A stretch of DNA of 54,431 nt from Candidatus Zixiibacteriota bacterium (GTDB lineage: Bacteria > Zixibacteria > MSB-5A5 > GN15 > FEB-12). This document shows positions 1 through 54,431 of the stretch, piece after piece. A program made the translations under genes and the position numbers. Below the pieces are notes generated by a model that was not told where the DNA came from, did not search any database, and saw only the letters and a program-made list of their open reading frames with translations. The stretch is taken from the NCBI GenBank assembly GCA_040753875.1, contig JBFMDV010000015.1, positions 1 to 54,431 of the forward strand, written 5' to 3'. Position 1 is the first letter of the stretch; each line of letters begins with the position of its first letter.

Positions 1-129
1 CTTTTCGTGGCTCCAGTGGCAGCGACGTATCCTCGTGCGTTGGGAATACTACACCGCTAATTTCCTGGGCTTTGTACAACTCGCCTGTACCCTCATCCTG
101 CTAAAGCAATTTTGAGATAGGTTCTAGAC
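1..129 (+). mobile_element. Right end of an IS5-like insertion sequence (partial)
   Basis: The window opens inside a transposase C-terminus. The TGA stop of that reading frame lies inside the motif TTTTGAGATAGGTTCT (about 111-126), which resembles the terminal inverted repeats of many IS5-family elements. The stop codon of the neighbouring minus-strand gene is only about 12 bases beyond, so the element would have landed just downstream of that gene. The left end is outside the window, so the inverted repeat cannot be confirmed and the exact boundary is uncertain by several bases. Confidence 0.5.
2..115 (+). CDS. IS5-family transposase, C-terminal fragment
   Basis: An open frame runs in from the window edge for 37 codons to a TGA. 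It contains RRILVRWEYYTANFLGFVQL followed by a short hydrophobic tail. This R-x-x-V-R-W-E-x-x-x-x-x-F-L-x-x-x-x-L-A pattern is the usual end of DDE transposases of the IS5 group, just after the catalytic Glu region. The DDE residues themselves are off the window. It could belong to a related IS4/IS1182-like family; family assignment is by pattern only. Confidence 0.6.
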   Translation, partial: FSWLQWQRRILVRWEYYTANFLGFVQLACTLILLKQF

Positions 130-139
130 AAACGGCCCG

Positions 140-712
140 CTACCGCCTCCCCAGCGTCCCTCTCTTCAACGCCCGGAAATCCTGAATGCAGGCCAGATAT
201 ATCTCCTCCGTCTTCGGACGAAGAGCATTTGGATCGATAACGAGTTCAAAGATGATCAGCTCAGTCTTACCGTCGAAATATGAGAGCATCACGTTCGGAA
301 TGAACCGTTGCTTACTGTCCAGATAGAAGGCTGTGATGGCTTCACCGCTTCCGGCAAAAACCGAATCCACGGGCCGAATCAATATATCGGCACCGTAATG
401 TTTCCGTATAGAGAGCGTGTCCTGAACCAGCACGCTGTCAAAATCGATCCCGCGAATCTTGTAGATATTCACCCCGATCATCATCATAGCCGAGCTGTAG
501 TCATCCACTTTCGGCACGAAAGCAAACGAGTACCCGTCTCCCGCGGCCTCGTCGGTGACCATCCGGAACCCCTTTGGAGCGGGGAAGACATATCGAAGCG
601 ATTCTCCCTCGTAATATGCTGTGTTGCTGTCCAGAACGACGCCGTTGTCTTGCGCAGCCAGACCAGCAGCAAGACAGAGGGATGTGACTATGGAAAGAGA
701 AACAAGTCTCAT
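140..712 (-). CDS. Secreted protein of unknown function (190 aa)
   Basis: The product begins with a typical Sec signal peptide (basic MR, hydrophobic core, A-A-G-L-A-A-Q cleavage region near residue 20). The rest is a soluble mixed alpha/beta sequence with no membrane segment, no cysteine pairs and no catalytic motif that I recognise. It is a monocistronic minus-strand gene between an IS end and a repeat-rich spacer. The start ATG at 710-712 has only a weak purine-rich stretch (GATATAGAGATA) in front. The signal peptide, sense codon usage and length support a real gene. A function cannot be assigned. Confidence 0.7.
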   Translation of the reverse strand: MRLVSLSIVTSLCLAAGLAAQDNGVVLDSNTAYYEGESLRYVFPAPKGFRMVTDEAAGDGYSFAFVPKVDDYSSAMMMIGVNIYKIRGIDFDSVLVQDTLSIRKHYGADILIRPVDSVFAGSGEAITAFYLDSKQRFIPNVMLSYFDGKTELIIFELVIDPNALRPKTEEIYLACIQDFRALKRGTLGRR

Positions 713-773
713 TATCTCTATATCGGAAGAGGGGGCGAACAGCTTGAACCGGTTAGTAAGGCACTAATAACGG

Positions 774-806
774 ACCCTCACCCTAACCCACAGAGTGGGG
801 GAGGGG
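774..806. repeat. Dispersed palindromic repeat, copy 1
   Basis: CCCTCACCCTAACCCACAG followed by a G-rich arm (GTGGGGGAGGGG) forms an imperfect hairpin. The signature CCCTCACCCT recurs in opposite orientation next to the perfect hairpin at 12038-12069. Elements of this type (CCCTCACCCT next to a CCCTCTCCC/GGGAGAGGG hairpin) occur between genes in many bacteria; here they appear to be non-coding. Confidence 0.5.
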
Positions 807-825
807 AATGAACTGGGCTTGTGAA

Positions 826-874
826 CGGCACACGTCCTCGTGTGCCGGAAGTCGGCAGACCGGGAGGTCTGCCG
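826..874. repeat. Twin perfect hairpins between genes
   Basis: Two back-to-back perfect hairpins, each with a 9-bp stem and 4-base loop: CGGCACACG/CGTGTGCCG (826-834 with 839-847, loop TCCT) and CGGCAGACC/GGTCTGCCG (853-861 with 866-874, loop GGGA). Only 5 bases separate them and both start CGGCA and end TGCCG, so they look like two units of one mobile or dispersed palindrome. There is no T-run after either, so a terminator role is not supported. Confidence 0.7.
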
Positions 875-890
875 TTTATGGATGAACCGC

Positions 891-924
891 AAAAAACAAA
901 AGGCCCCTCTTGCGAAGGGCCTTT
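891..924 (-). terminator. Rho-independent terminator of the sdh operon
   Basis: Read on the minus strand, the stem AAAGGCCC / GGGCCTTT (917-924 pairing with 899-906) encloses a 10-base loop and is followed by TTGTTTTTT. It lies about 20 bases beyond the sdhB stop codon, which fits the end of the sdhCAB transcript. Confidence 0.9.
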
Positions 925-944
925 GTCAAGAACACAGATTAATC

Positions 945-1717
<773 letters not shown>

Positions 1718-1718
<1 letters not shown>

Positions 1719-3631
1719 TATTTGTAACTCCTTTGGGCCAGTTGAATGGTCTCGAACGTCAGTTGCTCCTTATGCATCACAGGCGATTTCCCTTCCCCCT
1801 GGTATTCCCAGCAGGAGACATGGCAGAAATTGGCGTCGTCACGGAGGGCTTCCCCTTCCGGCGTTTGGCTCTCCTCGCGGAAATGCCCGCCGCAGGACTC
1901 GGCCCGTTCCAGCGCATCCAGACACATCAGTTCGCCGAACTCCAGAAAGTCCGCCAGCCGGCCAGCCTTCTCCAACGACTGATTCAATTCCTCGCCAGTT
2001 CCAAGCACCGTGACGTTTTTCCAAAACTCATCGCGAATCTCCGGAATTCGTTTCAGTGCCTTGCGAAGGCCGGCGTCATTGCGCGCCATCCCGCAAAACT
2101 CCCACATCGCCAGCCCGAGCTCCCGATGAATCGAATCCACCGAGCGCTTCCCTTTGATCGACAGGAGTTTTTTCGTTCGCTCAGCTACTTCGGTTTCAAC
2201 CTTCTTGAACTCCGGATGATCCGCTTTCACTTTCACCTTGCCGTGCTGCGCGAGATAATCGGCGATCGTGTACGGCAAGATAAAATAACCGTCGGCCAAA
2301 CCCTGCATGAGCGCGCTGGCCCCCAGACGGTTCGCGCCGTGGTCGGAGAAATTCGCCTCGCCAATCACATGAAGACCCGGAATGTTGGACATCAGATTGT
2401 AATCCACCCAGAGCCCGCCCATCGTGTAGTGCGGAGCGGGGTAGATGCGCATCGGGACCTCGTATGGATTCTCACCGGTAATCCGCTCATACATTTCGAA
2501 CAGATTTCCATATCGCTCCTCGATCGTGCTCTTGCCGAGCCGCCCGATCGAGTCGGAAAAGTCGAGATATACACCTTTGCCGGTCTCGCCGACTCCGTGC
2601 CCTTTGTCGCAAAGATCCTTTGCAGCACGTGATGATATATCACGGGGCGCCAGATTGCCGTAGGTCGGATATTTCCGCTCCAGATAGTAATCCCGTTCAT
2701 TTTCGGGTATCTGATTGGCCGGCCGCTTGTCGCCTGCTGTCTTCGGCACCCAGATACGACCGTCGTTGCGAAGCGATTCGGACATAAGAGTCAATTTCGA
2801 TTGGTAATCGCCGCTCACTGGAATGCACGTAGGGTGGATCTGCGTATAGCAAGGGTTGGCCATCAGAGCGCCGCGTTTGTAGGCGCGCCAGATCGCCGTG
2901 ACATTGCACCCCTTCGCGTTGGTCGACAGATAGAATACGTTACTATACCCGCCGGTGCCAAGCACAACGGCGTCCGCAGCATGCGAGCTAATCCGGCCGC
3001 TGATCATGTCGCGAACGACAATCCCCTTGGCGTGACCGTCAACCACCACCAGGTCCAGCATCTCCGAGCGGTTGTACATTTTGACCTGACCGCGTCCGAT
3101 CTGTCGAGACAGCGCCGAATATGCTCCCAGGAGCAATTGCTGGCCGGTTTGACCGCGCGCATAAAACGTCCGCGAGACCAGTGCTCCGCCGAATGATCGA
3201 TTGTCCAGAAGCCCCCCGTACTCGCGCGCGAACGGCACCCCCTGCGCCACGCACTGGTCGATAATGGAATTGGACACCTGCGCGAGTCGGTACACGTTCC
3301 CTTCTCGTGCCCGGAAATCTCCTCCTTTTACCGTATCGTAGAACAACCGATAGATGCTGTCGCCGTCGTTCGGATAGTTCTTTGCCGCGTTGATGCCCCC
3401 TTGCGCGGCAATACTGTGTGCCCGCCGCGGTGAATCCTGAAAACAGAAACACGATACGTTATAGCCAAGCTCGGCCAGCGATGCCGCCGCCGATGCCCCG
3501 GCTAATCCACTCCCCACCACGATTATCTCATACTTCCGTTTATTGGCCGGATTGATGAGCTTCATCTCATAACGATGCTTATCCCATTTCTCGGCCAACG
3601 GTCCTGACGGAACTTTGGAGTTCAATTGCAT
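1718..3631 (-). CDS. sdhA: Succinate dehydrogenase / fumarate reductase flavoprotein subunit
   Basis: This is the catalytic subunit that interconverts succinate and fumarate with covalently bound FAD. The dinucleotide-binding motif is [12 protein letters not shown] (about residues 38-49). [12 protein letters not shown] holds the likely flavin-linking histidine (H72). Further on are the substrate-site motifs IHPTCIPV and [11 protein letters not shown], and the FAD-contact stretch [18 protein letters not shown]. The length of 637 aa and the presence of YLERKYP and GKGVYLDF match the B-type subfamily. The gene is preceded by a strong ribosome site (GGAGGTGTGAGG) 4 bases after sdhC and overlaps sdhB by one base. 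It should sit on the cytoplasmic face of the inner membrane, bound to SdhB and SdhC. Confidence 0.97.
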
Positions 3632-3635
3632 ATCC

Positions 3636-4355
3636 TCACACCTCCCCCGGAAGTTTCACCACACCGGCGAGTACGGCGATTGGTACCGAGATATACCCCA
3701 GGAATATCAGAGTCGACACCGCCATGCTAATCCGCTCCAGCGGCGTTTTCACCCGCTCATTGCACCAGCCAATTGTCTGGAACATGCTGGCGATTCCGTG
3801 GCTGAGGTGATAGCAGAGGAGTCCAACCGCCACAATGTAGAACCCGGAGATATAGAGATTCCTGAATCCCAATATCACCATCGAATAAACATCGTACCGC
3901 CCGAGCGAATCCACCAGATCGGCGAAGCGCGGATCGGTCGTTCGGACCGTGAAATGCAGGAGGTGATAGACGACAAATGTCCCGATCAACAAACCGGTCC
4001 AGATCATCGTGCGCGAAGCCAACGATGCCTGCACGGTGTCCCGTTTGCGATAGCCGACCGGTCGCGCCGACCAGTTCTCCAGTTTGAGCTGGATCCCCAT
4101 CCAAATGTGGATCACGATGCAGGCCAGCAAGAATAGCCGTATCAGCCAAAGCATCGCGCCCAGCGAGTGAAGCGCCTCGGCGTAGGCGTTCAGACGGTCC
4201 TGGCCGACAAAAATCTGAAGGTTCCCAGCCATGTGTCCCACCACGTACCCAAACGACACAAATCCGGTCACCGCCATCAGGATTTTTTTGCCGACCGACG
4301 ATGTTATGAGAATGCCGGGAAGTGAGCGCGCCCGGCTCGTAACCGCAGTACTCAT
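3636..4355 (-). CDS. sdhC: Succinate dehydrogenase cytochrome b subunit, B-type
   Basis: This single membrane anchor of about 239 aa has five predicted transmembrane helices and histidines spaced as in the di-haem cytochrome b558 of the Bacillus/Wolinella type (GHMAGNL, LHSLGA, VIHIWMG, VYHLLHF, YHLSHG). It anchors SdhAB and carries the quinone site. I placed the start at 4355 (ATGAGTACTGCG) because AAAGGGA lies 7 bases upstream. The open frame continues to 4502, but that extension is charged, unlike the family, and overlaps the promoter. It is the first gene of the operon. The single-anchor form rules out the SdhC/SdhD pair of proteobacteria. Confidence 0.93.
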
Positions 4356-4382
4356 TGGTGTCCCTTTCGCATTGGAGCCTCG

Positions 4383-4411
4383 AAAATAGGCCGTGCGACA
4401 GACCGAGTCAA
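4383..4411 (-). promoter_or_regulatory. Sigma70-like promoter of sdhCAB
   Basis: On the minus strand TTGACT (4411-4406) is followed after exactly 17 bases by TATTTT (4388-4383). The predicted transcript would start near 4376, leaving a leader of about 20 bases that holds the AAAGGGA ribosome site of sdhC. Confidence 0.65.
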
Positions 4412-4509
4412 ACGAAAAATGGGTTGGTCTATCCGGTCTATGTTTCTGTCTATCAAACAACTCCGCCTGGCCTGCGCTATCCCTCTGCAAACGCAAAGAC
4501 ATAAAGTAT

Positions 4510-4538
4510 TTGACAACGCGGTCGAATCATCCTATGGT
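4510..4538 (+). promoter_or_regulatory. Sigma70-like promoter of the divergent secreted-protein gene
   Basis: A perfect -35 box TTGACA (4510-4515) and TATGGT (4533-4538) are separated by 17 bases. They lie about 65 bases before the ATG at 4603 and point away from the sdh promoter. The 247-base sdhC/4603 spacer holds nothing else I can identify. Confidence 0.65.
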
Positions 4539-4602
4539 AACATTTGCATACTGTTGTGTATAAGAATTCACGATAGCACTCGATAGAGACTGGAGAGCAA
4601 TC

Positions 4603-5283
4603 ATGTCAAAACGAGTTTTGTTGGGTATTTTGTCGTCACTGGTCGTCGTCGCCATCGCCTTCATGGCATTGGCCGGCGATCAACCCCAGACTCCCCCCAA
4701 ATCGCCCGCAAAGGGAGCGGAAAAATCGATTGGCGCCACGGAGAGTATGGGCAAGGCCACCTTGGGTCCGATCGACAAGGGATCAGAGATTTCGGTAAAG
4801 ATCTCCGGGCCGGGGGCGGTCGATGCCAGCACAATCAAGGTCGGAGAGAAAGTGTCGATTGACCTGTACTTTAGCAACAGCAAACCGCGGAAGGCGTTTA
4901 CGACCGGTTTCAAGCTCAGCTCACCTGATATCAAAACGCTCGAGCATCCGGCCGATCCGGGCATGGGTGTGAATGAGACAGGCGATATCAAAGGTCACAA
5001 CGGCTGGAACGACAACTCGGTGTGGGATCTCAAAGGCCTGCTCGTGAACAAAGGGGACTGGGATGGCACGCTGCCGGACTATGTGGGTATCGGCGGTGTG
5101 GCGGTGAAACAGCGTTTCCAGCCGCAAGCGTCCACCAAACAGGTTTCGTTCGACCTCGTAGTTCCGGAGGCGGGCACATTGGTTGTCGATTCCGTATTTT
5201 TCCCGCCGGGCGGATACTGGAAATTTTCCGACAACGACAGACCGGCCTGGGGCGGTCCTTATACATTCAAGGTCGTGAAGTAA
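4603..5283 (+). CDS. Secreted protein, possible cohesin-like beta-sandwich (226 aa)
   Basis: An N-terminal hydrophobic segment (residues 7-23, ending MALAGDQ) is a signal peptide. After a Pro/Lys-rich linker (residues about 27-45) comes a single domain rich in beta-strand pattern: ISVKISGPGAV, GEKVSIDLYFSN, TTGFKLSS, and a C-terminal strand YTFKVVK. The phrase V-G-E-K-V-S-I-D-L-Y-F-S-N and the amphipathic strands are reminiscent of cohesin or bacterial Ig-like folds, but no diagnostic residue proves it. The ribosome site GGAGAG is well placed. The gene has its own promoter and a strong terminator, so it is monocistronic. I do not recognise the family and assign no function. Confidence 0.75.
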   Translation: MSKRVLLGILSSLVVVAIAFMALAGDQPQTPPKSPAKGAEKSIGATESMGKATLGPIDKGSEISVKISGPGAVDASTIKVGEKVSIDLYFSNSKPRKAFTTGFKLSSPDIKTLEHPADPGMGVNETGDIKGHNGWNDNSVWDLKGLLVNKGDWDGTLPDYVGIGGVAVKQRFQPQASTKQVSFDLVVPEAGTLVVDSVFFPPGGYWKFSDNDRPAWGGPYTFKVVK

Positions 5284-5298
5284 GGCGATCGCAAAATC

Positions 5299-5324
5299 AA
5301 ACCCGCCTTCGGGCGGGTTTTTTT
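5299..5324 (+). terminator. Rho-independent terminator
   Basis: AAACCCGCC (5299-5307), loop TTCG, GGCGGGTTT (5312-5320), then a run of T to 5324. The perfect stem, UUCG-type tetraloop and U-tract make this one of the clearest terminators in the window. It closes the transcript of the gene at 4603. Confidence 0.93.
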
Positions 5325-5341
5325 GTGGGTGATCGTGCGAT

Positions 5342-6181
5342 ATGAAACCGGAAGAATCGATAATTGTTCAGAGCTGTAGATCTCTTCGATGGTCGCTGGT
5401 TGTCGCTTATGTGCTTACGGCAACTTCCGCCTATTCAGACTCTACCGATATCAAACTTATCGCCAAAGACGCCGCCGGAGCGGACTCCTCCCGCTTCATT
5501 GTCCGCATTGAACGTGTGGATATCGTCAATCGAAGAATCAATGATACTCTCGACATCACCCTCGAAAGCTTCGACACTCCGGTAGCCGGTTTCGATTTCA
5601 AGATCGCCGGGAATGACCCCAGCGTCGATATCGTGTCGGTTCTGCCGGGCATCGTCTATGACTCCTGCCAGTGGGATTACTTCTCCGCCAAACGGATCAA
5701 CACCTTCGACAAAGCCGGCTGGCCGTTGGTGCTCTGGCATGTGGTCGGCCTGGCCCGCGCCATGCCGGGCGCTTCCAAGCCGATCTGCTTTGGGTTCGAC
5801 CGCGAAGCACCGATCATCAGGCTCGTTGTCTCGAACGAACATGTGTTGCAAATGCCCGAGACCGAGACCGCCATTTTCTTCTTCTGGGAGAAATGCACCG
5901 ACAACGTCGTCTCCGGGATGTCCGGCACCAAACTCTCCGTTTCAAACAACGTGCTCGATTACTTTCCGGTCGATTTGCCGTCCCCGGAGAATCTGTTTCC
6001 CACCCGCAAAGGGACACCGTCCCAATGTATAAACCTCAGCCGCCCCAACCACCCGCTTCGCCAGATTGAGTTCCACAACGGCGGCCTCTCTTTCAAATAT
6101 CAATCTCTCCATCAGCTGAAAGACTCTGTTTCCACTCCAGTCACCCGCGATAGCACCGGAGACACCGCGTCATCAAAATAG
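5342..6181 (+). CDS. Secreted protein of unknown function (279 aa)
   Basis: A signal peptide is visible at about residues 15-32 (SLVVAYVLTATSAYS), after a longer-than-usual polar start. The start may therefore be slightly misplaced, and no good ribosome site precedes the ATG. The mature part begins with beta-strand-like repeats (FIVRIERVDIV, DTLDITLESFDTPVAGFDFKI) that resemble the beta-sandwich style of the gene at 4603. It then has a Trp/Cys-containing middle (CQWDYF, WEKCTD) and a Pro-rich tail. No enzyme motif is seen. It is separated from the gene upstream by a terminator, so it needs its own promoter, which I could not find convincingly. Confidence 0.7.
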   Translation: MKPEESIIVQSCRSLRWSLVVAYVLTATSAYSDSTDIKLIAKDAAGADSSRFIVRIERVDIVNRRINDTLDITLESFDTPVAGFDFKIAGNDPSVDIVSVLPGIVYDSCQWDYFSAKRINTFDKAGWPLVLWHVVGLARAMPGASKPICFGFDREAPIIRLVVSNEHVLQMPETETAIFFFWEKCTDNVVSGMSGTKLSVSNNVLDYFPVDLPSPENLFPTRKGTPSQCINLSRPNHPLRQIEFHNGGLSFKYQSLHQLKDSVSTPVTRDSTGDTASSK

Positions 6182-6255
6182 GCGCACCGCTCGACATTCC
6201 GGTCAAATCTCCCGCAACTTACCATCCGTCAACAGTATAGGCGTCCCGATTCCGT

Positions 6256-6283
6256 TTGACTTTGGGGTCGGTTTCCCTACATT
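6256..6283 (+). promoter_or_regulatory. Candidate promoter of sucCD
   Basis: TTGACT (6256-6261), 16-base spacer, TACATT (6278-6283). It lies about 65 bases before the sucC ATG, whose ribosome site is AGAGGT. The -10 box is weak, so this is a tentative call. Confidence 0.45.
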
Positions 6284-6347
6284 GTCCCAACCTATGATGA
6301 CAACAAAAACGCGCACGTATTCCAGCACGCCGAAGAGGTAATAACGC

Positions 6348-7544
6348 ATGAGACTATACGAATTCGAAGGCAAAGAGCTATTCAAGAAATTCAAAATACC
6401 CGTTTCCGATAGCCGCTTGGCGAAAACCACCGACGAGGTTTTCATCGCCGTCAATGATCTGAACTGCCCGGTGGTGCTCAAATCGCAGGTGCTAATCGGC
6501 GGACGCGGCAAAGCGGGCGGCATCAAACTGGCCGATACACCCGACCAGGCCAAGACGCTCGCCAAAGAGCTGTTCGCCCTGAAAATCAAAGGATATCCCG
6601 TCGAAGAGATTCTGATCGAGCCCAAACTCGCCATCAAGAAAGAATTCTACATCGGCGTCACGATCGACCGCACCAACTACAAGCTGGTGATTATTGCTTC
6701 CGGTGAAGGAGGGGTCGATATCGAGGAAACCGCCGCCAAACACCCGGAGAAAATCATCAAGAAATCCCTCTCGGTCGAAGAACCCTTCTACGGTTTCGAT
6801 GCCCTCGCTATGGCCAAGCAGATCGGCATCCCGACCGAGTTGATCAAGTCAGGCGCCGAGATTATTGTCGGCCTTTACAACATGTTCAAGAAATACGATG
6901 CCAAGCTGGTCGAGATAAATCCGCTCGTACTCACCGCCGACAGCAAACTAATTGCCGCCGACAGCCGGGTCTCTCTCGATGATGATGCCCTGTTCCGTCA
7001 CGCCGAATTGAAGGGGATGGGGATCGAGAAACGCCATGAAGAAGGGGAGATGACCCCTCGCGAAAGCCAGGCCACCGAGTGGGGAATCCCGTATCTGGAT
7101 CTCGATGGCGATATCGGCATGTTCCCCGGCGGTGCCGGTTTCGGCATCATGGGTAACGACTTCATTCATTATTACGGCGGCAAGCCGGCCAATTTTATGG
7201 ATTCCGGCGGCGGCCCCACACCCGAGCGACTCGCTCAAATGCTGGTGCTGCTTGATGACAACCCGCAGGTGAAAGCGATCTTCGGCGCCCGGTTCGGCGG
7301 CATATCCCGTTGTGATGATTTCGCCAAAGGCGTGGTGATCTTCCTCAAGAATCACGGTCTCTCCAAACCGATGGTCCTCCGTATGACCGGCAACATGTGG
7401 CAGGAGGGAGTCCGCATTTTCGAAGAGGCCAAGAAAGAAAGCCCCAAGCTGTTCGAGAAAATCGAATTCCACGGCATCGAAACCCCCATCGAAGAGATTT
7501 CCAAACGCGCGGTCGAGCTGGCGGCGAGGGAGAGAGGCAACTAA
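6348..7544 (+). CDS. sucC: Succinyl-CoA synthetase (ligase) beta subunit
   Basis: This is the nucleotide-binding subunit of the TCA-cycle enzyme that converts succinyl-CoA, ADP (or GDP) and phosphate to succinate, CoA and ATP. The N-terminal ATP-grasp domain starts with the typical LYEFEGKELFKKFKIPV. It shows the Lys/Gly nucleotide loop VLIGGRGKAGGIKLA and the metal-binding segment VEINPLVLTADSKLIAADSR. The C-terminal CoA-ligase domain has GGAGFGIMGNDFIHYYGG and NFMDSGGGPTPE. The length of 398 aa is within the family range (about 385-400). Its stop overlaps the sucD start by one base (TAATG), as expected for a 1:1 complex. Nucleotide specificity is not decided here. Confidence 0.96.
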   Translation: MRLYEFEGKELFKKFKIPVSDSRLAKTTDEVFIAVNDLNCPVVLKSQVLIGGRGKAGGIKLADTPDQAKTLAKELFALKIKGYPVEEILIEPKLAIKKEFYIGVTIDRTNYKLVIIASGEGGVDIEETAAKHPEKIIKKSLSVEEPFYGFDALAMAKQIGIPTELIKSGAEIIVGLYNMFKKYDAKLVEINPLVLTADSKLIAADSRVSLDDDALFRHAELKGMGIEKRHEEGEMTPRESQATEWGIPYLDLDGDIGMFPGGAGFGIMGNDFIHYYGGKPANFMDSGGGPTPERLAQMLVLLDDNPQVKAIFGARFGGISRCDDFAKGVVIFLKNHGLSKPMVLRMTGNMWQEGVRIFEEAKKESPKLFEKIEFHGIETPIEEISKRAVELAARERGN

Positions 7545-8410
7545 TGGCTATCCTGGTTGACAAAAGAAGTAACGTCATGGTGCAGGGGATCACCGGCGGC
7601 GCCGGCAAATTCCACACCGAACGAATGATCGCCTACGGCACGCATATCGTCGGCGGCACCTCACCCGGCAAAGGGGGCGCCACTGTTTCCGGCAAACCGG
7701 TGTTCGATACTGTTGCCGAATGTGTCAAACAAACCGGCGCCGATGTCTCCGTCGTATTCCTTCCCGCGCCCGCCGTCAAAGAAGCCGCCATCGAAGCTAT
7801 CCGCGCCGGGATCAAGTTCCTTGTTGTCGTGCCGGAGCATATTCCAATTCACGACATGCTCTATGTCCGCGAGGAAGCAGTTCGCCACGGTGCAACCGTA
7901 ATCGGTGGCAACACCGCCGGCATCATCACCCCCGGAGAGGCCAACCTTGGCATAATGCCGGAGATCGCGTTCTCACCCGGTCGTGTCGGCACGGTCTCCC
8001 GCTCCGGCTCCATCACGTACTATGTCGCCGACACGCTGACTCGCACCGGCTACGGTCAAACCACCTGCGTTGGTCTTGGCGGTGACCCGGTGCTCGGCTC
8101 AACATTCGATGAAATCCTCTGGAAATTCGAGCAGGACGAAAAGACAAAAGCCGTCGTAATGTGCGGCGAGATCGGCGGCGTGTACGAAGAGCGCGCCACG
8201 AGTGTAATCCCCAAAATGAAAACACCGGTACTGGCGATGATCGGCGGCATTTTCGCGCCTCCCGGCAAACGGATGGGTCACGCCGGCGCGATTGTCGAAG
8301 GCACCATGGGCACCGCCAAAGAAAAACTCGACTTGCTCGCCGCCTCCGGCGCCCACCCCTGCAAGACGTTTCGGGATATCCCGGAGGTGCTGAAGAAGCT
8401 GGGGGTGTGA
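7544..8410 (+). CDS. sucD: Succinyl-CoA synthetase (ligase) alpha subunit
   Basis: This subunit binds CoA and carries the phosphohistidine of succinyl-CoA synthetase. The start MAILVDKRSNVMVQGITGG at 7544 fits the family (288 aa) and follows GGGAGAGAGG; longer upstream reading would run back inside sucC. The Rossmann CoA-binding domain includes GITGGAGKFHTERM and TSPGKGG. The active-site histidine lies in KRMGHAGAIVEG, and the ligase domain carries GRVGTVSRSGSITYYVAD. It is translationally coupled to sucC. No terminator is evident after the stop; an accessory gene begins 25 bases later. Confidence 0.96.
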   Translation: MAILVDKRSNVMVQGITGGAGKFHTERMIAYGTHIVGGTSPGKGGATVSGKPVFDTVAECVKQTGADVSVVFLPAPAVKEAAIEAIRAGIKFLVVVPEHIPIHDMLYVREEAVRHGATVIGGNTAGIITPGEANLGIMPEIAFSPGRVGTVSRSGSITYYVADTLTRTGYGQTTCVGLGGDPVLGSTFDEILWKFEQDEKTKAVVMCGEIGGVYEERATSVIPKMKTPVLAMIGGIFAPPGKRMGHAGAIVEGTMGTAKEKLDLLAASGAHPCKTFRDIPEVLKKLGV

Positions 8411-8435
8411 AGGGGTATTCGACTGGGTTCAGAAA

Positions 8436-9056
8436 ATGATTAAGTGGTGTCAAAGGACATGGTTTGCGTGGAGGGTAAGGCGGTTTGCTAACGAGGGAAG
8501 GCGCCTACAACAAGGCGGTGCGGGATCGCAAGGGCTCAAGATATGGCGCACAAATGCAGAGTCATTTTTGCGGCAAGTTTTTGGTGACAATCATGCGTGG
8601 ACCAACAAATTCGTGGGCATAGATTTTTCGCCCCAGGCTCCAAATTTCACAGGCGGCGACGGGCCAAGCCCGAGTGCTGAACGGATCTTCGCTGTTCGCA
8701 GTCAGTGGGAGAAGGAGCAACGGGGGAAGGCTCTGGAAAAGGCGCTTTGCTTGCTCGCGAAGATTGCTCAAGAAGTTCAAGACACCGATGTTCTGAGTCC
8801 TGATGCAGGCCCGGCGAAGATTATCCGATCCTTCCTGGTTACAGTAGTAAGTGGTGTCATAGTAGGTTTTCTAATATTGGTTTTTAGCTATTTCTATTGT
8901 AAGCCTAACAATGAACCGTCGAATACGGATATACAGACAAATGCTGTAGAATGCCCAGAGTACGGGATGTGCGCCTGGTGCGCGGCGCCGACTCGGCGCT
9001 CCAGTCAATTAGGTCATGCGTCTGGGGAAGTACACATTTCTGAAAGCGACGCATAA
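8436..9056 (+). CDS. Single-pass membrane protein of unknown function (206 aa)
   Basis: I do not recognise a named family. The N-terminal 125 residues are soluble and helical. They contain LKIWRTNAESFLRQVFGDNH (about residues 34-53), a W-x-x-x-A-x-x-x-L-x-x-x-F-G pattern that I have seen at the start of various small accessory proteins, some of them near defence genes. One transmembrane helix follows (FLVTVVSGVIVGFLILVFSYFY, about 133-154). The short tail has three cysteines and no domain. There is no good ribosome site, and codon use (AGG, ATA, GTA) differs from the flanking sucD gene. With the next gene it forms an accessory islet. Function unknown. Confidence 0.6.
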   Translation: MIKWCQRTWFAWRVRRFANEGRRLQQGGAGSQGLKIWRTNAESFLRQVFGDNHAWTNKFVGIDFSPQAPNFTGGDGPSPSAERIFAVRSQWEKEQRGKALEKALCLLAKIAQEVQDTDVLSPDAGPAKIIRSFLVTVVSGVIVGFLILVFSYFYCKPNNEPSNTDIQTNAVECPEYGMCAWCAAPTRRSSQLGHASGEVHISESDA

Positions 9057-9163
9057 GGCGGGTTGTAAACACGCTTCCGTTACGCATTGGATAAAGTTGT
9101 TCCATACGAACTGGGCATGTTAATGGAAACGAGAGCGTTTGTTAGCCGCGAGGAAGTTTTGTT

Positions 9164-9943
9164 ATGAGTGGGTGCCTTCCATGGATCGCGATAGTAGTAG
9201 TTGCCCTTGCAGGAGGGGCAATTGGGGGAGTACTTGGATTCATAGTTGGAGGAGTCGTGGGTTATGTAGGTATGGTCGGGTTGGGCGTTCTTGGAGTGAA
9301 AGTCTCTGGCGGCCTGCTTCCGCGCCGAGAGCGCCGAGACACCGCTCTGAGTTTTTATGACTACGACCGCGAGTTCATTGAATCCCACATACCACCTCCT
9401 TGGAGAGGAAGGTCTATCGCGTACATCGAATTCCTACTCGAGAAAATCGTGAAGCGTGCGGCTCTTGTGGGGCCTTCCTCCTCATCAGGTCTAACTTGGT
9501 GGGAAGTTGCCGCTGCGTATGAAATAGAATCTCAGAACGCGTACTCCGCGCAGGAAAGGGAGTTGCTGGAACGTCTCTGGCGGTTCCTTCAAAAGGAGTG
9601 GTACGGCGGCGTTTCCAAAGCTTCTGATGTCTGTAAGTCATCGTTTTCGAGAGTGCATAGCGAATATTCGGATGAAGTGCAAGAGTTCTATCGAGTTAAT
9701 CATAGATATGTCGACCGACATCTCATCTCGGAATGGAAGGATCGACCCGTTGCCTATTTGGAACACCTTTTTGGCCGGATAATGCAGAGCACGTCCATTG
9801 TCGGTCCGGCCTCGGCGAAAGGTCTAACAGATTCCAAGCTTGTAGGTGCCGTTGAAATCGAGATTGACCGCGCCACCTCGCACTACGAGAAGGAAATGAT
9901 AAATCGAATCGGGGAATTCCTTAGAAAGAAGTGGTTCACCTGA
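9164..9943 (+). CDS. Membrane protein with a tandemly duplicated ~86-aa domain (259 aa)
   Basis: A glycine-zipper membrane segment (residues about 8-50, GGAIGGVLGFIVGGVVGYVG) is followed by two copies of one domain: residues 62-147 and 172-258. Aligned pairs include SIAYIEFLLEKIVKRAALVG with PVAYLEHLFGRIMQSTSIVG, GLTWWEVAAAYEIE with GLTDSKLVGAVEIE, and RLWRFLQKEWY with RIGEFLRKKWF. The repeats are predicted helical and lie on one side of the membrane. The ATG has a good ribosome site (GAGGAAG). Codon use is AT-richer than that of nearby housekeeping genes, a possible sign of transfer. No known family or catalytic motif is seen. It may act with the preceding membrane protein, but 107 bases separate them. 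Confidence 0.7.
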   Translation: MSGCLPWIAIVVVALAGGAIGGVLGFIVGGVVGYVGMVGLGVLGVKVSGGLLPRRERRDTALSFYDYDREFIESHIPPPWRGRSIAYIEFLLEKIVKRAALVGPSSSSGLTWWEVAAAYEIESQNAYSAQERELLERLWRFLQKEWYGGVSKASDVCKSSFSRVHSEYSDEVQEFYRVNHRYVDRHLISEWKDRPVAYLEHLFGRIMQSTSIVGPASAKGLTDSKLVGAVEIEIDRATSHYEKEMINRIGEFLRKKWFT

Positions 9944-10025
9944 TAGCCTGCAGTTGATGGCGAGTATGGCGAATGAATGAGGTTCTTATGTCGTTGTAGG
10001 TCGGTGTTTCGAGCGGACCGGGTGG

Positions 10026-10044
10026 CCCACCGCTCTGCGGTGGG
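10026..10044. repeat. Perfect hairpin in spacer
   Basis: CCCACCGC (10026-10033), loop TCT, GCGGTGGG (10037-10044), followed by TTTCAG. The 214-base spacer 9944-10157 lies between convergent genes, so this could terminate transcription from the left. The T-run is too short for a confident call. Nothing else is recognisable in the spacer. Confidence 0.5.
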
Positions 10045-10157
10045 TTTCAGACACGCCCGCCATCGCCCGGCTTGGGTGGGGGGCCGCATGGCAGACTTTC
10101 AGCTTCGATTCGAGCAACATCCGACCAACCAGACTCCTTCGGTCGGCCGGTCGATCA

Positions 10158-10355
10158 CTATCGGGGTTCGACGCAGTCGATCGACGGGTCATAGGTGCAG
10201 GTCTCCACACCTTTGACCTTACAACAGCGATACCCGTTCAGGCCGTCGCAGACAATCCGGCAGGGCGGTGCCGCCTGAGTGTCCGCTGTGAACGCACCGA
10301 TCAAAAACGACGCCGCAAAAAGCAGGACCATGATCACGAGAAATGATTTACGCAT
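10158..10355 (-). CDS. Small secreted cysteine-rich peptide (65 aa)
   Basis: The product begins MRKSFLVIMVLLFAASFLIG, a strong signal peptide with probable cleavage after A-D-T-Q-A-A. The mature peptide is only about 35 residues with six cysteines (CRIVC, RCC, TC, DC), which could form three disulfides. I chose the start at 10355 because GGAAGGAG lies 7 bases upstream; the frame stays open to 10430 but that part is not signal-like. No homologous toxin, bacteriocin or chaperone is recognised. It has no evident partner gene and stands alone on the minus strand. Confidence 0.7.
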   Translation of the reverse strand: MRKSFLVIMVLLFAASFLIGAFTADTQAAPPCRIVCDGLNGYRCCKVKGVETCTYDPSIDCVEPR

Positions 10356-10820
10356 CGTTCGCTCCTTCCATGCGCGACCGCGACTCGCGCCGGTGACGGT
10401 TACTTGGTAGTGACCACTCGGCCACCCCACCCGTGATGAAAATAGAGCAATTTCATCCGCGTTCGCAAGTCAAATGTTGTCTGTTCGCAATGATCGGTAT
10501 TGTCCGTTCCGGCAGTTCTTGCTCGCCTGAGACCATTCGGTCAGTGGCGATTTGCACAAGAGGCTTTCGTGTCGAGGGCGAGTGTGAACTGCCGGTCCTG
10601 ATGCCGCCCCCCCCAAGGTCGGTCGGGTCACACGGCCGCTCTTCGACGAGATCACTTCGTATGATCGTCGCACTGAGCGGAGTCGAAGTCCGACGGTATC
10701 ACGACTGACGGCCGCAAGACCCAACCGAACGACTGGTGACGGTCGGGTGAGGACTTTCGTCGACGCTGCCGGTCGAGTTTTATCCCCATCTATTGTCAGA
10801 ATCCATTACCTTGGAAGCGA
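10356..10820. other. 465-base spacer without a supported gene
   Basis: This stretch lies between the divergent small-peptide gene and the asparaginase gene. It contains repeated GGTCGG/CGGTCG words (for example 10618-10627 and 10740-10748) but no clear inverted repeat, RNA gene or promoter. A 91-codon open frame on the plus strand (10433-10708) has Arg/Ser-rich composition and no ribosome site, so I do not call it. Confidence 0.5.
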
Positions 10821-11864
10821 ATGAACGACAACAAGAATACAGCCACACCCTTCGTCCCCGCGCTCGCCGCCCGCGTATTCCGGGGGGACGCCGTCGAGGC
10901 GATCCATTACGCCACCATCGCTATTGTCAACGCCGAAGGTAAGCTGACTCATTATCTCGGCGACCCGTTCCAGCCGTTCATGACCCGGTCCTCAATCAAG
11001 CCGTTCCAGCTTGCGCCGCTCATCACCACTGGCGCGGCGGATCACTATAAGTTCTCCAATGAGCAACTCGCCATCATGGCCGGCTCCCACTCCGGGACCG
11101 ATGCGCACCGCGTGGTGGTCATGTCCAATCTGCAGAAAGCCGGCAACAAACCGGAGATGCTTCAGTGCGGCGCTCATCCTCCAATCTTCATGCAACAGGA
11201 AAACATTTACCCGCGCAATGATGAAGACAAAGACCCGGTCCGCCATAACTGCTCCGGCAAGCACTCCGGCTTTCTCGCGCTGGCCAGATTCATGGGCGTG
11301 GACGTGTCTGAGTATCTGAATCCGGAAAGCAAATCCCAAAAGCTGGTCAAGAAGACTCTTGCCGAGATCTGTGAGTACCCCGAAGACAAAATGACCGTCG
11401 GTATCGATGGTTGCAGCGCGCCCAACTTTTCGCTCCCCATGAACAACCTGGCGCTCGGATTCAGGAAGCTGGCGCACCCAAACGGCTGCGGCACAGATAT
11501 CCGCAAGGCGCTCGACCGCATCCGCAACGCCATGCAAGAGCATCCGTTCATGTTTTCCGGCGACAAGCGCCCCGACTTGGTGCTGATGTACTCGTTCCCG
11601 CACCGGATAGTGTGCAAGGGGGGCGCCGAAGCGGTTCAGGCCATCGGTTTCTCCGACCCTCCGCTCGGAATCGCCATCAAGATCCATGACGGCAACGCCC
11701 GTGCCTTGATGGCGATCTGTGTCGAGGTTCTGAAGCAGTTGGGAATAGTTGCCAATATGGACGATTTTGAGTATCTTATAAAATATGAACAGCCGGAGGT
11801 GCGGAACAACCGTGGCCTCCTGACCGGTTATATAAAGACCGATTTCGTGTTGAAGAAGGCGTGA
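10821..11864 (+). CDS. L-asparaginase, Rhizobium etli (Asparaginase_II) type
   Basis: It probably hydrolyses L-asparagine to aspartate and ammonia. The 347-aa protein belongs to the thermolabile class known from R. etli, not to the E. coli AnsA/AnsB fold. The key motifs are RSSIKPFQ (S57, K60), HNCSGKHSG (C144, K147) and GIDGCSAPNF (D196, C198). From memory of R. etli ReAV, these match Ser48, Lys51, Cys135, Lys138, Asp187 and Cys189 with a constant offset of nine, so the nucleophile pairs and the zinc-site cysteines are all present. No signal peptide, so it should be cytoplasmic. It lies 268 bases before tryptophanase, which suggests a small amino-acid-degradation group. The start ATG follows GGAAGCGA closely. 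Confidence 0.88.
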   Translation: MNDNKNTATPFVPALAARVFRGDAVEAIHYATIAIVNAEGKLTHYLGDPFQPFMTRSSIKPFQLAPLITTGAADHYKFSNEQLAIMAGSHSGTDAHRVVVMSNLQKAGNKPEMLQCGAHPPIFMQQENIYPRNDEDKDPVRHNCSGKHSGFLALARFMGVDVSEYLNPESKSQKLVKKTLAEICEYPEDKMTVGIDGCSAPNFSLPMNNLALGFRKLAHPNGCGTDIRKALDRIRNAMQEHPFMFSGDKRPDLVLMYSFPHRIVCKGGAEAVQAIGFSDPPLGIAIKIHDGNARALMAICVEVLKQLGIVANMDDFEYLIKYEQPEVRNNRGLLTGYIKTDFVLKKA

Positions 11865-12037
11865 TAGATCGTATGTGGCGCGACCGAGCGACAAAGAATC
11901 ACCTCGGGCTAACCTACCATCGGCGGCGTATCAAAGCCGTCACCTGAGATCTCTTCCATTGTATAAGGGCAATGAACGCCCGAAATCCTGGTCCCACTCT
12001 TTCAAAGAGAGAGGCAATGAAGTTACGGTAGCTATTC

Positions 12038-12069
12038 CCTCTCCCTCCGGGAGAGGGTAGGGTGAGGGA
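12038..12069. repeat. Dispersed palindromic repeat, copy 2
   Basis: The perfect 9-bp hairpin CCCTCTCCC / GGGAGAGGG (12038-12046 with 12050-12058, loop TCC) is followed by TAGGGTGAGGG. The AGGGTGAGGG signature is the reverse complement of CCCTCACCCT at 774-783, so two copies sit in opposite orientation 11 kb apart. It lies within the 268-base spacer before tryptophanase, in which I see no leader peptide or other gene. Confidence 0.65.
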
Positions 12070-12132
12070 CAGGAGAAAGTTCGTGTCGGGCACAGAGGCT
12101 CGACCGGACCAACCGCACGAAGGGAGACTAAA

Positions 12133-13533
12133 ATGAAAAACCGTCGCCAGCCGGCGGAACCGTACCGCATAAAATCAGTCGAGCCGATCCGGCTGCTCGA
12201 CCGCGCCGAACGTGAACAACGGATTCGCGCCGCGCATTACAACCTGTTCAAGATCGACTCAGCCGATATTTACATTGATCTGCTTACCGATTCCGGCACC
12301 GGTGCCATGTCCAACCGGCAATGGGCGGCGCTGATGATGGGGGATGAATCATACGCGGGCGCAATCTCGTTCCGCCATTTCGAGAAAACGGTTCAATCGA
12401 TCTTTCACAAAAAGAGAATCATCCCGTGCCACCAGGGCAGAGTGGCGGAGAATCTCGTTTTCAGCACGATTCTCAAGAAGGGGCAGTTCGTACTGAACAA
12501 TACGCATTTCGATACCACCAGGGGAAATGTCCTGCATAAAGGAGGCATTCCCATCGATCTGCCATGCCCGCAATCGCGGTCGAACGACCCGCTCCCGTTC
12601 AAAGGCAACATGGACACCGCCAAACTCGAGGAGTTTATTAAAGAGCATGGCTCTCAGACTATCGCCATGGTGATCATGACCGTCACCAACAACTCCTCAG
12701 GCGGTCAGCCGGTTTCGATGGCCAATATCCATGAGACTGCCGAAATCTGCCACCGCTATCATCTGCCGTTCTTCTACGATGCGGCCCGGTTCGCTGAAAA
12801 CTGCTACTTCATTAAACGCGATGAGCCCGGCTATCACGACAAGTCGATTCGCGAAATCGCCGCTGAGATGTTCGAGCAGTGCGATGGTGTCATGATGTCC
12901 GCCAAGAAAGATGGCCTGGCCAACATTGGGGGCTTCATTGCGATCAACGATGAAGACCTCTATCGCCGCATTACTGAGTTAATGATTCTTATAGAAGGGT
13001 ATGTCACGTACGGCGGCCTGGCGGGGAGGGACCTCGAAGTTCTCGCGGTCGGCCTCGAAGAAGTCATGGATTTCGACTATTTGGATTTCCGGATCGAGCA
13101 GGTTCGGTATTTCGGCGATAAAATAAAAGAGGCGGGCCTCCCGATTATCGAGCCGACAGGAGGCCACGCGGTGTTTGTTGATGCCGGCCGCTTTCTGCCG
13201 CATATTCCTTCGTCACAGTTCCCCGGGCAGGGGTTGGCCGTTGCGTTCTATGTCGAAGGCGCGGTCCGGGCGGTCGAGATTGGTTCGCTCATGTTCGGCG
13301 GGGTCGACCCAGTTACCGGCAAACCGATCTATGCACCACGGGAACTCGTCAGAATGGCGCTTCCGCGGCGGGTCTTCACGAACTCTCACATTGACTATGT
13401 TGCTGAAGTAGCCGAGAAGATAGCGTCAAAGAAGGAGAGTATCCCCGGCTACCGGATTACCAAAGAGAGCCAGTTCCTTCGCCATTTCACGTGCGAACTG
13501 GCTGCAGTGTCGCCGGTGCATGCCAACGTGTAA
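12133..13533 (+). CDS. tnaA: Tryptophanase (tryptophan indole-lyase)
   Basis: This PLP enzyme splits tryptophan into indole, pyruvate and ammonia. The cofactor lysine lies in MMSAKKDGLANIGG (K258 or K259), and LPRRVF near residue 410 holds the substrate-carboxylate arginine. The near relative tyrosine phenol-lyase uses Arg381 and Phe448 (Citrobacter numbering) for the phenol ring. Here the equivalent places read AVEIGS (I383) and LRHFTCEL (H451), which match tryptophanase. The length of 466 aa is normal. A good ribosome site (AGGGAGA) precedes the ATG. The stop overlaps the next start (TAATG). No TnaC-like leader peptide was found upstream, so tryptophan-controlled attenuation is not supported. 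Confidence 0.9.
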   Translation: MKNRRQPAEPYRIKSVEPIRLLDRAEREQRIRAAHYNLFKIDSADIYIDLLTDSGTGAMSNRQWAALMMGDESYAGAISFRHFEKTVQSIFHKKRIIPCHQGRVAENLVFSTILKKGQFVLNNTHFDTTRGNVLHKGGIPIDLPCPQSRSNDPLPFKGNMDTAKLEEFIKEHGSQTIAMVIMTVTNNSSGGQPVSMANIHETAEICHRYHLPFFYDAARFAENCYFIKRDEPGYHDKSIREIAAEMFEQCDGVMMSAKKDGLANIGGFIAINDEDLYRRITELMILIEGYVTYGGLAGRDLEVLAVGLEEVMDFDYLDFRIEQVRYFGDKIKEAGLPIIEPTGGHAVFVDAGRFLPHIPSSQFPGQGLAVAFYVEGAVRAVEIGSLMFGGVDPVTGKPIYAPRELVRMALPRRVFTNSHIDYVAEVAEKIASKKESIPGYRITKESQFLRHFTCELAAVSPVHANV

Positions 13534-14141
13534 TGGTCGAAAGCGGTATGCGTTTGAACCTGAGAGCGTTCGTATTGGCGGGACTACTGAGCACACCTCT
13601 GCTCTTTACAGCCTGTATCAAAGTGCAGACCGGACCGCCAACGACCGAGGAGGCGCTCGATGCCGCCAGCGTCCGCGGCAAAGAGATTCGGGCGGAGTGG
13701 TTCACGCGGTTCCAGTCAGCTACTCCGGAGGACAAAGTCATTCTCTGGCGCATGTTCGTCGATTCCACCGCCGAGTCATATCTGCGCTACGGCTCAACGG
13801 TTGCCGATGAGTGGCGCAAAGGCAACGAGGGGCGAAGGGCAGCGATTGCCGATACCGAAATGCAGTCGACAGTGGACCGTTGGATCCTGACCCAGCGTCC
13901 CCAGTTGGAGGCCTACGATGATATTGTCGAGTACGGTGTGGACCAGATCAAGCTGACCAATGTGTTCGGAGCTACGATTCTGGACCCGATTCAGCAGCTT
14001 CGCGACCAGTATTATCGGGTTTACAGTGCGGTGTTTTTCCCGAAAGGGACGGTGCAGGAGTACTTGCAGCGCCAAACCGAAGTCAGGGGGGAACTGCAGC
14101 GGTACAGCTTTGACCTCGAACGTGCCCTCAGTCGACGCTGA
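13533..14141 (+). CDS. Probable lipoprotein of unknown function (202 aa)
   Basis: The ATG at 13533 overlaps the tnaA stop (TAATG); a second ATG at 13548 would also keep the signal. The N-terminus has an Arg, a hydrophobic core and LLFTAC (C28), a slightly unusual lipobox. The mature protein is helical and charged, with the pairs GKEIRAEWFTRFQ and RYGSTVADEWRKG. No recognised domain. The coupling to tnaA suggests co-transcription but does not reveal a role. An envelope protein on an amino-acid-degradation transcript is odd and could be accidental. Confidence 0.7.
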   Translation: MVESGMRLNLRAFVLAGLLSTPLLFTACIKVQTGPPTTEEALDAASVRGKEIRAEWFTRFQSATPEDKVILWRMFVDSTAESYLRYGSTVADEWRKGNEGRRAAIADTEMQSTVDRWILTQRPQLEAYDDIVEYGVDQIKLTNVFGATILDPIQQLRDQYYRVYSAVFFPKGTVQEYLQRQTEVRGELQRYSFDLERALSRR

Positions 14142-14357
14142 CCAGCCAAGTCATAACTCCAACCTCATCAAAGTGAAATCCTTTTCAGCCTTTCTGAGCG
14201 CTCGAAGCACAGTTTGATGTCGGTAGTAGGGGCAGCTATCGGATACATACTCGCCTAAGAGGATAGGGTCCATTAAGTTACGATGATTCGGGCCGGACCT
14301 TCCGATTTTTTGGCCGGATAGTTGCAGAAGAAAGCCCCGGGCGGTTGTGAGCCGCCC

Positions 14358-14386
14358 TTGACAAAACCGCTGGAACCATATATACT
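14358..14386 (+). promoter_or_regulatory. Strong sigma70-like promoter of the secretion/envelope operon
   Basis: TTGACA (14358-14363), 17-base spacer, TATACT (14381-14386): a near-consensus promoter. The GGGCGG/CCGCCC hairpin (14339-14344 with 14352-14357) directly abuts the -35 box and could be an operator or the end of upstream transcription. It lies in the 331-base spacer 14142-14472, which otherwise holds no gene. The leader to the first codon would be about 80 bases. Confidence 0.75.
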
Positions 14387-14472
14387 TTCACGGTTTATAC
14401 CAAGAGGAGACCCGCTTATAGCATTACCGCTAACGATTGTTTGAACCGACACAAAAGGCAAGTGACCGTTAG

Positions 14473-17400
14473 TTGAAACTACGTTTCGTAGGCGCTATAA
14501 GTATATCCGTTCCTCGGGGCGACAAATCCCTTCAATCAGCCACAGGTAGACGGGCCAGAGTTGCGGGCATTACTGCCTTCGCGCTTCTCGCCTTGCCGCT
14601 TGTCGTCGCGGCCGCGCCACAGAATGTTCGTGTGGAGAACTCCAGCGATCAAAGCATTAGTTTTGTCGTTCACAACTCAACTGACCTCGGCGGTCTGGTC
14701 CGAGCGCAGAACACCGATTCGTCGACGACCTATATCCGCATAATTCAGATTGGCATTCCATTCGGTTCGAGCGTGCGCATACTGCGAGCTGAGGGGCGCA
14801 TGCTCGAACCGGTGGCCGTTTCGATGTCGAGTGGGGCAACTCGCCTTAGCAACCTTGAGCCGCTGGTCTCGTTGCTCCCGCCACTGACCGTGCGCGGCAG
14901 ACAAATTGTCACGGTCCGGATCGCACCGATGTACGGCGATGCCGTATATCGGGAAGTTGCAGTCGACCTTGCATTTGAACGACCCGGAGCACTTCCCGAA
15001 GGAGTGCCTCAGGTTGACCCGCAGTTCGACCGGATCTTCAAATCGGTCCTTATCAATTATGACCAGTTTCGGAACTGGCCTGTGCCCGAGCGTGATGCGG
15101 CCAAACTGGCTCCCTCGGCAGGTCCTTTTACCGCTACAGGTACCTGGTACAAGTTGATCGTCAACCAGACCGGTCTGTGCCGGATCACTGGGAGTCAACT
15201 ACAGTCCGCCGGCCTGTCGCTTGCGAACCTTAGGTCCGATTCCATCCGCCTGTTTAACGGTGGCGGTCTGCCGGTTGAAATGCGCAATGAACGGCCTCGA
15301 CCAACGTTCGATGAAATAGCCATCACGGTCGACGACGGCGGCGACGGTCTGTTCGGAATAGGCGATCAGATCACTTTCTTTGCCGAGGGCGCTAATCGTT
15401 GGCTGTACTACGCGGATAGTCTGCCTCGCTGGAACAACAACCCCTACGATTCCAAAAACGTCTATTGGCTGGCGACATCGGGCAGCTTCACTGGCGCATC
15501 GATCCGCATGGGCAGCATAGACGGGACTCCGACCACAGGCGGCGACCCTACCTACAGCAATTATCGCCGATATCAGCATGTCGAGCAGGATAACCTCCTC
15601 CTGGTGGACGGGGACGGACATATCAACAACTACTATCTATGGTACTGGACCGACAGCACCCGGCTCAGTTTCTTTGTCGATGGTACCGGTATACAGGTGG
15701 GAGACACGGCGCTTATCACGTTGGATGGGCGTACCGGTTCGCCGTATATGTCGCTGCGGGTTAACTCGACATTAGCCCAGGCGTTCAATCTCAACGGCCT
15801 TAACTGTCAGTTCACATCGCAAGCGCTGGTCGACGGGCTCAACAGCATATCTGTTAATCTCTCGCCTAATTCGAGCACATATAAGCCATACTTCAATTTC
15901 CTTGAAATGTCATACCGTAGTCGCCTCGAGCCGCAAAATGACCGACTTGACTTTGCCATGCTTGGGTACGATGGCACTGGAAACCTAGCCATTCAGGATA
16001 ATTTCTCAGCGATACCACTCGTCTTCCTGGTCGATGACCCTCGTCGGCCAATTCAAATTACCGGTGCGACGCATGTGGGCGGCACTCTTACCTTTTCGGC
16101 CCAACTGGCCTTAACTGCTGTTAACCGATTCTACGTCGCGACAGCCTCGACCGCGGCGGCACCGTTGTCCATAACGCGTGTTTCGCCGACGGATATGTAC
16201 GCCGACCTGAGCCAGACCGACCTGTTTGTGATCGCGCCGAGATCGTTGACTGCGGCGATGTCCGACTACGTCGATTACCGCCGCGGTGGCGGACGGTCTG
16301 TGAAAACTGTGGCGCTCGAAGATATCTTCGACAATTTCTCTTTCGGATTGACCGACCCGACCGCAGTGCGCGACTATCTCAAATACGCCTATCAGTCGTT
16401 CCCTTCGCCCGCTCCTTCGGCGGTCCTCCTGGTAGGAGATGCCAATTTCGATTATCTGGATCGCCTCCGGACCGGCCAGGCAAACCTGATGCCGTCCTAT
16501 ATCAATCCCATCGAGAATGTCTCTCTCGGCAACAGTTACGGTGATGACAACTATGTCTTCTTTGGCGTCTATGGGCTGCTCGACAGCGACACCAGTTATC
16601 TTCGCGCCGACCGCGGCTACGACATGATGATCGCCCGCTGGCCGGTCAAGAACGCCGCCGAGATCGGCGTCATGACGCAGAAGATCAAACAATACGAATC
16701 CCCTTCCGACCTTGGCTTCTGGCGGGACGACATCACCCTGGTGGCGGATGATGAGTTCGGCAATTTCAATAACGAAACGTTTCACACGACGCAAACTGAG
16801 GATCTCTCGCGGGCGCATATCCCCGCACTGCTGACGCGGCAGAAGATCTACCTGTGGGATTATCCGTTCGTCAATCGTTTTAAGCCGGCCGTGAACGATG
16901 CCATTGTCAAGGCTATCAACGACGGTACTCTGCTGGTGAATTATGTCGGACACGGCAATCCCGACGTATGGGCTCACGAGCGGGTGTTCACGCGCACCGG
17001 GGATCTGCCGCGCCTGCACAACACGCACCTGCCGCTTGTGTTTGCGGCCTCCTGCGCGATCGGATTTTTCGATGATCCCGCCCGCGAGGCGATGGGGGAG
17101 GATCTCCTTGGCATGAGCACCGGCGGTGCCATCGGTGTCATCTCCGCCATGCGGCTGGTCTTTTCGTCGGATAATTCGCAGTTCAATCGTCAGGTGTTCG
17201 ATCTTCTTCTATACAATGACTCGCTCACGATCGGGGAGGCAATGTATGGCGCCAAGCTGATCCGCCAGTACGCGGGCGGCTTCCCCAATCCGATTCAAAA
17301 CGACCGCAGTTACGTCTATTTCGGCGACCCGTACCTTCGACTCGGCCTGCCGCGCCTGAAGGTCGAGTTTACGCAAACGCCGGACAGTCTGATGGCGCTT

Positions 17401-18420
17401 GGGCGTACGGTTGTGACTGGGCGTGTTGTCGATGCCGGTGGCGGCACAGTGCCTCGTGACGGTCAACTATCGGTCGAAGTATTCGATTCTGACCGCACGA
17501 AGGTGCATCGGCTCTTGAATTCAAACGGCAGCGTTCAGCAGGAGGTAAGCTACTCGCTGACCGGCCCGACCATCTTCCGCGGCACTGCCTCGATACAAGC
17601 GGGCCAGTTCCAGTTTGCATTCATGTCGCCGCTTGATATCGGCTATGGCGGCGTCGGCGCCCGCATCACCGTCTACGGTGTGCTTGATTCCATCGATGCC
17701 GCCGGTCTGGTTGATTCCCTGCCCGTCGCATCGACTATCGCAACAACCACGGACTCAACCGGCCCGACGATCCGCTACACTGTGGGCACACGTGCAAATC
17801 TGGTTGATGGGACCGAAGTCACTCCCGATGAGCATCTGAAGATAACACTAAGCGATTCCTCCGGTATCAATCTGTCCGGGGCACTTGGTCACGGCATAAC
17901 GCTGGAGATCGATAATCGCCCGGAGAATGCCGTGAACGTCACGGATCTGTTTTCTTTTGATATTGGTGATTACGTGACAGGATCGCTGGATTATGGTCTG
18001 GCCGATCTGGCCGCGGGGGAGCACAGCTTCAAACTGAAAGCTTGGGATAACGCCAATAATTCGTCGACCGCAGAATTCTCGCTCAAAGTTGTCTCGACCT
18101 CAACTCTCGCCATACAAGAGCTACTGAACGTACCGAACCCGATGAGAGAGAGGACGACCTTCTATTTTGAGCTGACCCGGCCGGTACGCCAGTTCGACCT
18201 GGACATTTTTACGCTCTCCGGGCGGAAAATCCGGACCTATTCGGCTTATGACCTGGGTGCCGATAATTATCCTAACGGTCAGACAACCTTTGACTGGGAT
18301 GGCCGTGACGCCGATGGTGATCGGGTCGCGACCGGAGTATACATATATAGGGCAACGGCCATGCCGCTGCAGGACGGTGACACCGTCGAATCATTCGGAA
18401 AAGTAGTAGTTGTGAACTAA
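14473..18420 (+). CDS. porU: PorU-like C25 (gingipain-family) peptidase, type IX secretion sortase
   Basis: By homology it is the outer-membrane cysteine protease that cuts C-terminal sorting domains from type IX cargo and joins the cargo to lipopolysaccharide. The catalytic dyad is visible: NYVGHGNPDVW (H827) and FAASCAIGFF (C861), 34 residues apart, against 33 in gingipains. A long N-terminal beta region precedes the C25 domain (about 580-960). The last 100 residues (NVPNPMRERTTFYFELTRP ... GVYIYRA) form a FlgD/sorting-type Ig domain. The signal peptide ends near residue 49. The only start in frame is TTG at 14473, directly after an in-frame TAG, with AAAAGG upstream. The length of 1315 aa fits PorU. 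The next gene is PorV-like, as in Porphyromonas. A plain C25 cargo protease is the alternative. Confidence 0.82.
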   Translation: MKLRFVGAISISVPRGDKSLQSATGRRARVAGITAFALLALPLVVAAAPQNVRVENSSDQSISFVVHNSTDLGGLVRAQNTDSSTTYIRIIQIGIPFGSSVRILRAEGRMLEPVAVSMSSGATRLSNLEPLVSLLPPLTVRGRQIVTVRIAPMYGDAVYREVAVDLAFERPGALPEGVPQVDPQFDRIFKSVLINYDQFRNWPVPERDAAKLAPSAGPFTATGTWYKLIVNQTGLCRITGSQLQSAGLSLANLRSDSIRLFNGGGLPVEMRNERPRPTFDEIAITVDDGGDGLFGIGDQITFFAEGANRWLYYADSLPRWNNNPYDSKNVYWLATSGSFTGASIRMGSIDGTPTTGGDPTYSNYRRYQHVEQDNLLLVDGDGHINNYYLWYWTDSTRLSFFVDGTGIQVGDTALITLDGRTGSPYMSLRVNSTLAQAFNLNGLNCQFTSQALVDGLNSISVNLSPNSSTYKPYFNFLEMSYRSRLEPQNDRLDFAMLGYDGTGNLAIQDNFSAIPLVFLVDDPRRPIQITGATHVGGTLTFSAQLALTAVNRFYVATASTAAAPLSITRVSPTDMYADLSQTDLFVIAPRSLTAAMSDYVDYRRGGGRSVKTVALEDIFDNFSFGLTDPTAVRDYLKYAYQSFPSPAPSAVLLVGDANFDYLDRLRTGQANLMPSYINPIENVSLGNSYGDDNYVFFGVYGLLDSDTSYLRADRGYDMMIARWPVKNAAEIGVMTQKIKQYESPSDLGFWRDDITLVADDEFGNFNNETFHTTQTEDLSRAHIPALLTRQKIYLWDYPFVNRFKPAVNDAIVKAINDGTLLVNYVGHGNPDVWAHERVFTRTGDLPRLHNTHLPLVFAASCAIGFFDDPAREAMGEDLLGMSTGGAIGVISAMRLVFSSDNSQFNRQVFDLLLYNDSLTIGEAMYGAKLIRQYAGGFPNPIQNDRSYVYFGDPYLRLGLPRLKVEFTQTPDSLMALGRTVVTGRVVDAGGGTVPRDGQLSVEVFDSDRTKVHRLLNSNGSVQQEVSYSLTGPTIFRGTASIQAGQFQFAFMSPLDIGYGGVGARITVYGVLDSIDAAGLVDSLPVASTIATTTDSTGPTIRYTVGTRANLVDGTEVTPDEHLKITLSDSSGINLSGALGHGITLEIDNRPENAVNVTDLFSFDIGDYVTGSLDYGLADLAAGEHSFKLKAWDNANNSSTAEFSLKVVSTSTLAIQELLNVPNPMRERTTFYFELTRPVRQFDLDIFTLSGRKIRTYSAYDLGADNYPNGQTTFDWDGRDADGDRVATGVYIYRATAMPLQDGDTVESFGKVVVVN

Positions 18421-18439
18421 TATGACCGGGAGACACTTC

Positions 18440-21049
18440 ATGAGAGTCAAACTCGCCGTACTCATCTCCGTAGCTTTCCTCCTCGTACTGGGAACCGCCG
18501 CCGAGAGTTTCGCCAACATCTCGCAGGCCGCCGCGCTGTTCCTTCGCATTTCCTCCAGCGCCCGTGCTGCCGGTATGGGAGATGCCTTCGTGGCGGTAGC
18601 CGATGATGCCACGGCTGTCCACTGGAATCCGGCCGGCTTGGGTGCCTATCCGCTGGCTGATACCTGGATCGAGATGGGGATCCGTTCGGACCTCCGTCCG
18701 TTAAAGGGTGTCGCAGTTCTCAAGACCCGAGGCGGCGGCAACTATCAGGCATACGACGTCTGGGCGATTACGTCCAAAGGGCTGTATCGTTTCGACAACA
18801 AGCGCTGGCATGAAGGGGAGCTGTTTGAAACCCGGACCGACCAGACAGCCGAGAAGATAGTCTCTCAGTACTTCAATGTAACGGATCAGGACAAGCTGAA
18901 TGTCATGATCGATAAAGTGGCACGCGCGAACAACAAGGGATCTTACGAGAGCTTGGTCGAGTTGCGCGATAAAGTGCTGGCCGCTGCGCCTTCCGACTAC
19001 AGCGGCATGGCCGCACTGCAGTCGGCCATCGATTCGATGCTCACGGCGTATCGGCAGTGTCGCTTGAATTGGGACGAAGTAAGCCAGGCCCAGGAGTTGT
19101 TCGCTTCCGGTATGAAGGACAGTTCGCTGAGCGAGCGCGAGATTGACCGAATCAGCTTCGCCTGCGAGCACGCCAAGACTCGCTTCATCCCCGAAGAATT
19201 GACGCTCCCTTACGCCACGACTTTTACCGGCGAGCTGACCGCAATCTCATCGACCGGAGAAATGCTGCTGGTTGGCACCACTGATGGACTGGTTAAGTAC
19301 ACCGGCAAGACATGGCAGACGCTCGCTATCGATGCCGGTTTGCCGTCCAACAACATCACCTGCCTGCAGACTGTAGGCAATAGCACTCTCGTCGGCACCG
19401 ACCAGGGACCGGCCCGTTTCAACGGATTGACAGTGGAGCCGTTTGACTCCACGGCGAATGCACCTGTCGGTATCGTGTCCGCCATCGGCGGCCGGTCCAA
19501 CGCCGACATTTACGCTGTGGTCGGCAATGACCTGTTTCATTTCGACGGCAAGGCCTGGTCGAACTGGCAGAAATATGCTGCCGTGCTCGACGATACCCCG
19601 GACACGATCGCCGATCGGTTCGGTATTTACCGCACGCCCGAGGAGCGAACGGCCTATCTGGCAAAGTTCGCCGCCATGAATCCCGCTAAGCCATCCGGTC
19701 CGGATTCCGCCGCCCCAGCGTCGGTGACCTCCTTCACGGCCGGCGACACGTTGAAGGCTCCGTATGTAGCTGAGTTAAAATCGAAAGTAAACGCCATCTA
19801 TGTCGGTTTAGACAAGTCGCTCTGGCTCGGGACCGAGCATGGCGTCTTCTATTTCGAGCAGAATCGGTGGGTTACTCCCGGGTACAGGACCGATACGCTC
19901 AAACAGGATCAGTCTCTGTCTGCCCTCATCGAAAACCGTCAGGCTCGCGACAGTGTCACCGCCAATGCCTATGTAGCGGCCTTGTACGTATTCAATTCCG
20001 GGCTCACTGATACGGTAAAGGCAGGAACGGCCGTGACTCTGTACCGCAATCCGACATCCGCGCCGGTGAACAACATCGGCAGCTACGGCAGCCGGCTCTA
20101 CTTTGCCGGCAGTGATGGCTTGCTCGAGTACGACGGCCAGGAGTGGGGTCGGGCGGACGTCAGAGGTCTCGGCCATGGATCATCCACCGCCACCCTGACT
20201 CACAAGAACGAACTCTGGTTTGTCGGCAGCGAGAAGATGGTGCTCAAGGGAGGCGGCCGTCCCGAGATCTCGACCATGTACGTCAAGTGGCTGCCCACTC
20301 TTTCGGACGACCTGTACTACACCAACGCCGTCTTCACAATCAATACCCAGAACTGGGGCACGTTTGGGGGCGACATCACCTTCATATCCTACGGCAAGTT
20401 TGTCCGCACCGGTTCGACCAGTCCGGAGCCGATTGGAGAATTTGAGTCTTTTGATTTCGCCGTCACCGGTGCTTACGGTACCTCGTTGACCAACCGGCTC
20501 AAAGCCGGGCTCGGCGTCAAACTCATTTATTCCAAACTGTCGGACCAGGGGGCGGGTGCCGAACAGGGAAAGGGCTCGGCAACCGGTTTCGGTGTCGATC
20601 TCGGGCTTCTGTGGCACACGACCAACCGGATGAATGTGGGTGTGGCCGTGACCAACATCGGACCGAAAATCTCGTACATCGATGCCGCGCAGGCGGACGA
20701 TCTGCCGCGCAACCTGGCCGTCGGGGTCTCTTACAAGCTCATCCAGTCCGAATACAACCGGTTGATCGTCACGACGGAAGTCAACAAGATGCTGGTTGGC
20801 CTGGACGGCAAGATCCAGCGCGAAATAAAAGAGCTTGTCATCAACAGCGGCGCCGAGTTTACTTACGCCAACCTGATCGCAGCACGGGCTGGGTATATTT
20901 ACGATGATGAAGGCAAGATCAAAGTCTGGACAGTGGGCGCCGGGTTGCACTTATTCGACCGGTTCCGCTTCGATTTCGCCTATATCCCGAGCCAGAAGGA
21001 CGCGGCTCTGAACAATATCCTGCGCCTGTCGTTCAGCGTCATGCCGTAG
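18440..21049 (+). CDS. porV: PorV-like outer-membrane protein with inserted seven-bladed propeller
   Basis: The ends are those of a PorV/FadL-family barrel: signal peptide, then SSARAAGMGDAFVAVADDAT and HWNPAGLG at the N-terminus, and from about residue 608 WLPTLSDDLYYTN, barrel strands and a C-terminal FSVMP. PorV carries type IX cargo to the PorU sortase. Ordinary PorV is about 390 aa, but this one has 869. The extra ~500 residues (about 104-607) hold seven blade-like repeats of the form GLYRFDNKRW, GLVKYTGKTW, DLFHFDGKAW, GVFYFEQNRW, GLLEYDGQEW, with a helical insert after the first. The start at 18440 has GGGAGA in front; an ATG at 18422 is possible. The neighbouring porU supports the role. 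The insertion could be a cargo or surface-ligand platform. Confidence 0.75.
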   Translation: MRVKLAVLISVAFLLVLGTAAESFANISQAAALFLRISSSARAAGMGDAFVAVADDATAVHWNPAGLGAYPLADTWIEMGIRSDLRPLKGVAVLKTRGGGNYQAYDVWAITSKGLYRFDNKRWHEGELFETRTDQTAEKIVSQYFNVTDQDKLNVMIDKVARANNKGSYESLVELRDKVLAAAPSDYSGMAALQSAIDSMLTAYRQCRLNWDEVSQAQELFASGMKDSSLSEREIDRISFACEHAKTRFIPEELTLPYATTFTGELTAISSTGEMLLVGTTDGLVKYTGKTWQTLAIDAGLPSNNITCLQTVGNSTLVGTDQGPARFNGLTVEPFDSTANAPVGIVSAIGGRSNADIYAVVGNDLFHFDGKAWSNWQKYAAVLDDTPDTIADRFGIYRTPEERTAYLAKFAAMNPAKPSGPDSAAPASVTSFTAGDTLKAPYVAELKSKVNAIYVGLDKSLWLGTEHGVFYFEQNRWVTPGYRTDTLKQDQSLSALIENRQARDSVTANAYVAALYVFNSGLTDTVKAGTAVTLYRNPTSAPVNNIGSYGSRLYFAGSDGLLEYDGQEWGRADVRGLGHGSSTATLTHKNELWFVGSEKMVLKGGGRPEISTMYVKWLPTLSDDLYYTNAVFTINTQNWGTFGGDITFISYGKFVRTGSTSPEPIGEFESFDFAVTGAYGTSLTNRLKAGLGVKLIYSKLSDQGAGAEQGKGSATGFGVDLGLLWHTTNRMNVGVAVTNIGPKISYIDAAQADDLPRNLAVGVSYKLIQSEYNRLIVTTEVNKMLVGLDGKIQREIKELVINSGAEFTYANLIAARAGYIYDDEGKIKVWTVGAGLHLFDRFRFDFAYIPSQKDAALNNILRLSFSVMP

Positions 21050-21067
21050 TCTTTTCGAAGGGATGGA

Positions 21068-24000
21068 GTGGTGACCCGAAAGAATTGGACTCTTTCGAAC
21101 ATATACATGGGTTTGATGGCTCCGGCGCTTGCCGCCGGAGTCATCGCTGCTGACGGGCTCCTGCCCGCAACACGCGTCCCGGCAGAGACAACGGGTCGTG
21201 AAAACCGGGTCGTGCATCAGTGTCTGACGCCGGAGGCAGCTCGCCGTCCGGCCTTCGATCTGCCGCGCAAATCCCCCTGGTCGCTGCCGACCCAGGCGTT
21301 GGCGGCTGATTTTGACACCACTATTCATATCCTTGTCCTGCGTTTCAATTTCCAGTACGAGAACACCGATGATCCCAACACCACCGGCCGGGGCACGATG
21401 GATTTGTCGAAGCCCAGGGCGACGGCACAGGATTCGGCGGACTACTACAACGCCGTGGGGCACTGGATCGATCCGCCGCCGCACGACAGCGAATATTTTG
21501 ATGCGCAACTCAGGGCACTCCGCACGTACTGGGAGTTTGTCTCGGATCAGAAAGTAACTCTCTCGTGGGACATCTTCCCTTCGGGCCGCGAGGTGATCTA
21601 TCAACTGCCGCAGCCGATGAACTACTACGGTCTGTGCGATTCGCCGGTTGTCGGACTAGAGCGGTTCTTTGTGGATTGCATCCAAACCGCCGATACCGAC
21701 AACGCCATTGATTTTTCGCAGTATCACGCCATCATGCTCTTCCACGCCGGCTCGGATCGACAGAACGATATCGGTTTCCCCGAAACCTGTGCCGATCTGT
21801 TCACCGGATTTATCCGGTTTGGCGATTCGATTTCCGTGGATAACGGCGCTACGTATGTGCGCGATGCCGTCATGATGCCGGAAACATCGAGTCAGGATGG
21901 TCGCGCCACCGCCTTGAACGCCGTCATGGCGCACGAATTCGGCCACCAGCTGGGACTTGTCGATCTGTACAGCACGTACAACTTCATGTCGCAGCTCGGT
22001 GATTTCGCGCTGATGGATAACAACGGCTTCGGCACCGGTATCGATTTCGGCTTTAATGTCGGCAAAGTATTCGGCGCCATTCCGATCTATGCGGAAGCCT
22101 GGTCGCGGGCGTATCTCGGATATGTTCCGGTGGTCGATTTTCGCCAGGGTTCGGACATCCGGCTGGTGGCGGCCGAGGTTGCCTCAGCCGGGATACGGAT
22201 CGCACGCGTTCCCATTTCCGAGAACGAATATTATCTCATCGAGAACCGCATCGAGGATATCGATGGTTTGCAGGCGTTTGCCCGAGTTGACTCCAACACC
22301 AATGTCATTCTCGGTCCGGCCGATGCCAGCCGCCGTCTCAACGGGGAGTACGATTTTCTCTGCCCCGGCTCCGGTATGCTCATCTACCATGTCGATGAGG
22401 GAGTGGCCGGGTTGGATTACGACAGCGACGGTCTCAACAATTTCGACGATAACGATCTCCAGTGGGACCCCAAACGGCGATTTATCAGTCTGGTCGAGGG
22501 GGATGGCGTGATCAATTTCGGCGGCAATTATCGGTCCGGCTACGGCCGGCCTGAGGATATGTATCGCGATGACCGTAACACCGCGTTCACGCCGAACACG
22601 AACCCGCAATCGATCGACAACAGCGGCAATAACACGCACGTCTATGTCACCGACATCAGGCGGGACACGATAACACTTCCGGGTCAGCGGACCCCGATCT
22701 TCCTGGACAGCGTGATGCGCTTTGACGTCGAGACCAGAGGTCTGGTGAACGGCTTTCCGGTGCGGGCCGGCTATCCCGTGTATGGACTCAACCTGGTCGC
22801 CGATGACCTTGACGGTGACGGCACTGATGAAGTTGTCGTTGCGTCCGGCCGTATGTTGTCGGCTATTACAACTGGCGGCGAGAACTTCCTCCGCAAAACG
22901 ACCGGTTGTCTGGCCTGTCCGATTTTTGAAGACACCGCCAGATCATCCACCAGCCCCGGTGTCCCATATGCGGTCCCGTTGTATTTTCTGGCTCCTGCCA
23001 CTATCACCGCCAGTCCTGTCACCGGTGATTTCGGCGCCGGTATTGCGTCGAAGTTCGTGGCTTTTGGTTATGGTCTCGGCCTTACCGGCGGGCGCGTTTT
23101 GGTGCTGACGCCGACCGACAACGACTTTGACGGTATGGCGGACCTGGCGCTTGATACTCTGGTGACGTTCGGCTTTCCTGTCGCGCTCAGCTTTGGTGAG
23201 CGACTCTGGATACTCACCGTTGACACATCCTGTGGTTCATCCGGTTCCTGCACGGGACTGCTGTACCGGCTGGACAATCTGGCGGCGCCGCTCATTCCGA
23301 TTGACACGATTCACCAGCCTGAATTTCATGGACTGTGTCGCGCAGGAGAGAATCTGCTCGTATTTGCAGGAACCTCAACCGAATCCAAGCTGTATGTCTA
23401 TGGCGATGCGATAGACTCTGTCTCGCTTGGTAGCTACTACACGCTCGGCCCGATCAGCGTGGACTTGGGCCGAGATAACAACGCGGATATTATTGTGGCC
23501 AGTACCGATGGCCGTTTTGCGGCGGTGCCGTTGGATACCTCCGGTGCGACTCCCTCGTTCGGGGTTGTCAGGAGCGTTGCTACCGGTGACCAGTTCACCG
23601 ATAATCCAATAGCCAGCGATGTCGATCTCGATGGCCTGCCGGATATTGTAATCGTTGGTCCCAACACCATATATGCCTTTGGCCATGATCTAATCCTCAA
23701 ATCCAATTTCCCAATCGCGGTCGATGATCGCTACCCGTCTACCGACATCATAGCATCTCCTGTCAGTGCTGATATCGATCGCGGTGTTGCGCCTGAGACG
23801 GTGTTTCCGACCGATGTCGGCAATCTGTATTCGTTTGGCAAATCGGACGCCGCCATTCCTTCGTCCCGCTATCTGCTGACATCCGGTTTTCCGCTTTCAG
23901 CAGGGGAGAAGGGGGCAGGTTCACCGGTGATTCTGCGTGATTCCACCGGCGGCAAGCTCGGCTTTCTGGGCGCCGATGGCTGGTTCTACTTGTGGGATGT

Positions 24001-24388
24001 CGATGCCGACAGCGTTCATAATTTCTGGCCCATGGGAGGGGTCGATCCAGAGGGCTCATACGAGTTGAAGTCTGCGCGCCTTGGCGCGCCGCAAAGTTGG
24101 CCGGACAATTACGTTGCCGAGCAGTTTTATAACTATCCCAATCCCGCAACCGATGGCCGCACGTTTTTTAGATATTTTCTTGGCGGTCCGGCTCAGAAAG
24201 TCACCTTGACCGTGTATGATCTTTCCGGCAGGGAGGTTGCATCACTGGCCGGTACGACGCAAGCCGGCGACAACGAGCAGCCCTGGGATTGCAGTAACGT
24301 TACCCCGGGTGTCTACCGTTGCCGCATCAAGGTCGATTTCGGCGGCGATGCCAAAACTGATTTTACCGACGTGGCGGTTATACGATGA
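21068..24388 (+). CDS. Secreted M6-family metalloprotease with C-terminal sorting-type domain
   Basis: This large secreted zinc protease is related to immune inhibitor A. The zinc motif AHEFGHQLGLVDLY (H289, E290, H293, D299) is the HExxHxxGxxD signature. The middle of the protein (about 570-1000) has Asp/Gly-rich segments such as DDLDGDGTDEVVVA and DVDLDGLPDIVIVG, typical of FG-GAP/VCBS-type propeller repeats. The end (YNYPNPATDGRTFFRYFLGG ... GVYRCRIKV) is a type-A-like sorting domain, so it is a plausible cargo of the PorU/PorV pair encoded just upstream. The start is GTG at 21068 (or 21071) after AGGGATGGAG. The stop overlaps the next gene by 4 bases (ATGA). Confidence 0.87.
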   Translation: MVTRKNWTLSNIYMGLMAPALAAGVIAADGLLPATRVPAETTGRENRVVHQCLTPEAARRPAFDLPRKSPWSLPTQALAADFDTTIHILVLRFNFQYENTDDPNTTGRGTMDLSKPRATAQDSADYYNAVGHWIDPPPHDSEYFDAQLRALRTYWEFVSDQKVTLSWDIFPSGREVIYQLPQPMNYYGLCDSPVVGLERFFVDCIQTADTDNAIDFSQYHAIMLFHAGSDRQNDIGFPETCADLFTGFIRFGDSISVDNGATYVRDAVMMPETSSQDGRATALNAVMAHEFGHQLGLVDLYSTYNFMSQLGDFALMDNNGFGTGIDFGFNVGKVFGAIPIYAEAWSRAYLGYVPVVDFRQGSDIRLVAAEVASAGIRIARVPISENEYYLIENRIEDIDGLQAFARVDSNTNVILGPADASRRLNGEYDFLCPGSGMLIYHVDEGVAGLDYDSDGLNNFDDNDLQWDPKRRFISLVEGDGVINFGGNYRSGYGRPEDMYRDDRNTAFTPNTNPQSIDNSGNNTHVYVTDIRRDTITLPGQRTPIFLDSVMRFDVETRGLVNGFPVRAGYPVYGLNLVADDLDGDGTDEVVVASGRMLSAITTGGENFLRKTTGCLACPIFEDTARSSTSPGVPYAVPLYFLAPATITASPVTGDFGAGIASKFVAFGYGLGLTGGRVLVLTPTDNDFDGMADLALDTLVTFGFPVALSFGERLWILTVDTSCGSSGSCTGLLYRLDNLAAPLIPIDTIHQPEFHGLCRAGENLLVFAGTSTESKLYVYGDAIDSVSLGSYYTLGPISVDLGRDNNADIIVASTDGRFAAVPLDTSGATPSFGVVRSVATGDQFTDNPIASDVDLDGLPDIVIVGPNTIYAFGHDLILKSNFPIAVDDRYPSTDIIASPVSADIDRGVAPETVFPTDVGNLYSFGKSDAAIPSSRYLLTSGFPLSAGEKGAGSPVILRDSTGGKLGFLGADGWFYLWDVDADSVHNFWPMGGVDPEGSYELKSARLGAPQSWPDNYVAEQFYNYPNPATDGRTFFRYFLGGPAQKVTLTVYDLSGREVASLAGTTQAGDNEQPWDCSNVTPGVYRCRIKVDFGGDAKTDFTDVAVIR

Positions 24389-25314
24389 AGGAGTTGTCAA
24401 TTGTGACAAAATGCAGTGTCAGCCTGTTCATAATACTGGCGAGTTCGACCATGTCCGTGGCGTCGAATTCTTCCGAGCCGCCCCAGGGAATCTCGATCCT
24501 GACAGCCGAGCACATGAGCATCAGATATTCATCGAGTCTGTCCCAATTCCAGGAAGGGCCGGCCGGAGGGGCCGGTTCCAAGTCGGATGCCGACGTTCGC
24601 GTAACCGGGCACAAGAGCCCTGCGAAGGCGTTCCTGCTGAGCGCGGCAGTTCCGGGACTCGGACAGTTCTATAACGGCAGCAAGCTCAAAGCCGCGGCGT
24701 TTTTCACCGCCGATGTCGCCGCGTGGGTACTTCACTTCAAGTGGCAGAGCGATGCCGACGATATGACGGACGCATTTAATGCCTTCAATGACGCGCACTG
24801 GAGCCGCGATACGTACGAAAACAAGTATCTGCAATGGGCGTACGGAGTGAATGACGACGAGCTGATTGACGAACAGGAGATCAGCCACCGTCTGCCGAAC
24901 ACCAAGACCCAACAATACTATGAAATGACGGGCAAATACGACCAGTTCGCCTGGGGCTGGGATGATGCCGAGTACAACGGCAACACCATCGACGATTACG
25001 GTCCGCCTCCTAATAATGATCCGCCGCTCCGGATCACCGACGCCGTCTTTGCTCCCACATCGGCCCGCCGGAATGCCTATGAGACCATGCGTCACGACGC
25101 CAACAACAAATACGATCAGGCTCGGGCGATGGTGATCGCAGCGCTGGCCAACCGGATGATATCCGGGTTCGAGGCGTTGTTTGCGGCCAAGCACCACAAT
25201 TCCCAGGCGGGCAAGAGGTCCAAAGAGTTTTCGCGGATCAGCGTTCGAACGTCGCTGAAATCGTACCACGCTCGCCGTGACACGCCTTTTGTCGGGATTG
25301 CATACAGGTTCTAA
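24385..25314 (+). CDS. DUF5683-type membrane-associated protein (309 aa)
   Basis: It has an N-terminal signal-like segment, then SPAKAFLLSAAVPGLGQFYNG (about residues 73-93), the hallmark of DUF5683 proteins common in Bacteroidetes and relatives, with a second hydrophobic stretch (AAAFFTADVAAWVLHF). An Asp/Asn/Tyr-rich middle follows, then a further hydrophobic helix (AMVIAALANRMISGFEALFA) and a C-terminal FVGIAYRF that could be a barrel-type end. The function of the family is not established. The ATGA overlap with the protease gene indicates co-translation. The next gene is a diverged paralogue. Confidence 0.78.
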   Translation: MKELSIVTKCSVSLFIILASSTMSVASNSSEPPQGISILTAEHMSIRYSSSLSQFQEGPAGGAGSKSDADVRVTGHKSPAKAFLLSAAVPGLGQFYNGSKLKAAAFFTADVAAWVLHFKWQSDADDMTDAFNAFNDAHWSRDTYENKYLQWAYGVNDDELIDEQEISHRLPNTKTQQYYEMTGKYDQFAWGWDDAEYNGNTIDDYGPPPNNDPPLRITDAVFAPTSARRNAYETMRHDANNKYDQARAMVIAALANRMISGFEALFAAKHHNSQAGKRSKEFSRISVRTSLKSYHARRDTPFVGIAYRF

Positions 25315-25315
25315 C

Positions 25316-26125
25316 ATGCGAGTCAGGCACGCCATTCGATTATTTCGTCCAGCCGCCATGGTGCTGCTTGTGACGGCATCTGCGAGCGGTTCGAACCTGG
25401 TGCGTTCCACTCCCGTCCAGGAGGCACTTCGGAGCCAGATACTGATGGGTGGGCCACCGAGCACTTCTTCGTTCGCGCTGTCCGCCGCGCCTTTCGAGGA
25501 AGAAACGAGGACGAAGTCCAACGTGCCCGGTCGCAAGCATGGCTGGAAAGCCGTTCTATTTTCGGCTGCTGTTCCCGGAGCAGGAGAGTATTATCTCGGC
25601 CACCGTGGTCGCGCCCGGATTTTCTTCACGGGCGAGGCTCTGTCCTGGATCGGCTACGTGTCGTTTCAGATGTACGGTCATTGGCGCGAAGATGATCTCA
25701 TCCGCTTTGCCCGGGAAAGGGCCAACGCACAGCTCGACGGCAAGTCCGATTTCTTCCAGGATATGGTCGGTTTCTATACCGATATTGACGAGTACAATTC
25801 ATTCGGCCGAGTAGCGGATCCGGACCGGCCGTACTTGTTCGATTCGCCGGAGAACCACTGGCGTTGGCAGAATCTTGAGGATCAGGCGGCGTATCGCGCG
25901 ATAAAAAACCGCAGTCGCGAGGCGTACCGCCGGTCCGATTTCATGATCGGCGCCATGATTGTCAATCGCCTCGTTTCTGTCATCGATGTGTTCCAGATTC
26001 TCATTCGTTCCAAACGGGGGTTCGAGGAATCCGGCTCCATGGAATCGTCCAATCGCCTTCGAGTTCAACTTGACCCCGGTTCGACCACCCGCCAGGTTGT
26101 GGTCACTGTGCCCGCACCGTTCTGA
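25316..26125 (+). CDS. Second DUF5683-type protein, paralogue of its neighbour (269 aa)
   Basis: The organisation matches the preceding gene: signal peptide (AAMVLLVTASASGS), then KAVLFSAAVPGAGEYYLGHR with its following helix (ARIFFTGEALSWIGYVSF), a Tyr/Asp-rich middle, and a late helix MIGAMIVNRLVSVIDVFQIL comparable to MVIAALANRMISGFEALFAA in the neighbour. The two arose by tandem duplication followed by strong divergence. The start at 25316 is one base after the previous stop and begins a good signal peptide; an upstream extension to 25277 would overlap the previous gene without reason. No catalytic motif. Confidence 0.75.
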   Translation: MRVRHAIRLFRPAAMVLLVTASASGSNLVRSTPVQEALRSQILMGGPPSTSSFALSAAPFEEETRTKSNVPGRKHGWKAVLFSAAVPGAGEYYLGHRGRARIFFTGEALSWIGYVSFQMYGHWREDDLIRFARERANAQLDGKSDFFQDMVGFYTDIDEYNSFGRVADPDRPYLFDSPENHWRWQNLEDQAAYRAIKNRSREAYRRSDFMIGAMIVNRLVSVIDVFQILIRSKRGFEESGSMESSNRLRVQLDPGSTTRQVVVTVPAPF

Positions 26126-26127
26126 CC

Positions 26128-27093
26128 ATGTCCCGCACGATTCGCCTGTTTGTGGCCGTTAGCCTGACCACCGTCCTTGCAACCTGCTCGCGTCCTCCGC
26201 AAATCGCACGACAGGCTGCCGGCGCGGTCAAAGATCAGGTGCCCGAAGCGCTCATCGTCGAACAAGAAATTGCGGGGCCGATGCTGTCGCAGTCGCTTCG
26301 CGGACCATCGTCCGTCGTCGTTGATTTTCGGGGTGCCGTCTACATTTGCGATGCCGGCAACAATCGGATCATCAAGCTCGACAACAAGCTCAAACCGATC
26401 AAGGATCATGGCGGGTTTGGCGCCGCCCCCGGCCTCTTCAGTGCACCGGCGTATATGTCGATCGACAACAGCCTCAATCTTTGGGTCAGCGAGACCGGCA
26501 ACCGTCGGCTCTCACGGTTCGACGGCGAATTGAACTTTGTCGATGCGCTGGAGTTCACCGACGATTCCGATCTGCTCAAGTTCGGCACCCCGGCCGGTGT
26601 GGCTGCGACACAATATGGTACTCTGTGGGTGGCCGACCGGGACCGCAGCCGGGTGGCCGTCTTCAACAACGTAGGGACATTCGAGCAGTTCGTGGGGGAC
26701 TTTGGATCCAGTGGCGGACCGTTGTCGCAGCCTGTGAAGGTCGTCCTGTTTGACCGGGAGAATTATGCCGTGTGCGATGCCGGCAATGGGCGGGTTGCCA
26801 TATACGATTCTTACGGCAATTTTCTGCGCAAGGTCGCGGACATCGCTCTCAAGACTCCGGTCGCCTGTGCTTTTGTCGGCGCCGATCTGTGGGTATTGGA
26901 CCGCCGGGGGATTCTGGCGTGTTTCTCTGCGTCAGGGCATAAGCTGTTTGAAACCGGCCCGTTGCTTACGGGAAATGCCGTGCCGTTGAAAAGCCCCTCG
27001 GATATCGCTCTGCTGAACGATGATCGACTGCTCATCGTCGACACTGGCAACGACCGCCTGCTTCTTTGCCGAATCGTCTACCAGCAACCATAG
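26128..27093 (+). CDS. NHL-repeat beta-propeller lipoprotein
   Basis: The lipobox LATC (C20) after a short hydrophobic signal predicts a lipoprotein. The rest is an NHL-type propeller. Successive blades read SSVVVDFRGAVYICDAGNNR, AYMSIDNSLNLWVSETGNRR, AGVAATQYGTLWVADRDRSR, VKVVLFDRENYAVCDAGNGR and SDIALLNDDRLLIVDTGNDR. Five or six blades can be counted in about 270 residues. NHL propellers serve as binding scaffolds, so a structural or ligand-binding envelope role is likely; no enzymatic residues are visible. It begins 2 bases after the previous stop and lies inside the large envelope operon. Confidence 0.85.
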   Translation: MSRTIRLFVAVSLTTVLATCSRPPQIARQAAGAVKDQVPEALIVEQEIAGPMLSQSLRGPSSVVVDFRGAVYICDAGNNRIIKLDNKLKPIKDHGGFGAAPGLFSAPAYMSIDNSLNLWVSETGNRRLSRFDGELNFVDALEFTDDSDLLKFGTPAGVAATQYGTLWVADRDRSRVAVFNNVGTFEQFVGDFGSSGGPLSQPVKVVLFDRENYAVCDAGNGRVAIYDSYGNFLRKVADIALKTPVACAFVGADLWVLDRRGILACFSASGHKLFETGPLLTGNAVPLKSPSDIALLNDDRLLIVDTGNDRLLLCRIVYQQP

Positions 27094-27104
27094 GCGGTGC
27101 ATAC

Positions 27105-30100
27105 ATGGTTCGGCATTCCTTTGGAATCCTTGTTGCCGCCACCATTGGTTTCATCACTCCGGCCGCGCTTTGTGGTCACACTGCCCGCGTGTATGTAGGC
27201 GCCGAAATCCCTGACCGAGTCTGTCTTCAGCCTCCCGGCATGATCAGCGGCTCGGATTCTCTGTTTCTCAATGGACGACCGGTAACGCGCGGTCTTGAAT
27301 ACTCGTACAACATCACATCCCGCTGTTTCGATCTGAGTCGCTTGCCGGTCGATGCCACCGACACGCTTCGCATTACGTTCATTGAGTTGCCGGCCTGGTT
27401 GAATCAGTCATTTGGACGCCCGATCCCTGAGACAAACGTGCCCGCAGCAATACAAGCTGCTGCACCGCTGACCACATCGCCTCCAAGAACTCCTTTTCCC
27501 GGTAATATGAAGATCTCCGGCTACAAGTCATTTCGCGTTTCTGCCGGGACTTCGGGTGAGACCGATTTTGGCCAAACGCTCGACCTCAAAGTGGCAGGTG
27601 AAATTTCACCCGGCGTGACGCTCACGGGAGCGGTGTCGGATCGCGGCTATGATCCGTCGTATGGGAGCCTCAACAGCCGTCTCAACGAACTGGACAAACT
27701 GTATCTTCGGCTGGACTCTCGCCGGTTGGTCGCACAGGTTGGTGACATCACACTTTCCGGACTCCGTTCAAGGCCGTCCACGCGGCTCTCCGGCGCGACC
27801 TTTAATCTCACATTTCCCAAATGGGAAACACACGCCACCGCGGCGCGTCCGCAGGGACGTTTCGCCTCGGTCAAACTGAGCGGGCTCGCCGGATTTCAGG
27901 GGCCATATCAAATGGGAAACGAAAACCGGGCCGTACCGGTCGTGCCTGGTTCGGAGCGGGTCTGGCTGGACGGTGTCTTGATGGACCGTGGCGCCGACAA
28001 GGATTACACGGTCGATTACCCTTCGGGACAGATAACATTTAACGTGAATCACCCGATCGACCGACGCAGCCGCGTTGAGATCGATTACGAACCGCTGGCC
28101 GCCGCCTATCGCCAGGAACTGCTCGTGGCGGGCGGCGGAATAGCTTCTGCGGATTCGCTGTTCTTTGGCTCCGTCGAGGCGATTCGTGAGGGGGACGACC
28201 AGGGGCAGCCGCTCTCCGGCCAACTCACCGATGCCGACGAACAAACTCTGGCGATGGCCGGCGACTCAGACCTGTTTCGCTCCGGCGTGACGCCGGACAG
28301 TGCGGGTGACTATATTCTCATCACCGACAGCCTTCCCGATTCAGTGTTTCAGTTTGTCGGCGCTCCCAATGGCGATTATCGCGTCGCGTTTTCATTCGTG
28401 GGGCGACGGCGCGGAACGTATCGTTTTCTTGGCAACGGCAACTATCGATATGTCGGTGCAGATTCGGGCGATTATCTTCCGGTTATACTGGTAGCACGTC
28501 CTGAGCGAACCGTTTATTATCAGAGCCTTTTCGGTATTCGTCAGGTCTGGCTTGGTGAGCTAAAAACTGACATCAGGCAATCACGAAACGATCGCAATCT
28601 GTTTTCACGTATCGATGATGACGACAACGACGCTTTGTATTACCAGATCCGGTTGAACCGGACCTGGATCAGCCGCGGCACCGAGAACTATGTTCGCGGC
28701 TCGACATTGTCGCGTGATGCCAAGTTCCTTCAACGCGACCGCCTGGTGCAACCCGATCTTGCTCGATCGTACTTCCTGCCCGAAGGATACATCGTATCAG
28801 CTACTGAGAAAATTCATGAAGTAATGGTTCGCGAAACGCCAATATCCGGACTTACCCTCATGCCGGAGTACGGCACCCTCGACTATCGGGACAGCTTTCA
28901 TTCCAGCCGTGGCCGCCTGTCCACCGAGATCGAACCAGTATCGTGGCTGCGTTTCGTTGCCCAGGCGCAGAATATCAGCTCGGACCTTCGGTCAGTCGGC
29001 GGCGGTGTCGCCAACACCTACGCAACTACTCTCCGTTCTCTGCCGCATGACCGACTCACTGTGGAATTGGGCGCTGAATACGACTCTCGCAAGAATCGTT
29101 ACAGTATCGCTGAACGAGGTACCAAATACTGGCAGGGATTCGGCGCCGTAACGTTCGCGGGAGAATCGGTCAGATATGAGCGGCATCTCGAAGATACCCT
29201 CGTGAACAAGTGGCGTCGGTTGTTCATTCGGGATCGTCTTACGGCGGGCTCCGGCCGCACGATTGGCAACTTTACATACAGTCTTACAACGTCGCTCCAG
29301 CAAATCGCAGACACGCTGGGGGAACAGCGAAGTTTTCTCGGGCGCGGGACGTTTGGTTATTCGGATTCGCGTCACAACCTCAGTCTGACGGCCGCCTATT
29401 CGATCTCCGACGAACTTCGCAGCGCGCGAGGGATCGCCTATCTTGAAGTGGAACCGGGCCGCGGCAATTACGGTCTTGAAGAAGGGCGCTATATACCGGA
29501 CCAAAACGGCAACTATATCCAGGTCGAGGAGATACTGTCTGACCGCGCCTCAGTGCGCCGAGGCCAAAAGTCCTTTCAGATCAGCAAGCGATGGGCGCAG
29601 GGGGAAACTCGTTTCTCCAGCGACATTCAGGAAGAACTGCTCGATGACGGTAAGCGGAACGTGCTCTGGGCGCTGCCTTTTTACTCTGATCCCGCGCAGC
29701 CATATCTGTTCTATGTTCGTCGGTACAACGGCGATCTCCGGCTCATTCGCTGGCGTGATATCTACGCGGTGAATTTCGCCTATTCTGAAGACCGGGAAGG
29801 GCGCTCGGTGGTGGGAATCAACCGCATCAAGAACGACCATAAAGGGAGTCTCGCTCTCCGGCAGGTATCTGGCGACTATTATTACACACAAACGGGCGAG
29901 CTATTCCGCTATGATCGAGACAGCTATTTTGCGGGTGGAGGCGTTGTCAATGGCTACCGCCTGGCGGCCAGCGTCCGCCGGACTACCCGGCAAGTCGAAT
30001 TCGGTGTCGGCGGAAGCTTCAGGCATGCAAGCTCAGCGCTCGACGAACGGTCTCGTATATATACCGTTACAATCGACCACCTCTGGCGGCAGTATTCGCG

Positions 30101-30335
30101 AGGCGAGCTCCGGACACAAATTGAGTTTTATCGCCAGGATTTGATTAGTTCATCAGACGTGCCGTCGTACCAACTGATCGACAACCATTTTGGGAAGCGC
30201 GGCGTGCTCTGGTCTATCCTCTTTACCTATGGTGCGCGCGAACGTGTTCGCATCAACGTCTCGATGTCCGGCAGGCACGCCGACGATCGCACGGCGCGCG
30301 TGACGAGCCGCGGGGAACTGGTGGCGGGATTCTGA
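27105..30335 (+). CDS. Very large predicted outer-membrane/surface beta protein (1076 aa)
   Basis: After a signal peptide (ends near residue 30) the protein is almost wholly beta-patterned. An N-terminal unit has the phrases DFGQTLDLKVAGEISPGVTL, LVAQVGDITLSG and, near residue 280, PGSERVWLDGVLMDRGADKD with DYPSGQITFN. I associate this set with a widespread uncharacterised family in Gemmatimonadota, Ignavibacteria and related phyla. The C-terminal 600 residues show alternating aromatic/polar strands with many R/Y residues and end ...RGELVAGF, as in large outer-membrane barrels. The start at 27105 follows AGGCGG and gives a clean signal. It is immediately upstream of an Omp85 gene (2-base gap), which may assemble or export it. 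Role unknown. Confidence 0.75.
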   Translation: MVRHSFGILVAATIGFITPAALCGHTARVYVGAEIPDRVCLQPPGMISGSDSLFLNGRPVTRGLEYSYNITSRCFDLSRLPVDATDTLRITFIELPAWLNQSFGRPIPETNVPAAIQAAAPLTTSPPRTPFPGNMKISGYKSFRVSAGTSGETDFGQTLDLKVAGEISPGVTLTGAVSDRGYDPSYGSLNSRLNELDKLYLRLDSRRLVAQVGDITLSGLRSRPSTRLSGATFNLTFPKWETHATAARPQGRFASVKLSGLAGFQGPYQMGNENRAVPVVPGSERVWLDGVLMDRGADKDYTVDYPSGQITFNVNHPIDRRSRVEIDYEPLAAAYRQELLVAGGGIASADSLFFGSVEAIREGDDQGQPLSGQLTDADEQTLAMAGDSDLFRSGVTPDSAGDYILITDSLPDSVFQFVGAPNGDYRVAFSFVGRRRGTYRFLGNGNYRYVGADSGDYLPVILVARPERTVYYQSLFGIRQVWLGELKTDIRQSRNDRNLFSRIDDDDNDALYYQIRLNRTWISRGTENYVRGSTLSRDAKFLQRDRLVQPDLARSYFLPEGYIVSATEKIHEVMVRETPISGLTLMPEYGTLDYRDSFHSSRGRLSTEIEPVSWLRFVAQAQNISSDLRSVGGGVANTYATTLRSLPHDRLTVELGAEYDSRKNRYSIAERGTKYWQGFGAVTFAGESVRYERHLEDTLVNKWRRLFIRDRLTAGSGRTIGNFTYSLTTSLQQIADTLGEQRSFLGRGTFGYSDSRHNLSLTAAYSISDELRSARGIAYLEVEPGRGNYGLEEGRYIPDQNGNYIQVEEILSDRASVRRGQKSFQISKRWAQGETRFSSDIQEELLDDGKRNVLWALPFYSDPAQPYLFYVRRYNGDLRLIRWRDIYAVNFAYSEDREGRSVVGINRIKNDHKGSLALRQVSGDYYYTQTGELFRYDRDSYFAGGGVVNGYRLAASVRRTTRQVEFGVGGSFRHASSALDERSRIYTVTIDHLWRQYSRGELRTQIEFYRQDLISSSDVPSYQLIDNHFGKRGVLWSILFTYGARERVRINVSMSGRHADDRTARVTSRGELVAGF

Positions 30336-30337
30336 CC

Positions 30338-31966
30338 ATGGTACGCGCGTTTCTCATTTTCTTCACGCTCTTGAATTACGCAAGCAGTGATGCCTCAAAG
30401 ATACCGGTACGAGTCGTCGGAAGTGATGCGGCGATACGCGACGAAATAGATCGGTATCTCCGCACGCTGTCCCCATCTGCCATGCCTGATTCCATGTTGA
30501 CTGATTCGGTTCAGAGCTGGTTGGTAGGCCAAGGTTATCTGGAAGCCCAAGTGGCTACTACCGCCGATACATTGGCCATCAACCCCGGGGCCTGTTTTCA
30601 GCTCGAGTGCGTTCGGGTTTCGAATGATACGTTGGCGATTTGCGAACTTGCCAGACCATTCACGCGCGAAAACCTGGAATCGGCGATCGACTCGGTGCTC
30701 GATCATTTCCGCTCTCAGGGGCACTACTACGCGCGGGCGTCTGTAGATTCGGTCGACATGTATCATCTTGGGGTGACTGTGGTGTTAAATCTCACACCGG
30801 GTCCAGTGGTTACGGTGTCCGACATACACTACGAAGGGCTCACCCGAAGCAGACCATCCCTTATCGATCGATATGTCAGTGTGCGAGCCGGCGATACGAT
30901 CACTGATGATTATATTCGACATTCCGAGGCGCGAGCTTCCCGTGCGCCGTTTGTTGGTTTCGAGCCTCCTGTCACCGTGAGACCTCGGGCGGGGTACAAC
31001 CAGGCTGACCTCACCCTGCATTTTCGAGAACGCCCACAGGTGTCGCTGTTTGGCGGGCTGGCGTACCAACCGGACGACGACCGTCGGGTGTTATTTAATC
31101 TGGACATGACGCTTCGGAACCTGTTCGGCGACGGGAGACTTGTCTCCTTTCTGGCCGACCATCGCGACGCCAACCGCAATACTCTGCACCTTGTCTATGG
31201 CCAGCCGTTGTTTCTGGCGGGAATCGGTTGGTTGAACGCCGGCGTTCAATCTCGTGACTATCGAGACCAATTCTATGAACTCGGGGCGTTGGTCGGCTAT
31301 ACCGCCCAGAGCGGTGAGGCATTGAGTCTGGGTTTCGATCTCGGCTTCAAACGGGTTGAACCGTCGCTCGGCCCCAACCGATACCGTCGCTACGCGGCCG
31401 GGCTTACTCTGACTCGCGCAGGATTTGATGACCCGCAAAACCCTTCGCGCGGTCTCAACCTCCGGTCGTCTGTTTCGTATGCGTTCCGGCGGTATACCGA
31501 TGATTCCGCCAACATCGTCGGAGGTCCAAACTTCAGTGAAACACACGCTTCATTCGAGGCAGACATGGTTCAGCCGCTCTGGGGGGGAATGGTTGGACGC
31601 GTGGTACTGGCGTATCGCGGCTTCGAAACCTCAGAGTCGCTGCCGCCAATGTCGGAGCTTCAATTTGTCGGTGGTCCGGGAACCCTGCGTGGCTACCGCA
31701 CCGAACAGTTCGCCGTTCAGCGGACGGCGCTCGCCACACTGGAGCCTCGCTACCGGTTCGCAGCGGGGCATCTGTTTACCTTCATTGACTTCGCTTATCT
31801 GAACAGGCCCACGGCCAACGGTACGGAGGAACTGTTTCGGTACGGCTACGGAATCGGATTTGGTGCTCGCGACTTGACACGCTCCATCAGGATTTCGCTC
31901 GGATGGAATCCGGACGTTCGGTTTGACCAGCCTCGCCTCTCGGTTGACCTCGCCACCGATCTATAG
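30338..31966 (+). CDS. Omp85-superfamily outer-membrane protein (BamA/TamA-like)
   Basis: Members of this superfamily insert or translocate proteins across the outer membrane. The N-terminal 200 residues look like one or two POTRA domains (for example VVTVSDIHYEGLTRSRPSL, typical of POTRA strand-helix starts). The barrel begins near residue 225 and has GFDDPQNPSRGLNLRSSVSY and the conserved loop-6 motif GGPGTLRGYR near residue 445 (RGY/RGF in BamA, TamA and FhaC). At 542 aa it is shorter than BamA (about 800), closer to TamA or two-partner transporters. The gene is coupled to the preceding surface-protein gene. It is probably not the main BamA of the cell. Confidence 0.87.
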   Translation: MVRAFLIFFTLLNYASSDASKIPVRVVGSDAAIRDEIDRYLRTLSPSAMPDSMLTDSVQSWLVGQGYLEAQVATTADTLAINPGACFQLECVRVSNDTLAICELARPFTRENLESAIDSVLDHFRSQGHYYARASVDSVDMYHLGVTVVLNLTPGPVVTVSDIHYEGLTRSRPSLIDRYVSVRAGDTITDDYIRHSEARASRAPFVGFEPPVTVRPRAGYNQADLTLHFRERPQVSLFGGLAYQPDDDRRVLFNLDMTLRNLFGDGRLVSFLADHRDANRNTLHLVYGQPLFLAGIGWLNAGVQSRDYRDQFYELGALVGYTAQSGEALSLGFDLGFKRVEPSLGPNRYRRYAAGLTLTRAGFDDPQNPSRGLNLRSSVSYAFRRYTDDSANIVGGPNFSETHASFEADMVQPLWGGMVGRVVLAYRGFETSESLPPMSELQFVGGPGTLRGYRTEQFAVQRTALATLEPRYRFAAGHLFTFIDFAYLNRPTANGTEELFRYGYGIGFGARDLTRSIRISLGWNPDVRFDQPRLSVDLATDL

Positions 31967-31971
31967 TTGTT

Positions 31972-32856
31972 GTGAACTCTCTCGACAGTGTGTATAGTCG
32001 ATCTGTGAATTCTATCCTCGCCATCCTCCGCCTCACACGGGTTGGCAATTGCATCATGGCTGCTATTGCGGTATTGATCGGCGTGCATCTTGGCGGTGCG
32101 ATGGTTCTTTCGGCAGCCGGGCTGTTTGCGGCGCTTGGGACTTTCCTGGTGTGTGCTGCAGGTAACACACACAACGATATTCTGGATATTGATATTGACC
32201 GTATCAGTCACCCCAATCGCGTATTGGTGCAGGGTGTTGTTTCCACCAGATTGGCGATTACAGTCGTCATTATCTGCGATCTGGCCGCAGTGGCGTTGGC
32301 GTCGCTCGTCAACGCAGCGGTCTTGTTCATGGCGCTTGGGGCGATTTTGCTTCTGCTCATATACAACTCTTTACTCAAGAGAATGCCTGGGGCGGGAAAT
32401 CTGATTATCGCCGCTCTGGCCGGACTCACCATATTGGCCGGAGGCGTGGTCGCCACGACGCTGGATGAGATCGCTTGGTTTCGGCTCCTGGCGGGCGCCC
32501 TGTTTGCCTTCCTGGTGCATCTCGTTCGGGAGATTGTCAAAGACATCCTCGACATCCCCGGGGACAAGGCCGCCGGTGTTCGCACTCTCCCACAGCTCAT
32601 CGGAACGCCCGCCGCGTTGGCGATCTGCCTTGGGCTGGGTATTCTGCTGGTCGCCGCCACAGTTGTGCCGGTCCTCGCCAACTGGTTCAACTGGTACTTC
32701 GCGGTGATCGTACTCGTTCTCATAGACCTCCCGCTATTGGGCATGCTTAACCTGGTATGGTTTCGTCCCAATGAAGCAAGACTACGATTGACGGTTGCGG
32801 TGCTCAAGACAGCCATGGCGGTTGGGATGGCCGCCCTCGTGGTCGGAACATTGTAG
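31972..32856 (+). CDS. UbiA-family prenyltransferase
   Basis: This integral membrane enzyme transfers a polyprenyl group to an aromatic or glycerol-phosphate acceptor. Both Mg-diphosphate motifs are present: NDILDIDID (residues 68-76) and DILDIPGD (191-198). About eight to nine hydrophobic helices are evident. Bacteroidetes relatives are often annotated as geranylgeranylglycerol-phosphate synthase-like, but the acceptor cannot be read from sequence; menaquinone or another lipid is possible. The start is GTG at 31972, five bases after the Omp85 stop; an internal GTG at 31990 is an alternative. It ends the envelope operon. Confidence 0.87.
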   Translation: MNSLDSVYSRSVNSILAILRLTRVGNCIMAAIAVLIGVHLGGAMVLSAAGLFAALGTFLVCAAGNTHNDILDIDIDRISHPNRVLVQGVVSTRLAITVVIICDLAAVALASLVNAAVLFMALGAILLLLIYNSLLKRMPGAGNLIIAALAGLTILAGGVVATTLDEIAWFRLLAGALFAFLVHLVREIVKDILDIPGDKAAGVRTLPQLIGTPAALAICLGLGILLVAATVVPVLANWFNWYFAVIVLVLIDLPLLGMLNLVWFRPNEARLRLTVAVLKTAMAVGMAALVVGTL

Positions 32857-32860
32857 CGGG

Positions 32861-32891
32861 TTGAAACAATTCCGATTGAATCAAGTATAAT
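32861..32891 (+). promoter_or_regulatory. Candidate promoter 1 of the bat operon
   Basis: TTGAAA (32861-32866), 19-base spacer, perfect TATAAT (32886-32891). The spacer is longer than ideal. It sits just after the UbiA stop and could start a separate bat transcript. Confidence 0.45.
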
Positions 32892-32926
32892 CTGCCGACG
32901 GTCCGCACTTGCGGCTAACTAAACAC

Positions 32927-32954
32927 TTGACAAAAGGTTACGTCGAATTAGTTT
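32927..32954 (+). promoter_or_regulatory. Candidate promoter 2 of the bat operon
   Basis: Perfect TTGACA (32927-32932), 16-base spacer, TAGTTT (32949-32954), placing a start about 25 bases before the GTG of the first gene. A TAGGGA ribosome site follows at about 32971. Confidence 0.5.
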
Positions 32955-32983
32955 GTCTGCCCACTTGGCGATAGGGACTCAAT

Positions 32984-33885
32984 GTGAGCAGAGTTGGTAA
33001 GTTCTTGGGGCTTGTCCTACTGGTCGCGGCCGGCGTTTACCGGGCGGCTCAGGCAGGGGACATATCGCTTTCCCAGTCTTTGGATCGTTCGGAAATACCG
33101 TACGAAGAGAAAGCAGTCCTCGAAATCGTCGTGAGCTGGCACGGGAACCAGGCGGCCTATCGGTTCGACCGGCCACTGCAGCCGAAACTCGATAAACTCA
33201 GAGTCAGAGAGTTCAGCTCGACTATCAGTTCGGAAGGGAGCGGCACGGACGAGGTAACCACCAAGCGGTTCCGATATGCACTGGTGCCCACCTCATCAGG
33301 TACTGGCCGCATCGAACCGATGGTTATCAACTATGCCAGTTGGCCGGACAGCCTGCCCGGTGAGTTGGTGACCGAAGCCATGACACTAAGCATTGCGCCG
33401 GCCAGGAAGGTCGCCAAACCGGCCAGTCTGACCGAAAACCTGCGAATTCTCCTGGCCGTTGCTGCCGGGATCGTGGTGGTCGGTGGCGTAGGGTTGGGAT
33501 TGTTTATTCGGGCGCGAAACAAACGTCCCAAACCGGTTGTACAAACTCCGGCCGAGTTGTTTCTGGAACGATTGGAGCAGCTTCGCACCGAATCGTCGGG
33601 CGACCTCAAGAAGTTTCAAACCGGCCTGTACAAGCAGTTGTTGTGGTATTTGTCAGCTCAGTTTGGTCTTCAGTTTTCTAACGAACCGGTAGAAGAGATT
33701 GTGAAACGATGTGAATCTGTCGGCATGCCGACCGCCCAGAAAGCGGCGATCGGCAATTGGCTGCTCCAGGCCGATCGCGTCAAATTCAGCCCGGTCGAAC
33801 CGGCGCCGGGGGAGACCGTCCGGCTCGAATCGGAGATTCGCCGCTTCTTTGAGACAATAACGCCCACCCGCAATGTGGAGGATTG

Positions 33886-33886
<1 letters not shown>
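32984..33886 (+). CDS. BatD-like single-pass membrane protein, first gene of the bat operon
   Basis: It has a signal peptide (GLVLLVAAGVYRAAQA), a periplasmic beta domain of about 115 residues resembling the N-terminal domain of BatD (ISLSQSLDRSEIPYEEKAVL), one transmembrane helix (LLAVAAGIVVVGGVGLGLFI, about 148-168) and a cytoplasmic helical domain with FQTGLYKQLLWYLSAQFGL and ADRVKFSP. The same periplasm-membrane-helical layout recurs in the gene at 36693 and in BatD at 40503. The start is GTG; an ATG two bases earlier is followed directly by TGA. The stop overlaps the next ATG (TGATG). Its exact role in the Bat complex is unknown. Confidence 0.75.
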
Positions 33887-34875
<989 letters not shown>

Positions 34876-34884
34876 GAGCGAGCC

Positions 34885-35760
34885 ATGATACCCAAGGAGG
34901 TACTCAAAAAAGTCCGGCGTATTGAGATCCGGACCAAGCGACTGGTCAACGATCTCTTCTCGGGCGAATACCATTCCACGTTCAAAGGACACGGCATGGA
35001 GTTCGAGGAAGTACGCCTCTATCAGCCGGGGGATGATGTTCGGCTGATCGACTGGAATGTCACCGCCCGCACCGGCCATCCGTACATCAAGAAGTTCCGC
35101 GAAGAGCGCGAACTGTCGGTGGTGTTGCTGTTCGATGCGTCATCGTCGGGCCGATTCGGCACCCGGGACCGATTCAAAAGCGATACTGCCGCCGAGCTGT
35201 GCGCGCTGTTGGCCTTCTCCGCCATCAAGAACAACGACAAAGTCGGCCTGATCATTTTCACCGACCGGATCGAGATGTTCGTCCCCCCCAAAAAGGGGCG
35301 CGCCCACGTGCTGCGCTTGATACGAGAGATCCTCTATTTCCGGCCCACCGGTATCGGCACCGATATCGCCGGCGCCCTTGAGTATTTCAGTCGCGTCATC
35401 AAGCGCAAGTCGGTCGTGTTCCTGATCTCGGACTTTCTTTCCACCGGATTTTACAAGCCGTTGCAAATCGCCAATAACAAGCATGATGTCATCGCCATGA
35501 AGATCACTGACCCGCGGGAATCTGTATTCGATGATTTTGGCCTCCTGGAGCTCGAGGACACTGAGACCGGCGAGGTGCTTTTGGTCGACACCGGCTCCCG
35601 GGCGTTCCGCCGCGAGTTTGCTGCCCGGGCGCAGGAAGATTATATCAATCTGAAAAAGGGATTCCAGGTGATCAATCTCGATTTCATCGATATCAAGACC
35701 GACCAGTCGTACATCGTGCCGCTCATCAATTTCTTCCGCATGAGGGAGAGGAGACACTGA
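34885..35760 (+). CDS. DUF58 protein with VWA-like domain
   Basis: DUF58 proteins accompany MoxR ATPases nearly everywhere. The N-terminal part has the diagnostic GMEFEEVRLYQPGDDVRLID and WNVTARTGHPYIKKFREERE (about residues 37-76). A degenerate von Willebrand A domain follows, with LLFDASSSG (D84) as the metal-site start and LISDFLSTGF later. It has no membrane helix, so it is probably cytoplasmic, acting between MoxR and the membrane-bound Bat proteins. The stop overlaps the next start (TGATG). Confidence 0.93.
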   Translation: MIPKEVLKKVRRIEIRTKRLVNDLFSGEYHSTFKGHGMEFEEVRLYQPGDDVRLIDWNVTARTGHPYIKKFREERELSVVLLFDASSSGRFGTRDRFKSDTAAELCALLAFSAIKNNDKVGLIIFTDRIEMFVPPKKGRAHVLRLIREILYFRPTGIGTDIAGALEYFSRVIKRKSVVFLISDFLSTGFYKPLQIANNKHDVIAMKITDPRESVFDDFGLLELEDTETGEVLLVDTGSRAFRREFAARAQEDYINLKKGFQVINLDFIDIKTDQSYIVPLINFFRMRERRH

Positions 35761-36680
35761 TGGCACTTCGCAGCAGTCGGGCCGGCGGTATCGTCGGCGC
35801 AGCCGCTTATGCTATCCTGATAGTGGCGTTGTTCGGCTCGTGCGGTGAGAAGGGGACCGGCGTGTCGGTGGATCAACGCAAGAAGATCGCCGGCGAACTG
35901 CGTGACAACAAGCTCTATACGGCAGCAATCGAGGAATACACGGCGCTTCTTGACGGTGATGATCTGGATAACAAGCAGCGCGGCACGATCAGCTATCTCA
36001 TCGGGCGGGTGTATTTCGAGGATCTCAAGGATTTCAGCAGTGCCGCCGCCTACTTTGTACGAGCGCGCGAGTATGACCCGCAGGGTTCGTATAACGACGA
36101 AGCGTCTCGTAACCTGGTCGCCTGCTTTGAGAAGATGGGGCACCTGGCGGATGCCAAGCGGGAGCTGAATGCGACCACGTCGGTCGATGCCGCGCCGCAT
36201 CAGTCCGGCGATGTCGAAGTCGCGCGTATCGATGGCACCCCGATCTGGAAATCGGAGGTCGAACGGCAACTGCAGAGTCTCCCCCCCAAGGCGCAGCAAC
36301 AGTTCCTTTCGACAGAGGGTAAACGCCAGTTCGTGCGCCAGTATGTGGGTATTGAACTCATGTATCGTGCCGCGGTACGCGAAGGCTACGACCGGGACCC
36401 CAATATCCAGCAGAAGCGGGACGAACTACTCAAGAGCCTTGTTGTTGACAAGTATGTGGTCGACAAAGTCATACCGGAAGTGCATATCGATACTGCCGAC
36501 GTGCGTAACTTTTACCTCGCCAATAAGAGCTCCCGGTACCAGGGGGCGCCGTATGATTCCGTCAAAGCACAGGTGTTCTTGGATTACCAGAGCGAAAAAG
36601 CCCAGACAGCATTCAACGACTACATCGGCCGTCTGGCAGCTGGTGAGAAAGTTGAGTTTCTGGATCAGAACGTCAAATGA
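35760..36680 (+). CDS. Lipoprotein with TPR repeats and SurA-like chaperone segment
   Basis: An N-terminal helix ends in the lipobox LFGSC (C28). Residues about 35-140 contain TPR-type helices (AAIEEYTALLDGD, AAAYFVRAREYDP, NLVACFEKMGHLADAKREL). After a linker the C-terminal half resembles the N-terminal chaperone domain of SurA/parvulin-type proteins: VARIDGTPIWKSEVERQLQ, GKRQFVRQYVGIELMYRAA, and the late DVRNFYLANKSSRYQG. No parvulin isomerase domain is present. It may be a periplasm-facing holdase that helps Bat or outer-membrane clients. Being embedded in the bat operon by overlapping codons suggests a shared function. Confidence 0.78.
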   Translation: MALRSSRAGGIVGAAAYAILIVALFGSCGEKGTGVSVDQRKKIAGELRDNKLYTAAIEEYTALLDGDDLDNKQRGTISYLIGRVYFEDLKDFSSAAAYFVRAREYDPQGSYNDEASRNLVACFEKMGHLADAKRELNATTSVDAAPHQSGDVEVARIDGTPIWKSEVERQLQSLPPKAQQQFLSTEGKRQFVRQYVGIELMYRAAVREGYDRDPNIQQKRDELLKSLVVDKYVVDKVIPEVHIDTADVRNFYLANKSSRYQGAPYDSVKAQVFLDYQSEKAQTAFNDYIGRLAAGEKVEFLDQNVK

Positions 36681-36692
36681 CCGATTAGATCG

Positions 36693-37730
36693 ATGCCGTT
36701 AAGTCTACGCAACATACTCTGCAGTGCACTGTACCTGGCACTTGCTCTGGCCTCAGCGTCATCGGGCTCGGCGCAAGACCCGGCCGATACTGTTGGTTCG
36801 CTGCCGGGGATCGAAATACAGACATCGGTCGACCTCGCCGAGGCATTTGTAGGCGATCTGATCACGTATCGGCTTTCCATCATTCATGACTCCGATATCC
36901 GACTGGTCCCGCCGCCACTCGGCGCCAATCTTGGCGCTTTTGACGTGAAAGATTATGAGCCAGATGTCGAGACGAAGCTTCCCGACGGACGTATCAAGAG
37001 CGAAACCAAATTCGTGCTCAGCACCTTTACTACCGGTGACTACATCATTCCACCGCTCCCGATGATGTTCGAACTCAGAGACAGTACACGCAAGGTCATG
37101 CTTTCCGAAGCAGTTCCGATCAAAGTCAAATCGCTGCTGGAGAACGCCGGTGACTCGATGGATATTCGTCCCCTCAAACCGCAGTATGAATTCAAGCGGA
37201 ACCTGACGCCTTACTATATTGCCGGGGCCGCCAGCCTGCTGCTTCTGGTGATTGCCATTCTGGTCTTAAGGCGACTGCGGAAAGGGAAAGGGGTGGCCGA
37301 AGTAATCGACCTGCGCGCGCCGTGGGAGATCGCGTTCGAGAAGCTCGCCTTTCTGCGCGAAAGCAGACTGCTCGATGACGGCAAGCACAAGCAGTTCTAT
37401 ATCGAACTCACCGAGATCATCCGCGCGTATCTCGGGCGTGTATACCGCGTGGCCGTGCTGGACATGACCACCGAAGAATTCCTGTCCGGTTGCCGCGACA
37501 TGCAACAGCCCACGGGGCTTCTGGAAAAGACCGAGACATTGCTACATCACGCCGACTTGGTGAAATTTGCCAAACTCCAGCCGGAGCGGGAGCAGGCTGA
37601 TGAAGATTTCCTACTCGGCCACGATATTGTGGAGATCGTCCGTGCCGACCAGGAGCGTCAAAATCAGGTTCAAGTGCACAACAGCGCGAGCACGCCCCAA
37701 GGAGCCGCTGCTTCCGGAGGTGCCTCATGA
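36693..37730 (+). CDS. BatD-like single-pass membrane protein (DUF4381-like cytoplasmic domain)
   Basis: A signal peptide (residues 9-27, ending GSAQ) is followed by a beta domain (IEIQTSVDLAEAFVGDLITY ... YIIPPLPMMF), one transmembrane helix (YYIAGAASLLLLVIAILVLR, about 170-190) and a cytoplasmic helical domain with APWEIAFEKLAFLRE, KQFYIELTEIIRAYLG, MTTEEFLSG and HADLVKFAK. This last domain is of DUF4381 type and also occurs in the gene at 32984 and in BatD. The last residues overlap the batA start (ATGATG). In other bat operons a protein of this type lies in the same place before batA. Confidence 0.82.
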   Translation: MPLSLRNILCSALYLALALASASSGSAQDPADTVGSLPGIEIQTSVDLAEAFVGDLITYRLSIIHDSDIRLVPPPLGANLGAFDVKDYEPDVETKLPDGRIKSETKFVLSTFTTGDYIIPPLPMMFELRDSTRKVMLSEAVPIKVKSLLENAGDSMDIRPLKPQYEFKRNLTPYYIAGAASLLLLVIAILVLRRLRKGKGVAEVIDLRAPWEIAFEKLAFLRESRLLDDGKHKQFYIELTEIIRAYLGRVYRVAVLDMTTEEFLSGCRDMQQPTGLLEKTETLLHHADLVKFAKLQPEREQADEDFLLGHDIVEIVRADQERQNQVQVHNSASTPQGAAASGGAS

Positions 37731-38776
37731 TGGCCAATCTCGAGTTCGGAGGCCTTGGACTTAATCTCTTCGGCCCCGATACCAGCGTGATCCCGGCCTG
37801 GATTATCTTCCTTATCGGCGCCGTGGTGCTGGCGGCCATGCTGGCGTATTACTTCAAGAGAAAACGGTTTCGATCCGCAACGCTCAAGTACTCCGACATC
37901 CGCATCGTCAAGCGTGCCGCCCGGTCCAACCGCCAACGGTACCGCTTTGTGCTGCCGGCCCTTCGGCTCATGGCAGTTGCGTTGTTCGTCCTTGCCTTCG
38001 CGCGCCCGCGCCTGGGCACCGAGGTCACTGATATCGACTCCGAGGGTATCGACATCATGATGGTGCTCGATATCTCCTCTTCGATGCTGGCCGAGGATTT
38101 CAAGCCGGTAAACCGCGTCACCGTGGCTAAAGAGGAGCTCAAGAAATTCGTCACTAAGCGTCCGAATGACCGCATCGGCTTGGTAATCTTTTCCCGCTAC
38201 GCCTTCACCCAATGCCCCTTGACAGTCGATCATGGTGTGCTCATGAATTTTGTCGATCAGGTGAATGTAGGCGATGTTGAGGACGGCACCGCGATCGGGA
38301 TGGCGATTGCCACCGGTGTAAACCGGCTGCGCGAGTCCGACTCCAAGTCGAAAGTCATGGTGCTCCTGACCGACGGCGACAACAACGCCGGTGAGATCGA
38401 TCCGCTCACGGCAGCGAATCTGGCGGCCGCTATGGGTGTCAAAATATACACGATCGGCGTCGGTAAGCCGGGGAACGCCATGTTCCCGTATCAGGACCCG
38501 CTGTTCGGCAAGCGATACATCTACCAGCCGGTGCGTATCGATGAGGCCTCGCTTCGCGAGATCGCCGCCAAGACCGGTGGCCGCTATTTTCGCGCCAAGT
38601 CGGGCGAAGAGCTCGACCAAATCTATAGTATGATCGACGCCTTGGAGAAAACAAAGATCAACATCTCGGCGCACATTCAGTATCATGAGTTGTTCCCATT
38701 ATTCACCTATGCCGGGCTCATCCTGCTGGCGCTCGAGTTAATACTGACCAACACCTATTTCAGGAAGTTGCCGTAG
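37727..38776 (+). CDS. batA: BatA, membrane-anchored VWA protein
   Basis: It has the Bat aerotolerance layout: two N-terminal membrane helices (about 23-42 and 75-93), a periplasmic or cytoplasm-facing VWA domain with an intact metal site DISSSM (D115), the VWA threonine and aspartate motifs (DGTAIGMAIATG, LLTDGDNNAG), and a C-terminal helix (LFTYAGLILLALELIL). The length of 349 aa is normal. BatA and BatB form a complex in Leptospira and Bacteroides, where the operon supports oxygen or oxidative-stress tolerance in some but not all species. Start overlap with the preceding gene is ATGA; a second ATG follows one codon later. Confidence 0.93.
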   Translation: MMANLEFGGLGLNLFGPDTSVIPAWIIFLIGAVVLAAMLAYYFKRKRFRSATLKYSDIRIVKRAARSNRQRYRFVLPALRLMAVALFVLAFARPRLGTEVTDIDSEGIDIMMVLDISSSMLAEDFKPVNRVTVAKEELKKFVTKRPNDRIGLVIFSRYAFTQCPLTVDHGVLMNFVDQVNVGDVEDGTAIGMAIATGVNRLRESDSKSKVMVLLTDGDNNAGEIDPLTAANLAAAMGVKIYTIGVGKPGNAMFPYQDPLFGKRYIYQPVRIDEASLREIAAKTGGRYFRAKSGEELDQIYSMIDALEKTKINISAHIQYHELFPLFTYAGLILLALELILTNTYFRKLP

Positions 38777-38790
38777 GAGCATATTAGACG

Positions 38791-39813
38791 ATGCGTTTCG
38801 CCGAACCGCTGCATTTCGCCCTGTTGCTTGGCGTGCTCATGCTGGGCAGTTTTATGTTTTGGGCGCTGGCACGCAAGAAACGGCTCCTGGCAAGATTCGG
38901 CGACCTGCCGCTTCTGCTCAAGACGGCGCCCTATATTTCGTTTGCCCGCCAGCGGAGCAAAGCGCTGCTGACGCTTCTTGGCCTCACATTCGTTGTGCTG
39001 ACACTGGCCCGCCTGCAATTCGGCACCCACATGGAGATGCTGAAACGCGAAGGGATCGACATCATTGTGGCGCTTGATGTCTCCAACTCTATGCTGGCGC
39101 AGGATATGAAACCGAATCGTCTGGAGAAGGCAAAGCAGGAACTCCGCTCTATCATCGACCGCTTGAAAGGAGACAGGATCGGGCTTGTTGCGTTCGCCGG
39201 CGAGGCGTACGTACAATGTCCGTTGACTCTCGATTATGGCGCCGCCCGGATGTTGTTGTCCGTCATGGACAATACCTCTGTCTCCGTACAGGGAACCTCG
39301 ATCCGCTCGGCCATCGAAGTGGCCGAGAAATCGTTCGAACAGCGTGAGAAAAAACACAAGGTTCTGCTTCTACTTACCGATGGAGAAGATTTGGAGGGGG
39401 GCGCCGAGGACGCCGCCGAAGAAGCCCGCAAGGATGGCATAAAAATATACACCGTCGGCATCGGCAACCCGAACGGCGAGCCGATCCCGATCCTGGATCG
39501 AAGCGGCAACCAGGTCGGGTTCAAGAAAGACGAGAACGGTGAAGTGATCGTTTCACGGCTCGATGAAATGGCGCTCCAGAAGATCGCCCTCGCTACTGGT
39601 GGCAAGTATTACAACGCTTCAGCCGGTGAGATGGAGCTGGATCGAATTTTCGATGATATCGGTAAAATGGAAAAGAAGGAACTTGAAGGCGCGCTGGTGA
39701 CCCGGTATGATGACCGGTACCAGTGGCCGCTCCTGTTCGCTCTCTTGTTTATTGTGGGAGAGTTTTTTGTGTCGGAGCGAAAAAAGACGGCCGGGGATAG
39801 TAGCAATGAGTAA
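38791..39813 (+). CDS. batB: BatB, membrane-anchored VWA protein
   Basis: It is a paralogue of BatA with the same order: two N-terminal helices (LHFALLLGVLMLGSFMFWAL and LLTLLGLTFVVLTLA), a VWA domain with metal site DVSNSM (D96), GTSIRSAIEVA and LLTDGEDLEGG, and a C-terminal helix (WPLLFALLFIVGEFF). At 340 aa it is of normal length. It ends with an 8-base overlap into batC, indicating coupled translation. It probably forms hetero-oligomers with BatA and is handled by the MoxR ATPase. Confidence 0.93.
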   Translation: MRFAEPLHFALLLGVLMLGSFMFWALARKKRLLARFGDLPLLLKTAPYISFARQRSKALLTLLGLTFVVLTLARLQFGTHMEMLKREGIDIIVALDVSNSMLAQDMKPNRLEKAKQELRSIIDRLKGDRIGLVAFAGEAYVQCPLTLDYGAARMLLSVMDNTSVSVQGTSIRSAIEVAEKSFEQREKKHKVLLLLTDGEDLEGGAEDAAEEARKDGIKIYTVGIGNPNGEPIPILDRSGNQVGFKKDENGEVIVSRLDEMALQKIALATGGKYYNASAGEMELDRIFDDIGKMEKKELEGALVTRYDDRYQWPLLFALLFIVGEFFVSERKKTAGDSSNE

Positions 39814-40528
39814 ACTGCGGATAAGCTGTCTGTTGCTCTGTATCCTCGCATCGGTACAGATCGCCACGGCGCAAGGATACGTGGCCAAGGTGAAAAAGGG
39901 GAATGAGGCGCTCAAGACGGGCGACAGCAAGTCCGCGCTTGACTATTACCACGATGCCGAGACCGATATTCCCGAATCCCCCGAACTGAGCTACAATATC
40001 GCCGGCGCACTGCACCAGCAAAAAGGGTTCGAGGAAGCGGTCGCCGAGTACCAAAAAGCGCTCAAATCGACCGATATCAGCCTGGAAGCACATGCGCAGT
40101 ACAACCTCGGCAACACGTTCTACCGTATGGGAGATTATGAGAAGGCAATCACCAGCTATGAGAATGCGCTCAAAGACGATCCGCGTGATATGGATGCCAA
40201 ATTCAACCTGGAGCTGGCGCGTAAACAACTAAAAGAGCAGACCAAGCCGCAGCAGCAGCAACAGAAGCAGCAGGATCAGCAGAATAAGCAGGACCAGAAA
40301 CAGAACCAGGACCAACAGAAGCAGCAACAGCAGGACAAGCAAAGTCAGCAGGACAAAGACCAGAGTCAGAATCCGGACCAGCGTGAACAGAATAACCCCA
40401 AGGAACAGAAAATGTCCAAAGAGGACGCCGAGCGGATACTGAACTCGTTGCGTGATGATGAGCAAAAACTGCAGAAGAAAGCCAAGCGAGAGGTGGTGGC
40501 GGGTGATTACACCGGCAAAGACTGGTAA
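39806..40528 (+). CDS. batC: BatC, TPR protein with Gln-rich tail
   Basis: The start at 39806 gives a signal peptide (LRISCLLLCILASVQIATAQ) that an upstream start at 39707 would bury inside batB. Residues 25-140 contain three TPR units (AGALHQQKGFEEAVAEYQKA, YNLGNTFYRMGDYEKAITSY). Residues about 145-200 are a low-complexity Gln/Lys/Asp run, which is common in BatC homologues. The C-terminus has MSKEDAERILNSLRDDEQKL, a conserved BatC ending. It probably acts as a periplasmic scaffold that contacts BatA/BatB. The start of batD lies within its last codons. Confidence 0.9.
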   Translation: MSKLRISCLLLCILASVQIATAQGYVAKVKKGNEALKTGDSKSALDYYHDAETDIPESPELSYNIAGALHQQKGFEEAVAEYQKALKSTDISLEAHAQYNLGNTFYRMGDYEKAITSYENALKDDPRDMDAKFNLELARKQLKEQTKPQQQQQKQQDQQNKQDQKQNQDQQKQQQQDKQSQQDKDQSQNPDQREQNNPKEQKMSKEDAERILNSLRDDEQKLQKKAKREVVAGDYTGKDW

Positions 40529-42326
40529 CATCAAGACGGTTGCGGTCGGCGTTCTGTTTCTTCTGTTCGCCGCATCCGCTGCCGTGGCCGCCGATGAAAT
40601 CGCCGTTTCGGTCAGTCTCAGCCCGATTACGATCGGGCTCGACGAACAAGCCAGTCTCCAAGTGACCGTCACCGGATCATCGCAGAGCCTGCCCGAGATA
40701 CAGATGCCGTCGCTGCCGGCATTCGAGATCTATTCACAGGGGCATTCGAGCAACATCAGCATCGTCAATGGGCAAGTCAGTTCGTCCGTCACCACGACCT
40801 TTCTGATCGTCCCGCACAAGGCCGGCGTTTACCCGATCCAGGGGATCGCCGTCGTCAAGGACAACAAACGCTATGAGGGGAATGCGGTAACACTGACGGT
40901 CCTCAATAAGGGACAGTCGACCTCGCCGCAGCTGCAGCAGCGAGCTGCCGACACCCAGGGGAACGCACGCGATTACTTTCTGGAAGCGGCTGTCGACAAA
41001 CGAAACCCCTATGTTAACGAACAAGTGACATTGACGCTGCGTTTCTATATTGGCGTCCAATACTACAGCAGTCCCGAACTCGATGAACCGACCACCACCG
41101 GGTTCTGGACCGAACTGCTCGGCAACAGCACACCGTATTTTCAGAAGATTAACGGTCGCAACTATCGGGTGATCGAACGCAAGTACGCGCTGTTTCCTAC
41201 TCAGACGGGCGAATTGACCATTGGTCGCGCCACCATTTCGACCACCGTGGCGGCGCGCGCACAGCGTCGCGACCCCTTCGACATGTTCGGCGACCTCTTT
41301 CCTCAGGGAATGAAAGTCAGCACCCATTCGGAGTCGATCTCCATCAATGTACGTCAGTTGCCCCAGGCCGGCCGGCCAGCCGATTTCACCGGGACAGTTG
41401 GCCGATTCGCCATCACTGCCGATGCCGACAAGACCGAAGTCGAGGTGAATCAGCCGGTGACTGTCAAGGTGCGGATCAGCGGATCGGGCAATGTCAAGTC
41501 GGTCGGCGAGCCGGTCATCCCTGATTTGGTCGACTTCCGGGTCTATCGCGCCTCAAGTAGCGAAAACGTGGCCAAGGACAGCGACCGTATGGGAGGCACC
41601 AAGCTGTTTGAAGAGGTATTCATTCCCAAGCGGCCCGGCCTCCTTGAGATTCCCGCCCTTACGTTCAATTACTTCGATCCGTCCAAGGGGAAATACGAGA
41701 CCGCCACGACCCGGGCCATGAACATCACCGTAAAGAAACCGGAAGGATATGTGGGCTCGCCCGATGTGCCGTACGCCAGTACCGGATTGACCGTGGGAAA
41801 TGAAGCGCAGGATATTCGCTATATCAAAGATTCGCCCGGCGACCTTCGCCGACCAGGGCGGATAATCCTCTTGACTCCGCTTTATATGGCGGTCAACGGC
41901 GTGCCAGTACTGATCCTGGGCGGATTGATCTACGCGCGCAAACGCCGTGAACGACTGGCTACTGATATCCGCTATGCCCGTTCGCGCAGCGCGTCGCGCC
42001 TCGCTCGGAAGCGATTGGCCAAAGCACGGTCGCTTGCCAAACTCGACTCCGCCGGCGAATTCTACGGCGAGCTCAGCCTGGCTGTGACCTCGTTCATTGC
42101 CGACAAACTGAATATCTCGCCGCATGGCCTCACTTCGGCTCGCATCACAGAACTGCTGAAAGAGAAAGGGGCAGGGGAAAAGTTGATTGCCGATGCCTCC
42201 GGCTTCCTGCAGACATGCGATTTCGCGCGGTTTGCACCGGCCTCACTGACCGAAACCGATCTGACCAAAGCCTTGGAGAGCGCCGAGCAGGTCATGATGC
42301 AGATGGAGGGGCTCAAATATGCGTAG
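40503..42326 (+). CDS. batD: BatD, large oxygen-tolerance-type membrane protein
   Basis: I chose GTG at 40503 because it follows GAGAGG and leads straight into a signal peptide (TVAVGVLFLLFAASAAVAAD); the frame is open back to 40452 but that part lies inside batC. The periplasmic region (about 30-450) has successive Ig-like beta domains including the typical BatD phrases NPYVNEQVTLTLRFY, TGELTIGRATISTTV and TGTVGRFAITA-like FTGTVGRFAI. One transmembrane helix (about 465-482) precedes a cytoplasmic helical domain (FYGELSLAVTSFIADKL, CDFARFAP) shared with the genes at 32984 and 36693. The length of 607 aa is normal. Confidence 0.92.
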   Translation: MITPAKTGNIKTVAVGVLFLLFAASAAVAADEIAVSVSLSPITIGLDEQASLQVTVTGSSQSLPEIQMPSLPAFEIYSQGHSSNISIVNGQVSSSVTTTFLIVPHKAGVYPIQGIAVVKDNKRYEGNAVTLTVLNKGQSTSPQLQQRAADTQGNARDYFLEAAVDKRNPYVNEQVTLTLRFYIGVQYYSSPELDEPTTTGFWTELLGNSTPYFQKINGRNYRVIERKYALFPTQTGELTIGRATISTTVAARAQRRDPFDMFGDLFPQGMKVSTHSESISINVRQLPQAGRPADFTGTVGRFAITADADKTEVEVNQPVTVKVRISGSGNVKSVGEPVIPDLVDFRVYRASSSENVAKDSDRMGGTKLFEEVFIPKRPGLLEIPALTFNYFDPSKGKYETATTRAMNITVKKPEGYVGSPDVPYASTGLTVGNEAQDIRYIKDSPGDLRRPGRIILLTPLYMAVNGVPVLILGGLIYARKRRERLATDIRYARSRSASRLARKRLAKARSLAKLDSAGEFYGELSLAVTSFIADKLNISPHGLTSARITELLKEKGAGEKLIADASGFLQTCDFARFAPASLTETDLTKALESAEQVMMQMEGLKYA

Positions 42327-43077
42327 GTGCCTGCTCATCTGCTCAGTGTTGTTTCTTTCGTTCCTCAGCGCGACATTGGTCGCCGCATCTCTCGACGACG
42401 ATTTCCGGCTTGGCAACAACGCCTATGAGAATAAGTTATACGACGATGCCATCGCGTCCTACTCTCGTGTTCTCGCCGGTGGGCTTGAGTCCTCAAACCT
42501 GTATTTCAATCTCGGCAACGCCTATTTCAAGAAAGGGGATCTCGGGCACGCCATCGTCAATTACCTCAAGGCATCGCGTCTTAGCCCCGGTGACGAAGAC
42601 ATCAAGAGTAACCTGGCGTTTGCGCGCAAGTTCACGAGCGTGCAGATGGAAGGTGTCCAACTGAATCCGGTGCGCGGTCTGCTCACATCGATCGTCGATC
42701 GATTCCGGCTCTCCACGCTGGCCTGGTTGTCGTCGCTGTTATTCTTGTCGTTCATCTCCCTGCTCATCATCCGATTCGGGATCGGTATTATCGATGATCG
42801 GATTCGACCATTGGCGATAGTCGCTCTGTCATTGTTTGTTCTCGCCTCGGCACTGACCACCTTCAAATATCGGTCCGAATTCCAGACCCGGCATGCTGTC
42901 ATCGTCGCGCAGGAATGTCCGGTCCGTACCGGACCAACCGACCAGTCCGACCTTGAGCTCCAGGGTGCACCGGGTCTGGTGGTTGAGATTGTCTCGGAAT
43001 CGAACGACTATTACAACGTTGTGTTTGAGAACATGCGCCGCGGCTGGATTAAGAAGAGTCTGGTTGCGGAAGTCTGA
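42319..43077 (+). CDS. batE: BatE, TPR and SH3-domain membrane protein
   Basis: A signal peptide is followed by two TPR units (FRLGNNAYENKLYDDAIASY, YFNLGNAYFKKGDLGHAIVN), two transmembrane helices (LAWLSSLLFLSFISLLIIRF and IRPLAIVALSLFVLASALT) and a C-terminal bacterial SH3 domain (AQECPVRTGPTDQSDLELQG to MRRGWIKKSLVAEV). This is the standard BatE order. It begins with an 8-base overlap with batD and is the last bat gene; an 83-base gap follows. Confidence 0.92.
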   Translation: MRRCLLICSVLFLSFLSATLVAASLDDDFRLGNNAYENKLYDDAIASYSRVLAGGLESSNLYFNLGNAYFKKGDLGHAIVNYLKASRLSPGDEDIKSNLAFARKFTSVQMEGVQLNPVRGLLTSIVDRFRLSTLAWLSSLLFLSFISLLIIRFGIGIIDDRIRPLAIVALSLFVLASALTTFKYRSEFQTRHAVIVAQECPVRTGPTDQSDLELQGAPGLVVEIVSESNDYYNVVFENMRRGWIKKSLVAEV

Positions 43078-43160
43078 CCGGTTATGGTCGGTTCCAGCCA
43101 TGTTATTTGATTGACACACTTTGAGATGAGTCCTATCTTGCCGGCCAAGCTTCGGTCGGA

Positions 43161-44216
43161 GTGCGTCTTTTCGTGCTGAGATTACTGAAAAAGAAACAGT
43201 TCTGGGGCGCCCTGATTGGACTCTTCCTGCTGGCCTATTGCCTGAAGGACATCAAACCGGGCGAGATCCGCGAACTCTCCGCACGCGTCCAATACGACTA
43301 CCTGCTACTCGCCATCGGCATGGCGTTTTCGTACATCGTCCTCCGGGCTTTCCGGTGGCGACTCATGGTCGAACGACAGGCTCCTATCATCCTACCGCGC
43401 GCGGTGGCTCTCTATTCAGCCGCTCAGGTCGTGAACATGATCATGCCGATGCTGACCGGTCAGGTAGGTCGGCTCATGTTATTCGCCCGAAAACTCGGCG
43501 TCCGCAAGACATTCGTTTTTTCCACTATGGTGCTCGAAGTTCTTTTCGATGCCGTCAGCCTGATCATTTTCATGTTCTTCACCTCGGCGGCGTTCGTCTT
43601 CCCAAGCGAATACCGAGCGGTAAGTTTCGTAGTCGCAGGCATCACGGTGATAGTCTTGGCCGGTTTCTATCTCATTTTGCATTACCAGCGGCCGCTGGAA
43701 GAGTGCGGCCGTCGCTGGATGGCTGGGCGCTGGCCGGGCGTCTATATCACCGTAAAGAAATTCATGCGCTCCTTCACCAAAGGGATCGAGTTGCTTCGCT
43801 CCAGCCAGCATCTGGCCGGCTCCATCCTGTATTCGCTTGCCTCCTGGATCTGCCACATGTTCGTCATATATGCCCTGTTCAAAGCATTTGGGCTCGAACT
43901 CCCCATCGCTGCCGCTGCTGCCGTGATGATCATCAATACGATCGTCCTGATGGTTCCCATCACGCCCGGCAACGCCGGTACGTTCGAGGTGGCCGTCAGT
44001 GCCTCCTTGGGGGCCTTTTCACAGGGGCGAACCGACGCCGTCCTGTTTGCCCTCGCTCTGCACCTGCTTGACCTCCTGCCCGTCATCCTGCTCGGCATTG
44101 CATTCTTTCACTTCGAGAAAGTCTCCCTGAAAGAGATCAAACGAGGTCACGAGGATGAGATGATTTTCCAACGCATCGCCGAGGACGGCACTTTCATCGA
44201 AGAAGAGCGACCGTAA
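43161..44216 (+). CDS. Flippase-like / lysylphosphatidylglycerol synthase TM-region membrane protein
   Basis: The polytopic membrane protein of 351 aa has about eight helices and the family motifs LRAFRWRLMVERQAP, QVVNMIMPMLTGQVGRLM and VPITPGNAGTFEVAVSASLG. This family (UPF0104, the membrane part of MprF) includes putative lipid or glycolipid flippases and regulators of surface-polymer export; the substrate is unknown. The start is GTG at 43161, with GGTCGG close in front; GTG at 43173 is an alternative. It is separated by 83 bases from batE and by a 309-base spacer from the TetR operon, so its transcription unit is uncertain. Confidence 0.85.
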   Translation: MRLFVLRLLKKKQFWGALIGLFLLAYCLKDIKPGEIRELSARVQYDYLLLAIGMAFSYIVLRAFRWRLMVERQAPIILPRAVALYSAAQVVNMIMPMLTGQVGRLMLFARKLGVRKTFVFSTMVLEVLFDAVSLIIFMFFTSAAFVFPSEYRAVSFVVAGITVIVLAGFYLILHYQRPLEECGRRWMAGRWPGVYITVKKFMRSFTKGIELLRSSQHLAGSILYSLASWICHMFVIYALFKAFGLELPIAAAAAVMIINTIVLMVPITPGNAGTFEVAVSASLGAFSQGRTDAVLFALALHLLDLLPVILLGIAFFHFEKVSLKEIKRGHEDEMIFQRIAEDGTFIEEERP

Positions 44217-44439
44217 ACTGCCCCATCATAGGTTCACTCATCTAAAAGAGGATATGCACCCGGTTTGTCTATCCGCCGTAACGTCAAGCTATTCATGGAC
44301 TAACGTGCCCAAGATAACCGGGCCGGGTACAACAATCAATCCATACTATTTAGGTAGTCTTATTTTGGACCGCCTTCATTTTTTTCGCTAAGAATCCCCT
44401 ACGGATCAAAACTTTTGTCGTGTTTTATCGTTAAAGGCC

Positions 44440-44467
44440 TTGACGTCGCCGCATGAGGCGATATGTT
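44440..44467 (+). promoter_or_regulatory. Promoter of the tetR-efflux-bacillithiol operon
   Basis: TTGACG (44440-44445), 16-base spacer, TATGTT (44462-44467). The expected start point near 44474 falls inside the first palindromic operator, a classic geometry for repression. The rest of the 309-base spacer 44217-44525 is AT-richer and holds nothing else I recognise. Confidence 0.65.
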
Positions 44468-44469
44468 AA

Positions 44470-44487
44470 ATACCAACCGGTAGGTAT
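44470..44487. promoter_or_regulatory. Operator 1, predicted TetR-family binding site
   Basis: ATACCAACCGGTAGGTAT is a near-perfect palindrome (16 of 18 positions symmetric, centre C|G at 44478/44479). It covers the predicted transcription start of tetR. Its twin lies 25 bp downstream. Confidence 0.75.
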
Positions 44488-44494
44488 CTTCAAC

Positions 44495-44512
44495 ATACCA
44501 CCCGGTAGGTTT
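44495..44512. promoter_or_regulatory. Operator 2, predicted TetR-family binding site
   Basis: ATACCACCCGGTAGGTTT matches operator 1 at 16 of 18 positions. It lies just before the GAAGAGG ribosome site and 14 bases before the tetR ATG. The half-site ACC-N-ACC / GGTAGGT is shared. Confidence 0.7.
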
Positions 44513-44525
44513 GAAGAGGTTGAAT

Positions 44526-45185
44526 ATGAGTAACGCACTTAAGATCAAACAGAGCCCGAAACTTCCGGCCGAATTGCGACGTGAACAACTTCTCAAATCG
44601 GCCCACGAGTTGTTCGTGAAGCAGGGCTACCGCGGCACTTCCACGGAGGACATTGCCCGAAACGCGGGACTCACGAAGGGAGCCCTCTACTTTCATTATA
44701 AGAGCAAGGAAGAGATACTCCTGGCGCTCATCAAACACATTACCGAGGGGTATCGTGCTGAACTGGACCGGGTGTTGCCGCGACCAGCCAGACCACAGGA
44801 TATCATACATGCTGTGCTGCAAAACAAAAAATGTACCCAGATTCGCGAGTTCAGCGGCATTATGGATATCTGGGTTCAAGCCATCCGTATACCGCGGGTA
44901 CACCGGTTTATCACTGAAACGCACCGTCGGATGGTCACTTACTTCTGCGACCTCATCGATCCGTCGCTGGGGTACACGCGGCAGGAACTCCGGCGACTCA
45001 CGGTGCTGGTATTAGCGATCGCCGATGGGCTGGCGGTCCATCGCGTACTGCACCCGGGAACCATCCAGATTCCTCAACAGATTGCACTTTTCGAATCGCT
45101 CCTGGCAAGTCATGCCCGGGCGAAGAACGGCGGCCGGGCAGCCTACACCCACAGAACAGCTTCACGAACAAGAAGGACGAGATGA
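44526..45185 (+). CDS. TetR/AcrR-family transcriptional repressor of the efflux operon
   Basis: The N-terminal DNA-binding domain is typical: LRREQLLKSAHELFVKQGYR, then the recognition helix region TSTEDIARNAGLTKGALYFH and the closing YKSKEEILLAL (residues about 17-70). The C-terminal ligand domain is diverged, as usual. I use ATG at 44526 with GAAGAGG upstream rather than TTG at 44511, which would overlap operator 2. Two palindromes over its own promoter predict autoregulation and control of everything to 54208. The last residues are Arg/Thr-rich and overlap tolC by 4 bases (ATGA). The inducer is unknown. Confidence 0.93.
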   Translation: MSNALKIKQSPKLPAELRREQLLKSAHELFVKQGYRGTSTEDIARNAGLTKGALYFHYKSKEEILLALIKHITEGYRAELDRVLPRPARPQDIIHAVLQNKKCTQIREFSGIMDIWVQAIRIPRVHRFITETHRRMVTYFCDLIDPSLGYTRQELRRLTVLVLAIADGLAVHRVLHPGTIQIPQQIALFESLLASHARAKNGGRAAYTHRTASRTRRTR

Positions 45186-46522
45186 CAATGATTTCCATGA
45201 ACAGACTGTTCCCTGTGTTTTGTTTTTTGACGGTTTGTGCTGCCGGCGTCTCTTCGACAGCCGAGACCGTCCCGCTTACTGTGGCCGATGCCCGTACCCG
45301 CGCCATCACCTTCAACAGACAATTCCTGTCGGCAAAAGAAGATGTCAAAAAGGCAGGTGCGCAGATAACGCAGGCACGCGCCGGGTTGTTTCCTGATATC
45401 AGCGCTGAAGGCAGCTACACGCGCAACTTCTTAGTGCCAACCTTTTATATCTTCTCGGATTCCGGCACACTTGCATTCAAGACCGGCTCAGACAACAATT
45501 TTGGCGCCGGTATCAGCGTCAGCCAGCCGATCTGGGAGGGAGGCAAAGTCCTGAACGCATGGGCCATTTCAAAACTCTACCACAAGTACACGCAAGCCGG
45601 CCTGGAGCAGACCGAGGCATCGGTCCTCTACACCGCTGAACTGCTGTTCTTCAACACCATTCTCCAACGTGCCAATCTGGAGGTCTTGCAGAAAGCGTTC
45701 GAAGCCAACAGCCACAATCTCGATGTTGTTGAGAAATTCTATGCGAAAGGTATGGCCTCCGAATTTGAACTGCTCCGTGCCCGTGTGGAGAAGGCCAATC
45801 TTATGCCCGGAATTCTGGCCGCTGAGTCGGATGTCACCCTGGCGGAGAAGCGCCTGAAATCGTTCCTGGGACTCAACCTGTCGGACAGCATTGTCATCAT
45901 TGAAGAAGCGGGGGATACCTCGCTGGTCGAGCTCCCGCCCCTCGACCGTCTGCTCGATACCGCTCTCGCTCATCGACCGGAGGTGCAGCGCTCGCATTAC
46001 CTCACGCAAATGACTAAGCGGGCGATTCGAGTGGCCCAGGGGGATTACCAGCCGACCCTTGACGCCAACGCTCATTATGGCTGGCAGGCGCAGTCAAATG
46101 ATTTTCAATTCGATAACCAAACCCGCTCTCTTACCGCCGGTCTCACGTTGTCGATTCCGCTGTTCCAGGGAGGAAAAACCAGGGGGGAAGTGGCCTATCG
46201 CAGGGCAGACTACAACCAGGCACTGCTGGCAGACCAGCAAATGAAGGACGACGTCCGCCTCGAGGTCGAGCAGGCGTACGACCTGTTGATGCAGGCAAAA
46301 AAATCTCTCGATGTTCAGAAAGAGACGATCGCGCAGGCCGAGGAAGGCCTGCGCATTGCCAATCTTCGCTATTCTTCCGGCGTCGGCACTCAGCTCGACG
46401 TCCTCTCCGCGCAGGCGTCACTCACCGATGCCCGTCGCGCCCATGCCCTGGCGCTCAATTTCTTCCGCCAGGCCAGAGCCGGTCTCAAGAAAGCAACGAC
46501 AATTGATTTGGATATGAAGTGA
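45182..46522 (+). CDS. TolC-family outer-membrane efflux protein
   Basis: This is the outer-membrane channel of a tripartite pump. It has a signal peptide (LFPVFCFLTVCAAGVSSTAE), then two TolC/OEP repeats: the first with LTVADARTRAITFNRQFLSA and ARAGLFPDISAEGSYTRNF, the second with YLTQMTKRAIRVAQGDYQPT and LSIPLFQGGKTRGEVAYRR. The final coiled-coil segment is EEGLRIANLRYSSGVGTQLD. The length of 446 aa is normal. It overlaps tetR by 4 bases and is followed directly by the fusion protein gene. Confidence 0.94.
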   Translation: MTMISMNRLFPVFCFLTVCAAGVSSTAETVPLTVADARTRAITFNRQFLSAKEDVKKAGAQITQARAGLFPDISAEGSYTRNFLVPTFYIFSDSGTLAFKTGSDNNFGAGISVSQPIWEGGKVLNAWAISKLYHKYTQAGLEQTEASVLYTAELLFFNTILQRANLEVLQKAFEANSHNLDVVEKFYAKGMASEFELLRARVEKANLMPGILAAESDVTLAEKRLKSFLGLNLSDSIVIIEEAGDTSLVELPPLDRLLDTALAHRPEVQRSHYLTQMTKRAIRVAQGDYQPTLDANAHYGWQAQSNDFQFDNQTRSLTAGLTLSIPLFQGGKTRGEVAYRRADYNQALLADQQMKDDVRLEVEQAYDLLMQAKKSLDVQKETIAQAEEGLRIANLRYSSGVGTQLDVLSAQASLTDARRAHALALNFFRQARAGLKKATTIDLDMK

Positions 46523-46524
46523 CC

Positions 46525-47556
46525 ATGAAAACGCCAATACTCACACTCGCCGTGCTGACAGGACTGGCTCTGACCTCCTGCAGCCGTAACGAACAGTTGA
46601 CCACGCTTGAGCGAACCGTCGCCGTGCGCGCTGAGGTAGTCCGGATTTCCACCGAAGACATGGTGAAGACGTTCACCGGCTCAATCGAGGGAGAACGTCA
46701 GGCTGTGTTGTACGCCAAGCTGGCCGAAGCTGTCGATAAAGTACACGTCCGCGAAGGGCAGACTGTGCAGACAGATCAGGTTATCATCTCTCTGGACAAA
46801 CTCGGACCAAGCTCTCGTTACAACGAGACCATATCGCTGTATCAGAATGCCGAAAAGAACTTCGCCAAGATGGAATATCTTTTCAAGGAAGGGGCGATCT
46901 CCGAATCCGAATTTGATCAGGCCAAGACCGGCTACGAGGTGGCCAGAGCCAATTTCGACGCCGTCAAACGGCTGGTGGACATCACGTCCCCAATTGAGGG
47001 TACCGTGACGTCCATCCCGGTATCACCCGGCGATTTCGTTCAGGTCGGGCAGAAAGTCGCCACGGTTGCCACCATTCGCAACCTGCGCATCAAGTTCGGT
47101 GTCAACGCCGATGATATCCGGTTCATCTCCGTCGGAGCCGATGTCACTGTCATTTCAGATGCTCTCTCACAGACCGGGCACGGCAAAGTAGTGTCGGTGG
47201 CCGAGTCGGCCGACCCGTTCAGCCGCGCCTTCCAGGTCGAAGCGCTCATCGATAACCAGGAACGCCTCTTCAAGCCCGGCATGTTTGTGAAGGTCAATAT
47301 CGTGCAGAAACGACTCGAACATGTGATCGCTATACCGCGAGTTGCGGTCGTAACTCTGGACGATCGCACCGTCGCGTTCACGGTCCAGAATGGTACGGCC
47401 AGGCGTCAGGATGTCGTCCTTGGCGAGGATCTGGATGGCCGGGTGGTTGTCACGTCCGGCCTTACTGCCGGTGACACGCTCGTCACACTGGGTCAGACGT
47501 ATCTTGAAGACGGTTTCAAAGTGACAGTGGCGGCGGCTGGAGACGAAGGCAAATGA
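46525..47556 (+). CDS. RND-type periplasmic membrane-fusion lipoprotein
   Basis: This adaptor joins the inner-membrane RND pump to TolC. The lipobox LTSC (C19) predicts inner-membrane anchoring by lipid. The lipoyl-like half domains are AEAVDKVHVREGQTVQTDQV and DITSPIEGTVTSIPVSPGDF, flanking a short helical hairpin (about 95-145). The beta-barrel and membrane-proximal domains follow (PFSRAFQVEALIDNQERLFK, VTSGLTAGDTLVTLGQTYLE). The start at 46525 gives a clean lipoprotein signal; a GTG two codons earlier overlaps the tolC stop. The stop overlaps the RND gene by 4 bases. Confidence 0.93.
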   Translation: MKTPILTLAVLTGLALTSCSRNEQLTTLERTVAVRAEVVRISTEDMVKTFTGSIEGERQAVLYAKLAEAVDKVHVREGQTVQTDQVIISLDKLGPSSRYNETISLYQNAEKNFAKMEYLFKEGAISESEFDQAKTGYEVARANFDAVKRLVDITSPIEGTVTSIPVSPGDFVQVGQKVATVATIRNLRIKFGVNADDIRFISVGADVTVISDALSQTGHGKVVSVAESADPFSRAFQVEALIDNQERLFKPGMFVKVNIVQKRLEHVIAIPRVAVVTLDDRTVAFTVQNGTARRQDVVLGEDLDGRVVVTSGLTAGDTLVTLGQTYLEDGFKVTVAAAGDEGK

Positions 47557-50500
47557 CACTGTCAGAAGTTGCTATCAAGCGTCCGGTCTTCACCACCATG
47601 ATGATGCTTGCACTCGTGGTGCTTGGATACACGGCGCTGACATCTCTTGCCGTCGAGGAGATGCCGAAAGTTGACTTTCCCTACGTAACTGTCCAAACAG
47701 TCTATCCCGGTGCTGCGGCTGAGACGATCGAGACCGAGGTCTCCAAGCGGATCGAAGATGCCGTCAACCAGATCTCCGGCGTCCGCAACATCACCTCGCG
47801 CTCGCAGGAGGGGTACTCGCTGGTCTTTATCGAATTCCAGCTCGAAAAGGACGTCTATGACGCCGCTAACGACGTTCGCGAGAAGGTGGCCGGCATCCGA
47901 GGGGACCTTCCTGAAGAGATCGAGGAGCCGGTCGTCAGCCAGTACGACCCGCAGGCCAGGCCGGTGTTGTCGCTCACGGTGTCCGGCTCTCGCCCGGCGC
48001 GCGAGATAACGGAACTCGCCAAGAACCTGATAAAAAAGCGGCTTGAGACCGTTACCGGTGTCGGCCAGGTGCTGCTCATCGGCGGTTCCGAACGCGAGGT
48101 GCTCGTTGCCCTCAATCCGGAACGGATGGAATCGTACGATGTCAGCGTTGCCGATGTTCAGGACGCCATTCGTGCTGCCAACCTCGAAGTGCCGGGGGGC
48201 AGAGTGGACGAGAAGTCGCGCGAGTATCTTGTCCGAATCATGGGCCGAATCGACAATGTCTCGCAGTTCAATAATGTGATCATCAAGAACCGGCAGGGCG
48301 TGCAGGTGCGATTACAGGACATCGGCCGTGCTGTTGACACAACCGTCGAGCAGCGCTCGTTGTCGCGGTTTAATGATAAACCTGCCGTCTCACTCGGCCT
48401 CAGCAAACAATCCGGAGCCAATGTGGTCGATCTGGCGCACGAAGCTCGTAAGGTCATAGCTGAACTCAAAAGCGAAGTGCCGCCCGACATCAAGATAGAA
48501 GTTGTCGCCGACGATTCCGAGTTCATCGAGGAATCGATCGCCGAGATCAACTTCAATATTATCTTCGGCATGTTGCTGGCCGTCATTGTACTGTACTTGT
48601 TCCTGCTTGATTTTCGTCCCACTATCATCGCCGGACTTTCCATCCCGATATCGTTGATCGCAACATTCACGGTTATGAAGATGCTCGGGTTTACGGTCAA
48701 TTTCATGACCCTGCTCGGGCTGTCGCTGGCGGTCGGAATGCTTATCGACGACGCCATCGTCGTCATCGAGAACATCTATCGCCACATCGATGAAGGAGAA
48801 GCTGCCTGGAGCGCCGCCTTTACCGCCACCAAGGAGATTGGCCTGGCGGTGATGGCAACCACGTTTTCGATCGTGGTCGTGTTCATTCCGGTCGCCTTTA
48901 TGGAAGGGATCATCGGGCGATTCTTCTACCAATTTGGCATGTCGGTAGCATTTGCGGTAATCATCTCGCTGTTTGTAGCGTTTACGCTTACACCGATGCT
49001 GTCCGCCCGGTGGTTGCACAAGCATGGTGACGCCGGACCTGGCGCACACTTGGAGTCAGGTTTCTGGCGCAGGTTTCACGGTGCGCTTGGCTATTGGAAC
49101 CGAGCCTTCGACTGGTTCAAACCCAAATACCACGGTCTCCTCGCGGCATCTCTACGCAGACGATGGGTGGTCATGGTAGTTGCCGTCCTTTCATTCGCCG
49201 GCGCTCTTGGCACCACATTGTTTCTGGGGAGTGAGTTCCTCACCGAATCGGACCGGGGCCAGTTTGCGATTGGCGTCTCCACACCACCCGGCTCCACATT
49301 ACAGCAGACCTCAGATGCTATTGCCAGTATCGAAAGAATCGTTCGAGTAATGCCCGAGGTCACCTCCACCTATGTGACCATCGGTTCCGGCAATGACCCG
49401 GTCACCGAAGGCCAGATTCTGCTGAAGCTCGTGGACCGGGCAGAACGAAAACTGTCGGCCAAGCAGATGATGGACTCCGTTCGCGCGCTTATTGCGGATA
49501 TCCCAGGCATCGAGACATCGGTCTCAAGCGGTGAGCATGGCGGCGGAAGTAATAGAGAGGTCGAATTCTCGGTTCGTGGTGAGGATCTGGACGTCGTTCG
49601 CGGGCTCGCGCGGCAGGTACAGAAAATTGTCACCGGTGTGCCCGGCACCGTGGATATTGATAACAGCATGGCCGAGGGAAAACCTGAGCTGCACGTGCAA
49701 GTGGACCGAAAGGCCGCCGATGATCTTGGTCTGAATCTGGCGGCCATCCCCATGACGGTCCGCGCCCTGGTGGAGGGAGAGGTGGTCACGCGATACAAAG
49801 AGGGGAACGAGGAATACGATGTTCGCATGCGGCTCGACAAGCCGTACCGGGCCTCTGCCGAAGATATCGGACGGATCCTTGTCGAAAGCAACAAGGACAA
49901 ACCGGACAACGGCAAGCTGCTTGTTCCCCTGAACCGCGTCGCCACCATAACCAAACGATCCGAGATTGGCCAGTACGATCGGTTCAATCGTCAGCGTGAA
50001 GTGCGGGTCAACTGGAACGTGACCAGCGGCGCTTTTACTGGTACTACTTCCAATCTGGTCTTGGCCGAAGTGGCCAAAATGCAGGTGCCGCCCGGCTACA
50101 TCATTGAACCGACCGGTATGGAGAAAATCCGCGGCGAATCATTCAACGCAATTGGTAAGGCACTCTTCCTGGCGGTGATTTTCATCTACCTGTTGCTGGC
50201 TTCACAGTACGAGTCGTTCTTTGACCCGTTCTCCATTATGCTATCTCTTCCGTTGTCGCTTATCGGCGCGTTTCTTGGACTGCTGGGCTCATCCTTGTCC
50301 ATTCAATCATTGATCGGTATCGTCCTCTTGATGGGGCTGGTCACCAAAAACGCCATTCTGCTGATAGATTTCGTTAAGCAGCAACGCGCCAAAGGTATTC
50401 CACGGACCGAGGCCATTCTCATGGCCGGTCCGATCCGGCTCCGCCCCATCCTGATGACCACTTTCGCCATGGTGTTCGGTATGCTCCCGCTGGCAACCGG

Positions 50501-50711
50501 ACTGGGTCCTGGCGGCGAATTCCGGGCCCCCATGGCCCGTGCGGTTATCGGCGGTGTCATTTCCTCCACGCTGTTAACGCTCGTGGTTGTACCGGTGGTT
50601 TACACGTTAATTGATGATTTTGTCGGGCTCTTTCGGCGTCGCTCCGCTGTTACAGCTTCGGTAACCGGAAAGGAACCTGCCGTTGGTGAATCACTTGATC
50701 GCCCCAAATAA
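47553..50711 (+). CDS. HAE1-type RND efflux transporter
   Basis: This is the inner-membrane proton-driven pump of 1052 aa with the RND layout: one N-terminal helix, a large periplasmic loop, helices 2-7, a second loop and helices 8-12. The proton-relay aspartates lie in [20 protein letters not shown] (D399 and the next residue), the counterpart of D407/D408 in Acr[21 protein letters not shown] and [14 protein letters not shown] mark the late helices. HAE1 pumps export hydrophobic and amphiphilic compounds; the substrate here is unknown. Its final 26 bases overlap the start of bshC, an unusual link. Confidence 0.95.
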
Positions 50712-52308
50712 GGCGCTCGGCTACTCCAAACTCTATCTGGACTTCCTGGCCGACCTCCCGTCGGCCAGACGTCTGTATGGATCAGGCGACTTGCCGGCCG
50801 TCGCCCAGCAATTGGACAGGCATGCAGCCCACCGCCCTTCAATGGTCCATATTCTTAGATGTCAGAACACTGCCTTCGGGGCTTCAGAGCGCACGCTCGC
50901 CGCTATCGAACAACTGCTCGATCCGAAGGCTCTCTGCGTGTTTGCCGGTCAACAAGCCGGTTTGTTCGGCGGCCCGATGATGACACTCATCAAAGCGCTC
51001 GGTGCTGTCAATCGGGCCAGGCAATTCTCCCAGGAACTCGGGCGACCGGTTGTGCCCATCTTCTGGATCGCCGCCGATGACCACGACTTCGCCGAAGCCA
51101 ATCACACCTGGCTCCTGAACCGAGAATCGGAACTGGTCCGAGTATCGTATGACACCCCCCCCGCATCGGCGCTCTCTATGGGAAAAACGCGTTTTTCGGA
51201 CCAGGAGGCGCTCGATCGGGCAATATCTGCGTATCGAGCCAGTCTCGGCGAGACCGAGTTCACCTTATGGCTTTATGACCTGCTCGACCGCTCTTACACT
51301 TCCGGCGAGACATTTGTCTCGGCCTTCGGTCGGTTCATGGCGGCTTTGACAACCGATACCGGGCTGATCCTGTTCGACCCTTCCGACCCTGAGGTCAAAC
51401 GCCTCGCCGCTCCCTTTTTCGGCTCGATGCTCGACCGGCAGGTAGCGATCACGGATGCTATTCATGGCGCCAACCAACTCCTTCGGGAATCGGGCTACCA
51501 TGTCCAGGTGGAAAAGGACCAGCAGGCCACACATCTGTTCCTTGACCAAAATGCCCGCACGCCTGTCACGCGCGACAGCGGTCAATTCCGGGCCGGCGAC
51601 CGAAGTTATGACGAGCACGAACTGCGCTCGATAATCGATTCGGAACCCGAGCGCCTCTCACCCGATGCGCTCCTGCGGCCGGTCATGCAGTCATACTTAC
51701 TGCCTGTGGTAGGTCAACTCGGTGGGCCATCGGAAATCGCCTATTTCGCTCAAATGTCCTCCCTCTTTCCCTTGTTCGATCTCCCGGCTCCGGTCCGCCT
51801 CGCTCGTCCAACCCTGACACTCGTGGAATCGCGTTACGAGAAGATGATGGATGAGTTCGGCATAACGTTCGACGAGTTAACCGGCGATATCGAATTGGTC
51901 GTCAACCGGGTCCTTACCGCCAGTTTCCCCGCCGATCTGGAGCAACGGTACTCACAGCTTCGCGCCGATGTGGCTTCACGCTTCGAGGAATTCAGCAGTC
52001 AGTCACTCCAATTCGACCCCTCCGTTAGTGAGTTCGCCAAACAGACATTCGGCAAAATAGACTTCTCCTTAAGGCAATTCGAGGACAAGCTGTTCGCCGG
52101 ACATAAGAAAAAGCAGAAAGAGATGCGCGACCGCCTATATAGACTCGGCCGAAGCCTGTATCCGAATCGCGGTTTGCAGGAACGAACCCTCAATGTCGCC
52201 TATTTCGTTGCCAAACACGGTCGGGAGATAGTATCTTTTGTCCATCAGCGGATGGATGCCAACCAGACCGCACATCAACTCATTTCATTAGCGGAGTTCA
52301 AGAAATAG
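50686..52308 (+). CDS. bshC: Bacillithiol synthase, cysteine-adding enzyme BshC
   Basis: It is proposed to join cysteine to glucosaminyl-malate in the last step of bacillithiol synthesis. Diagnostic stretches are FAGQQAGLFGGPMMTLIKAL, PVFWIAADDHDF-like PIFWIAADDHDFAEANH, and PVVGQLGGPSEIAYFAQMSS. The C-terminal coiled coil (LEQRYSQLRADVASRFEEF ... KKQKEMRDRLYRL) is also typical. The length of 540 aa matches the family. GTG at 50686 follows AAAGGAA by about 10 bases; TTG at 50683 is an alternative. It overlaps the RND pump gene by 26 bases and abuts bshA with no gap. Confidence 0.92.
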   Translation: MNHLIAPNKALGYSKLYLDFLADLPSARRLYGSGDLPAVAQQLDRHAAHRPSMVHILRCQNTAFGASERTLAAIEQLLDPKALCVFAGQQAGLFGGPMMTLIKALGAVNRARQFSQELGRPVVPIFWIAADDHDFAEANHTWLLNRESELVRVSYDTPPASALSMGKTRFSDQEALDRAISAYRASLGETEFTLWLYDLLDRSYTSGETFVSAFGRFMAALTTDTGLILFDPSDPEVKRLAAPFFGSMLDRQVAITDAIHGANQLLRESGYHVQVEKDQQATHLFLDQNARTPVTRDSGQFRAGDRSYDEHELRSIIDSEPERLSPDALLRPVMQSYLLPVVGQLGGPSEIAYFAQMSSLFPLFDLPAPVRLARPTLTLVESRYEKMMDEFGITFDELTGDIELVVNRVLTASFPADLEQRYSQLRADVASRFEEFSSQSLQFDPSVSEFAKQTFGKIDFSLRQFEDKLFAGHKKKQKEMRDRLYRLGRSLYPNRGLQERTLNVAYFVAKHGREIVSFVHQRMDANQTAHQLISLAEFKK

Positions 52309-53439
52309 ATGGTCATCGGTATCACCTGTTATCCGGTTCCGGGCGGTTCCGGCATTGTTGCCACCGAACTCGGCCAGCAGCTTGCCACCCGCGGGCATCT
52401 GGTCCATTTCATTTCCTACGCGTTGCCGTTTCGTCTGGACAAGTATCAGGGGAACGTCTTCTACCACGGCGTCGAGACGACCGCCTATCCGCTCTTTAAG
52501 CAGCCCCCGTACACACTCACGCTGGCATCGAAAATGGCCGATGTCGCCCGTGCGTACAAGCTTGATGTTCTCCATGTGCACTACGCCATTCCGCACGCAA
52601 CGTCGGCGTTCCTGGCGCGGCAGCTATTGGCGGTGGAGAACAACCATTTGCCGAAAATCATCACCACGCTTCATGGTACCGATATCACGCTGGTCGGCGC
52701 CGATCCGTCCTTCTACGACATCACACGCTTTTCCATCAACATGTCCGATGGCGTCACGGCCGTTTCTAACTATCTTGCCGCCGAGACGCGCGATGTGTTC
52801 AAAATCACCAAAGAGATCCGCGTCGTACACAATTTCTTCGACGCCTCCCGTTTCAAACCACATTCCAGTCAGTGCAAACGGGCCGAGTTTGCCGCCGATA
52901 ACGAGTATCTTGTCATGCACGTCTCCAACTTCCGCCCGGTGAAACGGACCATGGACGTCATCGATGTTTTCGAGCGAATCTCCGCCGAACTCCCGGCCAA
53001 ACTGGTGCTGATCGGTGAGGGCCCGGACACCGTTCTCGCCCGACGCCAGATCAACAAGCGTGGCCTGACTGACAAAGTCAATTTCCTCGGCAACCAGAGC
53101 CGGGTGGAAGCAGTCCTGCCGTGCGCCGACTTGTTTTTGCTTCCCTCGGAAGAAGAGTCATTCGGCCTTGCTGCTCTCGAAGCATTGGCTTGCGGCGTGC
53201 CGGTTATCGGCACGTCCGGAACAGGCCTGGTGGAGGTCGTCGATGATTACCGCAATGGCTTTCTGCTGCCGGTAGGAGACACCGTCTCGATGTCTCGTGC
53301 TGCTATTGCGCTCCTTCGAGACAAACAGCGATTGGCGGAATTCAAGGCTTCAGCCGCCGAGTCGGCACACCGGAAATTCAACGCCGACAAGATCGTCGCC
53401 GAGTACGAACAATACTACGAGGAAGTCATCCGTGGCTGA
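52309..53439 (+). CDS. bshA: N-acetyl-alpha-D-glucosaminyl L-malate synthase BshA
   Basis: This GT4-family glycosyltransferase joins UDP-GlcNAc and L-malate, the first step of bacillithiol synthesis. The N-terminal YPVPGGSGIVATELGQQLA and HVHYAIPHATSAFLARQLL are highly characteristic of BshA. TLHGTDITLVG and the C-terminal sugar-nucleotide motif EEESFGLAALEALACGVPVI (E-x7-E) complete the picture. 376 aa is the normal length. The ATG follows the bshC stop immediately. It overlaps bshB by 8 bases. Confidence 0.95.
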   Translation: MVIGITCYPVPGGSGIVATELGQQLATRGHLVHFISYALPFRLDKYQGNVFYHGVETTAYPLFKQPPYTLTLASKMADVARAYKLDVLHVHYAIPHATSAFLARQLLAVENNHLPKIITTLHGTDITLVGADPSFYDITRFSINMSDGVTAVSNYLAAETRDVFKITKEIRVVHNFFDASRFKPHSSQCKRAEFAADNEYLVMHVSNFRPVKRTMDVIDVFERISAELPAKLVLIGEGPDTVLARRQINKRGLTDKVNFLGNQSRVEAVLPCADLFLLPSEEESFGLAALEALACGVPVIGTSGTGLVEVVDDYRNGFLLPVGDTVSMSRAAIALLRDKQRLAEFKASAAESAHRKFNADKIVAEYEQYYEEVIRG

Positions 53440-54208
53440 CGCCCCGAAACTCGACGTTCTCTCCATAGCCGCCCATCCCGATGATACTGAGATCACCTGT
53501 GGCGGTCTGCTTATCAAAATGGTCAAGCGGGGGAGAGCTGTCGGCGCGCTGGACCTGACTCGCGGTGAGGCGGGGACGCATGGCGATGAAAATAGCCGTG
53601 CCTCCGAGGCGGCTGCCGCGGCCAAGGTAATGGGGTTAGCCTACCGACACAATCTCCAGATAGAAGACGCCGCCGTCGAATACAACCAGCCGAACAAACT
53701 CAAGATTGCCGAGGCTATCCGCGCCACGCGGCCCGAACTGGTCATTCTGCCGCATTGGGAACAGCGCCATCCGGACCACAACGCTTGCAGCCGTCTCGGC
53801 TACGATGCCTGCTTCCTGGCGGGCTTGAAGAAGCTGAAAATCGACGGCGAGCCGTTCCGTCCGCGAAAAATCATCTACGTCTCATATTTCCGTAATACCG
53901 ACTACTCGTTCCTTGTCGATATCACCGATGAATTCGAGCAGAAATGCGAGGCGGTGGCCGCCTACCAGTCGCAGTTCGGCAGTGGCACATCGTTCAAGGA
54001 TATCCTTAAAGGGACGACTAACCTGTACGATCTCATCTCCACCGGCGGCAGGAACATTTTCTCGCCAGGTATCAACATCTACGATCTCATGCACACCCGC
54101 GCGCATCAATTGGGGCAATTGGCTGGTGTCCGTTACGCCGAGGCCTACACGATCAAAGAGCGCATCCTGATTGACGACCCCCAGACGATGCCGGTGGCGT
54201 CTGTCTGA
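53432..54208 (+). CDS. bshB1: Bacillithiol biosynthesis deacetylase BshB1
   Basis: This zinc-dependent LmbE/PIG-L deacetylase removes the acetyl group from GlcNAc-malate, the middle step of bacillithiol synthesis. The zinc site is AAHPDDTEITCGG (H15, D17/D18) with HPDHNACS (H113, H116). LDLTRGEAGTHGDENSRASE is a strong BshB1 match. I chose GTG at 53432, which follows GAGGAAG by 6-7 bases, and not an upstream start buried in bshA. The length of 258 aa is standard. It ends the operon; no clear terminator follows, only the palindrome at 54253-54278. Confidence 0.93.
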   Translation: MADAPKLDVLSIAAHPDDTEITCGGLLIKMVKRGRAVGALDLTRGEAGTHGDENSRASEAAAAAKVMGLAYRHNLQIEDAAVEYNQPNKLKIAEAIRATRPELVILPHWEQRHPDHNACSRLGYDACFLAGLKKLKIDGEPFRPRKIIYVSYFRNTDYSFLVDITDEFEQKCEAVAAYQSQFGSGTSFKDILKGTTNLYDLISTGGRNIFSPGINIYDLMHTRAHQLGQLAGVRYAEAYTIKERILIDDPQTMPVASV

Positions 54209-54252
54209 TCGCATGCAGCGGTTTCCCGTGGCCAAAAACCTCTCTTCAAGTC

Positions 54253-54278
54253 ATTGCGAGGCGCTTCGCCGAAGCAAT
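54253..54278. repeat. REP-like palindrome of the GTCATTGCGAGG type
   Basis: ATTGC-GA-GGCG-CTT-CGCC-GAA-GCAAT folds into a hairpin (ATTGC 54253-54257 with GCAAT 54274-54278; GGCG with CGCC). The sequence GTCATTGCGAGG...GAAGCAATCTC is a widely found intergenic palindrome in many bacterial phyla. It lies just upstream of an IS110-like element. Confidence 0.7.
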
Positions 54279-54284
54279 CTCGAT

Positions 54285-54431
54285 ATGAGGCCAGGGGTCC
54301 ATTTCCGAGATTGACTTTATGAAAAGGCCGACGTCTACAGTACCTTACGGGTAACTCAAACCAACCGTAAGGAGAGGAGACGCGGCCATGAGTAATGTCT
54401 ATGTTGGCGTTGATTTGCACAAGCAGAGTTT
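54285..54431 (+). mobile_element. Left end of an IS110-family element (partial)
   Basis: The transposase start at 54388 is preceded by about 100 bases that contain no other gene. In IS110 elements this non-coding left end carries the promoter and the structured guide (bridge) RNA known from IS621-type elements. The exact left boundary cannot be seen; it lies somewhere after the palindrome at 54253-54278. The element runs off the window. Confidence 0.5.
54388..54431 (+). CDS. IS110-family transposase, N-terminal fragment
   Basis: Only 14 full codons are present: MSNVYVGVDLHKQS. The V-G-V-D-L-H-K motif is the first catalytic Asp region of the DEDD (RuvC-like) domain of IS110/IS1111 recombinases. 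A strong ribosome site (GGAGAGGAG, 54371-54379) precedes the ATG. The rest lies outside the window. Confidence 0.8.
   Translation, partial: MSNVYVGVDLHKQS

Follow-up and report, generated by a model that had tools for sequence, protein, structure and literature searches.

SLATT and S-2TM-beta effectors of bacterial conflict systems are among the described systems closest to the protein studied here. As outlined in parts of two published accounts (PMC7159879, PMC12657218), these effectors combine a two-pass membrane element with a cytosolic part, and the likeness to our protein is one of layout only. In S-2TM-beta effectors such as Cap15 and OptE, a beta-barrel sensor follows the two transmembrane (TM) helices, whereas the model of our protein is helical.

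The protein is encoded on a contig of a Candidatus Zixiibacteriota bacterium (GenBank assembly GCA_040753875.1, contig JBFMDV010000015.1), of which a stretch of 54,431 nucleotides, hereafter called the window, was analysed. A sequence-only reading of this DNA had proposed that a membrane segment followed by two copies of an unnamed domain makes up the product of ORF 9164-9943. This interpretation is supported by the analysis reported here. In addition, a single-domain homologue was found in a second genome of the phylum (G119).

Domain duplication

Residues 56-147 and 167-258 of the product of ORF 9164-9943 align without gaps over 92 residues at an offset of 111. The copies are identical at 32 of these 92 positions (35%) and score positive at 56 (71.6 bits; pairwise blastp E 6e-23 in a search space of 8010). 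None of 2000 shuffled versions of copy 2 equalled the real score (shuffle maximum 54 vs 179 observed). The proposal that the protein is made of two copies of one domain was thus confirmed. The bounds proposed earlier (62-147 and 172-258) captured the repeat, the alignment being slightly longer on re-examination. Likewise, the conserved core and the closing motif named in the sequence-only reading are both present in both copies, except that the spacer written as GLT-x5-A-x-E-I-E is really six residues long. A conserved loop reads GPSSSSG in copy 1, GPASAKG in copy 2 and GPSTSSG in the homologue, i.e. GPSxSSG in copy 1 and the homologue.

At the DNA level the copies are 48% identical, with 48, 64 and 33% identity at codon positions 1, 2 and 3, respectively. 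These codon-position values indicate that the duplication is old, with selection acting on the protein, and not a recent repeat. Maintenance of the duplication at the protein level would fit a constitutive membrane scaffold or adaptor whose tandem domains dock a cytosolic partner, with no role as effector or in conflict. No catalytic-looking motif was seen and the homologue adjoins ordinary genes, both of which agree with a scaffold. However, great rarity in the phylum and foreign composition in both genomes would be unusual for a core scaffold, and we consider this explanation possible but rather unlikely. A scan for promoters and terminators revealed nothing beyond shuffled controls. The features of the locus are compiled in Table 1.

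Table 1. Features of the window gene and of the ORF upstream of it.
Feature	Position in window	Strand	Basis or remark
ORF upstream (206 aa) with one hydrophobic segment, candidate partner	8436-9056	+	lowest GC3, weak PADLOC match
Possible ribosome-binding site GAGGAA, 8 bases 5' of ATG	9150-9155	+	sequence inspection
Whole gene, 259 aa: membrane segment and two domain copies	9164-9943	+	ATG start
Membrane segment, hydrophobic, glycine-rich, residues ~5-49, likely two helices	9176-9310	+	hydropathy, model
Domain copy 1, residues 56-147	9329-9604	+	repeat alignment; G119 homologue 36% identical
Linker, residues 148-166, helical at low confidence	9605-9661	+	model, residues 149-165 with pLDDT < 50
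Domain copy 2, residues 167-258	9662-9937	+	repeat alignment; G119 homologue 21% identical

A single-domain relative

A profile of the two copies was used to search 132 genomes of the phylum, own genome included, and retrieved only the own gene and the G119 homologue (E 5e-16). The protein family was found in 2 of the 132 genomes, which belong to different taxonomic families. The homologue (G119:C135; L004:1480-1944, minus strand) comprises 154 aa, with an N-terminal hydrophobic segment and one domain. It matches residues 1-152 of the window protein (pairwise E 1.3e-32) with 34% identity over 152 aa, membrane segment included. Over residues 1-54 the membrane segments are 33% identical, and the membrane part alone gives E 6.5e-8. 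Common to both proteins are the hydrophobic segment, an LPR motif, the GPSxSSG loop and a closing FxxxEWYG. They differ in that the homologue has one domain, is AT-rich and lies in another neighbourhood, whereas the window protein has two domains. As the homology covers membrane segment and domain, the window protein belongs to the family of the 154-aa protein.

The existence of an independent single-domain homologue with a matching membrane segment shows that the repeat unit is a real domain. Further, occurrence in a single and a tandem architecture fixes the limits of the domain securely and allows a profile to be built. The window protein probably derives from a single-domain form through duplication. 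With respect to the order of events, copy 1 is closer to the homologue (36%; pairwise E 1.5e-21) than is copy 2 (21%; pairwise E 5e-11), the two copies sharing 35% identity. In the simplest history, the ancestor would have had one domain, the doubling would have taken place in the lineage of the window, and copy 2 would then have changed faster; an earlier duplication followed by loss of one domain in G119 is possible. Since G119 is 9% contaminated, the contig carrying the homologue may originate from another organism.

No further credible member was found in the phylum with a three-domain profile or with a profile of the full-length pair. Searching 98 genomes, own included, with the single protein yielded the own gene and one spurious match to the membrane segment. 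The following candidates were dropped: (i) a G026 match (E 0.006) to a 222-aa multi-TM protein, presumably DedA-like, which matches mainly by its membrane segment; (ii) a G097 match (E 0.007, profile positions 5-62) interrupted by an internal stop; (iii) the matches of the three-domain profile in 10 of 12 genomes at E 0.16-0.94; (iv) an extra match in the own genome (G000:C22, E 0.757). Beyond the phylum, scans of genome contigs and viral contigs gave nothing credible, where such scans need exact short peptides and distant relatives can escape them. When the window protein and the homologue were used as tblastn queries against plasmids and phages, nothing credible was obtained either, the only match being to an SprA gene (E 2).

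Predicted topology and fold

The sequence-only reading had placed a membrane segment ahead of the copies. In agreement with this, residues ~5-49 are glycine-rich and hydrophobic, with 19-residue Kyte-Doolittle means of up to 2.5. In this segment of the window protein, AlphaFold predicts helices 5-21 and 23-47 (mean pLDDT 70.6 and pTM 0.44 for the model, which uses an alignment of two sequences). A two-helix membrane hairpin is likely on the basis of segment length, but the low-confidence model of the homologue (mean pLDDT 61) shows a single unbroken helix 5-47. A basic stretch follows the membrane segment. According to the positive-inside rule, the basic flank of a membrane segment marks the cytosolic side, and the part C-terminal to the segment should therefore be cytosolic.

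Apart from two single-residue bridges, the window protein model is helical at moderate confidence, with no strand of 3 residues or more. Helices of copy 1 comprise residues 54-67/69-75, 84-102, 112-124 and 129-147. Those of copy 2 (the end of 149-186, then 195-213, 223-236 and 240-258) are the copy 1 elements shifted by 111. Helix assignments of the copies agree in register at 95% of the 92 positions, as compared to 60-90% when slid by 1-8 positions. Structure prediction, suggested earlier as a check on the repeat, accordingly gave two halves with a shared helix pattern. As only two sequences underlie the model, and a single one underlies copy 2, this agreement counts for less than the match in sequence. 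The homologue modelled alone has domain helices 54-75, 81-101, 112-124 and 129-146, in the same pattern as both copies. The GPSSSSG loop joins helices 2 and 3 at low confidence (residues 104-108 with pLDDT < 50).

Comparison with known families

With the window protein as query, nothing credible came up in Pfam (best E 0.083), PHROGs (best E 0.074), PADLOC (best E 0.012) or PDB sequences (best E 0.019 for the protein and 0.83 for the domain profile), and no NCBIfam family was found for it. The earlier remark that no named domain with this pattern was known thus holds for these libraries, relative to which the domain is unnamed. With the homologue, the best Pfam match (E 0.023) lay on the membrane segment, and there was none in PHROGs and PADLOC.

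Structural comparison (VIA) reached a best Z of 7.5, below the ~13 advised for helical bundles. In this match, 72 residues within 50-146 (copy 1) superpose on a helical region of Spt6 (PDB 8of0 chain S) with an rmsd of 2.9, but at 14% identity. As Z is under the guide value for helical bundles, the likeness is probably that of a common arrangement. Matches to UvrD, phycobiliproteins and nucleosomes follow after Spt6. The best match in a viral structure library had E 0.45.

SLATT effectors are covered in Pfam by models which we take to be those named SLATT or DUF4231-type. None of these was found for the window protein or the homologue at E up to 10, in searches where HMMER filters can drop weak matches. 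The surroundings were also inspected for the nucleotide-signal or conflict genes of a SLATT-like context: those neighbours that have names serve metabolism, transport or export, and the unnamed upstream ORF has a weak match to a defence candidate. On these tests, the window protein falls outside both the SLATT and the S-2TM-beta families.

The upstream ORF 8436-9056 has no homologue in 97 relatives at E 0.01, nor among plasmids or viral contigs. Its weak match to PADLOC PDC-S35 covers residues 28-69 (E 0.0049). The codon adaptation index (CAI) of 0.53 is no better than that of the shifted frames (0.504 and 0.533), and coding status is therefore uncertain. In G119, matches to this ORF are weak (E 0.017 with an internal stop, and E 0.52) and located on contigs other than that of the homologue. 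These data bear on an explanation in which the window protein would act as a two-TM effector in anti-phage defence or in a toxin-like system, with the product of ORF 8436-9056 as partner. A two-TM element with a cytosolic domain is a known layout of such effectors, as far as the cited accounts outline it (PMC7159879, PMC12657218), and the adjacent ORF, with its PDC-S35 match, is likewise a compositional outlier. However, neither the window protein nor the homologue matches a SLATT, S-2TM or other effector model in Pfam or PADLOC. Together with the separate location of the G119 matches and the uncertain coding status of the ORF, this makes the explanation doubtful.

Origin of the gene

Upstream of the window gene is sucD (7535-8410); downstream come an asparaginase gene (10821-11864) and then a gene for a beta-eliminating lyase (here called tryptophanase-type). 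The named flanking genes are metabolic according to Pfam. A sucD match was present in 19 of the 31 genomes of the taxonomic family, own included (at the limit used), and the downstream flank was taken from 15 of the 18 relatives, several flanks being short (130-1823 bases). Neither ORF 8436 nor ORF 9164 had a tblastn match at E 1e-3 in the 15 flanks. The lyase gene follows sucD in four flanks and the asparaginase gene in one. Other ORFs occupy the sucD-lyase interval in the four flanks that reach the lyase gene, which identifies the interval 3' of sucD as a variable site. The small ORFs in this interval differ between the loci L040, L043, L048 and L054 of related genomes. One in L040 (291-830) and one in L054 (1856-2440) look alike by eye, and one in L043 (5652-6332, minus strand) has what we take to be a PEP-CTERM-like end.

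GC content at third codon positions (GC3) was compared among 36 non-overlapping window ORFs of at least 150 aa. ORF 8436 has the lowest value (0.505) and ORF 9164 the second lowest (0.525), while the remaining ORFs range from 0.594 to 0.761. For the homologue GC3 is 0.28, as opposed to 0.46-0.73 in the seven neighbours measured. CAI values of ORF 8436 (0.530) and ORF 9164 (0.581) are below those of 15 chosen genes (0.665-0.779) and so agree with GC3, a measure that is more telling than CAI, which is weak here as 11 of these 15 form the reference set. ORF 9164 scores higher in frame than in its shifted frames (0.537 and 0.483). Six of the seven neighbours of the homologue could be assigned by Pfam: MFS-like, HemN-like, signal peptidase, HAD, aminotransferase and polysaccharide export. 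The MFS-like one is a contig-end fragment just below the cut-off (32.2 bits). The two loci have no neighbours that were seen in common.

Both genes look recently acquired and foreign to their genomes. That the sites are unrelated and that both genes are outliers in composition favours horizontal acquisition, and we infer horizontal transfer of the window gene. Low GC3 can also mark weakly expressed or fast-evolving genes. A long-resident gene that nearly all relatives have lost, low in GC3 through weak expression and not through transfer, would be consistent with the lack of a mobile-element mark near the gene: there is no tRNA in the window, no integrase among ten neighbouring proteins scanned, and the region 8200-10900 contains only short two-copy repeats. 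Yet presence in two genomes of different families would demand many losses, the loci do not share neighbours, and the GC3 of the homologue is below that of every neighbour measured, all of which renders a resident gene improbable. Integrative elements as a source of many recently acquired genes and orphans are the stated subject of another study (PMC2718499).

Three other ORFs of the window (4603-5283, 5342-6181 and 13491-14141) have ordinary GC3 and no Pfam match at E 0.01; the last of them is matched in L040 and L048, two of the relatives. The intergenic stretch ~10015-10057 recurs at 87-91% identity in three other places of the genome (C6 twice, C25).

Discussion

The explanation that we tentatively prefer is that of a membrane-tethered cytosolic protein with two four-helix domain copies, encoded by a horizontally acquired accessory gene in a variable interval. 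The glycine-rich N-terminal segment, probably a two-helix hairpin, would serve as the anchor in the inner membrane, the remainder being kept on the cytosolic side by the basic residues past it. Two subunits of the single-domain form might pair, and in the window protein such a pair would be built into one chain; two-pass topology and domain pairing are both inferred. The gene would have been gained as an accessory gene in the stretch that runs from sucD to the asparaginase and tryptophanase-type genes. A role as sensor or effector is our leading guess. The most speculative step, taken by analogy with two-TM conflict effectors, is that the domain may sense a ligand or partner and act through the membrane segment.

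Beyond this explanation, the proteins could represent a new, rarely carried and horizontally moving domain family in which a four-helix cytosolic module with the GPSxSSG loop switches a glycine-rich membrane hairpin and the tandem form is a built-in pair, a generalisation that we regard as unlikely as it stands.

The domain is absent from the libraries searched and occurs in two architectures, single and tandem. In other respects one among many uncharacterised rare families, the family offers a tangible example of an accessory membrane gene, both of its genes being seemingly recent acquisitions.
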